A stretch of 64,000 nt of DNA from Chloroflexota bacterium (GTDB lineage: Bacteria; Chloroflexota; Dehalococcoidia; Lucifugimonadales; UBA3495). Of the stretch, positions 1 through 64,000 are shown in pieces; positions within the stretch are counted from its first letter, which is position 1; each line of letters starts with the position of its first letter. The notes under the pieces were generated by a model, which was not told where the DNA came from, did no database searches, and saw only the letters and a program-made list of their open reading frames with translations. The position numbers were made by a program, and so were the translations under genes. The DNA lies in the NCBI GenBank assembly GCA_002721995.1, contig PBMF01000014.1, positions 15,541 through 79,540 of the forward strand. The letters are read 5' to 3'.

Positions 1-212
1 CCGTGGGTGATGAGGATGGCCCGGACTTTATCAACCCGCTCAACCAGGTAGGAAACATCGGGGATGATCAAGTCCACCCCGAACATGCCTTCCTCTGGAA
101 ATTGGACCCCGCAGTCGACGATCACGATATCGTCTTCATACTCGAAGGCCATCATGTTTTTGCCGATCTCCCCGAGGCCTCCCAGGGGAATGACGCGTAG
201 CTGAGATGTCAC
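1..212 (-). CDS. rnj: Ribonuclease J-like metallo-beta-lactamase, N-terminal part (runs off window start)
   Basis: Reverse-strand translation from GTG at 212: [71 protein letters not shown], the typical RNase J N-terminus. Confidence 0.85.
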
Positions 213-252
213 CGTGTTACTTGTTCCTATGTGTGGATTTGAAAATCGGCCA

Positions 253-1059
253 CTAGAACATGCTCAGCTGTTCGGGCCGGGGCGCTTCTTCTACGTTGAC
301 GGTGGAAATCTCGGCCGGCGCGGCAGAAACGAATGGGGGTTCCGGGCCATCGACGAAGGACAACCGGGTCTCTTGCTGGGCTGAGACGACGCTATCGTCC
401 AACTCCGGCCCCGGACCTTCGGAGGCATTCTCCAGAATCTCCGCAATCGCTTTGAAGTCTTCTATCATTGTGGGCCTTAGGTTCGCCGCGCGCAACACCG
501 TGGCGGGGTGGAGAACGGGAAAAATCAACCGGCCATCCTTCTCCCGCAGCTTGCCTCCGGCCCTGGTGATGCCCTCTCCGAGGAAATAACGCCCCAGGGC
601 GAAGCGGCCCAAGGTGACGATCAGTTTGGGGTTGACCAACTCTATCTGCCGGTCCAGATATTTGGTGCAGGCCGCCATTTCGGCGGGGGCCGGGTCCCGG
701 TTGCCGGGCGGGCGGCACTTGACCATGTTGGCGGTGAAGACCTCCTCCCGGTTGGTGCCGATGGACGCCAACAGCCCTTCCAGGAGTTGGCCCGCCGGAC
801 CCACGAATCGGCGGCCTTGGCGGTCTTCCTGATAGCCGGGCCCTTCACCGATGAACATGACGTCGGCGTTGGGGTTGCCTTCCCCGGGCACCGCATTGGT
901 GCGGCCGGCATGCAACGGACAGGAGGTGCAACTCCGGACCTGAACGGCGACTTGGTCCAGGTCCAACATGGGCGGGTCATCCGCGAAAGATGCGTCGGGA
1001 TTAGCTCCGGAAGTCCCAGGGATTGGACTGCCCTGATCGAAAGAAGTCATGGTTTCCAA
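253..1059 (-). CDS. Uracil-DNA glycosylase, family 4
   Basis: [50 protein letters not shown]: family-4 UDG Fe-S cysteines and GEGPG motif. Confidence 0.9.
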
Positions 1060-1383
1060 CCTCCCGTACCGGCTCGATTATTTTTTGAAGAGTAAGACTG
1101 GGAAACCAAGCCGGGCCGAAGGGCCATTTGGCTGGAGATATCAGGCAGATTCCAGGTTACTTTTTTACCCCGGAATTAACATAAATGCTGAATCACAGGC
1201 GTGGCGCAAGGCATTTTCCCTTGTTATGTCTCGCCAGGCCGGCACCGGACGGCCCACGGGACCTGGAAGGGAAATTCCGAAATGGGTAAAGAGAAAACAG
1301 AAGACGCGGTGACGGATGTAGGTCCGTAAGCTGGCTCCCACCGTCACCCCACTTCAGCCCGCAGCTAGGTATTCCGGCGGGGG

Positions 1384-1641
1384 TTAGTCCGAGGCGCCGT
1401 GCGCTTTGAGATAGGCTACGGCGTCGTTGATCGTCGCGATATTCCCGGCGTCTTCGTCTGATATCTCCAGCTGGCTATCCGGTGTGGAGAATTCCTCTTC
1501 AAACGCCATTATCAGTTCCACCAGGTCGAGGGAATCGGCGTTAAGGTTATCGACGAACGATGCGGTCTCCGTCACTTCGTCTTCCTCAACACCCAACTTG
1601 TCGACCACGATGGTCTTAACTCTGTCATATACAGTGGTCAA
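1384..1641 (-). CDS. acpP: Acyl carrier protein
   Basis: 85 aa with the [18 protein letters not shown] phosphopantetheine motif. Confidence 0.95.
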
Positions 1642-1654
1642 TGACTCATCTCCC

Positions 1655-2122
1655 TTAAGGCACGGACTCGATGGGAGCGATCTCTCCCGTCTCCAGTCCA
1701 GACATTGCGGAGCCTAACACCCCGTTAACGAACCGTGCTGAACTATCGCTTCCAAAGATTTTAGCCAACTCCACAGCCTCGTTTATGGCGGTCTTACGCG
1801 GAGTCTCGGGGGTATATATCAACTCAAACAGCGCTATGCGGAGGATATTGCGGTCGATGAGCGACAACTGGCTCACCGGCCAAGCCGGCGCATAGCGGGT
1901 GATTACGTTGTCCAGGCCGGAATGACTCTTGGCCACACCGGTGAGAAGCCGCCTGGCGAATTCTACAGAACTCTCCGGCAGTTCCTCTTCTTCGTCCAAC
2001 CATTCGAAGTTTGGACTGGACCAGGTACTGCGGACATCCGCGGCGAATAGTGACTGCAGAGCCGCCGTTCTTGCCAGTCGCCTTTGGTCGGTAAAATTAA
2101 CCCGTTCCATGGGGGTCACCAT
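1655..2122 (-). CDS. nusB: Transcription antitermination factor NusB
   Basis: [16 protein letters not shown] and [25 protein letters not shown] motifs; adjacent to acpP. Confidence 0.92.
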
Positions 2123-2137
2123 ATGAAAGTCGAGGGG

Positions 2138-3097
2138 CTAGGCTTCTATCTCAGCCAGCTTCCGCATGGCTACGGAGTCTGACACTGCGGTTACCTTGAC
2201 GCCTCGATCGATTCTCTTGATTAGACCTGCCAACACTCCGCCGGAGCCGAACTCCACGAACTCCGTTACACCGGAGTCGACCATATGGCGGACCGAATTC
2301 TTCCACTGTACGCATTGGCAGAGACCGTTCACCAACTCGGAACGAATCTCGTCCCCGGTGGTCAACGGTTTGGACTCACAGTTGCCGATCACCGGCATCT
2401 TGGGGTCCTTGAAAGTCAGGCCTCCGATGGCGTCGGCCAGGCCCGCTTCTGCTTCCACCATGAGCGAGGAGTGGAACGCCCCGCTGACAGGTAGAGGGAT
2501 AGTCTTTTTCGCGCCACGGGCGGACGCCAAGTCCATCGCCCGGGCTACTGCAATTTTATCACCGCTGATCACAATCTGGTCATCGGTGTTGATGTTCGCC
2601 AACTCAACGCCGGTCTCGCCGCATATCTGGGCAAAGGCCAGCTCGTTCAACCCCAATATGGCCGCCATGGACCCGGGGCGGTTCACCGCAGCCTGGTTCA
2701 TCAGTTCACCGCGCTTGCGCACCAACTGGACGGCGTCGGAAAAATCGATGACGCCAGCGGCAACAAGAGAGGTGTACTCACCCAGACTGTGTCCGGCCAC
2801 GGCTTGGGCCTCCGCAGCTTCCGGACCACACATTTCCTGCCAGGTCCGCCAGGCTGCGACGCTCACGCTCATGATTGCCGGTTGGGAGTTTGCCGTGTTC
2901 TGAAGTTCCTGGGCAGGACCTTCAAATATTACACGGGATAACGGGAACCCCAGACTGTCGTCGGCTTCTTGAAAGGTCTCACGCGCGGCCTGGGACGACT
3001 CGAATAATTCGGCCCCCATGCCCACACTCTGCGACCCCTGTCCAGGGAACACATAAGCCCGATTATTTACAACTTCGGTACTCGTAGCTACCTCCAC
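2138..3097 (-). CDS. fabD: Malonyl CoA-ACP transacylase
   Basis: YVFPGQGSQSVGMG and GHSLGEY active-site motif. Confidence 0.95.
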   Translation of the reverse strand: MEVATSTEVVNNRAYVFPGQGSQSVGMGAELFESSQAARETFQEADDSLGFPLSRVIFEGPAQELQNTANSQPAIMSVSVAAWRTWQEMCGPEAAEAQAVAGHSLGEYTSLVAAGVIDFSDAVQLVRKRGELMNQAAVNRPGSMAAILGLNELAFAQICGETGVELANINTDDQIVISGDKIAVARAMDLASARGAKKTIPLPVSGAFHSSLMVEAEAGLADAIGGLTFKDPKMPVIGNCESKPLTTGDEIRSELVNGLCQCVQWKNSVRHMVDSGVTEFVEFGSGGVLAGLIKRIDRGVKVTAVSDSVAMRKLAEIEA

Positions 3098-3267
3098 CGA
3101 TTCAGGCCGGATTTCGAAACTCCCCGGATTTTATGGGAGAGCATGAAAAAAGTACAACCTGAAAACCACTCCTGTATTCCCCTTTTTTTGCACTTATCGT
3201 ACATAATGTAATCAATCGCGCCTGGGAGCGATGTCTGTCATCCAAGGAGCCAATGCTCCGGGAATGG

Positions 3268-3450
3268 CTAGACGGTCTCCTCTATTACCTGGCGGCCGCG
3301 ATAGAACCCGCACTGAGGGCACACGGTGTGGGGCAGCTTGGCGCTGCGGCAGCGTGAGCATAGCGCGGGGTGGAGCGGGCTGAGCTTGTATGAAGCCAGC
3401 CGCCGACCCTTCCGGGCCCTGGTCAATTTCTTCCTGGGTACCGCACCCAT
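3268..3450 (-). CDS. rpmF: 50S ribosomal protein L32
   Basis: MGAVPRKKLTRARKGRR...CSRCRSAKLPHTVCPQCGFYRGRQV, zinc-ribbon L32. Confidence 0.93.
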   Translation of the reverse strand: MGAVPRKKLTRARKGRRLASYKLSPLHPALCSRCRSAKLPHTVCPQCGFYRGRQVIEETV

Positions 3451-3681
3451 AATCGGTCACGTCCTTTTGGTCTGGCCTTGCGTCAGGTGCACATTTCGGC
3501 CGCCGCCGGTCATTCTACCAGGCAAAGGCGTAGAGGTACACTTTTCAAGCGAATGGGAGACTGGAGTGGGAAAGTCCCGGTCTCTGTTCATGTCCGGGTT
3601 ATGTGCCGGAAAGGGGCCTCTAGATTGAACCCCTGGATTATCACTCGATGCTAAAGAAGTATTACGAAGGAGAAGGCCGGT

Positions 3682-4206
3682 CTATTCCAGGCTCTCGGTT
3701 AAAAGCTCCGCCAACGACTCCCACCGCGGGTCTATGGAGGAAGCTTCACATTTACATTTTTCCTCGTTTAGGTTCGCTCCGCACTCAGTACACAGGCCAA
3801 GACATTTGTCTCGGCACAACGGCTTTATGGGCACCTCGGTGATGGCGTACTGACGGACGAACTCGCTCATGTCCAGGCCGTGTTGGGCATCCAGATGGGC
3901 CACACCGTCCGCCTCTTCCGGAGGATCGACTTTGCGGCCAGTCTCCGGATCAACCGTGGCGAAGCATTCTTCTTCCATTGTTAATTCGGACCCGTATTCG
4001 AACTGGCTGATGCACCGGCTGCAGGACAATTTCACCCGCAAGTCCAGTTTGGCCCGCACCAACACACCGTGGTGTGTCCGAATGACCTTGACCCATCCCT
4101 GGGCCCGGTCCGAGCCATCTTCAGGGCCGGTGAAACTTTCGTCTACTTCGTAGTCTCTGGTCGACCCGGTAGGCTCCTTCAACAACTGAGCCAAGTTGTA
4201 ATGCAT
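3682..4206 (-). CDS. YceD family protein (DUF177)
   Basis: LDLRVKLSCSRCISQFEYGSELTMEEECF and CRDKCLGLCTECGANLNEEKCKC; next to rpmF. Confidence 0.85.
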   Translation of the reverse strand: MHYNLAQLLKEPTGSTRDYEVDESFTGPEDGSDRAQGWVKVIRTHHGVLVRAKLDLRVKLSCSRCISQFEYGSELTMEEECFATVDPETGRKVDPPEEADGVAHLDAQHGLDMSEFVRQYAITEVPIKPLCRDKCLGLCTECGANLNEEKCKCEASSIDPRWESLAELLTESLE

Positions 4207-4359
4207 CGAGCCTATCCAAACCCTTCAAATGACCGATGACAATTATAGATTCTGCCCACGTTTGCCTGTCAAGGAAAACCGGTTTCCCAGGCGTGGCCAT
4301 GCCTGTTATGTCGCACATGAGCATCACTGACAGTTATGTCAGTTTATGCCGGCCAGTAA

Positions 4360-4776
4360 CTAGGGTTTAGACCGGGCACTCATACTCTCTTGAATGTAGT
4401 CAACGATGGAGCCGGTGGGCGCGCCGGGACCGAAGACCTCGGCGATCCCCAGGTCCTTCAAGGGCTGACGGTCAACCTCGGGGATGATTCCGCCCACCAC
4501 CACGATAACGTCGTCCATGCCCTGTTCCTGGATGAGGGTCATGATCTCGGGCAGTATCTCCAGGTGGGCGCCCGAGAGGATGCTCATCCCAATCACGTCC
4601 ACGTCTTCCTGACTGGCCGCCTGCACGATCATCTGGGGGCTCTGACGTATCCCCGTATAGATAACCTCCATACCCGAGTCCCTGAGGGCTCGGGCGATGA
4701 CCTTGGCCCCGCGATCGTGTCCGTCCAGTCCCGGCTTTGCCACCAACACTCTGGTGGGCCTGTTGTTGTCCTGCAT
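4360..4776 (-). CDS. Methylmalonyl-CoA mutase B12-binding (small) subunit
   Basis: [40 protein letters not shown]: DxHxxG cobalamin-binding motif. Confidence 0.95.
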
Positions 4777-4778
4777 GA

Positions 4779-5195
4779 TTAGGGATTACTCTCCACCAAC
4801 TCGGTCAATATTCCGAACACGGACCTGGGATGCACAAAGGCGATGGTCCCCGATAGGCCCTCCTTGGGCTCCTGGTCGATCAGCTCCAGGTCCAGGGTCT
4901 TCAGCGTCTGCAACTTACCCGCGATATCGGTGACGTTCAAGGCCAGGTGGTGCAGGCCCTCGCCCCGGCGTTCGATGAACCGGCCCACTCCGGTCTCCGG
5001 GCCGGTGGGCTCCAACAGCTCCAGGCGAGTCTGGCCCACCTCTATCAGGGTGGCGCGGACGCCCTGGTCCTCCATCAACTCGATCTCAGCATCGGGCACA
5101 TCAAAGACCTTCTTAAAGAAGGCCAGCGACGCCTCTATGTCCTTTACGGCCACGCCCACGTGGTCGATGTAATTAACCGTGCAGACCTCAGTCAC
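4779..5195 (-). CDS. mce: Methylmalonyl-CoA epimerase
   Basis: [23 protein letters not shown]...[14 protein letters not shown], glyoxalase-fold MCE. Confidence 0.92.
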
Positions 5196-5311
5196 TTTGC
5201 GTTGTCTCCTCTCTAATCGTCAGACACTGTCCCCTCCCCCGCTGGCGGGGGAGGGGTAGGGGGGGGGGAACTTTCCGCCACCAACATGCTTACTGAAACC
5301 CAGACCAGCCC

Positions 5312-6469
<1,158 letters not shown>

Positions 6470-6549
6470 GACATTTCTCCACTTATACCTTGTTATGTTT
6501 ACTTATGAGGCTAAATCGCCGGGTAATATGACCTGGCACTGGTCTCAGA

Positions 6550-8262
<1,713 letters not shown>

Positions 8263-8422
8263 AACCCAGTCTCCGGGTCGGCGCGGCCCAACAATTGTAC
8301 CCATATATAAGGGGCCACTCAAGGTTGGTTGGGGTGACGGCGGGGCGGACGCCGCACGGTTTAGAATCCGATTCCCTGCATATTACTACCGTGGGAAGCT
8401 GCAGATACCTCTAGGTGGTCCT

Positions 8423-10611
8423 ATGGGAATTGCCGAGCTAATCATCGCGATATTAGATCTGGTCGGAAAAGTTGTTCCACTGGTCAGTAAGTGGCTGGGC
8501 AGAAAGACCAACGGTTACAGCGTCTGGAAGTCGGAGCTTACCTATTGGGCAGCACGGCCCCGGTCGATCGGCCGGCGGTTTGTTGGCCGTGATGCCGAGC
8601 TGAAAGCCACCACCGATGCATTCAGACACGGCAACCACGTTGCGCTAACCGGTGGCCCGGGAACGGGGAAATCTCAACTTGCTGCCGAATTCGTGCAGAA
8701 GTCCAAGCGCAAAGGCTTTTGGGTTTCTGGCGGCGAAACGCCGATTCAAACCATAATTGCTCTTGCACCACATTTGGGTATTGAACGGGAAGGTCGCAAC
8801 GATGCTGAGCTTTTGTTTCAAGTCCGGCGGCGCCTCCAAGCACTGCCCAACAAAACCCTTTGGGTAATCGACAACCTCGCCGACCTGGACCAGTTGAACG
8901 GCCTTCTAAACGAAATTGGAAAAGTCACGCTGTTGGTGACCAGCCAAGACAGCAGGGAAGGGGTGCTGCCTGCCGGAATCGTCTTTCAACCGATTGGGGT
9001 CTTGGACCCCGAAGCAACCGTCAGGATCCTTTGCCGAAATGACCGCCATGATTCCAGGCAGCCTGTGTTCAGAGATTTGGTGAATGAAGTGGGCTGCCTC
9101 CCCCGCGCCGTGGAAGCCCTAGCGGTGCAATTGTCTTCCCCGAATGAAAACCCTGCAAGGCTTTTGGAAGAGCTGCGAGAGTCTCCCAACCCATTGCAAT
9201 TTGACCGGTTCCAAATGCAGACTGCCGGATTACAAATCCCACAGACCGAATCCTTGTTCAATGCGCTGCGACGTCCGGTAGATGCTCTGGAGCCAGATAC
9301 TAGAGCGGCGTTGGCGCATCTGGGATACACGGCCGACCTACCAATCCCGATGCCTTTGGCATTGGCACTGACCGGGCTGGATGGCGGGGCTATAGTCAAT
9401 TTCTTCGACAAATGCGCCCGCAGGTCAGTTCTATCAATAAGCGGGAATGAAATCACGCTCCACTCTCTAACTAAAGCATTAATCGCTGCCATAAGCCCGG
9501 CTAGGACATTGCGGATTACCCTTGAGCGCGCCACGCGACGGTTAGCAGAAATTGACGAATCTGGATATCCGCCCCCACCGGATGAGTTCCCACATTACGA
9601 GCAATTGTCACGGTGGGCATACACCCACATTGACCAAGAAGACTTGGCCTTGATTTCGTTCAGCAACAACTTAGCTATCAATTATTCCAAGATTGGCCAC
9701 TATGATGACTCCGCGCGTATATACGCGGCGAATCTGGAGGTTGAAGAGAGAGTTTTTGGACCGGAGCATCCCAATACCCTTAACAGCTTAAATAATCTCG
9801 CTTCGAACCTCAGTCAAGCCGGACGATTTCTTGAAGCTGCCAACTCCACAGACAAACCCTAGAGGTCCAAGAAAAGGTTTTGGGTCCCGACCATCCCAGT
9901 ACGATCTTGAGCCGGAGTAACCTTGGTGCCGACTATGCGAATTCAGGCCAATTCAATGAGGCCATTCTAATTCTTGAGCTCACTCTGGAATCCAGGAACC
10001 GGGTGTTGGGGCCAGATCACCCTGATACCCTAAGAAACTGTAGCTACCTCGCTGCCACTTACAGTCAATGCGCCCGATACAATGACGCCGTCCCACTGCT
10101 CAAGAAGACAATTGAACGCCAAAATCAAATTTTGGGGCCTGACCATCCCGACAGCCTCGTCAGCCGTAACAACCTCGCCGCCACTTATGGTCAAGCTGGA
10201 TATTATGAAGAAGCTTTACTAATCATGCGTGAGACGGTGGAAGCTAGAGAGCGTATATTAGGATCCGAGCATCCCGACACATTGACCAGCCTGAACAATC
10301 TGGCGAACGCATTTACCAGTGCCGGAAGATTCGATGACGCCTTCAAATTGAACCAACGCGTTTTGGAGGCTCGAGAGCGATTGTTTGGGACAGAACACCC
10401 AGACACCCTCGGAAGCCGCAACAACCTGGCCAACGCCTACCATAGCGCCGGACGCTTCGATGAAGCCGCCGACATGCACGCCCTTAACCTGGAGGTCAGC
10501 GAGCGGGTCTTGGGGGCCGAACACCCCGACACCCTCGCAAGCCGCAACAACCTGGCATATGTGTACCGGGCTCTTGGTCGAGATGCCGATGCGGACGCCC
10601 TTTTCGATTAA
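8423..10611 (+). pseudogene. NB-ARC/STAND-type NTPase with C-terminal TPR repeats, split by a 1-nt frameshift near 9844
   Basis: Walker A ALTGGPGTGKSQLA, Walker B-like TLWVIDNLADLD, then 42-aa repeats LGPDHPDTLxSRNNLAxxYxxAGRFDEA. The first ORF ends at 9862 (...AANSTDKP*). The +1 frame from 9844 reads LHRQTLEVQEKVLGPDHPSTILSRSNL and continues to 10611. Confidence 0.8.
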
Positions 10612-10665
10612 GCTCGACAAGATAGACCGACCGCTCGTTATACCGTCAAAGGAGCGCCCTCCACC

Positions 10666-11499
10666 ATGCAACCCCAAGACCTGAACATGACCACCACCGT
10701 CACTGGGCATCAGCTTTTTCTTTTTGTGACCCTGGCGGACGCCGAAGACGAGACGGAACTGGCACGGGCCATCGACGGGCTAGGCGGGGACATGGAGAAC
10801 GCCCACGACGTTGACGGCGCGCCGTCGGAAGACGCCTTCAGCCGGGGACGGTTCCAGTTGCTGCGGGCGGAGGCGGGGCTGACCAACGACCAGCAGATCA
10901 TTCACCCGGCAGTGTCCGAGGCCCACGGGATGGTGCGATTGGAGTGCGCGACCCTGGCCCCCATCAAAGAGTACGAGGACGGGCTGCGTACTCTAATAGA
11001 AGAACGGGGCGGTTCGGTGGAGACCCTGGCCGGGGTGATGCGGCCCCGCAGTTACACCAGCCACGCCATGACCCAGTTCGCCTACGCCCACGCCATGCCG
11101 CCCAACAACGGCGAGACCCACCCCCTGGCGGCGGTGACGCCCATGAACAAGACCGACGCCTGGTGGCAGATGGACTTTCTCCACCGGGAGAGTTTCTTCC
11201 TGCCCCGCTACGACGAGAACGAGAACATCGTGGTCAAGGGCCACGCCCTGGCCAGCGCCGCCGGGGTGCCCAGCATCAACCGCCGGCTGGTCCACGCCCC
11301 CGAGGGCTACGGCCTGCAGGGCAATTACGACTTTGTGGGGTACTTCGAGTTCGCCGAGGCCGACGCGCCAGTCTTCCGGGAAGTCATGGCCGGTCTGCGG
11401 GACACCCAGCAGAACCCTGAGTGGAAGTACGTGCTGGAAGGCCCGGAGTGGTGGGGCCGCCGCGTGAGAAACGCCGCCCAGATGCTGGGTCAAGTCTAA
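10666..11499 (+). CDS. Conserved hypothetical protein, possibly ferredoxin-like alpha/beta barrel
   Basis: Intact 277-aa ORF with upstream AAGGAG; C-terminal FEFAEADAPVFREVMAGLRDTQQNPEWKYVLEGPEWWGRRV. No firm family recognised. Confidence 0.6.
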   Translation: MQPQDLNMTTTVTGHQLFLFVTLADAEDETELARAIDGLGGDMENAHDVDGAPSEDAFSRGRFQLLRAEAGLTNDQQIIHPAVSEAHGMVRLECATLAPIKEYEDGLRTLIEERGGSVETLAGVMRPRSYTSHAMTQFAYAHAMPPNNGETHPLAAVTPMNKTDAWWQMDFLHRESFFLPRYDENENIVVKGHALASAAGVPSINRRLVHAPEGYGLQGNYDFVGYFEFAEADAPVFREVMAGLRDTQQNPEWKYVLEGPEWWGRRVRNAAQMLGQV

Positions 11500-12621
11500 C
11501 CCGCCGCCGAGGTGTAGAGCTCGGACCGGGGGTGGAAGTCGCTCCAGGCGAACCAGAAAGAATAGTGGGAGGGCAGCCGATCCAGCCTCTCCCCAAACAA
11601 CGGCCCCTCAACCGCCTGGCCGGTAAGCACCTGCCATAGACTGCCCGTTTCTTGGTCCCGCATGAGGGCCACACCGTCCCGAGGCGCCGACGGCTCAAAG
11701 GTCAGAGTCCGCCCGTCCAACCGCCTCTGGAACGCCGCACCGCTTTCGGACAGGGACTCGAAGGTCACCACCACCTCCTCCCCGGCGAAATGGTCGTTGA
11801 TGACGCTGCGCCCCGCGATGGCGCTGAAGGGATAGGCCTTGGCCAACCCCGACACCGTCATACCCATGACCAGTTCCTTGCCGGGCAGACGTCTGTCCTT
11901 GTTTGACTCGCCCAGGAAGCCGCCGACCCGCCCCGGTAATAACCCTCGTAGGTGTCGCCCTGGTACCGGCCCCGCTTGTCCAGGACCAGGGTGTCGGGGT
12001 GAAGGCTGAGCCACTGCTGCCAGGTGGTCTGCACGGCGGGCACGATCTCCAGTGCCTGGTTCACCTGGGGGCCCTTCACGCCCCGGCTGAGGAACTGACT
12101 CCAGAGAGTCTCCGACTGGTGGTCATACATCACCAGGGCGTTCATGATGAGCTTGCCCGACACGCCAAAGGTGTGCTCGGTGCCCTGAATCTCTCGGTCA
12201 TACACTATGCCCGTGAAGCGGAGGGGTCACCATGTGACGGCAATGGGCTTGCCGCCGACGGTGTCGTTCACTATCTCGTGACGCGAGAGCAGGTTCAGGG
12301 GGTAGGCCCGGTGCTCGCTGTTGATGGACACGCCCAGCACCCGCTCCCCCAGGTCCATCTGTCCCAGCGCCTGGGCTGAGGTGGCGAATTGGGGCTCCAG
12401 GATGGCGGGGATGCCGTCCCGTCCCAGCACGGTGATGATCTTGAGGTCTCGGGTGCCCGTGGAATCGGGCCGGGCCGGGCCGACGTGTCGACGATGCTGA
12501 CCGTCTCCCCCCGCAGGTTCAGGAAGAAGGAACGTAGCTGCGGGGCGAACAGCACGGCGGCAACCAGCGACACCAGGAGCAGCACCACAATCGAACCGGA
12601 CTTGCTCAGGAACCATCCCAT
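11496..12621 (-). pseudogene. DUF3179 domain protein with N-terminal TM helix; reading frame interrupted three times (frameshift ~12467-12482, in-frame TGA 12229-12227, frameshift ~11938)
   Basis: Pieces in order: MGWFLSKSGSIVVLLLVSLVAAVLF...; DLKIITVLGRDGIPAILEPQFATSAQALGQMDLGERVLGVSINSEHRAYPLNLLSRHEIVNDTVGGKPIAVTW-TGA-PLRFTGIVYDREIQGTEHTFGVSGKLIMNALVMYDHQSETLWSQ; GFLGESNKDRRLPGKELVMGMTVSGLAKAYPF. Confidence 0.75.
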
Positions 12622-12660
12622 GTGAATTTTGATGCCGGACGGGGGCGCTGGATTCAGCGG

Positions 12661-13065
12661 CTAATCCTGTACCAGTATGGCCTCGATCTCCACGTCCAGA
12701 CCCGGCTCGGCCAGGGCGGTGATGCCGATGAGCGAGTTGGCGGGATACATGTCCTGGAAGTGCTTGGCCATCAACTCCCGCATCTTGTCCGAGTCCGCTT
12801 GGTAGTCAGGGATGCTGGTCACGAAGGTGGTCAGTTTGACGAAGTTGCCGGGGCCGAACCCTTCCTCGGCCGCCACCGCCACGAGACGGCCCAGCGTCAC
12901 GTCCAGCTGCTCCATCATGGACTTGCCCTTGGAATCGGTGCCCCGGGCGGTGCAGCCCGATATGAACAGCATGTTGCCCGCTTTAACGGCGCGGCTGTAG
13001 GTGGGTCCCGCCGGTGCGATGTCCGGGTATTGCATTCTTTCCACTGCCATCTGAATACTCCTCAC
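12661..13065 (-). CDS. RidA family protein (YjgF/YER057c/UK114)
   Basis: AVKAGNMLFISGCTARGTD...GPGNFVKLTTFVTSIPDYQ...ALAEPGLDVEIEAILVQD. Confidence 0.88.
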   Translation of the reverse strand: MRSIQMAVERMQYPDIAPAGPTYSRAVKAGNMLFISGCTARGTDSKGKSMMEQLDVTLGRLVAVAAEEGFGPGNFVKLTTFVTSIPDYQADSDKMRELMAKHFQDMYPANSLIGITALAEPGLDVEIEAILVQD

Positions 13066-13196
13066 TGGCCGGGTTAGAGGCAGGTATTCTAAAGAAACAT
13101 CGGGCCCCAGTCACCCCACGGTCTGGCACGGAGAACCGCTACCATCTATAATTCGGTAGTCCTTCCATCAACGGGCTGCCATTGATGGGGGAGCAG

Positions 13197-13270
<74 letters not shown>

Positions 13271-13280
13271 TTCCGCAAAT

Positions 13281-13322
13281 AAAAATAGGCCCGTCCCGAT
13301 TCATCGGGACGGGCCTATTTTT
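13281..13322 (+). terminator. Rho-independent-like terminator after tRNA-Gly
   Basis: AAAAATAGGCCCGTCCCGA-TTCA-TCGGGACGGGCCTATTTTT near-perfect hairpin with T tract. Confidence 0.85.
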
Positions 13323-13339
13323 GTCTCTCTTGCGCCGGG

Positions 13340-13795
13340 TTAGCCAGCCAGCAGGGTCCGTGCGGCCTGGCGCACGACGTCGCCGTCCAGGACCACCGAG
13401 AACTTACCGTCCGGCTGCTCCTCAAAGGACGAGTCCACGTGGAAGGTCCGGAGCAGTTCGGCCACTGCGGACTCCCGACGTTCGTCGGGGATCACCACCG
13501 GGTCGTCCGACTCTCCCAGGTGACGGTTGATCTCGTGGGTGATGATCTCCCGCTCGATGTACCGCTGCTGGATCAGGTTGATCTCGCCGGTATGGCGGCC
13601 CAGGTAGCACCCGCCGAACTGCATGGACTCGCTGTGCCGTCCCTCGAAGTCGCCCTCGCTGCGGTACTTGGGCTCCAGCTCATTGGCTTCCAGGTAGTCG
13701 CGAATCTCCTGGTCCTCGGGGTCCGGATTCTCCAGGTTGGCGATCATGATCACCCGGTACATGAAGAACTCGGCTGGTTCAACCTTTATAATCAT
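13340..13795 (-). CDS. Hypothetical protein
   Basis: Intact 151-aa ORF between terminator and next gene; no recognised family. Confidence 0.6.
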   Translation of the reverse strand: MIIKVEPAEFFMYRVIMIANLENPDPEDQEIRDYLEANELEPKYRSEGDFEGRHSESMQFGGCYLGRHTGEINLIQQRYIEREIITHEINRHLGESDDPVVIPDERRESAVAELLRTFHVDSSFEEQPDGKFSVVLDGDVVRQAARTLLAG

Positions 13796-13813
13796 GGGAT
13801 ACCCCCAGCGTGC

Positions 13814-14863
13814 CTAGCGGCCCACCGCCTTCATTATGCGGTCCACGTGGGCCTCATTTTGGCTCAGTGTAGCATCGTCGATGCCGTTCATAACCTCGAT
13901 AACCGCGTCGTTGAAGGGGGTTGGAATGGCCAATTCCCGGCCCTTCTGGGCGACCAGGCCGTTCATGAGATTGATCTCCGAGCGGCGGCCTTTGTACACA
14001 TCCTGGGCCATGGAGGCCAGCCAGTTGACCCGGCCGCCCGAGGCGGACATGTGGGCGTCCAGTTCCTCGAAAACGTCTCCCTTGTCGGCATCGGCCCAGG
14101 TCTGGGCGGCCTGCCCGTTGATGGCAACCACGTTCAGTCCCATGGCCAAGCCAACCTGGGCGCCCTCCTTAGCCAGGTTGATGCGGATCAGCCGGCAGCG
14201 GGGGTCTTCAGCCATTGACTGGGAACCCAGCCCGGTGGCGGCGGAAATCCCGTTGCCCATGGAGTTCTGGCAGAGCTTGGCCCAGCGCTCGCCCCAGAGG
14301 TTGTCCGAGGCGTAGGCGGCGTCGATATTGTCCAAGAGACCGGCCACCATCTCGGAACGGGGCGTGATGCGTCCGTCCTGCTCACCCACGCGGAACACCA
14401 CGTGGCCCGAGTCGCGGCCGACGGCCCCGCCGCGGGTGACCTCACCCGGCTCCCAAAGGGCAACCTCGATGTGGGAGGCGATGCAGCCCATCTGCCGGTT
14501 GGCCCCAACGATCTCGCCCATGGGAACGTCGTTCCAGCAGTTCTGCAGGGAGACGAAGAACCCGTCTTCCCGCACGTAGCGCTTGATGAAATGGGTGGCC
14601 CACTCGGTGTCGTAGGACTTCATGGAGATGAAGACCCAGTCGAAGGGCTCGGCGATCCTTTGGGCCTCGGTCAGGTGCATGGCTTTGACAGGCACTGTGA
14701 AGGGTCCCTGACTGCCGGTTACGCTGAGACCGTCGCTCTTCATCTTTTCGACGTGCTCCGGCCACATATCGATGAGGGTCGCGTCTTCGCCGATCCTGCT
14801 CAGGAAAGCGCCGACGTAGCTGCCCAGCGCTCCGGCGCCCATGATGCCAATCTTGTCACCCAT
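13814..14863 (-). CDS. Ketopantoate reductase family protein (ApbA/PanE-like 2-dehydropantoate 2-reductase)
   Basis: KIGIMGAGALGSYVGAFLSRIGEDATLIDMWPEHVEKMKSDGL Rossmann motif. Confidence 0.88.
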   Translation of the reverse strand: MGDKIGIMGAGALGSYVGAFLSRIGEDATLIDMWPEHVEKMKSDGLSVTGSQGPFTVPVKAMHLTEAQRIAEPFDWVFISMKSYDTEWATHFIKRYVREDGFFVSLQNCWNDVPMGEIVGANRQMGCIASHIEVALWEPGEVTRGGAVGRDSGHVVFRVGEQDGRITPRSEMVAGLLDNIDAAYASDNLWGERWAKLCQNSMGNGISAATGLGSQSMAEDPRCRLIRINLAKEGAQVGLAMGLNVVAINGQAAQTWADADKGDVFEELDAHMSASGGRVNWLASMAQDVYKGRRSEINLMNGLVAQKGRELAIPTPFNDAVIEVMNGIDDATLSQNEAHVDRIMKAVGR

Positions 14864-14907
14864 TTGGTCTTCTCCTGTTGCTGACGCCCGCGGGGCATCG
14901 TTCGGTG

Positions 14908-16503
14908 TTAGCTTTGGTGCAGAGCGCCTAGGTGGGCCAGCCTTACGTTATAGATATGGCCCAGGTCCCGAATCTCAGACATAACCTCAGGGGGCACCGG
15001 GTCGTCCAGACCGATAACCATCATGGCCCGGCCCCGCAGGTTCAACCGCCCCACTTCCATGAAATTGATGTTGATGTTGTGGTTACCGGCGATGGTCCCC
15101 ACGGCGCCGATGGAACCCGGCTGGTCCTGGTTGTCCACGAACAGCATGTAGGGGGTGGTCGGGACGATATCCAGCCAATAGTCGTTGATCTTCACGATGT
15201 GGGGCTCGTTCCGCATGGACGTGCCGGCCAGGGTGATCTTGCCCTCACTGGTCTCCACGGTGGCGCTGACGATATTGGAGTATTCCTGGGCGGCGGTGTT
15301 GTGCTGCTCGGTTATGCTCAGACCCCTCTCCCGGGCCAGCACCGGCGCATTGATCAGGTTGACCTGCTCCGTGTTCACCGGCTCCAACAGGCCCTGGAGG
15401 ACGGCAGCCTGCAGCGACCGGGTGTCGTGCTCGGCGATCTCACCCTGGTAGCTGATGGTGATCCCCAGAAATTGGCCCTCGGCCAGATGGGTGAGCAGCT
15501 TGCCCACCACGGTGGCTACCGGCATGAGGGGGGCCAGTACGGCATGGACCTCGGGGGCGACGAAGGGCGCGTTCACCGTGTTACGGGCCGGTTCGCCGTT
15601 CAGAACCGCCAACACCTGCTCCGAGGCCTCGATTGCCACCTCACGTTGGGCCTCTTCTGTGGATGCCCCCAGATGGGGGGTGACCACCACCCTGGGATGG
15701 TCCACCAACCTGGTGTTCTGCGGCGGCTCCTCAGCGAATACGTCCAGGGCCACGCCGCCCAGTTGGCCCGAATCCAGCCCGTCCAGGATGGCTTGCTCGT
15801 CCACCAATTCGCCCCGGGCCACGTTTATCAAGCGGGCTCCGGGCTTGAGCAGGGCCACTTCCTTTCTGCCGATCATGCCGCGAGTGCCGTCGGTCAGCGG
15901 AGTGTGCAGGGTGATGAAGTCGGACTCGGCCAACAGCTCCTCCAGGGAGAGCAGCTCGATGCCCTTGCTCCGGGCGTAGTCGGGAGAAACGAAGGGGTCG
16001 TACCCCACCAGCCTCATGTCAAAGCTCTGGGCGCGGTGGGCCACTTCCGAACCGACTCTGCCCAGGCCGCAAACGCCCAGGGTCTTATTACGGACTTCCA
16101 CACCCATGAACTGGCTACGCTTCCACTCGCCCGACTTCAGGGACTGGTGAGCGGTGGGGACGTTTCGCGACAGGGCCAACATCAGGGCCATGGTGTGTTC
16201 CGCCGCCGCCACGGTGTTGCCGGTGGGAGCGTTGACCACGGCGATACCGGCGGAGGTGGCTGCGTCCAGGTCGATGTTGTCCACGCCGATGCCGGCGCGG
16301 GCGACCACCTTCAGCTTCTTGGCCGTCTCGATGACCTCCTTGGTCACCTTGGTCTCGCTGCGCACCACCAGCCCGTCATAATCGCCGATAACCGACAGCA
16401 GCTCCGGAGGCTTCATTCCTGTTTTTACGTCCACATCGGCCTTGGACTGGAGCAGTGCCACTCCCTCGGATCCGATGGGGTCTGATACCAAAATCTTGGG
16501 CAT
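14908..16503 (-). CDS. serA: D-3-phosphoglycerate dehydrogenase (ACT domain)
   Basis: MPKILVSDPIGSEGVALL; GRVGSEVAHRAQSFDMRLVGYDPF; C-terminal ACT NQDQPGSIGAVGTIAGNHNININFMEVGR; start chosen at MPKILVSD inside the ORF 14908..16584. Confidence 0.93.
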   Translation of the reverse strand: MPKILVSDPIGSEGVALLQSKADVDVKTGMKPPELLSVIGDYDGLVVRSETKVTKEVIETAKKLKVVARAGIGVDNIDLDAATSAGIAVVNAPTGNTVAAAEHTMALMLALSRNVPTAHQSLKSGEWKRSQFMGVEVRNKTLGVCGLGRVGSEVAHRAQSFDMRLVGYDPFVSPDYARSKGIELLSLEELLAESDFITLHTPLTDGTRGMIGRKEVALLKPGARLINVARGELVDEQAILDGLDSGQLGGVALDVFAEEPPQNTRLVDHPRVVVTPHLGASTEEAQREVAIEASEQVLAVLNGEPARNTVNAPFVAPEVHAVLAPLMPVATVVGKLLTHLAEGQFLGITISYQGEIAEHDTRSLQAAVLQGLLEPVNTEQVNLINAPVLARERGLSITEQHNTAAQEYSNIVSATVETSEGKITLAGTSMRNEPHIVKINDYWLDIVPTTPYMLFVDNQDQPGSIGAVGTIAGNHNININFMEVGRLNLRGRAMMVIGLDDPVPPEVMSEIRDLGHIYNVRLAHLGALHQS

Positions 16504-16792
16504 GGGTTTATTCCTGGAGATGTGTGGGGTATTGCGCCGCCAGGCTCGAATTCGCTGCGCTGCGTGCCTGTACCAGCGGCCCATAAACTATAGCACAAAC
16601 AGGACTAATTGGCGGGTTCCGCTGACGCCGTGCGGACTTGAAGACCCATTGGGCGAGCCGATTTGCCCTACTGTAGAACCCAGGCCGTTCCTCCGAGCAA
16701 CTCCCGTGAGGTTTTCTTGAGTATCCCATGCACCTTTTTTGTCAAAATGGGGATGTGGGCTTCCCACTTTGGAGTGGAAGGAGAGCTAGGTA

Positions 16793-17520
16793 TTGGCCTC
16801 TAACGATAACTTCAAAATCTTGTTCGTTGACGACAAGGTGAACGTCCGGTCGTTCGTCGGTCCTGCCATCAAGTCCGCTGGGTATCAATACCTTGAAGCG
16901 GAGGATGGCCCGGCCGCCCTATACCTTATAGAGGAAGAGCAACCCGACCTGGTCGTCTTGGACATCATGCTGGAAGACCCTGATTTTGGCGGTCTGGACA
17001 TCTGCAAGGACATCAGGAGCCGGGGCAACCAGACACCTGTCATATTTCTGACCGTGAAAGACCGTGCCGAAGACCCCCAATACCTTAGAAGGGCATTCAG
17101 TCTGGGCGGCGACGACTACATCACCAATCGGACGGGACCAACGTGGTCAGGCTCACCAACAACTCCCATACCGACACCGAACCCAGTTGGTCTCCGGACG
17201 GCACAAAGATAGTCTTCACATCCGACCGGGATAGCATCTGCTGCCCCGTGAACGATGAGATCTATGTGATGGACGCGGTGGACAGCGACGGCGACGGCAA
17301 CGGCGACAACTTGGTGAGAATAACCAACAACACAACCACCGCCAACCAAGATGGGTCTCCCAATTGGTCCCCTGACGGAAGCATGATCACCTGGGTCCAC
17401 CGCACGAACGGCTACCCGGTAGGTAGATATGATGTCTGAGCAATGAACGCCGATGGCTCCGGCCAAACCAACCTAACCAACGACTTTGGAACAGTTGCGG
17501 AGCCGGACTGGAGTCCCTGA
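16793..17520 (+). pseudogene. Chimeric remnant: response-regulator receiver domain truncated at ~17120 and joined out of frame to a TolB/PD40-type beta-propeller fragment
   Basis: 16793-17118: FKILFVDDKVNVRSFVGPAIKSAGYQYLEAEDGPAALYLIEEEQPDLVVLDIMLED...LGGDDYIT. Then in another frame DGTNVVRLTNNSHTDTEPSWSPDGTKIVFTSDRD...SPNWSPDGSMITWVH...YDV-TGA-AMNADGSGQTNLTNDFGTVAEPDWSP*. Confidence 0.75.
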
Positions 17521-17604
17521 TGCGACCTCGCGAATGCCGCGTTTGGTCCCACAGGGTGGGGGTAACATAGGCTCCTTGACCCATGCCTGCCCCGCAGTTA
17601 GGAT

Positions 17605-17655
17605 AGGCCCTGGCTGGCCTCAGAGTAATCTGAGCCTAAAGCCAGGGCCTTTCTC
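17605..17655 (+). terminator. Strong hairpin, likely transcription terminator
   Basis: AGGCCCTGGCT...AGCCAGGGCCT 11-bp arms with inner CTCAGA-GTAA-TCTGAG stem, followed by TTCTCC. Confidence 0.6.
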
Positions 17656-17772
17656 CATACTTTCGCGGATGAAAGACGCCCTGATACGACCCCACCACCA
17701 CCTGCTCCAAAGTCGTCCTAACGCATAAGACCTGACCCGAAAGTCCAACCTCAGCACTCAGGAGACTCCAAT

Positions 17773-18993
17773 ATGTTCTTGATGCGGTTCACCGAACGGG
17801 CCTACACCAACTACACCGAAGAGGCCGTGAGAAACAGCCCCAATGAAGCCGTGCGGCTGACCTTCTCCAACAGCAACTTCGACCCCCAGGTGGGCGCTCG
17901 CCAGTACAACGAATACCTGGACGAGTACGAGTACTGCGAAGAAGCGGGATTCGACGGGCTGATGCTCAACGAGCACCACAACACCCCCACCTGCCTGGGC
18001 GCTACCATGAACCTGGAGGCGGCCATCCTGGCCCGCAACACCAAGAAGCCCAAGATAGTGCTCCTGGGCAACCCGTTACCCACCTTCGAGAACCCCCTGC
18101 GCCTTGCCGAAGAACTGGCAGAGATCGACATGATCTCCGGCGGACGCCTGGTCTCCGGTTTCGTGCGCGGCACCGGCGTGGAAAGCCTGGCCGCCAACGT
18201 GAACCCCCTCTACAACCGGGAACGGTTCGAAGAGGCCCACGACCTGATCATGAAGATCTGGACCACCCCCGGCCCCTTCCGCTGGGAGGGCAAGCACTAC
18301 CAGTTCCGGGTGGTCAACCCCTTCCAGACCCCGCTGCAGAAGCCCCATCCGCCGGTCTGGATCCCCGGACTGGGCAGCCCCGAGACCCTGGTCTGGGCCG
18401 CCGAGCGCGGTTATCCCTACATCTACCTGGAGACCGACCCCCAGGGGACCCAGGACATGATGGATATCTACACCGAGGCCGCCCGTGAGAACGGCTATGA
18501 GCCGGGCCCCGAGAATTTCGGCTACCTCTGCCGCATCCATGTCCAAGACACGGATGAAAAGGCCTACGAATCAGCCAAGGGGTTCCTCACCGGCAACGTG
18601 GGTGTGGGCCGGGTGCCCGTGCCCAAGGACTACATGCTTCCCGTGGGTTACAGCGGCAGCAAGAAGGACCCGAGGATCGCCAAGTACCAGGGCCGGGTCC
18701 GCAAGGACCCGTTCTTGGGGCTGGGTCTCGAGACCGCCAGCTACGATGAGATTCTGGCCGCCAACCGCTGGATCGTGGGCAGCCCGGAAACCGTGGTCAA
18801 AAAGCTGAGGGAGACCCTGTCGGTCATCCGCCCCGGCATCCTGGGTGTTTGGACCAACGATGGCGACACCACCCATGCCGACACCATGCGCTGCCTGGAA
18901 CTCATGGGACAGGAAGTGCTGCCCGCCCTGCGGGAGATCGGCGCCGACCTGGAACTGACCGACCCATTCCAGAAGGAAGCCCAAAGGGCTTAG
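17773..18993 (+). CDS. LLM class flavin-dependent oxidoreductase (luciferase-like)
   Basis: EEAGFDGLMLNEHHNTPTCLGATMNLEAAILARNTKKPKIVLLGNPLP...IDMISGGRLVSGFVRGTGVE. Confidence 0.93.
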   Translation: MFLMRFTERAYTNYTEEAVRNSPNEAVRLTFSNSNFDPQVGARQYNEYLDEYEYCEEAGFDGLMLNEHHNTPTCLGATMNLEAAILARNTKKPKIVLLGNPLPTFENPLRLAEELAEIDMISGGRLVSGFVRGTGVESLAANVNPLYNRERFEEAHDLIMKIWTTPGPFRWEGKHYQFRVVNPFQTPLQKPHPPVWIPGLGSPETLVWAAERGYPYIYLETDPQGTQDMMDIYTEAARENGYEPGPENFGYLCRIHVQDTDEKAYESAKGFLTGNVGVGRVPVPKDYMLPVGYSGSKKDPRIAKYQGRVRKDPFLGLGLETASYDEILAANRWIVGSPETVVKKLRETLSVIRPGILGVWTNDGDTTHADTMRCLELMGQEVLPALREIGADLELTDPFQKEAQRA

Positions 18994-19032
18994 TTAATAG
19001 CTGAAAGCTGACAGCATCCGAAGGAGAAAAAC

Positions 19033-19815
19033 ATGGTTGCCTTTACCGAAGAAATGGTGGACGTTGGCGGCACCAAGGTCCACACCCTGAAGGGCGGCTC
19101 CGGAGAGCCCCTGCTGCTGCTCCACGGCGCGGGCGGGAACAACGGCTGGCTCCAGTTCGTGGACGCCCTGGCCGAACAGTACACCGTCTACTACCCCTCC
19201 CACCCCGGCTACGGCCAGACGGAGCGTCCCGACTGGCTGGAGACCATCCCCGACATGGCCTGCTTCTATAGCTGGTACCTGGAGACCCTGGGTCTTGAGG
19301 GCATAAGGGCCGTCGGTTTCTCCATGGGCGGCTGGATCGCCGCCGAGATCGCCGCCATGTGCAACCACTCCTTCAGCAAGCTGATGCTGGTGGGCGCCGT
19401 AGGCATCAAGCCCGAAAAGGATGAGATTGCCGACCTGTTCATCATCACACCGGCCCAGGTGCAGGAACTCATGTTCCACGACCCCAGCCAGTCACCGGAG
19501 TACCAGGCCATCTACGGCCGGGAACTGACCCCGGAAGAGGCCATGACCGCCGAGGGCAACCGTGAGATGGCGGTGCGCCTCTGCTGGAAGCCCTACATGC
19601 ACGACCCCAGGCTGCCCAGCCTGCTCAAGCGGGTGAACATACCCGCGCGCATGGTCTGGGGCAAGAACGACCAGATAGTACCCGTCGAGTGCGGCGAACT
19701 CTACAACAAGGCCATCAAGGGGTCAGACCTGGTGGTTGTTGATAACTGCGGCCACTCACCCCAGGTGGAAAAACCCCAAGAATTCATAAAGACGTCCCTG
19801 GATTTCCTGGCCTAA
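19033..19815 (+). CDS. Alpha/beta hydrolase
   Basis: [22 protein letters not shown], nucleophile elbow GFSMGG, catalytic His region [14 protein letters not shown]. Confidence 0.92.
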
Positions 19816-19853
19816 CCCAGCCGATAGCTGATAGCTTCCGAAAGGAGTTTCTT

Positions 19854-20987
19854 GTGAGTCTGGACGTTTATTACTTCACGGAGATGCCTTACCACTACAT
19901 CGACGATGAATTGGCGGAGCAATGGCCGTCCCTGCGGCTGACCTTCCCCAACAGCTACTTCGACCCCAACAAGGCCACCGACCTGTTCAAGCGATATTTG
20001 GACGAGTTCCAATACGCCGAGGAGGCCGGTTTCCAGGGGCTGATGATCAACGAGCACCACAACACCCCGTCCTGCATGGACGTTGAGGTGAACATCACGG
20101 GAGGCATCCTCTCCCGTCTGACCTCCAAGGCCAAGATTCTCATGCTAGGCAACATGCTGCCCACCTCGGACAACCCTCCCAGGCTGGCCGAAGAAATAGC
20201 CATGCTGGACGTCATCTCAGGCGGACGCATCGTCTCAGGGTTCGTGCGGGGCATCGGCGTGGAAAGCTGGGCCAACAACACCAACCCCGTGTACAACCGT
20301 GAGCGGTTCGAGGAGTGCCACGACCTGATAATCAAGACCTGGACCACCCCCGGCCCCTTCCGCTGGGAGGGTAAGCACTACCAGTACCGGGCGGTGAACC
20401 CCTGGATGGTGCCGGTGCAAAAGCCCCATCCGCCGGTGTGGGTGCCGGGCACGGGCAGTCCCGAGACCGTGGCCTGGGCCGCCGACAACCACTACACCTA
20501 CGCCGCTTTCCTCACCGAACTCTCCCGGGCCAAGCAGCTATTCGCCAACTACCGGGAACACGCCGCCAAGACCGGCTGGGAGCCGGGGCCGGACAAGTTC
20601 GCCTTCATGATCTGCGCCCACGTCAACGAGACCGACGAGAAGGCCCAGGAGTCGGGCAAAGCATTCATGTGGCGCATGGGACATCCGCTGAAGGGCCCCA
20701 GGGAATACTGGGCGCCACCGGGCTATTTCTCCAGGGCCGGCACCCAGGCAAACGCTGCCCGCCGCCAGCGGCCCATGAACGAACTGTCCTACCAGGAGCT
20801 GCAGGACGACTACCACCTGGTGGTGGGCAGCCCCGACACGGTCATCAAGAAACTGCGGCACATAAAAGAGGAACTGGGCATCGGATCATTACTGCTGGAA
20901 GCCCAGGGCGGCCCGCTGTCCCACGAGGACACCATGCGGTCCATAAAACTCATGGGCGAAGAAGTCATACCCGCTCTGCAGGACTAA
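19854..20987 (+). CDS. LLM class flavin-dependent oxidoreductase (luciferase-like), paralog of 17773..18993
   Basis: EEAGFQGLMINEHHNTPSCMDVEVNITGGILSRLTSKAKILMLGNMLP; GTG start. Confidence 0.92.
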   Translation: MSLDVYYFTEMPYHYIDDELAEQWPSLRLTFPNSYFDPNKATDLFKRYLDEFQYAEEAGFQGLMINEHHNTPSCMDVEVNITGGILSRLTSKAKILMLGNMLPTSDNPPRLAEEIAMLDVISGGRIVSGFVRGIGVESWANNTNPVYNRERFEECHDLIIKTWTTPGPFRWEGKHYQYRAVNPWMVPVQKPHPPVWVPGTGSPETVAWAADNHYTYAAFLTELSRAKQLFANYREHAAKTGWEPGPDKFAFMICAHVNETDEKAQESGKAFMWRMGHPLKGPREYWAPPGYFSRAGTQANAARRQRPMNELSYQELQDDYHLVVGSPDTVIKKLRHIKEELGIGSLLLEAQGGPLSHEDTMRSIKLMGEEVIPALQD

Positions 20988-21101
20988 TTAGCCTCAGACC
21001 AGATCCCCAACTTGACGATTCGTCCCTTCCCCCTCTGGGGAAGGTTAGGATGGGGTACACTCCGCAGAATAACGCCGGAACACGAACCTGAGCGCTGACC
21101 C

Positions 21102-22232
21102 CTAAAACAAACAGTTCACCGACAGCTCGCCGCAGGTGTCCCGGATCCACTCGGCCACTTCCGGATGAAGGGGGATTCCCTCCTTGCGGCGGACGGCCTC
21201 CACCTCGGCCTCAGGCAGTCCGGCCACCAGCACCCGGTCGTGGCCCGGCGCCGGCTTGGTGCTCTGCATCATCTGCGACCACTCGTCCATCTGCACTTTG
21301 AAGGGCTCCACGTCGGTGAAAGCCTCGATGCTGTAGGCGGCAACGTAGTGGCCGAAGTTGGGACGGCCCGGCACCGCGCCGTAACCGAAACCAGTCAGCA
21401 CCCCGGCCAGGATGTCCACGATGCAGGAAAGCCCGTAGCCCTTGTGGGACCCCAGTTCCCGGTCGCTGCCCAAGGGCAACAGGGTTACGTTCTCCGGGGC
21501 CTGTGAGGGTTCCATGATGGGGCTGCCGTCTTCCGCAGCCAGCCAGCCGCCGGGGATCTCCGCGCCCAACCGGCCCGCGATGCGAATCTTGTTCACCGCC
21601 ACAGAACTGGTGGCCGCGTCGAAGACAAAGGGCGGCTCGTTCTTGGCCGGTACCGCGATGGCGATGGGATTGGTGCCAAGCCTTGGCTCAGCCCCGAATG
21701 TGGGCAGCACCGAGGGTGGGCAGCTGGTCATGCAGACGCCGATCATGTCATGCTCCAAAGCCCTCATGGCGTGGTAGGACGCCATGCCCAAGTGGCGGGC
21801 GTTGCCGATGGTGACCATGCCAACACCCACTTTCTTGGCCTTCTCAATGGCGATGTCCATGGCCTTGGGGGTGATAATCGTGCCCAGACCGCGGTCCGAG
21901 TCCACATTGGCGGCGGCTGGAGTCTCCCTGATCACCTTCCAGTTGGGCTTGGGGTTGATCGAGCCTTCCTGATAACCGGCCACATAGCTTTTCAGCATGT
22001 TGGACACACCATGGGAGTCCACACCCCGCAGATCGGCCAGCACCTGGACGTCGGCGGCCAACAGCGCGTCTTCCGGCGGTACGCCCATCTTCTCGAAGAT
22101 ACCGGCCACCGTCCTCTTCAGGTCGTCGTCCTTCACGAATTCCGCGTCGTCATGGCTAACCTTGAACTGCTCTAGCAACTTGTAACTCCTCTGTCTGTCA
22201 GGGATGCGGGCCGGACTCGCGCCCAGGCCCAC
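21102..22232 (-). CDS. Ldh family (malate/L-lactate/ureidoglycolate-type) oxidoreductase; true start probably slightly downstream of 22232
   Basis: ADLRGVDSHGVSNMLKSYV, RGLGTIITPKAMDIAIEKAKKVGVGMVTIGNARHLGMASYHA, GSHKGYGLSCIVDILAGVLTG. Confidence 0.92.
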   Translation of the reverse strand: MGLGASPARIPDRQRSYKLLEQFKVSHDDAEFVKDDDLKRTVAGIFEKMGVPPEDALLAADVQVLADLRGVDSHGVSNMLKSYVAGYQEGSINPKPNWKVIRETPAAANVDSDRGLGTIITPKAMDIAIEKAKKVGVGMVTIGNARHLGMASYHAMRALEHDMIGVCMTSCPPSVLPTFGAEPRLGTNPIAIAVPAKNEPPFVFDAATSSVAVNKIRIAGRLGAEIPGGWLAAEDGSPIMEPSQAPENVTLLPLGSDRELGSHKGYGLSCIVDILAGVLTGFGYGAVPGRPNFGHYVAAYSIEAFTDVEPFKVQMDEWSQMMQSTKPAPGHDRVLVAGLPEAEVEAVRRKEGIPLHPEVAEWIRDTCGELSVNCLF

Positions 22233-22328
22233 CCAATCGTCTGTGCCCGAAGTATAGCACTGGCGTACCGCCGTGGCCCCCGGCTATAATCCGGCCAATC
22301 CCCGCGCTGGTATTCCCAGAGGATTTCG

Positions 22329-23447
22329 ATGAGCGACCCCAAAGAGCAGGCCCTGGACTTCCTATCAAGGCTGGGCGTCAACCCCGCCACCGCTTTCCGA
22401 GAAACCGGAGTGGCCGACACTGTAATAGCCATCCTGGACGAGATTGGAGTGGGCTACCAGCAAGACAGCTTCGGGAACATCATCGCCAAGGTCCCGGGTG
22501 CAGACTCAACCGCCAATCCCCTGGCAGTGGTCGCCCACATGGACCATCCAGGCTTCGAGATTACGGCCCACCATCCGGAAGGCGACAACAAGGGCTACGT
22601 GGCCAAGGCCATGGGCGGTGTGCCCCAGGCCAGCTTCGAGCCGGGAATCCCGGTGCAGGTGCTGCTGCCCGACGGCAGCCGGGCCAAGGGTGTCACCGGC
22701 GGCAAGTACGGCGACGAGGCCGAGCGGCAGGTTCTGATCCGGTTGGAGCAGCCCCAGGACCTGGAGCCGCCAATCTCCGTGGTCTTCGACCTGGTGGACT
22801 TTGAGCTGGACGGCGAACACATCCGGATGCGTGCCGTGGACGACCTGGCCGGCTGCGGCAGCATACTGGCCGCCCTGGCCCGGCTCAGCGAGGGCGACCC
22901 GCCGCCGGGTGACGTCTACGGCGTGTTCACCCGCGCCGAGGAGGTTGGCCTGGTGGGCGCAAGGCTCATGGCCGAGGCGGGTACGTTACCCCCTGAGACA
23001 TTGGTCATATCCGCCGAGTCCAGCCGGACCCTGCCAGGGGCCGAGATGGGTCAGGGCATCGTCATCAGGGTGGGTGACGCCGGTTTCACCTTCACCGCCG
23101 ATGCCGAGGCCGTGCTCATTCGCGCCCGGGAGACCCTGCGGGATCAGGACAAAGACTTCAAGTGCCAGCGCCAGTTGATGAGCGGCGGGACCTGCGAGGC
23201 CAGCGCCTTCGCCGTCTACGGCTACCAGACCACGGGCATCGCCTTCCCACTGGGCAACTACCACAACGGCGCTCCCGAGGACAAGATCGAAGCCGAGTAC
23301 ATCCGTATCGACGACTACCTGGGCGGCGTTGAATTAATCACCGAAGCCGCCCGCCGGGTATCGGACCGCACCAACACCGCCTTCCACCAACGACTGCGTG
23401 AGGTGCCCGACCTTCTGCGCCAACGGATGTTGGACACTTCAGGTTGA
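22329..23447 (+). CDS. M42-type metallopeptidase/aminopeptidase-like protein
   Basis: DSFGNIIAKVPG, VVAHMDHPGFEI, RAVDDLAGCGSILAAL, VFTRAEEVGLVGARL. Confidence 0.85.
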   Translation: MSDPKEQALDFLSRLGVNPATAFRETGVADTVIAILDEIGVGYQQDSFGNIIAKVPGADSTANPLAVVAHMDHPGFEITAHHPEGDNKGYVAKAMGGVPQASFEPGIPVQVLLPDGSRAKGVTGGKYGDEAERQVLIRLEQPQDLEPPISVVFDLVDFELDGEHIRMRAVDDLAGCGSILAALARLSEGDPPPGDVYGVFTRAEEVGLVGARLMAEAGTLPPETLVISAESSRTLPGAEMGQGIVIRVGDAGFTFTADAEAVLIRARETLRDQDKDFKCQRQLMSGGTCEASAFAVYGYQTTGIAFPLGNYHNGAPEDKIEAEYIRIDDYLGGVELITEAARRVSDRTNTAFHQRLREVPDLLRQRMLDTSG

Positions 23448-23603
23448 GACCGTCACCACCCGTTATTCCCGGCTACATGGGAATCCAGAGATTAACTCAC
23501 TGGTATAGGACTTAACACTAGAACCAAATCTCTAACGCCTGCTCATGGTGAGACTGTCGAACCACTGCTCCGGGCAGGAAATTCGCCAATAACCGGACCA
23601 CCC

Positions 23604-23631
23604 GGCCCTTCGACAAGCTCAGGGTGAGCGG
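23604..23631. repeat. Dispersed repeat of the GGCCCTTCGACAAGCTCAGGGTGAGC type
   Basis: GGCCCTTCGACAAGCTCAGGGTGAGCGG; a related copy lies inside queA at 41079..41106. Confidence 0.7.
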
Positions 23632-23674
23632 TGCCGAACGAACTGCCCAGACGAAAACGTAGGAGTAACATCAA

Positions 23675-25108
23675 ATGGACGCCAATGAAATAGCCTTGCT
23701 ATCAGCCACAGAGTTGGGCGCGGCCATCAAGGCCAAGCAGGTCTCCCCCGTTGAGGCGGTGGAAGCCTACCTGGAGCGCATCGAGCGCCTAGACCCCACC
23801 ATCAACTCCTACATCACGGTGATGGTCGAGGAAGCCAGGGCCGAAGCCAAACAAGCTGAATCGGACATCCAGGCCGGCAATTACAAAGGCCCGATGCACG
23901 GCGTGCCCATCGCCGTCAAAGACCAGATCTACACCAAGAGTGTGCGCACCACCGACGCCTCCAAAATCCGGGCCGACTTCGTGCCCGACGAGGACGCCAC
24001 CGTTGTGGCCAACCTGAAGCAGGCCGGGGCAATTCTCATCGGCAAGCTGAACATGAGCGAGTTCGCCCACGGCGAGCCCCAGAGTTCCCACTTCGGCCCG
24101 GCCCGAAACCCCTGGGACCTGACCCGCAGCCCTGGTGTGTCCAGCACCGGCTCCGGGGCCGCCACCGCCGCCCGGCTCTGCGCCACGTCATTGGGCGAAG
24201 ACACCGGCGGCTCCATCAGGGGCCCGGCAGCCAACTGCGGACTGGTCGGTCTGCGCCCCACCTGGGGGCGGGTCAGCCGCTACGGCGTGGACGGCGCGGG
24301 CTGGTCCTTCGACACCATCGGCCCAGTCTCACGCACGGCGTCCGACGCCGCCATCACCATCGGCTGCATCGCCGGCTACGACCCCAAGGACCCCTACACC
24401 CACGATGTGCCGGTGCCCGACTACCTGGCTGCGCTGACCGGCGACATCAAGGGACTGAAGGTGGGTGTGGTCCAGGAGCTGATCGACCCGGTGGAACTGG
24501 ACCTGGCCCCGGCCATGCGCCAGTCCGTGTTGAACGCCGTGGAAGTGCTGGCCGAACTGGGCGCAGAGGTGCGGCAGGTGTCCATGCCCCTGGCCGAAAA
24601 GACCGGCTACGTCACCCGCGCCATCACCCACGTGGACCGGGTGAACATCCACCCCGAGTGGCTGCGGGAGCGGCCCGAGGACTACCACCCCAACACCCGC
24701 GTCCACTTCACCACCGCCAACCTCATACCCGGCCAGGTCTACCTCAAGGCCCAAAAACTGCGCACCATGGTACGGGAGCAGGTGCTGGGACTGCTGGAAG
24801 AGGTGGACGTGCTGGTCCAGCCCACGTCGGGCCACCCCGCCAACGTCATCAACCTGGAACAGAAGGTGGAAAGCCAAGCTGGAGCCAAAGCCGCCCTGGC
24901 TGCCGGCGGGTTCCGGGGCCCCTACAGTCTAAGCGGCGCGCCCGCCCTGTCCATCCTCTGCGGGTTCACTTCAGAAGGGGATGGAGGGTTGCCCCTGGCC
25001 ATGCAGATAGCGGGCCGCCCCTTCGACGAAGCCACGGTCCTACGCGTGGCCCACGCCTACGAACAGGCCACGGACTGGACCAAGAGAGTACCGCCTGCCG
25101 CGCTCTAG
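23675..25108 (+). CDS. Amidase (amidase-signature/GatA-like)
   Basis: GPMHGVPIAVKDQIYTKSVRTT and GSGAATAARLCATSLGEDTGGSIRGPAANCGLVGLRPTWGRVS. Confidence 0.95.
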   Translation: MDANEIALLSATELGAAIKAKQVSPVEAVEAYLERIERLDPTINSYITVMVEEARAEAKQAESDIQAGNYKGPMHGVPIAVKDQIYTKSVRTTDASKIRADFVPDEDATVVANLKQAGAILIGKLNMSEFAHGEPQSSHFGPARNPWDLTRSPGVSSTGSGAATAARLCATSLGEDTGGSIRGPAANCGLVGLRPTWGRVSRYGVDGAGWSFDTIGPVSRTASDAAITIGCIAGYDPKDPYTHDVPVPDYLAALTGDIKGLKVGVVQELIDPVELDLAPAMRQSVLNAVEVLAELGAEVRQVSMPLAEKTGYVTRAITHVDRVNIHPEWLRERPEDYHPNTRVHFTTANLIPGQVYLKAQKLRTMVREQVLGLLEEVDVLVQPTSGHPANVINLEQKVESQAGAKAALAAGGFRGPYSLSGAPALSILCGFTSEGDGGLPLAMQIAGRPFDEATVLRVAHAYEQATDWTKRVPPAAL

Positions 25109-25131
25109 AGCCGCCCCACGGTCTTTACTGC

Positions 25132-26608
25132 ATGCCTAGACTGAAGATAGTGCTCCCCGCGCTGGCCCTGGTGGGGAGCCTGGCAGCCTGGCCGGTCTAC
25201 GCACACGGGTTCGGCCAGCGCACAGAATTGCCCGTACCTCTCGGGTATTCCCTTGTTGGTGCTGGACTGGCGGCATAACCTCATCGGCCACCGTTGGTCC
25301 AAGGGCGTCCTCACCTCTCCTTTGACACTGCTGCCAGTTAAACTGGTCTCGGTATTACTCTTGGGCTTGGTCATCGCAACCGGGTTCGGCGGCGACTCCA
25401 GCCCTCTCCTCAACTTCAGCCCCGTCTTTGTCTGGGTAATTTGGTGGGTGGGCATGTCCATCACGGTAGCGCTGTTGGGGAATTTCTGGGCCCTGCTCAA
25501 TCCGTGGAAGATCATCTTCGGATGGGCTGAGGGGATTCACCGGCTGGTGCGGCCGGGACGCAATCTTTCCTTGGCCCGCGACTATCCCGCTCGGTGGGGG
25601 ATCTGGCCGGCCCTGGCCCTGTTCCTCATCTATGCCTGAGTGCAAGACGCCTACCCAAAGGCCGATGTTCCGTTCCATATCGCCACGCTGGTCTCTTCCT
25701 ACTCGGTGTTAACGCTTAGCGGGATGTTTGTCTTCGGGAGGAACCAGTGGCTGAGAAAGGGGGAGATATTCTCCCTGGTGTTCGGACTCTTCAGCCGTCT
25801 CTCAGTGACAGAAGTCCGCGTCAACGACGGGGCGGCCTGCCAGCAGTGCGCCGTCGAATGCCGGGGCTCGGACGGGAATTGCGTGGACTGCTACCCATGT
25901 TTCCAGAGGGCCAATGACCGGGAGATTAATCTGAGACCACCTGCCATCGGTCTGGGCCGCAACGAACCGGTGACCGACGACCTATTGGCGCTGGTTGTCC
26001 TCATGCTGGGCACAGTGACCTTCGACGGGTTCAGCGCCACGCCGGCGTGGGACGATTTCCGAAGATTCTCCGTGGACCTGATGGGAGCGGGTGGCGGAGA
26101 TGTCTTGAACAGCCTGGTCCTGGCCGACACCCTTGGGGTGCTACTGGTGCCTGTGGGTTTTCTGCTCGTCTATCTGCTGTTTGCCAGATTCATGGCCCGC
26201 TACGCCAAGGGACGCGGCGGCGCCCTGGAGATAGCCCGAATCTTGGGGGTTTCACTCATCCACATCGCACTGGCCTACAACATCGCCCACTTCATCAACC
26301 TACTGTTGATACAGGGGCAACTGATCATTCCACTTTCGTCGGACCCCTTCAGCTTCGGTTGGGACCTTTTCGGGACGGTGGACTACTCGCTGAATCTGAC
26401 AATCTTCAACCCGCGAGTGCTCTGGTTCCTCTCTGTGGCGCTGATAGTATTGGGCCACGCGCTGGCCGTCTACCTGGCGCATCTGGCGGCTGTGCGGACA
26501 TTTGGCGACCGGGTGACGGTCATGAAGAGCAAATATCCCATGCTGACCCTGATGGTGGTCTACACGGTCATCAGCCTCTGGATCATCGCCCAGCCGATAA
26601 TAGAATAG
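25132..26608 (+). pseudogene. Multi-pass membrane protein, disrupted: frame change near 25255-25278 and in-frame TGA at 25637-25639
   Basis: MPRLKIVLPALALVGSLAAWPVYAHGFGQRTELPVPLGYSLVG... then RHNLIGHRWSKGVLTSPLTLLPVKLVSVLLLGLVIATG...WPALALFLIYA-TGA-VQDAYPKADVPFHIATLVSSYSVLTLSGMFVFG continuing to 26608. Confidence 0.65.
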
Positions 26609-26633
26609 CCGCGGCTACCGGTCCCGATTCTCC

Positions 26634-28004
26634 CTACTTCTCCGCCAACAGGTCGTAGGCCAAAGCCAGCATGATGCGGGTGCCGCTGATCAGGCTGCGC
26701 ACGCCCACCGACTCGTTGGTGCCGTGGATGAAGCTCAGCATGGGGTCGTCGTCGGGGTGGGAGCCCACCATGCCGTAGGTGGTGGTGCCCAGGTTCCGCG
26801 TGAACCGCGAGTCGGTGAACCCGGTGTTCAGCGACGGCACCCACTGGATGTCGTCCCGCTCCAGGGCGTGGGCCGTGCTTAATTGAATCCGCTGGGCGAA
26901 GTCCGTCTCAAAGGGCGACGAGTTGGGGACCGACATGTAGTCGATGTCTATCTCCACGTTGGGGATCCCGTCCAGGATCTTCTCCAGCTCCTTCCTGACG
27001 TAGGCCTCGTCCTGATGGGGCAGCGTGCGCACGTCGCAGGTCAACTTCACCGCTTCGGGCACGCTGTTGGACTTGATGCCACCCTGGATCATGGTGGGCG
27101 TGATGGTCATGCGAGACAGTGCTTTCATGATCGAAGCGAATCGGGGGTTATCGTCCTCGGTGTCGGCGATTATCTGGTCGATGTTCTCCGCCGAAGGCCG
27201 GTCCTCGATGGCGAAGGTGGACAGGTGCTGGAAGAGGCTGGTGGTGGTGTCCCGCTCGGGCTCATAGGCCTCGATACGCTTCACGACCTCAGAAAGGCCG
27301 AACAGCGCGTTCGAACCCTGCCAGGGCGTGGAGGCGTGGGCGCTGGAGCCCCTGACCTCGATCTCCAACTGCAGGCGTCCTTTCTCGCCCACGCCCAGCA
27401 GATAGGTCAGGTTTCCCGCAGCCTGGATGGGCACGCCGCCACCCTCGTTGACGGCGAAGGGGGCAGCCAGTTTCTCCGGGTGGTTATCGGCCATCCAGCC
27501 GAACCCGTAGCGGCCGCCGTGTTCCTCGTCGGCGCAGGAGGCCAATATCAGGCTGTCCTTGAGGGCGATGCCGTTGCGCTTGAGCAGGCGAATGGCCATC
27601 AATTGGCAGGTGAGCAGGGCCTTGCAGTCGGAGGCGCCCCGGCCGAAGACCCGGCCGTCGGCCAGGGTGGCGCTGAAGGGAGGGAACCGCCATTTCTCCT
27701 CTTCCTCCACGGGCACCACGTCCAGGTGGGACATGAACATCAGCCCCGCTTTGCCCGATGACCCTTCCAGCCTTGCGATGATGTTGCCCCGGTCGGGGGC
27801 CGACTCGATGGTCTCGGACGGGATGCCGTCCTCGGCCAGCCACTTTTCGATGTAGCGGCAGGCCTCGGTCTCGTTGCCGGTGGGCATGAAGCCGGTATTC
27901 ACCGTCGGGATGCGCACCAAGTCCTGCTCCAGGGCGATGATCTCGTCCCGCAGCTCGTCAACCTGGTCCAGCAGTTCCTCTAGCGTAGGCATTTGATTCT
28001 CCAA
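26634..28004 (-). CDS. M20 family metallopeptidase (ArgE/DapE/ACY1-like)
   Basis: GLMFMSHLDVVPVEEEEKW, GRGASDCKALL, ASCADEEHGGRYGF. Confidence 0.93.
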   Translation of the reverse strand: MENQMPTLEELLDQVDELRDEIIALEQDLVRIPTVNTGFMPTGNETEACRYIEKWLAEDGIPSETIESAPDRGNIIARLEGSSGKAGLMFMSHLDVVPVEEEEKWRFPPFSATLADGRVFGRGASDCKALLTCQLMAIRLLKRNGIALKDSLILASCADEEHGGRYGFGWMADNHPEKLAAPFAVNEGGGVPIQAAGNLTYLLGVGEKGRLQLEIEVRGSSAHASTPWQGSNALFGLSEVVKRIEAYEPERDTTTSLFQHLSTFAIEDRPSAENIDQIIADTEDDNPRFASIMKALSRMTITPTMIQGGIKSNSVPEAVKLTCDVRTLPHQDEAYVRKELEKILDGIPNVEIDIDYMSVPNSSPFETDFAQRIQLSTAHALERDDIQWVPSLNTGFTDSRFTRNLGTTTYGMVGSHPDDDPMLSFIHGTNESVGVRSLISGTRIMLALAYDLLAEK

Positions 28005-28025
28005 TGCGTTTGGTTCGTAGTTCCG

Positions 28026-29786
28026 CTAAAAGCCCACCCCGTATGCCTCGCTCCGGGGGTCGGCGCCGCCCTGCAGCACCTTGGTTTCCGGGTTGCGTGT
28101 GATCACGCAATACAGGGCCGAGCCCTCCCACCAGTCGGGGTACATCTCAATGGTGTGGCCCTTGCCGCGTAGTTCCTCGGCCACGTCTTCGGAGATGCGG
28201 CCTTCGAGACGGAGCATCCCCGGCTCGTACTTGGACGTCCAGTTGGAACTGGGGAAGTTGTAGCTATAGAAGCGGGGTTCTTCCACCGCCTCCTGGGAAT
28301 CGCGGCCAAACTCTAGGACGTTCAGCAGCAACTGCAATGTTCCCTGGGGGATGTGGTCCCCGCCGTGGGCGCCCAGGGCCATGACCGGCTCGCCGTCCTT
28401 GAGCACCAACGCCGGGGCCGGAGTCAAGCGAGGCCGTTTGCCGGGCTGCAGTGACGCGGGATGTCCCTCCTCCAACTTGGACTGGGAGCCCCGCAGGGAG
28501 AAGGCCAGTCCGGTGCCTGGGATGATGGGCCCGCCATTTTTGGTGCCCTCACTGGGGGTGCTGGAAAAGATATTGCCGTCCCGGTCTATCACCGCGAAGT
28601 AGGAAGTGCCCCCGCCGCTAACACCATTCGTGCCCACCGGGGCCGCCGATTCCCTGGGCGACTGGGGAGCGCCGGGCGTGGTGGCGCTGCCGTTCCGTGG
28701 GTCGCCGGCGGGCGGCGTGCCCGGCCAGGCCAGGTCTGGGTAGATGAGGCCCCGTCGTTTGGCCAGGTATTCCTCTGAGAGCATCTCCGTCAGGGGCACG
28801 TCCACGAAGTCAGGGTCGCCCGTGTACTGCTCCCGGTCGGCGAAGGCCAGGTTCAGCGCCTGGTTCACGGTATGGATGTACTGGGCCGAGTTGTGGCCCA
28901 TGGATTTGAGGTCGAACCCTTCCAGAATCTTCAGCGCCTGGGGGAAGGTCGGACCCTGGCCCCACGGCCCTGTGCTGTAAACGTCGTAGCCCTTGTAATT
29001 CACCGTCACACCGGGAGTTACCTGCACGCTGTAATTGGCCAGGTCTTCCTCGGTGAGGATCCCTCCCATCTCCCGGTTAAAGGCGACGATCTTCTTGCCC
29101 AGTTCACCGGTGTAGATGTAGTCCCTGGCCGCCTTGAGGGCGGCTTCCCGGCCCTGGCTGGCATTGGAATGTTCAATCTCAGCGATCTTGGACAGCGTGG
29201 CCGCCAGGTCTTTCTGATAGAACATCTCGCCCTGCTGGGGCGCGCGTCCGCCGGGCAGGTAGATCTCGGCGGTGGAGGGGTAGGTGTTGTACTGGTCGTA
29301 AGCCGTCTTGAAGCGGCCCGCCAGGTAGCGGAACATGGGAAACCCATCCCCTGCCAGGCTGATGGCCGCCGAAGCCACCTCACCGAATGTCATGGTGCCG
29401 AACTCGGACAGCGCGGTGATCCACGCGTCGGCGGCGGCGGGAGTCAGCGACTGGAGCACGCCGTCAGGCATCTTCCCGCCGTGGTTCTTCTGGAAGTAGT
29501 CAATTGACGCCGCCTTGGGCCACACCCCCAGTCCATCTATGGTAAGGACCTCTTTCCGGCCGGCCAGGTACATCACCGTGGGGGCCACGCCCAGGAAGCT
29601 GCAGTCATCCACGTGCACCACGTTCAAGGCGATGCCCACGGCCACTCCGGCGTCGATGGCGTTACCGCCCTTCCGCAAAACGTCCAGTCCGGCCATGGCA
29701 GCGGCCGGGTGGCTGGCTACCACCATCCCGTTGGTGCCCTGCATCAACGGCCTGTAACTAGTTAGCGTTGTTCCTTTGACGGGCAT
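28026..29786 (-). CDS. Gamma-glutamyltransferase
   Basis: GMVVASHPAAAMAGLDVLRKGGNAIDAGVAVG; GTSYFAVIDRDGNIFSSTPSEG nucleophile region; start chosen at MPVKGTT. Confidence 0.93.
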   Translation of the reverse strand: MPVKGTTLTSYRPLMQGTNGMVVASHPAAAMAGLDVLRKGGNAIDAGVAVGIALNVVHVDDCSFLGVAPTVMYLAGRKEVLTIDGLGVWPKAASIDYFQKNHGGKMPDGVLQSLTPAAADAWITALSEFGTMTFGEVASAAISLAGDGFPMFRYLAGRFKTAYDQYNTYPSTAEIYLPGGRAPQQGEMFYQKDLAATLSKIAEIEHSNASQGREAALKAARDYIYTGELGKKIVAFNREMGGILTEEDLANYSVQVTPGVTVNYKGYDVYSTGPWGQGPTFPQALKILEGFDLKSMGHNSAQYIHTVNQALNLAFADREQYTGDPDFVDVPLTEMLSEEYLAKRRGLIYPDLAWPGTPPAGDPRNGSATTPGAPQSPRESAAPVGTNGVSGGGTSYFAVIDRDGNIFSSTPSEGTKNGGPIIPGTGLAFSLRGSQSKLEEGHPASLQPGKRPRLTPAPALVLKDGEPVMALGAHGGDHIPQGTLQLLLNVLEFGRDSQEAVEEPRFYSYNFPSSNWTSKYEPGMLRLEGRISEDVAEELRGKGHTIEMYPDWWEGSALYCVITRNPETKVLQGGADPRSEAYGVGF

Positions 29787-29833
29787 GTCGAGTCCTCCCA
29801 AATATCGGTGGTTTCAGTGTCAGGCGGGCGCCC

Positions 29834-31270
29834 TTATACCTCGCCCGCCGTCTGGTCGATGAAGCTCCTGGCGAATTCCCAGAAGCGGTACACGTCGGCA
29901 AAGTTGGTGGCCAAGCCCATGGATATGCGCACAGCCCCCGCGCTCTTCTCTTCGCGGTCTTCCAGCACAGCGAGGAACTGCTCGAAGGTCATGCGCTCGC
30001 TGTCCTCGAAGGCCATGGCCATGTCCTCCTCTGTCAGACCGCGGGCCATCTCGTCAGCGCCGGGGTTGCAGAAGCATCCGGTGCGCAGGGATATGTTGGC
30101 CCGCCCGGCCAGTTCGTCGATGCGACGGTGGTCGATGAGCACGTCCTTGGGGTCGTAGAAGTTCACCGTGACCGTGCCGCCCCGGGCCTCCATGTCGGTG
30201 GGCCCGTAGACCCGCAACACCGGCGCGCCGTTACTGTGGCGCAGGGCCAGCAGGTTCTCCAGGAGCCAGGCAGTCAGGGTCGACACCCGGTCGTGGATGA
30301 TGTCGATTCCCACCGACCGTATGTGCTTCAGCCCAATCTCAACCGCCGGGATGTTCAGGTAATTGAAGGTGCCCTCCTCGAAGGCCTGCTCGCCCTCGGC
30401 CAGGAAGTGGCGTTCCGCTTGGACGGATGCGATGGTGATTGTGCCGCCGTCGAACCAGGGCCGCACCAGCTTGGCCAGGGCGGTCTTCCGCGTCAGCAGG
30501 CACCCCACGCCGGTGGGATAACCGAAAATCTTGTAGAAGGACAAAGGCACGAAATCAGGCAGGACTTTTGCCAGGTCCAGCCGGTTGCTGGGCGCGAATG
30601 CGGCGCAGTCCAAGAGCACGTCCCAGCCCCGATCCTGGGCATAGGAGACCCACTCCATGGAGTGCTGCACGCCCGAGAAGTTGGACTGGGAGGGATAGGC
30701 AAAAAGGTTGTGGCCGCCCTCATGGGGCCGGTCCAGTTCAGATTTCAAGCGCTCTTCGTCTAAGCGCAGGTCCGGGGGGATGACCGGCACATAGGTCACA
30801 TCCGCGCCGGCAGACCGGGCGAACTCCCGCACTCCATTGATGGAGTTGTGGTTATCGAATGACAGCAGATACCGGTTGCCCTCGGCGAAGGGGTAGGCCT
30901 CGCCCACCAACTTGATGGCCCCGGTGGCGTTGGGGGTGAAGATGGCCAAGTACTCGTCTTCCGGGGCGTTGAAGAAGTCCAGCACCGCCGATCTGGCCCG
31001 CTCCACCAATTCGGTTGTGGCTAACGAGGCAGGGCTGTCGGAATGGGGGTTGCCGAAGACACCGCCATCCAAAATCTCCAGGAAGTTTCTTACCTGGGAG
31101 TCGGCGTACAGCCCGCCTCCGGTGTAGTCCAAGAAGATTTGGCCCAGTCGGTCCAACCGCCCGTAGTCCGTGTGGCGCAGGTCGTCCAGTTGTCCGGTGG
31201 ACTCAAAGACTGGATGGGCCTTGAGAAAGGCCTGGAAAGCGGCGTCCATATTTTCGGAGGATGTGGTCAT
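29834..31270 (-). CDS. Aminotransferase class V-fold PLP-dependent enzyme
   Basis: FLDYTGGGLYADSQVRNF; IFTPNATGAIKLVGEAYPF; FVPLSFYKIFGYPTGVGCLL PLP lysine region; SLRTGCFCNPGA. Confidence 0.9.
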   Translation of the reverse strand: MTTSSENMDAAFQAFLKAHPVFESTGQLDDLRHTDYGRLDRLGQIFLDYTGGGLYADSQVRNFLEILDGGVFGNPHSDSPASLATTELVERARSAVLDFFNAPEDEYLAIFTPNATGAIKLVGEAYPFAEGNRYLLSFDNHNSINGVREFARSAGADVTYVPVIPPDLRLDEERLKSELDRPHEGGHNLFAYPSQSNFSGVQHSMEWVSYAQDRGWDVLLDCAAFAPSNRLDLAKVLPDFVPLSFYKIFGYPTGVGCLLTRKTALAKLVRPWFDGGTITIASVQAERHFLAEGEQAFEEGTFNYLNIPAVEIGLKHIRSVGIDIIHDRVSTLTAWLLENLLALRHSNGAPVLRVYGPTDMEARGGTVTVNFYDPKDVLIDHRRIDELAGRANISLRTGCFCNPGADEMARGLTEEDMAMAFEDSERMTFEQFLAVLEDREEKSAGAVRISMGLATNFADVYRFWEFARSFIDQTAGEV

Positions 31271-31443
31271 TCCTGCCCCAGCATCAAACAGAGGGCCTGG
31301 TAGTGTGAAGGCATTCTAGCAAAATCCGGGTCACGGGCCTATTTGCATGGACATTTGGTGTCCAGGCGTCCTAAAGAGTAAACTAACCGCACACTGCCAA
31401 ACTAGGGCGGCAGCCAACCGGCTGACACAGGAGGAAGACGCAG

Positions 31444-32613
31444 ATGGCTCTCCCAAAAAGAATGAAATTCGGTTCCTTCCTCGGCCCGTTCCACCGGGTC
31501 GGCGAAAACCCCACCCTGGCCATCGACCGCGACCTTGAACTGGTCGAGTGGATGGACACGCTGGGCTACGACGAGGTCTGGGTCGGCGAACATCACTCGG
31601 CGGGTTGGGAGATCATCTCCTCGCCCGAGGTGTTCATCGCCGCCGCGGCCATGCGCACCAAGTACATCAAGCTGGGCACCGGCGTGGTCAGCCTGCCCTA
31701 CCATCACCCGCTGATGGTAGCCAACCGGATGGTGCAGATCGACCATATGAGCCACGGCCGGGCCCTCTTCGGTGTCGGCCCCGGCGCCCTGCCCGGCGAC
31801 GCCTACATGATGGGCATCCCCCACGAGACCCAACGGGAGCGGATGGACGAGTCCCTGACCACCATCATGCGCCTGTTCACCGAGACCGAGCCCATCTCCG
31901 TGAAGACGGACTGGTTCGAACTCAACGAGGGCATGCTCCAACTGCGTCCGTTGCAGCAGCCCTACATGCCCATCGCCGTGGCCTCGGTGCAAAGCCCCGC
32001 CGGCGTCACCCTGGCCGGCAAACACGGCGCCGCGGTACTGACCATCACCGTGCCCCGCGACCCGTCGGCCGGACCATCGGACCTCCAGGGACTGTGGGCC
32101 ATCGCCGAAGAGTCCGCCGCCGAGCACGGCAAAGAGGTCAACCGTGACGACTGGCGGCTGGTACTGCCGGTGCACGTGGCCGAGTCCAAAAAGGAAGCTC
32201 TGGACGACATCCGCATGGGCTCCGCCCGCTACCTCAAGGAGTACTCCGAGGGCACCAACGGCCGGAAGTCGGTCTTCGACGGGCCCCTGGATAAGGTGGT
32301 GGACAACATGTCCGAGTCCGGCTCCTGGTTCGTCGGCACACCCGACGACATCATCGATGGCATCAACCGGCTGCAGGAGCAGAGCGGCGGGTTCGGCGGG
32401 TTCCTGGTCCAGACCGTGGACTGGACCTCCCGGGAAAAGATGTTGAAGAGCTACGAACTCTTCGCCCGCTACGTCATGCCCCAGTTCCAGGGCACCGTGG
32501 CCAGCACCTTCGCCTCCAACCAGTGGGCGACCGAACGTCAGGAAACCCTGGTGGCCGGCCGCGTCCGCGCCATCGACCGGGCCAAGCAGGTCTACGCCGA
32601 CCGCAAGGCCTAA
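31444..32613 (+). CDS. LLM class flavin-dependent oxidoreductase (luciferase-like)
   Basis: MDTLGYDEVWVGEHHSAGWEIISSPEVFIAAAAMRTKYIKLGTGVVSLPYHHPLMVANRMVQIDHMSHGRALFGVGPG. Confidence 0.94.
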   Translation: MALPKRMKFGSFLGPFHRVGENPTLAIDRDLELVEWMDTLGYDEVWVGEHHSAGWEIISSPEVFIAAAAMRTKYIKLGTGVVSLPYHHPLMVANRMVQIDHMSHGRALFGVGPGALPGDAYMMGIPHETQRERMDESLTTIMRLFTETEPISVKTDWFELNEGMLQLRPLQQPYMPIAVASVQSPAGVTLAGKHGAAVLTITVPRDPSAGPSDLQGLWAIAEESAAEHGKEVNRDDWRLVLPVHVAESKKEALDDIRMGSARYLKEYSEGTNGRKSVFDGPLDKVVDNMSESGSWFVGTPDDIIDGINRLQEQSGGFGGFLVQTVDWTSREKMLKSYELFARYVMPQFQGTVASTFASNQWATERQETLVAGRVRAIDRAKQVYADRKA

Positions 32614-32634
32614 GCAGCAACCCCAATCCAAACA

Positions 32635-32665
32635 AAGAGGGCCCTAGCGGAAGGGCCCTCTTCTC
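32635..32665 (+). terminator. Rho-independent-like terminator
   Basis: AAGAGGGCCCT-AGCGGA-AGGGCCCTCTTCTCTTT. Confidence 0.75.
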
Positions 32666-32680
32666 TTTCAGGAGGATGTT

Positions 32681-33088
32681 ATGGCAGTCGACAAAGACGC
32701 AGAACTACAACGGGTGACCAACCTCAGGGGGTTCCGTTACGGGCTCCACGACTTTCTGGCCGAGGTGGACCCAGATTTCTTGAAAGCGGTCAACGACACC
32801 GTGGAGTCCCAGTACATCAACACCCAGGTGCTGGACCGCAAGACCAAGGAACTAGCCATCATCGTGGCCTGCATCTCCCAGGTGGACCTGGCCTCTCACC
32901 TACAGATTCACATCCACGCCGCCGTGCAGGCCGGGGCAACCGGCGAGGAGATTCTCTCCATGATCAACCTGGTGGGCGACTGGATCGGCCACGTGGCCCG
33001 GATCCGGGCGCTGGAGGCCTGGCGCATCTATTTCCGCCCGGACCTCCCCACCATCGACCGGGTCATTGAGTTGCGGGAGAGCGAATAG
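32681..33088 (+). CDS. Carboxymuconolactone decarboxylase/AhpD-like family protein
   Basis: LDRKTKELAIIVACISQVDLASHLQIHIHAAVQAGATGEEILSMINLVG; Cys followed by His motif. Confidence 0.85.
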   Translation: MAVDKDAELQRVTNLRGFRYGLHDFLAEVDPDFLKAVNDTVESQYINTQVLDRKTKELAIIVACISQVDLASHLQIHIHAAVQAGATGEEILSMINLVGDWIGHVARIRALEAWRIYFRPDLPTIDRVIELRESE

Positions 33089-33116
33089 GGCGATTCTCTC
33101 CGAATAGGCAAATCAG

Positions 33117-33255
33117 GCCGGGCGGGTTTCCAACCCGCCCTGGCACCAGACAATGACGTTCGTGCGCGGAACGGCATTGACTCGCACCGTCGCCTGTCCC
33201 AACAAACGCCTATAACGCGTAGCGGGGCAGGTTAGAAACCTGCCCCTACGTAACG
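33117..33255. repeat. Intergenic block with two palindromic dispersed repeats
   Basis: GGGCGGGTTTCCAACCCGCCC near 33119 and GGGGCAGGTTAGAAACCTGCCCCTACG near 33223. Confidence 0.7.
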
Positions 33256-33279
33256 ATTCGTCCCGGGCGATGGTCCGGC

Positions 33280-34239
33280 CTAGATCCCCAGCAGCTTCTC
33301 CAGGTTCTTGTAGAGGATGGCCTCTTTCTCGTCCTGGGTGAGGCTCTCCAGGCTGAGGAGCCAGGACACCGGCCAGTCGATGGCCATGTCGAAGGGCCAA
33401 TCCGTGCCGAAGACCACCCGGTCGATGCCCACGCAGTCGATGAGATAGCGCAGGGCCGGCTCACTGTGAGTCAGGCAGTCGTAGTAAAACTTGTTCAGAT
33501 AGGTGCTGGGCGGCTGCTGGATGTTTACCCTGGCCTCCTGGCGCACCTCCCAGCCCCGGTCCATGCGGCCGATGCCGTAGCAGGTGTAACCGCCGCCGTG
33601 GCAGAGGCAGATCTTCAAGTCTGGACAGGCGTCCATGACCCCGCCAAACACGAAAGAAGCGAAGGTCACCGCCCGGTCCGCCGGGTTGCCGATGGTGTTG
33701 GGCGCATGGTAGCGGGTCATGCGGGGGCTGACCACCGTGTCGCCCCCCTGGTGGATGAGCATGACGGCGCCCAGGCTCTCGGCCGCCTTCCAGAGGGGCA
33801 GGAACTCGGGCTCGTCGAAGGTCTTGCCGTTCACGTTGTCGCCAATCATGGCGCCCTTGAGTCCCAGCTTCGTGCTCCGTTCCAGTTCGGCTATGGACCC
33901 CTTCACATCCTGCATGGGCAGGGTGGCGAAGCCGGAGAACCGGTCGGGGCGGTCCTTGGCCAGTTGGGCCACGTAGTCGTTGCATTCCTTGGCCATCTGA
34001 CCCACCACCTTCTTGTCACCGTCGTAATTGTAGAAGTAGGCGTTGGTGGAGAGCACCTGCACGTCCACGCCCAGGGAGTTCATGTCCGCCAGACGTTCTT
34101 CCGTGTTCCAGGTGGTCTTGGGATTGTTCCGGTGGATGGCCATGGTCTCCGGCGGCAACCCGTGCCAGGTCTCGCCCTTGGCGCTGGCCTTGATGAAACC
34201 CTCAGGGGTGATGTGGGCGTGGATGTCGATGGTACGCAT
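33280..34239 (-). CDS. Amidohydrolase family protein (ACMSD-like)
   Basis: MRTIDIHAHITPEGF; CLCHGGGYTCYGIGRMDRGWEVR; DRVVFGTDWPFDM. Confidence 0.92.
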   Translation of the reverse strand: MRTIDIHAHITPEGFIKASAKGETWHGLPPETMAIHRNNPKTTWNTEERLADMNSLGVDVQVLSTNAYFYNYDGDKKVVGQMAKECNDYVAQLAKDRPDRFSGFATLPMQDVKGSIAELERSTKLGLKGAMIGDNVNGKTFDEPEFLPLWKAAESLGAVMLIHQGGDTVVSPRMTRYHAPNTIGNPADRAVTFASFVFGGVMDACPDLKICLCHGGGYTCYGIGRMDRGWEVRQEARVNIQQPPSTYLNKFYYDCLTHSEPALRYLIDCVGIDRVVFGTDWPFDMAIDWPVSWLLSLESLTQDEKEAILYKNLEKLLGI

Positions 34240-34326
34240 TGGTTCTCCTAAATTCCCGTTAACAGATTGTGGCCCCCACCCTAACCCTCCCCCTTGAGAG
34301 GGGGAGGGGACTGTTCTTTCTTTCCC

Positions 34327-35361
34327 CTAAACCCCCACCACCCTTACCCGGTGGTTGTTGCTGTCGGCCACGAAGATGTTTCCCTCGGCGTCGATGGAGC
34401 AGCCATGGGGACGGTCCATTCCCGCCTCGGTGGCGGGGCCGCCGTCGCCGTGCCCACCCAGGTTGCCGCCGGCCACGGTGGTGACGATGCCGGTGGTCAC
34501 GTCGATGACCCGGATGGCGTGGTTCTCGGTGTCCACCACCACCACGTTGTCCTGAGCGTTGCAGCGCAGGGCCTTGGGCGCGCCCCAGGTGGCGGTGAGG
34601 GCCGGTCCGCCGTCACCCTCGTAGCCCCGCTCACCATTGCCGGCCACGGTGCTCATGATGCCGTTGGAGTCCACCTTGCGCACGCCGTTGCCCTCACGTT
34701 CGGCGATGTAGGTGTTGCCCTTGCTGTCCTGGCAGACGGCCCTTGAGCCCAGGAAGCTGGCCTCCAGTGCCGGCTTGCCGTCCCCGGTGCGCTTCTTCTC
34801 ACCGTTGCCGGCGAAGGTGGTGATAATTCCCGAAGCGATATCCAGCCGCCTGATGCGCTGGTCTTGGATATCGGCGATGAGCAGGCCGCCCCTGCCGTCC
34901 AAGAAGCAGTCGTTGGGTTCCCGGAGCATGGCTTGGTTGCCCGGTCCACCGTCGCCGCTGTAGCCAGCCTCGCCGGTGCCGGCCACGGTGGTGATGATTC
35001 CGGTTGCGGCGTCGACTTTACGCACGACCGCATTCAGCCGGTCCACCACGTAGACGTCGCCGTTGTTCTGGTCCACCGCCAGGGAGTAGGGCTCCTGCAT
35101 GGTTGCCTGGGTCGCTGGACCGCCGTCGCCGGAGTATCCCGACTGCCCGCTGCCGGCCACGGTGGTGATGGCGCCGGTACCCTTATCCACCCGCCGCAGT
35201 ATGTGGTTCTTGGCCTCGACATAATAGAGGTTCCCGGCGGCGTCAAAATCGCACATGAAAGGCTCGTCGCATAGGGCTTTGTCCGCAGGGCCGCCGTCTC
35301 CGGCGTAACCCCGGTCCCCGGTGCCGGCGTAGGTCTGAATCTTTCCTTGCTCAAATGGCAT
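34327..35361 (-). CDS. NHL-repeat beta-propeller protein
   Basis: Repeats of AGTGxxGYxGDGGPAxxAxxxxPxxxxxDxxGNxYxxxxxNHxxRRVD. Confidence 0.9.
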   Translation of the reverse strand: MPFEQGKIQTYAGTGDRGYAGDGGPADKALCDEPFMCDFDAAGNLYYVEAKNHILRRVDKGTGAITTVAGSGQSGYSGDGGPATQATMQEPYSLAVDQNNGDVYVVDRLNAVVRKVDAATGIITTVAGTGEAGYSGDGGPGNQAMLREPNDCFLDGRGGLLIADIQDQRIRRLDIASGIITTFAGNGEKKRTGDGKPALEASFLGSRAVCQDSKGNTYIAEREGNGVRKVDSNGIMSTVAGNGERGYEGDGGPALTATWGAPKALRCNAQDNVVVVDTENHAIRVIDVTTGIVTTVAGGNLGGHGDGGPATEAGMDRPHGCSIDAEGNIFVADSNNHRVRVVGV

Positions 35362-35398
35362 TTGGTTTACTCTCCGTGAATCGGTTGTGGGGCGGGGC

Positions 35399-35449
35399 GG
35401 AAATCCCCCTCGATCTCCCTTTATGAAAGGGGGGTTGGGGGGATTTCCG
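35399..35449. repeat. Dispersed palindromic repeat, GGAAATCCCCC family
   Basis: GGAAATCCCCCTCGATCTCCCTTTATGAAAGGGGGGTTGGGGGGATTTCCG, abutting the 3' end of the deacetylase gene. Confidence 0.75.
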
Positions 35450-36316
35450 TTACCCCATCTCTCCGTTGTACCAGTCCAGTATCTCGCTGCCGGTCATGAA
35501 GACCACGTCCTCGAATTGGCTGATGTACTCGAAGATCATGTCGTAGTACTTGATGCGGTGGGCCGCGCCGGTTATGTAGGGATGGGTGGACACGCACATG
35601 ACCCGGGCGCTCTCTTCCCCTTCGCGGTAGAGGGTATCGAAGTGGTCCTTGGCCCGCTCGAACAGTTCAGGCGAGCGGTGGTGCTGCACCATGTACACCG
35701 GAATGTCGTTCAGTTCAACGGTATAGGGCACCGCCACCAGGCGGCCCGACTTTACCTTCATCTGGTAGGGCTGGTCGTCGTTGCACCAATCGGCAACATA
35801 CTCGATGCCCTCTTCGGCCAGTATGTCGGGGGTGTCGAAGGTCTCGGCCAGTCCCGGTCCCATCCAGCCTCGAGGTGCTTCCCCGGTGAACTCCTTGATG
35901 GTGTCGATGGTCTTCTTAATAGCAGCCCGTTCGTCGGGCTCCCTGTTTATCACGCGCTGGATGTAGCTGTGGGCCAGCATCTCCCAGCCAGACTTCACGC
36001 TCTCTTCCACGATCTGGGGGAAGCTGTTGCACACCGATGCGTTCAGGCTGACCGTGGCCCTGATTCCGTAACGGTCCAGCACCTGTTTCATGCGCCAGAA
36101 CCCCACTCGCAGGCCATAATCGAACCAGCCGAAGTTGGGGATGTCGGGGATGACCGACACGCCCTGGGGAGTGGGCAGCACCGTGCGGGCCATGGGTTCG
36201 TTAATGTCCCATTCCTCCACGTTTATCACTGGCCAGACGGCCACCCGCGCACCGCTGGGCAGTTTGAGTGGTGCCCGGTCAAAGATGTTGGAATACTCAG
36301 CCCTGGGATTGGACAT
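35450..36316 (-). CDS. Polysaccharide deacetylase family protein (allantoinase/PuuE-like)
   Basis: RVAVWPVINVEEWD...NFGWFDYGLRVGFWRMKQVLDRYGIRATVSLNASVCNSFPQIVEE; RVMCVSTHPYITG. Confidence 0.88.
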   Translation of the reverse strand: MSNPRAEYSNIFDRAPLKLPSGARVAVWPVINVEEWDINEPMARTVLPTPQGVSVIPDIPNFGWFDYGLRVGFWRMKQVLDRYGIRATVSLNASVCNSFPQIVEESVKSGWEMLAHSYIQRVINREPDERAAIKKTIDTIKEFTGEAPRGWMGPGLAETFDTPDILAEEGIEYVADWCNDDQPYQMKVKSGRLVAVPYTVELNDIPVYMVQHHRSPELFERAKDHFDTLYREGEESARVMCVSTHPYITGAAHRIKYYDMIFEYISQFEDVVFMTGSEILDWYNGEMG

Positions 36317-36345
36317 GATTGGCTCCTAGGGTTTGATGGTAGGGG

Positions 36346-36400
36346 GCGGAAATCCACCTCGGTCCCCATTTTGTAAAGGGGGACCGAGGTGGATTTCCGC
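36346..36400. repeat. Perfect 22-bp inverted repeat, GGAAATCC family
   Basis: GCGGAAATCCACCTCGGTCCCC-ATTTTGTAAAG-GGGGACCGAGGTGGATTTCCGC. Confidence 0.85.
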
Positions 36401-36444
36401 AGTCTCACAAAATACCTGACTGCTGAAAGCTAATAGCCGTAAGC

Positions 36445-36861
36445 TCAGAGCCCCAACGCCTTCAACCCGATCTTGGCCAGGTCCTCGTCCTCCTGGGCGG
36501 CCAGGCCGCTGACACCGATCCCGCCCATGATTGAACCGCTCTGGTGGAGGATCACCACACCGCCCTGGACGGCGGCCAACATCTGGTCGCCCATCTCGGC
36601 CACCATGCGGCCCTGGCTGGCCAGGCGCTCGGCGTAGTCCTTGGAGTCCTGACCCGACAGCGCACAGGTGTAGGCTTTGCGCAAGGCCATCCGCTTGGGG
36701 AGTTCCCGGAAGCGGTCCATGCGGGCGTAGCTGATCATGCTGCCCGTGTCGTCGACTATGGCGATGGCCAGGGGCCGGTCCGGTTCTTTGTTGGCTGCCG
36801 CCAGGATGGCGGCGATGGCGTCTTGTGCCTGACCCAGTCCCAACATCGGCTTATCGTACAT
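36445..36861 (-). CDS. Heme-binding protein GlcG/HbpS family (DUF336)
   Basis: PLAIAIVDDTGSMISYARMDRFRELPKRMALRKAYTCALSG; GGVVILHQSGSIMGGIGVSGLAAQEDEDLAKIGLKAL. Confidence 0.88.
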   Translation of the reverse strand: MYDKPMLGLGQAQDAIAAILAAANKEPDRPLAIAIVDDTGSMISYARMDRFRELPKRMALRKAYTCALSGQDSKDYAERLASQGRMVAEMGDQMLAAVQGGVVILHQSGSIMGGIGVSGLAAQEDEDLAKIGLKALGL

Positions 36862-36948
36862 AAGAAAATACCCCCTGCAGAATGGTATGCGCCATTCTAA
36901 CTGGGGGGTACATGCGTGGCAAGAAACGGGCGCTGCGATGGGGGCCTC

Positions 36949-37050
36949 GGAAATCCCCCCAACGCCCCTTTACGAAAGGGGGGCTTTAAGCCCCTTCTCG
37001 TAAGGGGTATCTTCCTCCCCCTTCTATAAAGGGGGATTGAGGGGGATTGT
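36949..37050. repeat. Compound array of GGAAATCCCCC-family palindromic repeats
   Basis: GGAAATCCCCCCAACGCCCCTTTACGAAAGGGGGGCTTTAAGCCCCTTCTCGTAAGGGGTATCTTCCTCCCCCTTCTATAAAGGGGGATTGAGGGGGATTG. Confidence 0.75.
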
Positions 37051-37089
37051 TGCTGCACAAAAAGCTGACAGCTATCAGATCAAAGCCTG

Positions 37090-37998
37090 CTACAGCAAAT
37101 CTCCGATGGTCAGCCAGTAGAAGACGATGTACATGCCGGCTATAACCATGAGCCAGGAGCCCACCGGCTGTACGTAGGGCATTACCTTCCGGAACGCGCC
37201 CACCATGGCGGTCTTGAAGAAGGCCATGCCGATGGTCAGGGCTAGAATCACAACGCCCATCCCCAGGGCATAGAGGAAGAACTGGCCCAGGGAGGTCAAA
37301 AGGCTGGAGACGGCCAGGCTGGTGCCCACCACCGACAGGAAGATGGGCAGGGTACAGCTGAGAGACGCGGTGCCGTAGCTGATGCCGAAGATGAAATAGC
37401 CCTTCAGGCTGACCTGTCCGGGGTCGCCCATCTTGCTGGCGGCCCGGGCAGCGAACCCGGTGTAGAGCTTCCCGCCGCCCATCATCCACGAGCCCACCAG
37501 GGCCAGAATGATGCCGATGACCAGACCCAGCCAAGGGAGCACCCCGATGATGAACGCCCTGGCTCCCAGCCCGATCACCACACCAGCGAACCCGAAGAGC
37601 ACCACGAAACCGGCGGTGACCGCCGCGCCGACGACCAGGGCCTGGCCCAACTGCTTCGCCGGGTTGGCATCAGGAGATTCTTCGTCGGAATCGCCCAGGT
37701 AGAGACCAAGGTATGCCGGAAGCATGGCGAACCCGCAGGGATTGACCGCCGAGGCCATTCCCACCGCAAAGGCGAAGCCCAATGGCGCCAGCAGGCCCCA
37801 CCCGGCGAGTTTGGAGCTGGAGCTTCCAGACAGCGACTCCACGAACCCGTTGACACTGTCTATTCCGCTGTCGCTGCCAATCAGAACCGCGCCGATGAAC
37901 GCAGTCGCCAATGCCACAGTGGCCACCGCCACCGGGAGCATGACGCTGCGCATGATATTTCGCTGTTCCAGATCCATGGTTTCAAGGGACTGAGACAT
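37090..37998 (-). CDS. ccdA: Cytochrome c biogenesis protein CcdA/DsbD-type transmembrane protein
   Basis: FAVGMASAVNPCGFAMLPAYLGLYLG and FGISYGTASLSCTLPIFLSVVG, multi-TM. Confidence 0.9.
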   Translation of the reverse strand: MSQSLETMDLEQRNIMRSVMLPVAVATVALATAFIGAVLIGSDSGIDSVNGFVESLSGSSSSKLAGWGLLAPLGFAFAVGMASAVNPCGFAMLPAYLGLYLGDSDEESPDANPAKQLGQALVVGAAVTAGFVVLFGFAGVVIGLGARAFIIGVLPWLGLVIGIILALVGSWMMGGGKLYTGFAARAASKMGDPGQVSLKGYFIFGISYGTASLSCTLPIFLSVVGTSLAVSSLLTSLGQFFLYALGMGVVILALTIGMAFFKTAMVGAFRKVMPYVQPVGSWLMVIAGMYIVFYWLTIGDLL

Positions 37999-38159
37999 TC
38001 GGGAGGACTCTCCGTTGGATAGACCGGCTCGAATTTCAAGACTGCCGGGCTGTTTGGTTACCGCTCCCTATTACTACGCGGCATCACAGTAAATAGGATT
38101 CACCGGATTCCTGATTCGATTTTACCCAGCCTCGGTCCGTATTGAAATGTAAGCCGTCT

Positions 38160-39080
38160 TCAGACTGTCCCTTCCAGCACCACTCCCGGCGGGGCCGCGC
38201 CGGACAATCGCTCCGGATGCAGTGCCTCGGCCAGTCCCTCCAAAACATCCACGATCCTCGGCCCGTGGCGGGTGGGTATGCGCCCATCGAAGAGGAATAC
38301 CCTGCCGTCTCTCACAGCAGGCAGGTCTTCCCAACCTTGCAGTCCGGTCAGTTTCGAGAAGGTTTCCTGACGCACCCTCTCTGGCCCGAAGGCGCAGGGC
38401 ATGACCATCAGGTATTCGGGCGCGTAGGCGCGTACCTCATCCCAGGTCAGCTCGCGGGAAAGGCCGCCGCTCACCGCCAGGCCCTCCTCTCCGCCGGCCA
38501 GTCCCACCAACTCAGGCACCCATTGACCAGTGTTCCGCAGCGGGTCCAGCCAGTCCAGACACAAGACTCTGGGCCTGGGGCCGTTGTCGCCGACCCCTTC
38601 GACCACCACGTCGATGCGTCTTTGTAGAGCGCCTGCCAATTCCGCACCGCGCTCGGACACTCCTGCGGCGGCTGCGATGTTTCGGACGTTCTGGAGGATG
38701 TCGGCCACGCGATCGGGACGGATGGTCAGGATCTGGGGTTGGTAGTCCAAGACCTTGGCAGCGGTCTCGAAGACGGAACCACTGGATATGGCGCAGACCT
38801 CGCACAACTCCTGGGTGATTATCAGGTCGGGCTGGAGCTCCTTGAGCAGGTCGCCGTCGATCCAGTAGAGGGGGTTGCTGTTGGCGCGGGCCTGCTGGAC
38901 GATGCCGTCTATCTCACCGCTGGAGAGGTGGGTAATCTCCCGGACGCTGCGGCTGACCACCGGCTTGGTCTGGGCCTCTTCTGGGTGGTCACAGGAGTGG
39001 GAAACGCCAACCAACTGCCCGCCCAAACCCAGGGCGTAGACGATCTCGGTGGCGCTGGGGAGCAGGGAGCAGATACGCAT
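38160..39080 (-). CDS. Cobalamin-type ABC transporter substrate-binding protein (BtuF-like); no lipoprotein signal seen
   Basis: MRICSLLPSATEIVYALGLGGQLVGVSHSCDHPEEA; LQPDLIITQELCEVC. Confidence 0.88.
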   Translation of the reverse strand: MRICSLLPSATEIVYALGLGGQLVGVSHSCDHPEEAQTKPVVSRSVREITHLSSGEIDGIVQQARANSNPLYWIDGDLLKELQPDLIITQELCEVCAISSGSVFETAAKVLDYQPQILTIRPDRVADILQNVRNIAAAAGVSERGAELAGALQRRIDVVVEGVGDNGPRPRVLCLDWLDPLRNTGQWVPELVGLAGGEEGLAVSGGLSRELTWDEVRAYAPEYLMVMPCAFGPERVRQETFSKLTGLQGWEDLPAVRDGRVFLFDGRIPTRHGPRIVDVLEGLAEALHPERLSGAAPPGVVLEGTV

Positions 39081-39177
39081 GCTTAAAGTATAGATTGCCC
39101 CCACATTACCAATCAAATTCCCGGCCCAACCATGCTAAAATTGCGGCGCGACATAATCGTGCCCTTTCGAGGTCGAA

Positions 39178-40074
39178 TTGACAGCAAATATCCTGGACGG
39201 AAAGGCCCTGGCCGAGACCATCAGAGCGGAGGTCGCCACCGGCGTCGCCGAGATCAAGGAGAAACACGGCGTCACCCCTGGCCTGGCGGCGGTGCTGGTG
39301 GGCGACGACCCGGCTTCGGCCATCTATGTGCGCAACAAGCGCCGGGCCTGCGACGAAGTGGGCATGTTCAGCGAGACCTTTGAACTCCCTGCCGATGCAG
39401 CCCAAGACCACGTCCTAAAGTGTGTTCAGGACCTGAACAAGGATTCCCGCTTCCACGGGATACTGGTCCAACTACCCCTCCCTCCCCAGGTGGACGAGCG
39501 TTCCATCATCGAAGCCATCGACCCCAACAAGGATGTGGACGGCATCCACCCCTTCAACGTTGGCAAACTGGTCCAGGGACGCCCCGACTTCGTCCCCGGC
39601 ACTCCCGCCGGCATCCAGCAGATACTGGTCCGCAACGGCCATGACCCCGCCGGGGCCAACGTGGTGGTCTGCGGCCGCAGCGACATCGTGGGCAAGCCCA
39701 TGGCCCTGCTCCTGATGCAGCGGGGCGCCGGAGCCAACGCCACCGTCACCGTCTGCCACACCGGCACCAAGAACATGGCCGAAATCACCCGGGAGGCCGA
39801 CATCCTGGTGGCCGCCATCGGCAAGGCCAATGTCATCACCGCCGACATGGTCAAGGAAGGCGCAGTGGTCATCGACGTGGGCATCAACCGGGTAGACGAC
39901 GAGACCCGCAAACGGGGCTACCGGCTGGAGGGCGACGTGGACTTCGGGCCCGTCTCAGAAAAGGCCGCGGCCATCACCCCGGTGCCCGGCGGCGTGGGCC
40001 CCATGACCATCGCCATGCTGCTGGTCAACACCGTCACCGCCGCGCGCATCAGCATCCACGGGAGACCAAGCTGA
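39178..40074 (+). CDS. folD: Bifunctional methylenetetrahydrofolate dehydrogenase/cyclohydrolase
   Basis: GLAAVLVGDDPASAIYVRNKRRAC; VVCGRSDIVGKPMALLL; PVPGGVGPMTIAMLL; TTG start. Confidence 0.96.
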   Translation: MTANILDGKALAETIRAEVATGVAEIKEKHGVTPGLAAVLVGDDPASAIYVRNKRRACDEVGMFSETFELPADAAQDHVLKCVQDLNKDSRFHGILVQLPLPPQVDERSIIEAIDPNKDVDGIHPFNVGKLVQGRPDFVPGTPAGIQQILVRNGHDPAGANVVVCGRSDIVGKPMALLLMQRGAGANATVTVCHTGTKNMAEITREADILVAAIGKANVITADMVKEGAVVIDVGINRVDDETRKRGYRLEGDVDFGPVSEKAAAITPVPGGVGPMTIAMLLVNTVTAARISIHGRPS

Positions 40075-40091
40075 CGGCCGAGCGCCCCCAG

Positions 40092-41186
40092 ATGCGCACT
40101 TCGGACTTCGATTACCACCTGCCTCCGGAGCTCATCGCCCAGTCCCCCATCGAACCCAGGGACGCCTCCCGGCTCATGGTGTTGGACCGGCGAACCGGCA
40201 CCACCCAGCACCGCCAGTTCAACGACCTCTTGGAGTACCTGCGCGCCGGCGACGTGATGGTGTTCAACCAGAGCCGGGTGATCCCCGCCCGCCTCTACGG
40301 TCACCGTGCGGATACCGGCAGCCGGGTGGAGTTTCTGCTGCTCCGCCGGAACGCCGACGGCACCTGGCAGGCCATGGCCCGACCGGGCCGCCGGCTGAGG
40401 CCGGGTGTTGTGGTGGAGATCAACGAGGAGAAATCCCCCCAGCCCCCCTTTGCGAAAGGGGGGACCGATGCCCTTACCGTGGAGGTTGTGGGGACTGGTG
40501 AGGACGGACTGAAGACAATCCGGTTGTCCTCGGAGGAAGGCATCGAGCGGTTCGGGCATACGCCCCTGCCGCCATATATCAGAGAGACGCTGGACGACCC
40601 GGAGCGGTACCAGACGGTCTATTCCCGGCAGCCGGGCAGCGTGGCAGCCCCCACTGCCGGGCTCCACTTCACCGACGAACTATTGGAAAAGATACGCGGC
40701 ATGGGGGTGGAGACCGCTTTCGTGACCCTCCACGTGGGCCTGGACACCTTCAAGCCCGTGGACGAGGACGACCCCACTGAGCACAAGATACACACCGAGC
40801 ACTACCAGATAGGCGCCGAGACCGCGGGTGCCTTGAATAAGGCCCGCTCCGAAGGCAGGCGCATCATCGCCGTGGGGACGACCTCGGTACGGGTGCTGGA
40901 GCAGGCAGGCGCGGACATTGACAGTCGCGGAGATACTTCGCTATCCGCCACCGAAGCCGAGGCCAGTCTCTACATCCTCCCCGGCCACACCTTCCGCCTG
41001 GTGGACGCCATGATAACCAACTTCCACCTGCCCCGCTCCACCCTGCTGATGCTGGTGTCGGCGTTCCTGGAGATCGGCGGCCCTTCGACGGGCTCAGGAC
41101 GAACGGCGCTGCTGGCGGCCTACAGAGACGCCATCGAGCAGAAGTACCGGTTCTACAGCTTTGGCGACGCCATGTTTATCGCCTGA
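40092..41186 (+). CDS. queA: S-adenosylmethionine:tRNA ribosyltransferase-isomerase, with two repeat-encoded insertions
   Basis: MRTSDFDYHLPPELIAQSPIEPRDASRLMVLDRRTG; APTAGLHFTDELLEKI; VDAMITNFHLPRSTLLMLVSAF; FYSFGDAMFIA. Confidence 0.95.
   Translation: MRTSDFDYHLPPELIAQSPIEPRDASRLMVLDRRTGTTQHRQFNDLLEYLRAGDVMVFNQSRVIPARLYGHRADTGSRVEFLLLRRNADGTWQAMARPGRRLRPGVVVEINEEKSPQPPFAKGGTDALTVEVVGTGEDGLKTIRLSSEEGIERFGHTPLPPYIRETLDDPERYQTVYSRQPGSVAAPTAGLHFTDELLEKIRGMGVETAFVTLHVGLDTFKPVDEDDPTEHKIHTEHYQIGAETAGALNKARSEGRRIIAVGTTSVRVLEQAGADIDSRGDTSLSATEAEASLYILPGHTFRLVDAMITNFHLPRSTLLMLVSAFLEIGGPSTGSGRTALLAAYRDAIEQKYRFYSFGDAMFIA
40431..40463. repeat. GGAAATCCCCC-family dispersed repeat inside queA
   Basis: AAATCCCCCCAGCCCCCCTTTGCGAAAGGGGGG, translated KSPQPPFAKGG. 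Confidence 0.8.
41079..41106. repeat. GGCCCTTCGACGGGCTCAGGACGAACGG dispersed repeat inside queA
   Basis: Translated GGPSTGSGRT; similar to intergenic copy at 23604..23631. Confidence 0.75.
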
Positions 41187-41192
41187 TAGCCG

Positions 41193-42008
41193 TCACTCGA
41201 CCTTTAGCCGCACCTCTCCCAATTCGTCTATCTGGAAGTGGGCCTCGTCGCCCTGGTTCAGGAACTTGGTGCTGACGATGCTGCCGGTCATGACGATCAT
41301 GTCTTTTTTGAGGCTTTGACCCCGTCTGGCCAGGGTGTTGGCCAGCCAGGCCAGGGCGTCCAAGGGGTGGCCCAGGACGTCGCCGCCCTTGCCCTCTCCC
41401 GCCGGTTGGCCGTTGATGGTCATGACACCCGAGGCGGTCACCAGGTCGATGCCCCGCCAGTCGGTGACCTGCTCGCCCAGGACGATTCCCGCGTTCCAGG
41501 CGTTGTCGGCGGCCACTCCCAGGAAGAACAGGTCCGAGTAGTCGGCGCCCCGGTCGTCAACCAGCTCGAAGGCCGGCATCAGGGCGCCCACGGCCCCGGA
41601 GACCGCCTTCCTGTCGTAGGGAGAGGACTCGGCAGGCAGGTCCGCCGAAAGGAGCACAGCAATCTCACATTCGGCCCCAATGTGGACATAATCCGAGGCT
41701 TTCACGATCACAGGAGAGTGGTGGAACCGGCTGGCGAAGACCGCGCCAGAGCAGGGGTGCCCAAACCCAACCATCTGCTGCATCACAGGCGTGGTGAGGG
41801 CGATCTTGTAACCCACGATCTCCCCGCGCCCGGGGATGAGCAGTTGGTGAAAGGCCTCCTGCATGTCGTAAGCCTCGTCGATGTCCCGGGGCGCGAAATC
41901 ATCGGGTAGGGGCTGGTAGGCCGCCCTTGCCTGGTGCGCCTCATACAGGAACTGTGCTGCTCGTTGGACTCTGTTGCCGCCGGCCATGTCGGTCCTCCTC
42001 AGATTCAA
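41193..42008 (-). CDS. 2-keto-4-pentenoate hydratase/fumarylacetoacetate-hydrolase-type protein (MhpD-like)
   Basis: GRGEIVGYKIALTTPVMQQMVGFGHPCSGAVFASRF; GHPLDALAWLANTLARRGQSLKKDMIVMTGSIV. Confidence 0.92.
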   Translation of the reverse strand: MNLRRTDMAGGNRVQRAAQFLYEAHQARAAYQPLPDDFAPRDIDEAYDMQEAFHQLLIPGRGEIVGYKIALTTPVMQQMVGFGHPCSGAVFASRFHHSPVIVKASDYVHIGAECEIAVLLSADLPAESSPYDRKAVSGAVGALMPAFELVDDRGADYSDLFFLGVAADNAWNAGIVLGEQVTDWRGIDLVTASGVMTINGQPAGEGKGGDVLGHPLDALAWLANTLARRGQSLKKDMIVMTGSIVSTKFLNQGDEAHFQIDELGEVRLKVE

Positions 42009-42029
42009 GTCGCCCTATGATACCCGAAG

Positions 42030-42386
42030 CTAGGCCAGTTGGAGCAGCTGCAGGACGTTGTCGTCGGGGTCCTTGAAGGTGGCCACCCAGCCGCCCCAAC
42101 TCTCCTGCTCCGGCCGGCGGATGAATTCCACCCCAGCCGCCACCAGCCGCTGGGCTTCGGCATGGATGTCGTCCACCCCCAGGTGGGGCATGAAGCGGAA
42201 GGGGTCCTTGGACTGGCCCGACACCCGGTCGTGCAAACCGATGTTGAACCGGACCTCGCCCAGTTCAAAGGCTATGAATCCCTCGTGGCGGGAGTGCAAT
42301 GGCAATCCCAGCACGTCGTTATAGAAGCCGTACATGCGCTCCAGGTCGCCGGTCCAGAAAGTCACGCCGATAACTCCAGTGATCAT
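42030..42386 (-). CDS. VOC family (glyoxalase-like) protein
   Basis: MITGVIGVTFWTGDLERMYGFYNDVLGLPL...ATFKDPDDNVLQLLQLA. Confidence 0.9.
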   Translation of the reverse strand: MITGVIGVTFWTGDLERMYGFYNDVLGLPLHSRHEGFIAFELGEVRFNIGLHDRVSGQSKDPFRFMPHLGVDDIHAEAQRLVAAGVEFIRRPEQESWGGWVATFKDPDDNVLQLLQLA

Positions 42387-42419
42387 GCCTTACCCCTTAA
42401 TTAATGAACGGCTGATAAC

Positions 42420-42463
42420 AAAAAAGGCCAGTTGGTGGTGCACCAACCGGCCTTAACTTTTCA
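42420..42463 (-). terminator. Probable Rho-independent terminator of fur-like gene
   Basis: AAAAAGGCCAGTTGGTGGTGCACCAACCGGCCTTAACTTTT hairpin with A/T flanks. Confidence 0.7.
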
Positions 42464-42473
42464 CAGATGGGGC

Positions 42474-42935
42474 CTAGACTTCGGAGAGTTCACCGCGGCG
42501 CTTGGCGGCGGCGCACCGGGGGCACAGACCGTAGAAGTCCACCCGCTGCCAGGCGACTTCGAAGTCGGAACTGCCGGCGATCTGCTCCCTGAGGCCCACA
42601 ACCACGTCTTGAACGTCGTGGCTGGCCTCTGCATCGATCACGTTCTCGCACTCGATGCAGACTAGGTTGACGTGGGGCTCCATGTTGGGCTCGTAGCGGG
42701 ACATCTTCTGGAAGGGTAGTTCCTGGATCAGGCCGCTCTTCTGCAGCACTCCCAGAGTAGAATAGATGGTGGCCAGGGTCATGGACGGGAAATGTCCTTT
42801 GACCCTTTCATATATCTGCTGCACCGTTGGGTGGTCCGACGAGTTCAGGACTACCTCGGCGATTGCCAGCCGTTGGGGAGTGACCCTGACGGCCCACTCG
42901 CGCATCCGCTCGACAAGCTCCTGCTGAGTTAACAT
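42474..42935 (-). CDS. Fur family transcriptional regulator
   Basis: RVTPQRLAIAEVVLNSSDHPTVQQIYERVKGHFPSMTLATIYSTLGVLQKSGLI; NLVCIECENVIDAEA. Confidence 0.93.
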   Translation of the reverse strand: MLTQQELVERMREWAVRVTPQRLAIAEVVLNSSDHPTVQQIYERVKGHFPSMTLATIYSTLGVLQKSGLIQELPFQKMSRYEPNMEPHVNLVCIECENVIDAEASHDVQDVVVGLREQIAGSSDFEVAWQRVDFYGLCPRCAAAKRRGELSEV

Positions 42936-43192
42936 TGGTTCTCCTGGGGCACCCCGGAATCATCTCAATGGTGTTTGTTCCGGGCACAAAGGGTCCATTT
43001 CGTCTGCAACGAATTCACTCCAACTATAACCGGATTCAGTCATGCAGGCAACCCCAATTATCAATAATCTTAACTATCTTTATTCGGAAACTCGGGGTTA
43101 CCAGGCGCGGTTTCAGGCGCTTCTCCCAGACTCCGAATACGCCTCATCGGACGTGCGCCGGACGGCGGTTTTCAGCTATAATAATTCCTCCC

Positions 43193-43282
43193 GGAGAGAT
43201 GGCTGAGCGGACGAAAGCGCCGGTCTCGAAAACCGGTATAGGGGCAACTCTATCGTGGGTTCGAATCCCACTCTCTCCGCCA
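43193..43282 (+). tRNA. tRNA-Ser (anticodon CGA), CCA encoded
   Basis: GGAGAGA acceptor with TCTCTCC, anticodon stem CCGGT-CTCGAAA-ACCGG, long variable arm, T-arm GTGGGTTCGAATCCCAC, G-CCA. Confidence 0.95.
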
Positions 43283-43295
43283 GAATTGGATACTC

Positions 43296-43328
43296 GGGCT
43301 CCCCAACTGTGAGGAGCCCCTATTATTT
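43296..43328 (+). terminator. Hairpin terminator after tRNA-Ser
   Basis: GGGCTCC...GGAGCCC followed by CTATTATTTT. Confidence 0.7.
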
Positions 43329-43359
43329 TGGCCAGTGACGCTAGACCGGAGGCGGCATC

Positions 43360-44064
43360 ATGGCAGACGAACTGGGCCGGATACAACGGCCCACCGCGGG
43401 ACAATACGACGGACGGCGCAAGCTGCTCCTGGTACCTTTGGTCTACGGCCCCCAGGCCGACAACGCCGAGGGTGTGGAGGTGCTGCAGCGCTACTGGGAA
43501 CAGATGCAGGCCCAAGTGGACGCGCTGGAAGAGGCCCTGGGCGGGCTGCAGCACGTCTACCACGAGAGCCTGACCGTGGGCGGTGACGAGGGGCTACAGC
43601 AATTGGGCGCGGCCGACCAACGCAGTCACGGGTTCATCACCTCCAAGACCCAGGCCGGAGCCATCCTGGAAGCCACCGAAGACATGGACGTACTGCTGGA
43701 GACACTGGACCTGCAACGCTGCATGATGATCCCCCTGGCCAGCGCCAGTGTGGGTTCCCGCCTCCAGGAATGGCATTCGGACAGCAACCGCCAACGCTAC
43801 GAGTTCATCGCCAATCAGATAGACACCACCCTGGGCGAGAACGAGACCGGCCTGCTGCTCATCAGCGAGCGGCACCAGGTGCAGTTCCCCAACGACATCG
43901 AGGTCTTCTACGTATCGCCGCCCGCCCTGGAGGAGTACCGCCGCTGGTTCCAGAACTGGGCCGAGCAGCAACAGGCGGCGGCCGCCGCAGCCAGGGGCGC
44001 CCAGGTGGCTGACGAGGAAGAAGAGGCTGCTTCGGAGGATGGTAGCGAGGATGAGGAAGAGTAG
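43360..44064 (+). CDS. Hypothetical protein with acidic C-terminal tail
   Basis: Intact 234-aa ORF directly after tRNA-Ser; tail ADEEEEAASEDGSEDEEE. Confidence 0.75.
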   Translation: MADELGRIQRPTAGQYDGRRKLLLVPLVYGPQADNAEGVEVLQRYWEQMQAQVDALEEALGGLQHVYHESLTVGGDEGLQQLGAADQRSHGFITSKTQAGAILEATEDMDVLLETLDLQRCMMIPLASASVGSRLQEWHSDSNRQRYEFIANQIDTTLGENETGLLLISERHQVQFPNDIEVFYVSPPALEEYRRWFQNWAEQQQAAAAAARGAQVADEEEEAASEDGSEDEEE

Positions 44065-44228
44065 TTGAGGAAAGTCGCCCTAACCCCAACCCTCTCCCAG
44101 GGGGAGAGGGAGTCAATGTCCCTTTCCCCGTCGGGGGGAAGGCTAGGTCCGACTCCGTCGAGACTCACGACACCGTCGGAGATGGGGGCCACGCTCCCCC
44201 AAGGCCACTCCCCACCAGCAAGAAACCC

Positions 44229-45434
44229 CTAGACCACCGCCACCGCCGTCACCTCTATCAGCTGCTCGGGCCGGCCCAGGATCTGGTACATGGACACACC
44301 GGTGGCCGATGGGAACGAATCACCGAAATACTGCCGGCGCACCTCACCCACATTCCGGTAGTCCATGAGCCCGTTGGGCGCCACCCACTCGATGGTGTTT
44401 ATGATGCTGTCCATGGAGTACCCGCCCTCGGCCATGATGCGGGCGATGTTGCTGTAGGCCTGCTCAGTCTGGGCAACGATGTCGTAGCCGCCCACGGTTT
44501 CCCCGGTGGCATGGTCAAGGGAAGACTGCCCCGATATGTGCAGCAGCCGCCCCTTCTTCACCGCTGGACTTCGGGTCAGCTGACCGTAGCTCTGCTCCCA
44601 CTCCGGCACCCGGATTTCCTCCCGCTCTCCGCCCTTCACCGCCACGGCCTCTATCTCCACCAGCCCGTCGGGCCGAATCAGCCGGTTCACCGGGATGCCC
44701 GTCAGCGCGGGATAAAAGCCACCGAAGAAATCCCGGCGCACTTGGGTAGTCTCCGGATACTGGATGAGGCCCTGGGGTGAAACGTACTCCAGGGATTTGA
44801 CCACGTCTCCCGGGCCGGCCCTCGCCGCGGCCAGCACCTGACCGATGGAGCCGTAGGAAAATCCCGCCGCCAGGCCCGTTTCCGGTGGGTAACGGCGCGT
44901 CCCGTCCACCATCTCGTGGCCGATGAACCCGGAGGTCCAGATGATGTCTTCCACCTCCACGCCGGGCGCGTAGGTCAGGTTGGAGCTGCGTTCGCCGCCG
45001 GGATATATGGCCCTCTTCCCGCCATTCATAGCCACGGCGCTGACTTCGATCAGTGCGTCGGGTCGCAGCAGCCGCTCCACACAGAACCCGGTGGAGGCCA
45101 CGGGGCTGTCATCCAGGTACGTCCGGCGTATCTCGGCGGTCTGGCGGTACTGGGGCAGGGCCGTGGGGTCGATATAGTCCACGGTCTGCACCACGTTGTC
45201 AAAGCCCATTCCCGCCGCTTCCAAGGCCACGCCCAGCTTTTCATAGACCACCTTGGTCTGGTCCAGCAGGCCGCCCTTGCAGACCACCCTGCCCTGGGCC
45301 GGGTCGAACTCGCTGGCCGTCTGGCCGGACAGGTACAGTATTCCTGCGCTTTCGGCGCCCATGCAGAAGGTGTAGCGGTTGAGGTCCAGCCAGGGGAATT
45401 TGGCCGGGTCAACTTCGATGACATTCTTGGTCAC
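44229..45434 (-). CDS. Triple-domain RidA-family protein
   Basis: Three homologous blocks ending LLRPDALIEVSAVAMNGG, LIRPDGLVEIEAVAVKGG and LGRPEQLIEVTAVAVV. Confidence 0.88.
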   Translation of the reverse strand: MTKNVIEVDPAKFPWLDLNRYTFCMGAESAGILYLSGQTASEFDPAQGRVVCKGGLLDQTKVVYEKLGVALEAAGMGFDNVVQTVDYIDPTALPQYRQTAEIRRTYLDDSPVASTGFCVERLLRPDALIEVSAVAMNGGKRAIYPGGERSSNLTYAPGVEVEDIIWTSGFIGHEMVDGTRRYPPETGLAAGFSYGSIGQVLAAARAGPGDVVKSLEYVSPQGLIQYPETTQVRRDFFGGFYPALTGIPVNRLIRPDGLVEIEAVAVKGGEREEIRVPEWEQSYGQLTRSPAVKKGRLLHISGQSSLDHATGETVGGYDIVAQTEQAYSNIARIMAEGGYSMDSIINTIEWVAPNGLMDYRNVGEVRRQYFGDSFPSATGVSMYQILGRPEQLIEVTAVAVV

Positions 45435-45868
45435 GGGCGCACCGGTAAGCGGACGCGGGCGCTGGCGGGACCGACCACCTTCTCGCCCCGTTGGTTCTCC
45501 ACCCAGAGGTCGCAGTCCACCATGCCGCCCTCTTCCTCCAGGGCCACGGCGGTTACCGTGCCGAAGCAGGTCAGGGAATCGCCGGGATAGACCATGACCC
45601 GGTTGCGGAAGGATAGCTTCCTGAGGAATGCGTCTGGCCCGGCCCAGTCCTGGACCTGTTGGGTCAAGAACGCCCCCAGCATCTGGCCGTCCACAAAGGG
45701 GTTCTCGAAGCCCCGTTCCCGCACGTAGTCGGCGTCGTAATGGATACGGATGAAATCCCAGGTGGCCGCCCCATAGGCCATCATCCGGGCCATGACGATC
45801 TCTTTGACCAGGGAAGGCAGGTCGTCGCCCACTGCCACGTCTTCTAAGTACCGAACGGCGATGGCCAT
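45431..45868 (-). CDS. MaoC-like hot-dog dehydratase
   Basis: RMMAYGAATWDFIRIHYDADYVRERGFENPFVDGQMLGAFLTQ; MVYPGDSLTCFGTVTAV. Confidence 0.88.
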   Translation of the reverse strand: MAIAVRYLEDVAVGDDLPSLVKEIVMARMMAYGAATWDFIRIHYDADYVRERGFENPFVDGQMLGAFLTQQVQDWAGPDAFLRKLSFRNRVMVYPGDSLTCFGTVTAVALEEEGGMVDCDLWVENQRGEKVVGPASARVRLPVRP

Positions 45869-45869
45869 A

Positions 45870-46352
45870 CTAGTCCTCCAACCGGTAGAACATGGTCTCG
45901 GTGTTGCGGGTGAGAAGTTCTTCCCGCTGGTTGTAGAAATCGACCTCGATCACCTGAAAGGCCAGCCGGCCGGAGCTGCCTGTGCGCTCGTAAACATCCT
46001 TCACCCGCCAACGGGCCGTAATCACATCGTCGGGATGGACGGGCTGGAAGAACTCGTACTCGTTTCCGGCGCGCAAACCCTGGAACTCACGTAGTACCCC
46101 CCGGCCCAACAGGTCGCCCCGTTCGTCCATGTCGCTGTCCACGTACTGGGCCGTATCGCAGACCAGTGTGGGCGGGGCCATCACATCAGCCAGTCCGTGG
46201 GACTGGGCGAATTTCTTGTCCGAATAGAGGGGGTTGAAGTCGCCCACTGCCAGAGCATACTGGCGCAGGGAGGCCCGTCCCAACTCGTCTGGGGCGTGAA
46301 AGACCACCTCCTGGCCGATGGTCTCCTTGAGTCGCTGCAAAAGGTCTTGCAC
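45870..46352 (-). CDS. MaoC/FAS1-like N-terminal dehydratase domain protein
   Basis: RQYALAVGDFNPLYSDKKFAQSHGLADVMAPPTLVCDTAQY; GLRAGNEYEFFQPVHPDDVITARWRVKDVYE. Confidence 0.88.
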   Translation of the reverse strand: MQDLLQRLKETIGQEVVFHAPDELGRASLRQYALAVGDFNPLYSDKKFAQSHGLADVMAPPTLVCDTAQYVDSDMDERGDLLGRGVLREFQGLRAGNEYEFFQPVHPDDVITARWRVKDVYERTGSSGRLAFQVIEVDFYNQREELLTRNTETMFYRLED

Positions 46353-46367
46353 CCAGTACTCCTTCGC

Positions 46368-46568
46368 CTAGTTGTCGCTGCCGGCGTTGATGATGTAGCG
46401 GAGCGGGCCCCGCTTGGCGATCCCGGACTTCTGCCGCATGGCCGTGGCCGATTTGTGGTGGCTGTCGATTATAACGATGCCGTCGCCGGTGATCACAGGC
46501 CCGAAGCTGCAACCCCGAGTGTCAGACCCTGCCCAAACATCGCTGGTCACCCGCTTCACGTCTGGCAT
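46368..46568 (-). pseudogene. Truncated MBL-fold metallo-hydrolase, N-terminus only
   Basis: MPDVKRVTSDVWAGSDTRGCSFGPVITGDGIVIIDSHHKSATAMRQKSGIAKRGPLRYIINAGSDN*, ending where HxHxDH would begin. Confidence 0.65.
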
Positions 46569-46800
46569 CCATCAGGCCCACGGTAGGCGTTGATTTGCCG
46601 GTTAAGGGAACATCCGGCCGGATTGGGGCAGATTACTCCAGGGCCCAACCAAGGTCAATTCCGTCCGGATAGACCCCGTCTACCAAATCCGGTTACGCCG
46701 GTGCTCCCGTATCATGAAAAGAGCGTATCCTACTTCCGGACCAAACAGCGAAAATCCAGCCCCAATCACCCGGACAGTCCGGGCCCGACTCGGAGTCACA

Positions 46801-47298
46801 ATGGCTGAAATGCTGCAACAGGGAGACCGGTTCCCCACTCTCACTTTCAACCTACTGGATGGTAGCGCCATGACAGTGCCTGACGCCCTGCCCAGCCGCT
46901 ATGCAGCAATCATCTTTTACCGTGGCCATTGGTGACCCTACTGCAACCGGCAGTTGGCCGAGTGGCAAGCGAACAAAGCGGCGCTGGACGAGCTGGACCT
47001 GACCATCATTTCAGTCAGCACCGACACCAAGGAACAGACCCGGGAGGTCATGGAAAAACACGGGCTGACGTTCCCCATGGCCTACGGCGCCAGCCCGGAA
47101 GACGGCGCTGCCATCGGCGCCTGGTGGTCCGACGACCACGACGGGTATATCCAGCCCGCCGAGTTCCTGCTGGGTCGGGGCGGTGTGGTGTTGGGCGGCA
47201 TGTACGCGTCGGGCCCCATCGGCCGTATGGGGCCGGAGGAAGCCATCCGGTTCATTACCGTGAGGGAGAACCGCCGCCGAGAGGAAGAGGGCGCCTAG
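46801..47298 (+). CDS. Peroxiredoxin-like (AhpC/TSA) protein, candidate selenoprotein with TGA as Sec at codon 45 (46933-46935)
   Basis: MAEMLQQGDRFPTLTFNLLDGSAMTVPDALPSRYAAIIFYRGHW-U-PYCNRQLAEWQANKAALDELDLTIISVSTDTKEQTREVMEKHGLTFPMAYGASPE; both halves are in the same frame. Confidence 0.82.
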
Positions 47299-47470
47299 TC
47301 CCGGCCGACGCGCCACGAGACCAACATGATCGGCCCGGTTCCTTTGATCTTGCCGGGTACTTTCACCGCGATAAGTCGCCGCCAAGCCCAAGAATGCGGC
47401 CGCCCTTGCGATTGGCTATAATCTCGCCAATCTGGTATCACTCAGCAGACTACCGCGGGGTCCTAGTGGC

Positions 47471-48835
47471 ATGAACCAACCCGGTGGAACGGCCCAGAAA
47501 CGACTCCCCATCCAGCCGCCCTTTGGCATCCACTACAGCTGGGTGATCGTCGCCGTCCTGGCGGTGGTCCAGATCTTCGGCAGCTCCATCTTCTTCGTCG
47601 CCGGCATCATGGTGCCGCCGCTAAGCGACCCCCAGGGTGATTTCCGCTGGAGCGTCTTCGAGATCACCACCGCCATCTCCGTTTACTACGTCTTCGGCGC
47701 CATGTACGCCCCCATCAGCGGGCATCTGGGAGACCGCTTTGGGGCAAGGCGGATGATGCTGGCCGGCACGGTGATGTACGGCGTGGGCATGGCTTCACTG
47801 GGGTTCATCACCCAGGTCTGGCACTTCTTCCTGTTCTACAGCGTGTTCATGTCGGCGACGGCGTCCATCACCATGGTCCCCATGATGGCGTCGGTCAGCG
47901 TCTGGTTCCGCCGCCGGCTGGGCGTGGCCATCGGCATCCTGTGGTCCGTCGGAGGAATCGGCACGGCCCTCATGGCGCCCATCATGGCCGAACTGTTGGA
48001 GATGTTCGGCTGGCGGGAGACATTTCTGCTTGTCGGCGCCACCGGTTCCGGGATCATGCTGTTGGTCTGGCCCTTCGTACGCAGCAAGCCCGCCGACATC
48101 GGAATAACCCCGTTTGGCACCATGGCGAGCGATCCGCCTCCCTTGGTCCGGACCCCCGCGATCAACAAACTTCGCCTCAAAGTCTTCAACCGGAGCATGC
48201 GGCAGACCCACGCCTTTTGGAACCTGCCGCTGATTCACGGACTGGGATGCGCGGGTCACGGCATCGTCCTCATCTTCGTGGTGCCCTACGCCGTCAACCA
48301 GGGCATCTCCCTGACCGACGCCGCATTGACCATCAGCATCCTGTCGCTGGTCAGCCTCCTCAGCCGATTGGGCAGTCCCATATTGGCTGAGCAATACGGT
48401 CCCCGGAAGACGATGGCCGCCAGTCTGCTCATCCAGGGCCTCACGGTCTTCATCCTGTTTACGGCCCAGGAAGTGTGGGTCTTCTATCTCTTTGCCGTGG
48501 TCTTCGGGCTTGGGTTTGGAGGCGAGTGGACCAGTTACCTGGAAATCAACCGCCGTTACTTCGGCGACGGCCCCATGGGCGGGGCCTACGGCGCCCAGAT
48601 GACCGGCGCCATGATGGGACACGCCGTCACTACAGTCCTGGCCGGCCTGGTGATATTCACCACCGGCTCATACATCCTGGTCTTCACCATTTCCGCGGCG
48701 TTCAGCCTGACGGGCGTGCTGATCATCGCTTCTCTGGACAACACTTCCCACGTGTTGATTCCGGACTGGGAGGGCTCCCTGCCGCCTGAAGCCCGCTCCA
48801 ATTTCGTGCCCGGCGCAGCGGGGGATGACGACTAA
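47471..48835 (+). CDS. MFS transporter
   Basis: 12-TM-like ORF, APISGHLGDRFGARRMMLAGTVMYGVGMASLGF. Confidence 0.92.
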   Translation: MNQPGGTAQKRLPIQPPFGIHYSWVIVAVLAVVQIFGSSIFFVAGIMVPPLSDPQGDFRWSVFEITTAISVYYVFGAMYAPISGHLGDRFGARRMMLAGTVMYGVGMASLGFITQVWHFFLFYSVFMSATASITMVPMMASVSVWFRRRLGVAIGILWSVGGIGTALMAPIMAELLEMFGWRETFLLVGATGSGIMLLVWPFVRSKPADIGITPFGTMASDPPPLVRTPAINKLRLKVFNRSMRQTHAFWNLPLIHGLGCAGHGIVLIFVVPYAVNQGISLTDAALTISILSLVSLLSRLGSPILAEQYGPRKTMAASLLIQGLTVFILFTAQEVWVFYLFAVVFGLGFGGEWTSYLEINRRYFGDGPMGGAYGAQMTGAMMGHAVTTVLAGLVIFTTGSYILVFTISAAFSLTGVLIIASLDNTSHVLIPDWEGSLPPEARSNFVPGAAGDDD

Positions 48836-48853
48836 CCGCTGTACCTGCCCGCG

Positions 48854-50305
48854 CTATTCCCGCTCCAGGAAGTCCTGGACCCACTGACTCATGGGCTCTT
48901 TGTCGTAGCGGGTGTTCATCAGCACCACGTTCCGGTTGCGGTCGCCCTGGAAGAAGCGCTCGTAGAGTATCTGCCGCGAGCCAAAGGCGCTGCAGCAGGT
49001 GTCCCAGGCCAGCCGGAAGAGCTTGACCCGGTCCCTGGCAGACATGTAATCGGTCTCCAGGTATCTGCTGATATCGTCGGCCAGTTCGCCGCCGAAGTCA
49101 TCCTCGGTGGGCAGGGCCATCAAGCTGCTGGAACCCAACAGGTGCAGGATCTCCCCCATCCGCGGGTACATGCGGATGAACATCTGGCGGGCCACCATGA
49201 GCTGCATGTCGCCCGGGCACATGACGCCCCACTCGTCCAGTTCCGCGTCCACCTCGGCGGCACGGAGCAGGGCCTTGGTTATCTCCAGGTTCTCGATGAT
49301 CTCCGCCATCATGCCGTGGACGTGGGGCGCGTCGTCCAGGCCCAGGGTCTTGACCATCAGGTTGGCCAACCCCAGAACGAACTCACACTTGACCACATTC
49401 TTGGTCACAACCTGGTGGCCGGAATGGAGGTACTGGTGGGTGCGCAGGGACATGCTGTTGCACATATCCGGGTCGCCATAGAGAAACACCCGTTCCCAGG
49501 GCACCAGGACGTTGTCGAAGAAGGCCAGGGCGTCCATCTCCTCGAACCGCGACCCTAGGGGATGGTCGAAGCTGGAACGCTGCAGGTCGAAGGCCTCCCG
49601 GCACTGGAACTTGAGACCGGGCGTGTCGCAGGGTATGGCGAAGGCGAAGGATGTGCGGCCTGGCGCTCCCGTGGGCAGACGGTGGGAACGAGCCGGATAG
49701 ACGGCAATCTCATCGGCGATGGGCAGGGTGGCCAGCACCCGGGCGCCGCTGACGACTATCCCTTCGTCGGTCTCTTTTACCACCGACAGGGCCACGTCCA
49801 GGGAGTCATCCAGGGCCGTGGCAGCGCCCGAGCGGCTCCGCTGCATGTTGACCAGGGTGTGGGTCAGGACCAGGTCCTGCTCCCGCACCATCTCGTAGTA
49901 GTCCTGGATGTTCTTCTTGAACTCGGGCCGGTTCTCACCGAAGTAGTCGCCGGCGGCGGCCATGGACATCAGGCTGACGTTCAGAAAGTCCGGGGTGCGT
50001 CCCATCATGCCGCAGGTGATACGCGCCCAGTTGTGCATCATGCGGTGGCGGAGGTCCAGGTCCTCGTGGGTCCGGGGGGTGAGAAAGGACAGACCCACCT
50101 GGTCGCCGGTGGTGGGAGACTGGTAGGTCATCTCCTTGCCCACCTTGGGGTCGTGCTGGAGGTCGTAGAGGCGGGCCATGGTGTTGATGCCGCCCTGCAG
50201 GCCTGGTTGCTCGGTGGGATCTTTGACCTTTTTTCCCGACATGTACAGGTTGGGGGGCCGTTCTCTCAGTCTTTGGATGTACTGCGCTCCGGTCCTGGCT
50301 GGCAT
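48854..50305 (-). CDS. 4-hydroxyphenylacetate 3-hydroxylase family protein (HpaB-like)
   Basis: MPARTGAQYIQRLRERPPNLYMSGKKVKDPTEQPGLQGGINTMARLYDLQHDP; DALAFFDNVLVPWERVFLYGD; start chosen inside ORF to 50419. Confidence 0.92.
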   Translation of the reverse strand: MPARTGAQYIQRLRERPPNLYMSGKKVKDPTEQPGLQGGINTMARLYDLQHDPKVGKEMTYQSPTTGDQVGLSFLTPRTHEDLDLRHRMMHNWARITCGMMGRTPDFLNVSLMSMAAAGDYFGENRPEFKKNIQDYYEMVREQDLVLTHTLVNMQRSRSGAATALDDSLDVALSVVKETDEGIVVSGARVLATLPIADEIAVYPARSHRLPTGAPGRTSFAFAIPCDTPGLKFQCREAFDLQRSSFDHPLGSRFEEMDALAFFDNVLVPWERVFLYGDPDMCNSMSLRTHQYLHSGHQVVTKNVVKCEFVLGLANLMVKTLGLDDAPHVHGMMAEIIENLEITKALLRAAEVDAELDEWGVMCPGDMQLMVARQMFIRMYPRMGEILHLLGSSSLMALPTEDDFGGELADDISRYLETDYMSARDRVKLFRLAWDTCCSAFGSRQILYERFFQGDRNRNVVLMNTRYDKEPMSQWVQDFLERE

Positions 50306-50457
50306 GCCATTCCCTCCCGTTTCCGCGCCTGGAATTATTTGCCGACATTCTGCGGCATCTTCATCCCTTTGACCAGACCCGCCGTTCCCCGCCATGTTGA
50401 CACCCCTGGATGATTCCAATAGTGTGGCCCCACAGTCCCGCCGGAGGTGCCCCGCCC

Positions 50458-51366
50458 ATGTCTTTGCCCCCTCACCGAGTTGACTACAGCCCCATAATCG
50501 AACGCCCTCCCATCAAGTGGCCCAACGGAGAGCGGGTGGCGCTGTGGATCTCCCCCAACGTGGAGCATTACGAGTACATGCCGATCCAGGACGGGCCGCG
50601 CAACCCATGGCCGCGCACCGCCTACCCCGATGTGCAGCAATACTCCTACCGCGACTACGGCAACCGGGTGGGCTTCTGGCGCATGCTGGAGGTGCTGGAC
50701 CAGCACAAAGTGCGCTGCTGCGTTTCTTTGAACATGGCCGTGCTGGAGCACTTCCCCGAGATCTGCAAAGCCATGGTGGACCGGGATTACGACTACATGA
50801 GCCACGGCATCTACAACACCCGCTACCTCTACGACTACCCGGAACAGCGGGAGCGGGAGTTCTACCAGGACAATATCGCTACGCTGAAACGCCACACCGG
50901 AAAGCAGTTAAAGGGCATGCTGGGTCCGGCCATCTCCGGCACCGAACGCACCCCCGACCTGATGGCCGAAGCAGGGCTCATCTACCACACGGATTGGATG
51001 CACGACGACCAGCCGGTGCCCATCCACGTGAAAGAGGGAAAGTTAATCTCGGTGCCCTATTCCATCGAACTGAACGACTCGGCGCTCTTCCGTCTCAACT
51101 ACGAGGCCGACTACTTCGTGGACATGTGCAAACGGCAGTTCGATCAACTATACAAAGAGGGAGAGGAGAGCGGCCGGGTGATGTGCATCGCCCTCCACCC
51201 TTTCTTGATCGGCCAACCCCACCGCATCAAATTTCTGGACGAGATACTCAGCTACATCAAGTCCTTCGACGGCGTCTGGCACACCACCGCCGACGACATC
51301 GCCGAGTACTACATCAAGAACTACTACGACGACGCTGTGACCCTCGCTCAGCAGTTCAAGGCCTAA
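50458..51366 (+). CDS. Polysaccharide deacetylase family protein
   Basis: ALWISPNVEHYEYMP...YRDYGNRVGFWRMLEVLDQHKVRCCVSLNMAVLEHFPEIC; RVMCIALHPFLIGQPHRIKFLDEIL. Confidence 0.88.
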   Translation: MSLPPHRVDYSPIIERPPIKWPNGERVALWISPNVEHYEYMPIQDGPRNPWPRTAYPDVQQYSYRDYGNRVGFWRMLEVLDQHKVRCCVSLNMAVLEHFPEICKAMVDRDYDYMSHGIYNTRYLYDYPEQREREFYQDNIATLKRHTGKQLKGMLGPAISGTERTPDLMAEAGLIYHTDWMHDDQPVPIHVKEGKLISVPYSIELNDSALFRLNYEADYFVDMCKRQFDQLYKEGEESGRVMCIALHPFLIGQPHRIKFLDEILSYIKSFDGVWHTTADDIAEYYIKNYYDDAVTLAQQFKA

Positions 51367-51379
51367 GGGAGACCCAGCC

Positions 51380-52282
51380 ATGCCAGGTGAAAGACGACCG
51401 GGAACGGACCACGAACATCATGAATGGTCCCCCATATCAACCAGAAGCAAACTCAGTTGGCCCAACGACGCCAAGGTGGCCCTGTGCGTCATGGTCACCC
51501 TGGAACACACCGAATGGCAGCCGCCGGACGACAAGTTCAACTCGGCTCAGTCGGGCGGCGTCGGCGTCCGGCCCTTCCCGGACTATCCCCGTTACTCCCA
51601 CCGGGACTACGGACACCGGGTGGGTATCTTCCGGGTTTTGGACGTGCTGGAACGCCTGAACATCCGACCCACTGTGGTGATGGACACCCAGACTGTTCAG
51701 GGCTATCCCTACCTGGTGCAGCATTGCCTGGGCCGGGGCTGCGAGATCATCGGCCACGGCGAGTCCGCCAGCCAATCAATCTCCGGAGATATGTCCATGG
51801 AGCAGGAGAGCCAGTTCATAAAAAAGGCCATAGATGCGCTTACAGAGGCCACCGGATCGCCCCCCAGGGGTTGGTTCGGGACCGAATACGGGGAGTCGGA
51901 ACGGACACCCGACCTTCTCGACCAGGCGGGAATCAGCTATGTGTGCGACTGGGCCAACGATGAACAGCCCTATCATATGAAGGGCGGTCTGTACGCCCTG
52001 CCGGCCATGCTAGAATTGGACGACCTGTTCACCATGTCCACCCGCAGGGTGACCATCGACCGTTACGCCCGGCTTTTGACCGACGGGTTCGACGTGATGT
52101 ACCGGGACGGGGCCACCAACGGCCGCCTGCTCACCATCAATATCCATCCTTGGCTGTGCGGACAGCCCTTCCGCATCGGCTACCTGGAAGAAGCGCTGGC
52201 CCATATGATGGGCCATGAAGGGGTCTGGGCGGCGTCCGGCTCTGAGATCATCGACTGGTACCGCGACAACGCTCCGGCCTAG
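51380..52282 (+). CDS. Polysaccharide deacetylase family protein (paralog of previous gene)
   Basis: KVALCVMVTLEHTEWQPP...YSHRDYGHRVGIFRVLDVLERLNIRPTVVMDTQTVQGYPYLVQ; LLTINIHPWLCGQPFRIGYLEEAL. Confidence 0.88.
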   Translation: MPGERRPGTDHEHHEWSPISTRSKLSWPNDAKVALCVMVTLEHTEWQPPDDKFNSAQSGGVGVRPFPDYPRYSHRDYGHRVGIFRVLDVLERLNIRPTVVMDTQTVQGYPYLVQHCLGRGCEIIGHGESASQSISGDMSMEQESQFIKKAIDALTEATGSPPRGWFGTEYGESERTPDLLDQAGISYVCDWANDEQPYHMKGGLYALPAMLELDDLFTMSTRRVTIDRYARLLTDGFDVMYRDGATNGRLLTINIHPWLCGQPFRIGYLEEALAHMMGHEGVWAASGSEIIDWYRDNAPA

Positions 52283-52305
52283 CCCCTCATCCTCCCTCGA
52301 ATATA

Positions 52306-52344
52306 AAATGCTCCGCGGTGTTATGCCGCGGGGCATTTTTGTTC
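52306..52344 (+). terminator. Rho-independent-like terminator
   Basis: AAAATGCTCCGCGGTGTTATGCCGCGGGGCATTTTTGTT. Confidence 0.8.
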
Positions 52345-52359
52345 TCTAGATTGGGTCTG

Positions 52360-52698
52360 TCAGACGGCTGCAGGCCAGGCGACTCTCAACCGGTCACTGG
52401 CGATGGGGATCAACTCAGCGCCCGGGAGCCTCTGCAAGAAGGCCGTCACATCCTTGGACGTGCCATGGATATCCAGAGTCATCTGGACGCCCTCATCCCG
52501 TGATACCAAGCGAGTGTCCACAATCACTCCGGTCTCCGCCGACTCCTCCACCGCGTCCCAAACGGATTCCAACCCATCCTGGGAAAGCGGGGAGTCAAAC
52601 ATCAAGTAGACACGCCCGCTGTAAGAACGGGCCAGACCGGCGTCGGGTGCGGCCGCGTGGGCCTGTTCAGCCACCGGAGCGGCTATCCCCCAAAGCAT
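52360..52698 (-). CDS. Hypothetical protein
   Basis: Intact 112-aa ORF on the strand opposite to both neighbours. Confidence 0.5.
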   Translation of the reverse strand: MLWGIAAPVAEQAHAAAPDAGLARSYSGRVYLMFDSPLSQDGLESVWDAVEESAETGVIVDTRLVSRDEGVQMTLDIHGTSKDVTAFLQRLPGAELIPIASDRLRVAWPAAV

Positions 52699-52876
52699 TT
52701 CGGACGGGCGGTGTACACCAGGACAGTGAGACTACAACCCCGTGTAACCGAGCGTGAAATCGCTTGACACCCATATTACGTTGTGATATTTTTCACCTGG
52801 CCTCGGAATCGAGGCTTTTTTTAGGCCCGATTTCCCTTGAGAAAGCGTAATTGATTGGCCACCGATAGGTGTCCTG

Positions 52877-53173
52877 ATGTTCGATGATCCCAAAGCTCTA
52901 ACCAGCGTCGAATGGAACAACATACACATGTATCTCCAGTGGTTCTGGATATACTTTCCCATTGTCGTTACCTTCGGCCTGACACTGCTTACCGCCCACG
53001 CTTTCATACCTTCGTTGATAAACACTGGCCAGCTTCCGGAATCGATGAACCGCTTGCGCGTGCCCATGACCGGGTTCGCCGCCCTGCTCTTTGTAGCGGG
53101 GGTGGTCATTTTGGTGCTGGGAATCAACGCCACCTTGGATGTACGCGCGGTCTACAACCGATTCCTCATCTGA
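52877..53173 (+). CDS. Small membrane protein with about two TM helices, first gene of ACIII-type operon
   Basis: WFWIYFPIVVTFGLTLLTAHAF and MTGFAALLFVAGVVILVLGINATL; co-oriented and close to actA-like gene. Confidence 0.7.
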   Translation: MFDDPKALTSVEWNNIHMYLQWFWIYFPIVVTFGLTLLTAHAFIPSLINTGQLPESMNRLRVPMTGFAALLFVAGVVILVLGINATLDVRAVYNRFLI

Positions 53174-53226
53174 TAGTCAACGGTCCGGAGAGCACGAAAC
53201 CAGCGATGAATGGAACAATTAAGTAG

Positions 53227-53865
53227 ATGATGCCAAGCGCCAAAATGCTGCCTTTGGTGGTAGCCGGGGGAGTCGTAACCATAATCGTCGGTTTCGTGCT
53301 CATCGTTCTACTTATATCCTGGTTCTCCAACCCGCCCTTCGGCCTCGGAAATGCTCCGGCGCAGCCCATTGCCTTCCCCCACACCGTCCACGTTGCCGAC
53401 AACAACATCCAGTGCGAGTTCTGCCACCGGAATGTGACCAAGGGCGCAGCAGCCACCGTGCCGGCCGTTGAGACGTGCCTCTTCTGTCATAAGGACATCG
53501 ACGGCACATCCTCCACAGCTTCGGACATCGCTCAGACCGAGATTGCCAAGGTCCGCACGGCATTTGAGACCGACCAGCCCATCAACTGGGAGAGGGTCCA
53601 CCGCCTCCCCGACCATGTACGGTTCATCCACGAAGCCCATATCAGGTACTTCACAGACGAGACCGTACCCGTCAAATACGGCATCAACGGCGAAGAGATC
53701 ACCCAGTCGACCGACGTGGCCCAGACCTGCACCATCTGTCACGGCGACGTCGCCAATAAGGTGGAAGTCCAACCCAAGGCCGGCCAGTCCTTGAAGATGG
53801 GAACGTGTCTCGATTGCCACCGAAAAAACGACGTACCCACAGACTGCACGGTCTGTCACAAGTAA
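53227..53865 (+). CDS. actA: Pentaheme cytochrome c subunit, alternative complex III (ActA-like)
   Basis: Five CxxCH motifs (CEFCH, CLFCH, CTICH, CLDCH, CTVCH) and an N-terminal TM helix. Confidence 0.88.
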   Translation: MMPSAKMLPLVVAGGVVTIIVGFVLIVLLISWFSNPPFGLGNAPAQPIAFPHTVHVADNNIQCEFCHRNVTKGAAATVPAVETCLFCHKDIDGTSSTASDIAQTEIAKVRTAFETDQPINWERVHRLPDHVRFIHEAHIRYFTDETVPVKYGINGEEITQSTDVAQTCTICHGDVANKVEVQPKAGQSLKMGTCLDCHRKNDVPTDCTVCHK

Positions 53866-53883
53866 CGACAAGGTCATAGTTAG

Positions 53884-56193
53884 ATGAAATTAACCCGGCG
53901 AAATTTTCTTGCTTGGGCCGGCCTGGGAGCGGTGGGTGCCGTCGCCTGCGAAGGATTTGGCATTCGCGAAGGCGAGTTCGATATTCAGAGCCCGGTGCGC
54001 CTGCCCGAGGATCTGGTCCAGGGGACCGACAACTGGTACGCCAGTCTCTGCCGGGTCTGTCCCTCCTGCGAGGGCATCATCATCCGGGTGATGGAAGGAC
54101 GGGCCAAAAAGGTCCAGGGTAATCCCTACTTCCCCACCAACCAGGGCAAGAGCCACGTTCGCTGCGAATCGGGCCTGCAGGCCCTCTACCACCCCGACCG
54201 GGTACCCTCGCCCATGCGGCGCAGCGGCCCCCGAGGTTCGGGACAGTTCCTGCCCATCAGCTGGCAGCCCAACGGTATGGACACCCTCAAAAACGCCCTC
54301 CAGTCCCGGGGCCGGAACTCGGTCATGATAACCGAGCCTCTCCGTGGTCACCTGAGCGTGGTTGCCGACCGTTTCGCCTCCGCCATCGGCGGTGAGCAGT
54401 TGGGCTTCGAAACACTGGACAGCAATACCTACAGGGCGGCGGTTAAGAATGTCTTCGGACAGGACACCCTGCCCGACTTCGACCTGGAACACAGCAATTT
54501 CATCCTTTCCTTCGGCGCGGATTTCCTCTCCACCTGGCAGTCGCCCACCCGCTTCGGACGGGGTTACGGCGAATTCAGACAGGGAGAACACCGTGACCGG
54601 GGAATGTTCTACCAGATAGACTCCCGGTTCTCCATGACGGCCGCCAACGCCGATAAATGGTTGCCCGTGCGCCCCGGTTGGGAGGGATACATCGCCCTCA
54701 GCCTGGCCCAGGTGATCCTCTCGGAGGGCCTCTACGCCAGTGATCTGAACATAGCCGGCAGTGCAGGCGCCCAGGCCCTAGATAGCTTCCGGCCCGAGAC
54801 GGTTGCCCCGATGGCCGGTCTGACCGCCGAAATGACCGGCGGCGACCCCGTGGAATTCCTGAAACACCTGGCCCGTGACTTTGCCAATACTCGACCGGCA
54901 GTCGCCATCGGCGGCGGTTCCGCGGGAGCCGGCAGCAACGGGTTATTCAACCTGGAAGCCATCTACGTACTCAACTACCTGGTCGGTAGTGTGGGCGTGG
55001 AAGGCGGCGTAAGGCTAAACCCCGACAGCCCGTGGGACGATGTACCCACTGCGGGCAGGGTTGGCAGCCTGGACGACTGGGAACGGATCACAGAGCAGAT
55101 CAGGAGCGGCGAGACCAAGCTGCTCATGCTCCACGGCGCTGACCCGGTCCACGGCCTCCCCCAGTCTCTGCGGCTCAGGGACGCCATCACCCAGGCGGAA
55201 GACCTCTACGTGGTGAGCTTCTCACCATTCATCGACGACACCAGCGGACTGGCAGACCTTGTCTTGCCCGACCGCGTGTACCTGGAAGACTGGGGCGACG
55301 ACATCTCCGAGCCCGGCCCCGGTTATCAGTCCATAGGGCTGCAGCAGCCGGTGGTTAACCCTCTGGCTGAGCTGGACCCCCTCAGCTTCCCAGATGTCCT
55401 GTTGGCAATGGCCCAAGAACTGGGCCGGGAATCCCAACTGCCCTGGGACAACTACAAGAGCATGTTGCGCGAGGGCTCCGATGCCCTGTTCGCGCTGAAC
55501 CGCGGCTCCATAGAAGCCGCCTCCGCCGATGAATTCTGGAACCGTCTGTTGCAGCGCGGTGGCTGGTGGGACGAAAATGCCACCGGCCCCATCAATGTGA
55601 GCGCTCCCAACGGTCTGCTCCGGAAGATTGCAAACAAGGCATCCATACCTTCGTTCAACGGGGCCGCCGATGGGCCGGACACCTATTACCTGGTGCCCTT
55701 CTCCCACAACTCCCTGCTGGACGGGTACAATGGCCATCTTCCCTGGCTCCAGGGTGCGCCGGACCCACTGTCCACCGTAACCTGGCAGACCTGGGTGGAG
55801 ATTAGCGACAGCACCGCCGACCGAATGGGCATAAAAGAAGGCGACATCATCCGGATCGAGTCGTCCAGTGAGTCCATCAGGGCCGTGGCCTATCCGACTC
55901 CGGCCGTGCCGCCGGACGTGGTTAGCGTTCCTCTGGGACAGGGCCGCAGACACGGTTCCGACTACGCCACCGACCGCCCCGGCTCCGAAAGTTCCAACGT
56001 GTTGGACATTCTGGAGGCCCACCAGGTGAAGGACACCGGATCTCTGGCCTGGGCCGGGACCCGCGTCAAGCTGTCGAAGACCGGCGAAAGCGTCAGCATC
56101 TCCAAGTTGGAGGGCAACGTCAGGGCCGTGGAGATCGGCCATACGCCCGCCGAAGAAATCATCAAGACCATCCAACCGGACGAATCGCACTAA
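53884..56193 (+). CDS. Molybdopterin-oxidoreductase-like subunit, ActB N-terminal half equivalent, with TAT-like signal
   Basis: MKLTRRNFLAWAGLGAVGAVACEG; SLCRVCPSCEGIIIRVMEGRAKKVQGNPYFPTNQGKSHVRCESGLQALYHPDR. Confidence 0.88.
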   Translation: MKLTRRNFLAWAGLGAVGAVACEGFGIREGEFDIQSPVRLPEDLVQGTDNWYASLCRVCPSCEGIIIRVMEGRAKKVQGNPYFPTNQGKSHVRCESGLQALYHPDRVPSPMRRSGPRGSGQFLPISWQPNGMDTLKNALQSRGRNSVMITEPLRGHLSVVADRFASAIGGEQLGFETLDSNTYRAAVKNVFGQDTLPDFDLEHSNFILSFGADFLSTWQSPTRFGRGYGEFRQGEHRDRGMFYQIDSRFSMTAANADKWLPVRPGWEGYIALSLAQVILSEGLYASDLNIAGSAGAQALDSFRPETVAPMAGLTAEMTGGDPVEFLKHLARDFANTRPAVAIGGGSAGAGSNGLFNLEAIYVLNYLVGSVGVEGGVRLNPDSPWDDVPTAGRVGSLDDWERITEQIRSGETKLLMLHGADPVHGLPQSLRLRDAITQAEDLYVVSFSPFIDDTSGLADLVLPDRVYLEDWGDDISEPGPGYQSIGLQQPVVNPLAELDPLSFPDVLLAMAQELGRESQLPWDNYKSMLREGSDALFALNRGSIEAASADEFWNRLLQRGGWWDENATGPINVSAPNGLLRKIANKASIPSFNGAADGPDTYYLVPFSHNSLLDGYNGHLPWLQGAPDPLSTVTWQTWVEISDSTADRMGIKEGDIIRIESSSESIRAVAYPTPAVPPDVVSVPLGQGRRHGSDYATDRPGSESSNVLDILEAHQVKDTGSLAWAGTRVKLSKTGESVSISKLEGNVRAVEIGHTPAEEIIKTIQPDESH

Positions 56194-56241
56194 GGGCGTC
56201 CGGTCTAAGAAGAACCTAGAGGCTAACGGACAGGGAAATCA

Positions 56242-57072
56242 ATGGTAACGCAGCGTGTAGACCATAAATGGGGAATGACCGTGGACCTGGACCGGTGTAC
56301 CGGTTGCCAGGCCTGCGTTGTCGCCTGTCAGTCAGAGAACAACATCCCCATCAACACCAAGGAGTACTTCCAGCAGCGCCGGGCCTACGAATGGATTCGC
56401 ATAGAGCGCTATTGGGAGGGTGAGTTCCCCAACGTCAAGGCCAAGTTCATTCCCATCCTTTGTCAGCACTGCGAGAACGCGCCCTGTGAGCCGGTGTGCC
56501 CGGTGTACGCCACCTACCACAACGACGAGGGCTTGAACGTCCAAGTCTACAACCGCTGTGTGGGCACCAGGTATTGTTCCGTCAACTGCCCATACACCGT
56601 CCGGTTCTTCAACTACTGGGAGCCGGTCTGGCCGGAGCGTTTCCGCAACCAGTTGAATCCCGACGTAACCATCCGCAGCCGCGGCATCATGGAAAAGTGC
56701 TCCTTCTGCGTGCAGCGCCTGCGCCGCGGCGAGGTCAACGTGGAACGCCGGGGTATCGAGCCCCTGACCGGCGAGCGGATTCCCGTAGCCAACAGAAAAC
56801 TGAACCACCGCCAGATGCGGGAGGGCAATTATCTGCCGTCTTGCGTGCAGGCCTGCCCGACCAATGCTCTGCAGTTCGCCGACCAGGACGATGAGACCGG
56901 CCCGGTGAAAGAGTACTTCGACGAAGCCAATGAACAGATAGAGCTCCGGGAGCACGGCGGACACGTGGATGAAGCGCACACTCGGGTCTACCGGTTGTTT
57001 GAAGAGGTTGGGACCAAGCCCAACGTGGTCTACCTGAAGAAAGTTGAACCATTCCCCGTGGAAAAGCACTAG
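56242..57072 (+). CDS. 4Fe-4S ferredoxin-type subunit, ActB C-terminal half equivalent
   Basis: DLDRCTGCQACVVACQSENNIP; CQHCENAPCEPVCPVYATY; CVGTRYCSVNCPYTVRFFNYWEP; CSFCVQRL; SCVQACPTNALQFAD. Confidence 0.92.
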   Translation: MVTQRVDHKWGMTVDLDRCTGCQACVVACQSENNIPINTKEYFQQRRAYEWIRIERYWEGEFPNVKAKFIPILCQHCENAPCEPVCPVYATYHNDEGLNVQVYNRCVGTRYCSVNCPYTVRFFNYWEPVWPERFRNQLNPDVTIRSRGIMEKCSFCVQRLRRGEVNVERRGIEPLTGERIPVANRKLNHRQMREGNYLPSCVQACPTNALQFADQDDETGPVKEYFDEANEQIELREHGGHVDEAHTRVYRLFEEVGTKPNVVYLKKVEPFPVEKH

Positions 57073-57076
57073 ATAG

Positions 57077-58510
57077 ATGGCTGCTACAGAATCACACGGA
57101 CACGGACAACACGCCGGCATGTGGGTATTCCCCGATGTCTCGGCGATGAGTCAAGACATTTCGGCCAAGACCCTGGCCAGGCCGAAGCCCTTTACCATCG
57201 CCCTGACGATCACCGGGATACTGCTGGTCTTAGGCGTGATTGGCTTTGTGGCCAGGGCCGCCGGCGACGGGTTTGACTCCATCGGCCCCTGGGGCTACTA
57301 CATGGCCACGTTCTCCATGATCTTCATGGTGACCAGCGCCGCACCACTGGCCGCCGTCGCTTTCCGCTTTACCAAGAGCCACTGGCGCCGGCCCCTCTCC
57401 CGGGTATCGGAGTTATTCTCCATCATCGGCATCTTGAACGTGCTCATGTTCATCCCGCTGATGATCGCCTTCCCGCCGCTGGACAACCCCAGCGCAGTCG
57501 TGGATGTTCATCACATGGAACTGCGGCGTTCCATCTGGTTCGAGGCGCCCATCGGCGCGCCCCACGCCTGGAACGTCCTGGGCGTCCTGGGCTTGGCCGT
57601 TACCTCCATGGCCATTCTCTGGCTGTCCGCAATGCCGGACATGGCAGAATCGCGGGCCACCGCCACCGGTTTCCGGGGCTGGGTCTACCGGACCCTGTCC
57701 GGCAGCTGGTACGGCACCAAGCGCCAATGGAATGCACAGAAGGCCGGACTGGCACTGCTAGGTGCCTTCTATTTCATGCTGATTATATTCGTGCACTTTG
57801 TGTTCAGTTCCGACTACGCACAGAGTCTGATTCCCGGATGGAAGGACTCCATCTTCCCGGTCATCTATAGCGTGACCAGCATCCAGATGGCGCTGGGCAT
57901 CATCCTCATCACGCTGTATATCATGCGCCGCTGGGGCGGCTATGAGGCCTACTACGGAAAGGCCCCCTTCTGGTCGGCCAGCAAAGTATTGCTGGGCGTC
58001 ACCCTGCTCTGGATCTACCATCTGTTCGCCTTCTTCATCACCTTCTGGTACGGACGGTTGGAAGTGGAGCAGAACATCATCAAGTACCTGATCACTGACA
58101 CCTACGCGTTCGTGTTCCTGGTCAACTTCTTCTGCAGCTTCGCGCTGCCCTTCGCGGTGCTCATCTGGAACCCGGTACGGCGCAGCGCCGCGGGTCCGGC
58201 AATCGCCGGTCTGCTGGCTCTGATAGGCGGACTGGCCTTCAATATCAGGATATTCGTTGGCTCAGCCAACGCCGCGGAAGGGGATGCGCTCTTCGCTCAC
58301 TTCTTCGCGAAGGTACCGGCGCCGGTTTACCCCGACGTGTGGGACGTATTCATGGTGATTGGCGGCCTGGGCGCGGCTGTATTCATATACCTGGCGTCCA
58401 CCAAGTTGCTGCCGATCCTCTCACTGTGGGAGGTCAAAGAAGGCGCCATGTACCAAAAGATGGGGAAGCTGATTCGCGGAGAATACCTGGTACTGGGCAA
58501 ACCTGAATAG
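57077..58510 (+). CDS. actC: NrfD/PsrC-type quinol-interacting membrane subunit (ActC-like)
   Basis: Multi-TM NrfD-family protein directly after the Fe-S subunit. Confidence 0.87.
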   Translation: MAATESHGHGQHAGMWVFPDVSAMSQDISAKTLARPKPFTIALTITGILLVLGVIGFVARAAGDGFDSIGPWGYYMATFSMIFMVTSAAPLAAVAFRFTKSHWRRPLSRVSELFSIIGILNVLMFIPLMIAFPPLDNPSAVVDVHHMELRRSIWFEAPIGAPHAWNVLGVLGLAVTSMAILWLSAMPDMAESRATATGFRGWVYRTLSGSWYGTKRQWNAQKAGLALLGAFYFMLIIFVHFVFSSDYAQSLIPGWKDSIFPVIYSVTSIQMALGIILITLYIMRRWGGYEAYYGKAPFWSASKVLLGVTLLWIYHLFAFFITFWYGRLEVEQNIIKYLITDTYAFVFLVNFFCSFALPFAVLIWNPVRRSAAGPAIAGLLALIGGLAFNIRIFVGSANAAEGDALFAHFFAKVPAPVYPDVWDVFMVIGGLGAAVFIYLASTKLLPILSLWEVKEGAMYQKMGKLIRGEYLVLGKPE

Positions 58511-58574
58511 ATAAACTTACACTCCAGCGTCGGAGGCGGTCCACCAGACAAACCAGACCGCCCCACGGAGCATC

Positions 58575-59966
58575 ATGCAGGAAGGCACACCACTACAACC
58601 TAGGCAAATAAACGGGGACCTGCTACGGACCATCCTGAACTCTCCCAGGTGGTTCTGGATGGTTGTCGCGGTGCTGGGTTTCCTCGTGCTCGTGGCAATG
58701 AGTGCTGCCGGCTTCATGATCAACAAGGGCATGGGCGTGACCGGCCTGAACCGCCCGGTGATGTGGGGCTTCTTCATCACCAACTTCGTGTTCTGGATCG
58801 GTATCAGTCACGCCGGGGTTATGCTCTCGGCCATCCTAAGGCTGTCCAAAGCTGAATGGCGGCGTCCCGCCACACGGGCTGCGGAGATTCTGACCGTCTT
58901 CTCTCTGATGACGGCCATGATGATGCCTTTGATCCACACCGGCCGCCCCTGGCGTCTGGTCTACTGGATCTACACTCTTCCCTTCGTACCTTACGACTAC
59001 GCGCGGGGCATCTGGCCCAACGTCCGCTCACCACTGGTGTGGGACCCCAGCGCGGTCTACACCTACCTGACGTCCAGCATTCTGTTCGTCATTATCGCCC
59101 TGATTCCCGACTTCGCGGTGCTCCGGGACCGGACCACCGGTCTCAGCAACAGAATCTACGGGATGCTGGCCATGGGCTGGCAGGGCAACCCCAGGCAGTG
59201 GAAACTGCAGATCATCGCCGGTGTGCTGCTCTCCGCACTGATACTGCCGGTCTTCGTCTCGGTTCACAGCATCGTTTCCTGGGACTTCGGTATGGCAGTG
59301 TCGGTCAAGTCGTGGCACTCCACTGTCTTCGCCCCCTACTTCGTGGTGGGCGCGGTGCACTCCGGCGTCTCCGCCGTTGCCTTCGTGATGATTATTCTGC
59401 GCTACATCTACGGATGGCAGAACTACATCCGCCACGAGCACTTGGACGCCCTGGGGCGCCTGCTCATAGTGGTGGCTACTGGTTGGTTCTACTTCCTGGT
59501 CATGGAGATCATCTTCGGCATCTACGGCCGTGAGGCTGACGAGGTTGCAGTAAGGATATTACAGTTCCAGGTCAACCCCTGGGCCATCTGGATGTTCATC
59601 TTCGTGGGAATCACATACTTCCTACCGGTGGCCATCTGGCTGAGCAAGACGGGCCGGCGCAACCTGTGGATCATGTCCTTCGCCTGTATCTCGGTGAACG
59701 TAGGCATGTGGCTGGAGCGCTTCTTGATCATCGTGCCCGGCCTGGCCCGCAAACAGCTACTGACCTTTGACTGGTACACCTACCGGCCCAGCTCCATCGA
59801 GTGGATTCTGGTTGGCGGCACGTTCGCCATGGTCTCCCTCCTAATGCTGCTGATTGCGCGGGTGGTGCCTCTGATCCCCCTCTACGACATCAAAGAGGCG
59901 GAGATCTTAAGGACTGAAATAAAGATTGGCCGGGTATCCGTCCCAGCCACATTCAGGGAAGACTAA
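58575..59966 (+). CDS. Second NrfD/PsrC-type membrane subunit (ActF-like)
   Basis: Multi-TM, VFWIGISHAGVMLSAILRLSKAEWRRPATRAAEILTVFSLMTAMMMPLIHTGRPWR. Confidence 0.85.
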   Translation: MQEGTPLQPRQINGDLLRTILNSPRWFWMVVAVLGFLVLVAMSAAGFMINKGMGVTGLNRPVMWGFFITNFVFWIGISHAGVMLSAILRLSKAEWRRPATRAAEILTVFSLMTAMMMPLIHTGRPWRLVYWIYTLPFVPYDYARGIWPNVRSPLVWDPSAVYTYLTSSILFVIIALIPDFAVLRDRTTGLSNRIYGMLAMGWQGNPRQWKLQIIAGVLLSALILPVFVSVHSIVSWDFGMAVSVKSWHSTVFAPYFVVGAVHSGVSAVAFVMIILRYIYGWQNYIRHEHLDALGRLLIVVATGWFYFLVMEIIFGIYGREADEVAVRILQFQVNPWAIWMFIFVGITYFLPVAIWLSKTGRRNLWIMSFACISVNVGMWLERFLIIVPGLARKQLLTFDWYTYRPSSIEWILVGGTFAMVSLLMLLIARVVPLIPLYDIKEAEILRTEIKIGRVSVPATFRED

Positions 59967-59994
59967 CTAGAGTAGGCATCTAGAGGGATCTGAC

Positions 59995-60519
59995 ATGGCC
60001 AAACAACCAATATTGGGACTGTTTGATAGCGCCGACCACGCCGCCGACGCCGGTGACGCGTTAAAAGCAGCCAACGTTGACGAGCGCGATTTCGATTTTC
60101 TAACGGACGCCCCATACCCCGAGGGCGCGTTTGGGGAGCGGCATGAGAGCCACCGGCTTTACATCTTCCCCTTCGTCGGGGCGCTGATTGGACTGACCGT
60201 AGGCGTCATGCTCACTTCCATGACTCAGATGGCCTACCCTCTGGTGCAGGGCGGCAAGCCCATCTTGTCCCTGCCTCCCATGGCTGTGGTGACCTACGAA
60301 AGCACCATGCTGACGGCCATCATCTTCACAATCATCGGCATCATCTTCGAGTCCCGTCTGCCCTCCTTTAAGCAGGGCCTGTACGACACTCGAATCACCG
60401 AAGGATATATCGGAGTCTTGGTCAATGTGGAAGAAGACCAGTTGACCCAGACTCAAACTCTGCTCACCCAGGCCGGAGCAGTGGACGTAGTACGCAAGAG
60501 CGGAGGCTCAGCGGCCTAA
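59995..60519 (+). CDS. actD: DUF3341 membrane subunit (ActD-like)
   Basis: LGLFDSADHAADAGDALKAANVDERDFDFLTDAPYPEGAFGERHESHRLYIFPFVGALIGL. Confidence 0.88.
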   Translation: MAKQPILGLFDSADHAADAGDALKAANVDERDFDFLTDAPYPEGAFGERHESHRLYIFPFVGALIGLTVGVMLTSMTQMAYPLVQGGKPILSLPPMAVVTYESTMLTAIIFTIIGIIFESRLPSFKQGLYDTRITEGYIGVLVNVEEDQLTQTQTLLTQAGAVDVVRKSGGSAA

Positions 60520-61049
60520 TGATTAACCGGGTCACGTCACTCATCTCTATCCCGCAGACGGAAGGACGCAAACGCGGACTGAAGGGCTGGTTCTTTGGAA
60601 TCACCTTGCTCTTCGGGCTTTTGGTGGTTGGCTGCACCTCCGGCAACTACCCGGTGGACATCTTCTACGAGCAGCATTACCAGCAGTCGTACAAGTCCCA
60701 CGAACCGCCGCGGCTCACCGGAGCAGCGGAGGCGGTTGCCTTCTTCCCCAACGTATCATCTGTCGTGACCAACACCGGCGCGGACCTGTACCGCGTGAAC
60801 TGCCAGATGTGCCACGGCGCCGATGGCAAAGGCCAAGGGCCAGTCCTGACCAAGATGATCGACAGCTATGACTACACGCCCATTGTAGACCCGAACATCA
60901 CCAACAGGCCCATCGTGTTCATAGAATCGCGGCTGGCCGCCGAGACCCGCCCCCTTGGACCGACCTCGGTAATGCCGCCCTTCGGCAAGCTGCTCAGCGC
61001 CCAGGAACGGGCCGCCATCGCCGAGTACATAAGTTCACTGCCCAAGTAA
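60519..61049 (+). CDS. actE: Monoheme cytochrome c lipoprotein-like subunit (ActE-like)
   Basis: NPVDIFYEQHYQQSYKSHEPPRL-type N-terminus (seen as YPVDIFYEQHYQQSYKSHEPPRL); GADLYRVNCQMCHGADGKGQGPV; lipobox-like LLVVGCTS. Confidence 0.88.
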   Translation: MINRVTSLISIPQTEGRKRGLKGWFFGITLLFGLLVVGCTSGNYPVDIFYEQHYQQSYKSHEPPRLTGAAEAVAFFPNVSSVVTNTGADLYRVNCQMCHGADGKGQGPVLTKMIDSYDYTPIVDPNITNRPIVFIESRLAAETRPLGPTSVMPPFGKLLSAQERAAIAEYISSLPK

Positions 61050-61076
61050 AGCAACCACCCAACTGTTGCCCGAGGC

Positions 61077-61691
61077 GTGGGGGGTTGCGCATCGGGACTC
61101 GGTTTAGATATGACACCTTCTCTCCAGCTCCCACGGCTAGCCAAGTCCTTGTTCTGGGCCGTCCTCCTTGTCGCCCTGGCGATTGCCGCATTTTCCGTTG
61201 CCCGGCCAATCCACGCCCAGACCCCCGAGCCAGTGTTCACTGAGAGCGAAGCCCAGACCATCGACCGAATGCTCATGTGCCCGGTCTGCCCGGCGGAGAC
61301 CATTGACCAAGCCCAGGTGGAGATCTCCCGTCAGATGCGTCAGATAGTCAGGGAGATGTTGGGCGAGGGCAAAGACCGGGAGGAGATACTGGACTTCTTC
61401 GTGGAGCGCTACGGAAAGGATATCCTGGCCGCTCCACCCAAGTCCGGTGCAAATCTGGTGGCATGGCTGATGCCCGCCGCTGGGGTGATTGCCGCTCTGG
61501 TGGCAGCTTTCTTCATCCTCCGCTCCATGACCCGGAACGTGGGAGCACCGGGTGCGCCCGCCAAGAATACCGACGCCGGTCTAACGCCCTATCTGCAGCT
61601 CGTGGACCGCCATCTGGACATGGCACGGGGCGGCGGCGGTTCGCCGGAGGCAAGGGACCCTAGACCCGGCAACTCGGGAGACAAAGCCTAA
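61077..61691 (+). CDS. ccmH: Cytochrome c-type biogenesis protein CcmH
   Basis: LMCPVCPAETIDQAQVEISRQMRQIVREMLGEGKDREEILDFFVERYGKDILAAPP. Confidence 0.92.
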   Translation: MGGCASGLGLDMTPSLQLPRLAKSLFWAVLLVALAIAAFSVARPIHAQTPEPVFTESEAQTIDRMLMCPVCPAETIDQAQVEISRQMRQIVREMLGEGKDREEILDFFVERYGKDILAAPPKSGANLVAWLMPAAGVIAALVAAFFILRSMTRNVGAPGAPAKNTDAGLTPYLQLVDRHLDMARGGGGSPEARDPRPGNSGDKA

Positions 61692-63683
61692 ATGGCAGAC
61701 CTGGGAGCCATCAGCCTCTGGATCGCCCTGGCCCTTACAGCCTATTCGACCATCGGGTCGGTGGCTGGAAAGCTCCGGTCATCACCCGCTCTGATGGAAA
61801 GCGCCCAATCGGCAATGTACGCCACCGTGCTGGCCCTGCTGGTGGCCACCTTTAGCCTGGTCATCGCCTTCATCACCCGCGACTTTGAAGTTGCCTATGT
61901 TGCCGCCCACAGCGACCTGGCCATGGCGGACCGGTTCACATGGGTGGCCTTCTACGCCGGTAACGAAGGTTCTCTGCTCTATATAGCCACCACCCTGTCA
62001 ATAATGGCTGCCCTGGCTGTTTGGCGGGCCCCGGAACGGTTCCGGGACTCCCTGCCCTACACCACCGCGGTCATGATGCTGGTCCTGACTTTCTTCCTGG
62101 CCGTCACCGCAGTCATGGCCAACCCATTCGATAAACTGCCCTTCGTCCCGGCCGACGGCGAGGGCATCAACCCGCTGCTCACCCACTTCGGCATGTTCTT
62201 CCACCCGCCCGCTCTTATGGCGGGGCTCATCGGCATCACCGTGCCCTTCGCCTTTGCCATCGGGGGATTGTTGGACGGTAAGACCGCCGACGAGTGGGTA
62301 GACGCCGGGCGCGTCTGGGGCATCATCGCCTGGGTGTTGCTGGCCAGCGGCCTGCTGCTGGGTTCTTGGTGGGCCTACACCATCCTGGGCTGGGGCGGGT
62401 TCTGGTTCTGGGACCCGGTCGAAAACGCCGCCTTCATGCCCTGGCTGGCCCTTACGGCCTTCATTCATTCCATCATGGTGCAGAAGCGGCGGGGCATGTT
62501 CCGAATGTGGAACATCGTCCTGATCAATGTTTCATTCGGCCTGGCCCTTTACGGTATGTTCATGAACCGGGGCGGTTCCATACCCTCCGTCCATTCCTTC
62601 GGTGAATCGACTCTGGGGTGGGTATTCCTCCTGTTCCTGGCCGTCGGGGTGATAGTTCCTTTCATGATTTTCATCTGGCGCTACCCGCTGCTGAAGAGCG
62701 CCCAGAACCTGGATTCCATGCTCTCCAGGGAGGCGGCTTTCCTGGTCAACAACCTGCTTCTTCTGGCCATAGCGTTCGTCACCCTTTGGGGCACGGTCTA
62801 TCCACTGATCTCCCGATTGACCAACGATGAGGAGATCACCGTGGCGCGGCCCTTCTATGACCAGGTGAACGGCCCGCTTATGCTGGCCCTGGTGTTTCTC
62901 ATGGGCATCGGCCCGCTGATTCCATGGCGCCGGGCCGGTCTGGCCAGCGTGCGCCGTTCACTCCTGCCGCCCATCGTCGGCGGACTGGCCACCGTGGGCA
63001 TACTCGCCGCCCTGGGCCTGCACAAGAATTACGCCCTGATCGGGTTCGGCCTATCTGCGTTTGTGACCACCGGCATCCTCATGGAGTGGTACCGAGGCAC
63101 AAGCTCCAGACGGCGCAACTCGGGCGAGAATTACGGCACGGCGTTCTTACGTCTCATCTGGGCCAACCGGCCCCGTTATGGCGGCTACATCGTACATCTG
63201 TCCGTGGTTATGGTAACCCTGGGCATAGTTGGGGCGTCCTTCTTCAACACCCAACTGGACGTGGTGATGGCGCCCGGCGACCGCGTGACCATCGAGGGCT
63301 ACGAGGTAGTCTATCTGGGCAGCATAGAAACCCCCAGGAGCAACCGGACCGAGTACATTTCCACCGTTCAGGTATTCCGGGACGGCGCGCTGCTGGAGAC
63401 CCTCCGTACCAACCGGGACTTTTATCCCAACTTCAACATGGCTTCCACCAGGGCTGCCATCCGGTCAACGCCCGTGGAAGACTTGTATGTCGTCCCCAGT
63501 GAGAACCTGGCCGACGGCAATGTGGGGTTCCGCATCCTGGTCAACCCACTCATCTGGTGGATGTGGGTGGCAGGTCCGGTGATGGTCCTGGGCACCGTCA
63601 TCGCCCTCTGGCCCCAGACCGTCCGCTCCAGGGTAACAGCGGCCAACCCCACCCGGCTGGCGCCCAGACCCACGGCCGCCTAG
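61692..63683 (+). CDS. ccmF: Heme lyase CcmF/NrfE family protein
   Basis: SDLAMADRFTWVAFYAGNEGSLLY; GWGGFWFWDPVENAAFMPWLALTAFIHS tryptophan-rich WWD motif. Confidence 0.95.
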   Translation: MADLGAISLWIALALTAYSTIGSVAGKLRSSPALMESAQSAMYATVLALLVATFSLVIAFITRDFEVAYVAAHSDLAMADRFTWVAFYAGNEGSLLYIATTLSIMAALAVWRAPERFRDSLPYTTAVMMLVLTFFLAVTAVMANPFDKLPFVPADGEGINPLLTHFGMFFHPPALMAGLIGITVPFAFAIGGLLDGKTADEWVDAGRVWGIIAWVLLASGLLLGSWWAYTILGWGGFWFWDPVENAAFMPWLALTAFIHSIMVQKRRGMFRMWNIVLINVSFGLALYGMFMNRGGSIPSVHSFGESTLGWVFLLFLAVGVIVPFMIFIWRYPLLKSAQNLDSMLSREAAFLVNNLLLLAIAFVTLWGTVYPLISRLTNDEEITVARPFYDQVNGPLMLALVFLMGIGPLIPWRRAGLASVRRSLLPPIVGGLATVGILAALGLHKNYALIGFGLSAFVTTGILMEWYRGTSSRRRNSGENYGTAFLRLIWANRPRYGGYIVHLSVVMVTLGIVGASFFNTQLDVVMAPGDRVTIEGYEVVYLGSIETPRSNRTEYISTVQVFRDGALLETLRTNRDFYPNFNMASTRAAIRSTPVEDLYVVPSENLADGNVGFRILVNPLIWWMWVAGPVMVLGTVIALWPQTVRSRVTAANPTRLAPRPTAA

Positions 63684-63704
63684 CCCACTGGTAAACTGGT
63701 TATC

Positions 63705-64000
63705 ATGGACGCTGAAACGGCCCTCTCCATCTTTTTCGGCTCGGTGCTGGCCGTGTTCAGCGTATTCCTGGTGGGGTTCTCACTGCTCCGAAGGGACCGC
63801 ACCCCCACGGCCGCCAACCAACCCGGACCAACCGGCACCGACGACCCCGATCTGAGCGACATTTTCGATGCCATCGGCACCTTGGAACTGGAATACCAAC
63901 TGGGCCGCATGACCGAAGACGACTTCCAGACCCAGTACCAGGCCTACCGCATCCAGGCTGCCACCACATTGAAGGAACAACTTGAAGCCGGCCAAGGCGA
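63705..64000 (+). CDS. CcmI-like or hypothetical membrane protein (runs off window end)
   Basis: MDAETALSIFFGSVLAVFSVFLVGFSLLRRD...LSDIFDAIGTLELEYQLGRMTEDDFQTQYQAYRIQAATTLKEQL. Confidence 0.7.
   Translation, partial: MDAETALSIFFGSVLAVFSVFLVGFSLLRRDRTPTAANQPGPTGTDDPDLSDIFDAIGTLELEYQLGRMTEDDFQTQYQAYRIQAATTLKEQLEAGQG

Follow-up and report, generated by a model that had tools for sequence, protein, structure and literature searches.

A predicted UxxC peroxiredoxin-like selenoprotein with a conserved bSECIS element in SAR202-type Chloroflexota

Results

The locus and its reading frame

The gene described here lies on the forward strand of the window, by which we mean the whole 64,000-nucleotide stretch of DNA that was analysed, and its features are collected in Table 1. 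Read from its ATG, the frame is interrupted only once, by a TGA, and stays open from there to the TAG at 47296-47298 with no indel. This bears out the sequence-only reading made earlier of this DNA, in which two ORFs of the same frame are joined across the TGA; the 33 nucleotides quoted there from 46921 are right in their letters, but run to 46953 rather than to 46950. Standard annotation cuts the gene in two, which reading it as a selenoprotein gene would mend. On inspection, most orthologues likewise begin with ATG and have a GGAG-type motif in the corresponding position before it. The read-through product matches the PF00578 AhpC-TSA family in a profile search (65.7 bits against a cut-off of 26), and has no obvious signal peptide.

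The genome to which the window belongs is a draft: 50 contigs totalling 2.57 Mb, with 88% completeness and 5.7% contamination. Elsewhere TGA is an ordinary stop: of the window's 36 long ORFs nine terminate with it, and it closes the gene as well in four of the orthologues that carry the internal TGA. These uses rule out a global reassignment of this codon. The surroundings of the gene offered no functional clue; the recurring neighbours vary by lineage across the neighbourhoods of 42 related loci. By eye, the neighbours in relatives include a luciferase-like flavin oxidoreductase and a DinB-like protein, and 10 loci, including that of the window, have an MFS transporter nearby.

Table 1. Features of the predicted selenoprotein gene, in positions of the window
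Feature	Coordinates	Strand	Details
Shine-Dalgarno-like CGGAGT	46791..46796	+	5' of the ATG; by inspection
Predicted selenoprotein gene	46801..47298	+	165 aa including Sec; Prx-like / AhpC-TSA fold, UxxC; ATG to TAG
In-frame TGA	46933..46935	+	predicted to be read as selenocysteine U45 in RGHW-U-PYC, from TGA conservation in homologues
TGC codon of C48	46942..46944	+	UxxC partner of U45; invariant in the alignment
bSECIS core	46948..46960	+	CGGC 46948-46951, loop AGTTG 46952-46956, GCCG 46957-46960

Fold and active site of the product

An AlphaFold model of the product (pLDDT 89.8) found its best PDB matches in Bcp and other peroxiredoxins (AhpC, AhpE), followed by ResA. Profile alignments to peroxiredoxins of known structure place U45 on the Thr/Ser of the PxxxTxxC motif, C48 on the peroxidatic Cys and R41 on the motif Pro; one of these structures, 3hjp, is a mutant with Ser at the peroxidatic position that aligns with C48. 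The sequence-only reading had put the TGA exactly at the peroxidatic Cys, a placement which these alignments do not support. Aligned to ResA, U45 and C48 together match its CxxC pair, and P119 matches the Pro that precedes 'TTF'. Since U45 and C48 occupy the ResA CxxC positions and U45 the Thr position of peroxiredoxins, the active site appears to be thiol-disulfide-oxidoreductase-like on a peroxiredoxin-like frame.

The closest competitor to this view of the product would make it a true peroxiredoxin with Sec in place of the peroxidatic Cys. Both the Pfam assignment to AhpC-TSA and the top fold matches would fit it, but the Pro and Thr of the peroxiredoxin active site are not kept (R41 and U45 stand in their places) and it is C48, not U, that sits at the peroxidatic position. 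The product also lacks the PxxxTxx[C/U] pattern with U last by which TxxU peroxiredoxins are recognised, and we consider this reading unlikely. From its sequence, a UxxC redox enzyme of the thiol:disulfide type is the more likely identity, with thiol-peroxidase activity of the product, by way of U45 or C48, a possibility alongside it.

Conservation of the TGA among relatives

Some match to the gene was seen in 44 of 60 related genomes, which together yielded 25 orthologues, the window's own gene counted, at 55-99% identity. All 25 have TGA at codon 45, and it is their sole internal stop save in one (L040), which has an extra TAG close to its end. When 84,980 species genomes were scanned independently, TGA stood at the codon in 41 of the 42 homologues of at least 50% identity, the lone exception being a TGC in Thermoflexus; the more distant homologues of the same scan have TGC or TGT in every case (38/38). 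Of the two patterns used in that scan, one was written with Cys at the codon and the other leaves the codon out, so that if anything the scan was biased towards Cys forms. All of this evidence is comparative, and since the sequences are related the counts are not counts of independent events. The TGA, conserved in frame and aligned with Cys in other homologues, has the pattern by which a bacterial selenoprotein is recognised from comparison, and the numbers strongly support the earlier proposal of a candidate selenoprotein with Sec at this codon.

In public records the close homologues are assigned to SAR202 cluster, Dehalococcoidia or Chloroflexi bacteria, and a further sample of 150 Chloroflexota genomes added one more homologue, a Cys form at 45% identity. 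In a tree of 78 rows the Chloroflexota Sec forms make up a cluster that also contains one Thermoflexus Cys form; the placement of the latter is weakly supported and we do not claim a Sec-to-Cys reversion from it. One row labelled as a Sec form (L162) really has TGC at the codon, the label having come from a stop elsewhere, and one genome (G004) carries a second, decayed copy with additional stops in which the loop leucine described below is changed (L124).

A conserved bSECIS element downstream of the TGA

Downstream of the TGA the motif CGGCAGTTRGCCG is kept in 24 of the 25 orthologues, with a stem that is identical in all 24; the sole deviant, L039, has a changed stem. The element is a hairpin of 4 bp whose 5-nt loop, AGUUR, has G as its second base, and 16 nt lie between UGA and loop. 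It satisfies the published bSECIS rules (PMC13188914), namely a loop of 3-9 nt, a stem of 4-16 bp, a G within the first two positions of the loop and a spacing of 16-37 nt. An outer fifth pair is T-A in nine and G-C in another nine of 24 distinct rows, and its covariation (0.137, against 0.034 when shuffled) was equalled in none of 500 shuffles; in the window itself the two positions, 46947 and 46961, are C and A and are unpaired. The sequence-only reading had assigned the SECIS to a hairpin at 46950-46970. That hairpin can form here, but 19 of 24 distinct sequences cannot make one of its G-C pairs and it shows no covariation, the conserved element being the one at 46948-46960.

Taken in a single sequence such a hairpin proves nothing, because the peptide RQLA already favours it: among synonymous shuffles of the window sequence the 4-bp stem survives in 24%, and 32% are as stable when folded. 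The Cys homologues serve here as natural controls. Where the loop position encodes Leu, the codon is TTR (TTA or TTG) in 40 of 40 Sec homologues compared with 13 of 39 Cys homologues (Fisher p 1.6e-11, an optimistic value since the rows are related), and TTR makes up 21% of the Leu codons elsewhere in these genes.

Selenocysteine machinery and the decoding of UGA

The same genome holds selA (contig C43, 454 bits), selB (contig C28, 343 bits) and selD (contig C48, 372 bits), each above its cut-off. All three, together with tRNA-Sec, are what the sequence-only reading had proposed to look for, and a lack of selA, selB or tRNA-Sec was to count against it. For the tRNA the outcome was divided: the gene is intact in relatives, while the genome's own 88%-complete assembly (G000) yielded 3' fragments only. 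One of these fragments, the 65-nt 3' part at C12:127-191 (L006), is identical to the same part of the gene of a genus mate, the 5' part being replaced by unrelated sequence close to the contig start; the other is a degraded 49-nt 3' piece at C8:56705-56753 (L083). Of the 60 relatives, 50 have clear tRNA-Sec matches, at 59-74 bits, a tally to be read with care as the model also gives a weak signal on ordinary Ser and Leu tRNAs, and the anticodon is TCA in the several relatives in which it was read. We infer that the intact gene is simply missing from the assembly.

In several relatives tRNA-Sec lies close to contig ends, and G007 has two such genes. Mobile elements may use the tRNA-Sec locus to integrate; inspection by eye of the ORFs in C12:1-20000 turned up no integrase. 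The selD gene (L079, G000:C48:12067-12984) has an in-frame TGA of its own, followed by a stable hairpin, and the SelD of this genome probably contains Sec itself.

Some bacteria are known to have tRNAs besides tRNA-Sec that read UGA, and with the intact tRNA-Sec missing from the assembly one might suppose that a changed tRNA reads this UGA as cysteine or another amino acid. The presence of selA, selB and selD, the tRNA-Sec of the relatives and the normal use of TGA as a stop all speak against this, as does the loop-leucine constraint, which tracks TGA and not TGC/TGT, and we regard it as very improbable. The chance that a pseudogene or a base-call error turned TGC or TGT into TGA in a single genome is slighter again; the window does come from a draft assembly and TGA is one base from a Cys codon, but this account is refuted by dozens of genomes, each assembled separately, that share the TGA and have the frame intact and the protein conserved on either side. 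Varied inactivating lesions in close relatives, which the earlier reading had named as a sign against a selenoprotein, did not appear; the same TGA is kept instead. Finally, an ORF with a TTG start does exist at 46954-47298, but two short proteins made by stopping at the TGA and re-initiating there can be rejected as scarcely credible, since this TTG is the SECIS loop leucine and is TTA, not a usual start, in 11 of 25 orthologues, and the redox motif would be split.

Other selenoprotein candidates

The window holds a candidate second selenoprotein, a DUF3179 protein (PF11376, 202 bits) on the minus strand at 11863-12799, with an in-frame TGA at 12229-12227 in VTW-U-PLRFTG. Lists of selenoprotein families include DUF3179, with UxxC/T; the window protein has UxxR. 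A second Prx-like group, found in this genome and its relatives (L168 at G000:C18:51840-52133, and L045-L048), carries a FYRG-type motif followed by U-GIC or U-TYC, and has hairpins immediately 3' of the TGA that differ in sequence from the one described above.

Discussion

The conserved TGA, the conserved RNA hairpin, the Sec machinery of the genome and the fold of the product all support one explanation. Judged from sequence comparison, the gene almost certainly encodes a functional selenoprotein of a SAR202-type Chloroflexota bacterium, with UGA decoded as Sec at residue 45. SelB, with Sec-tRNA-Sec, would bind the CGGC-AGUUR-GCCG hairpin, which starts 12 nt past the UGA, and so direct Sec insertion at this codon. 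The product would be small, Prx-like and of thioredoxin fold, with U45-P-Y-C48 as its redox motif, and would most likely act as a selenol/thiol oxidoreductase. By analogy with thioredoxins, the Sec at the N-terminal position of the motif may be the attacking residue. U45 would then attack an oxidised substrate, presumably a disulfide or a peroxide, and C48 would resolve the adduct to give a U-C selenosulfide, which a putative reductant would recycle.

What this enzyme means for its hosts can be put forward more tentatively. It would belong to a SAR202-centred Prx-like subfamily that almost always has Sec, Cys versions being nearly absent, and whose bSECIS, CGGCAGUURGCCG, is unusually conserved in sequence; such a subfamily may be the hallmark of a selenium-dependent redox system specific to these bacteria. 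We would put this reading as a whole at somewhat less than an even chance. The gene provides a clear host lineage, SAR202 and its kin, for a UxxC Prx-like selenoprotein, along with a well-conserved bSECIS, and points to selenium use in SAR202, a group known mostly from metagenomes. None of the papers listed in literature searches was about SAR202 selenoproteins, which does not prove that no such report exists.

Among known proteins, the overall fold is that of Bcp / PrxQ, with 3hjp (Bcp4) the best PDB match, but their PxxxTxxC reads RxxxUxxC here. The CxxC pair of ResA finds its counterpart in U45 and C48 (TM-score by query 0.65-0.70), whereas ResA is a Cys enzyme and the present protein has Sec and a longer C-terminal helix. 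The SelL-related redox protein NF040769 (NCBIfam) is of a similar kind, although the match is weak (30 bits, far under the cut-off of 120), and none of the NCBIfam subfamilies compared (Bcp thiol peroxidase, SelL-related, PrxQ, ResA, PrxU) was matched above its cut-off, the best reaching 31.7 bits against 140. The nearest known kind is that of the UxxC Prx-like PF00578 selenoproteins, which appear as 'Prx-like 1' in the GOS survey (PMC2398784) and in the lists of PMC9312934 and PMC13188914. The present protein has both the PF00578 domain and the UxxC motif that define them, and as far as the descriptions in these sources go it joins them as an additional member. The GOS Prx-like thiol:disulfide oxidoreductases share with it the same PF00578 domain, the UxxC motif and a bSECIS directly past the UGA, and many came from marine sources; the likeness is one of description and not of sequence by sequence, and the GOS passages on this set do not name SAR202 Chloroflexota as a host lineage.
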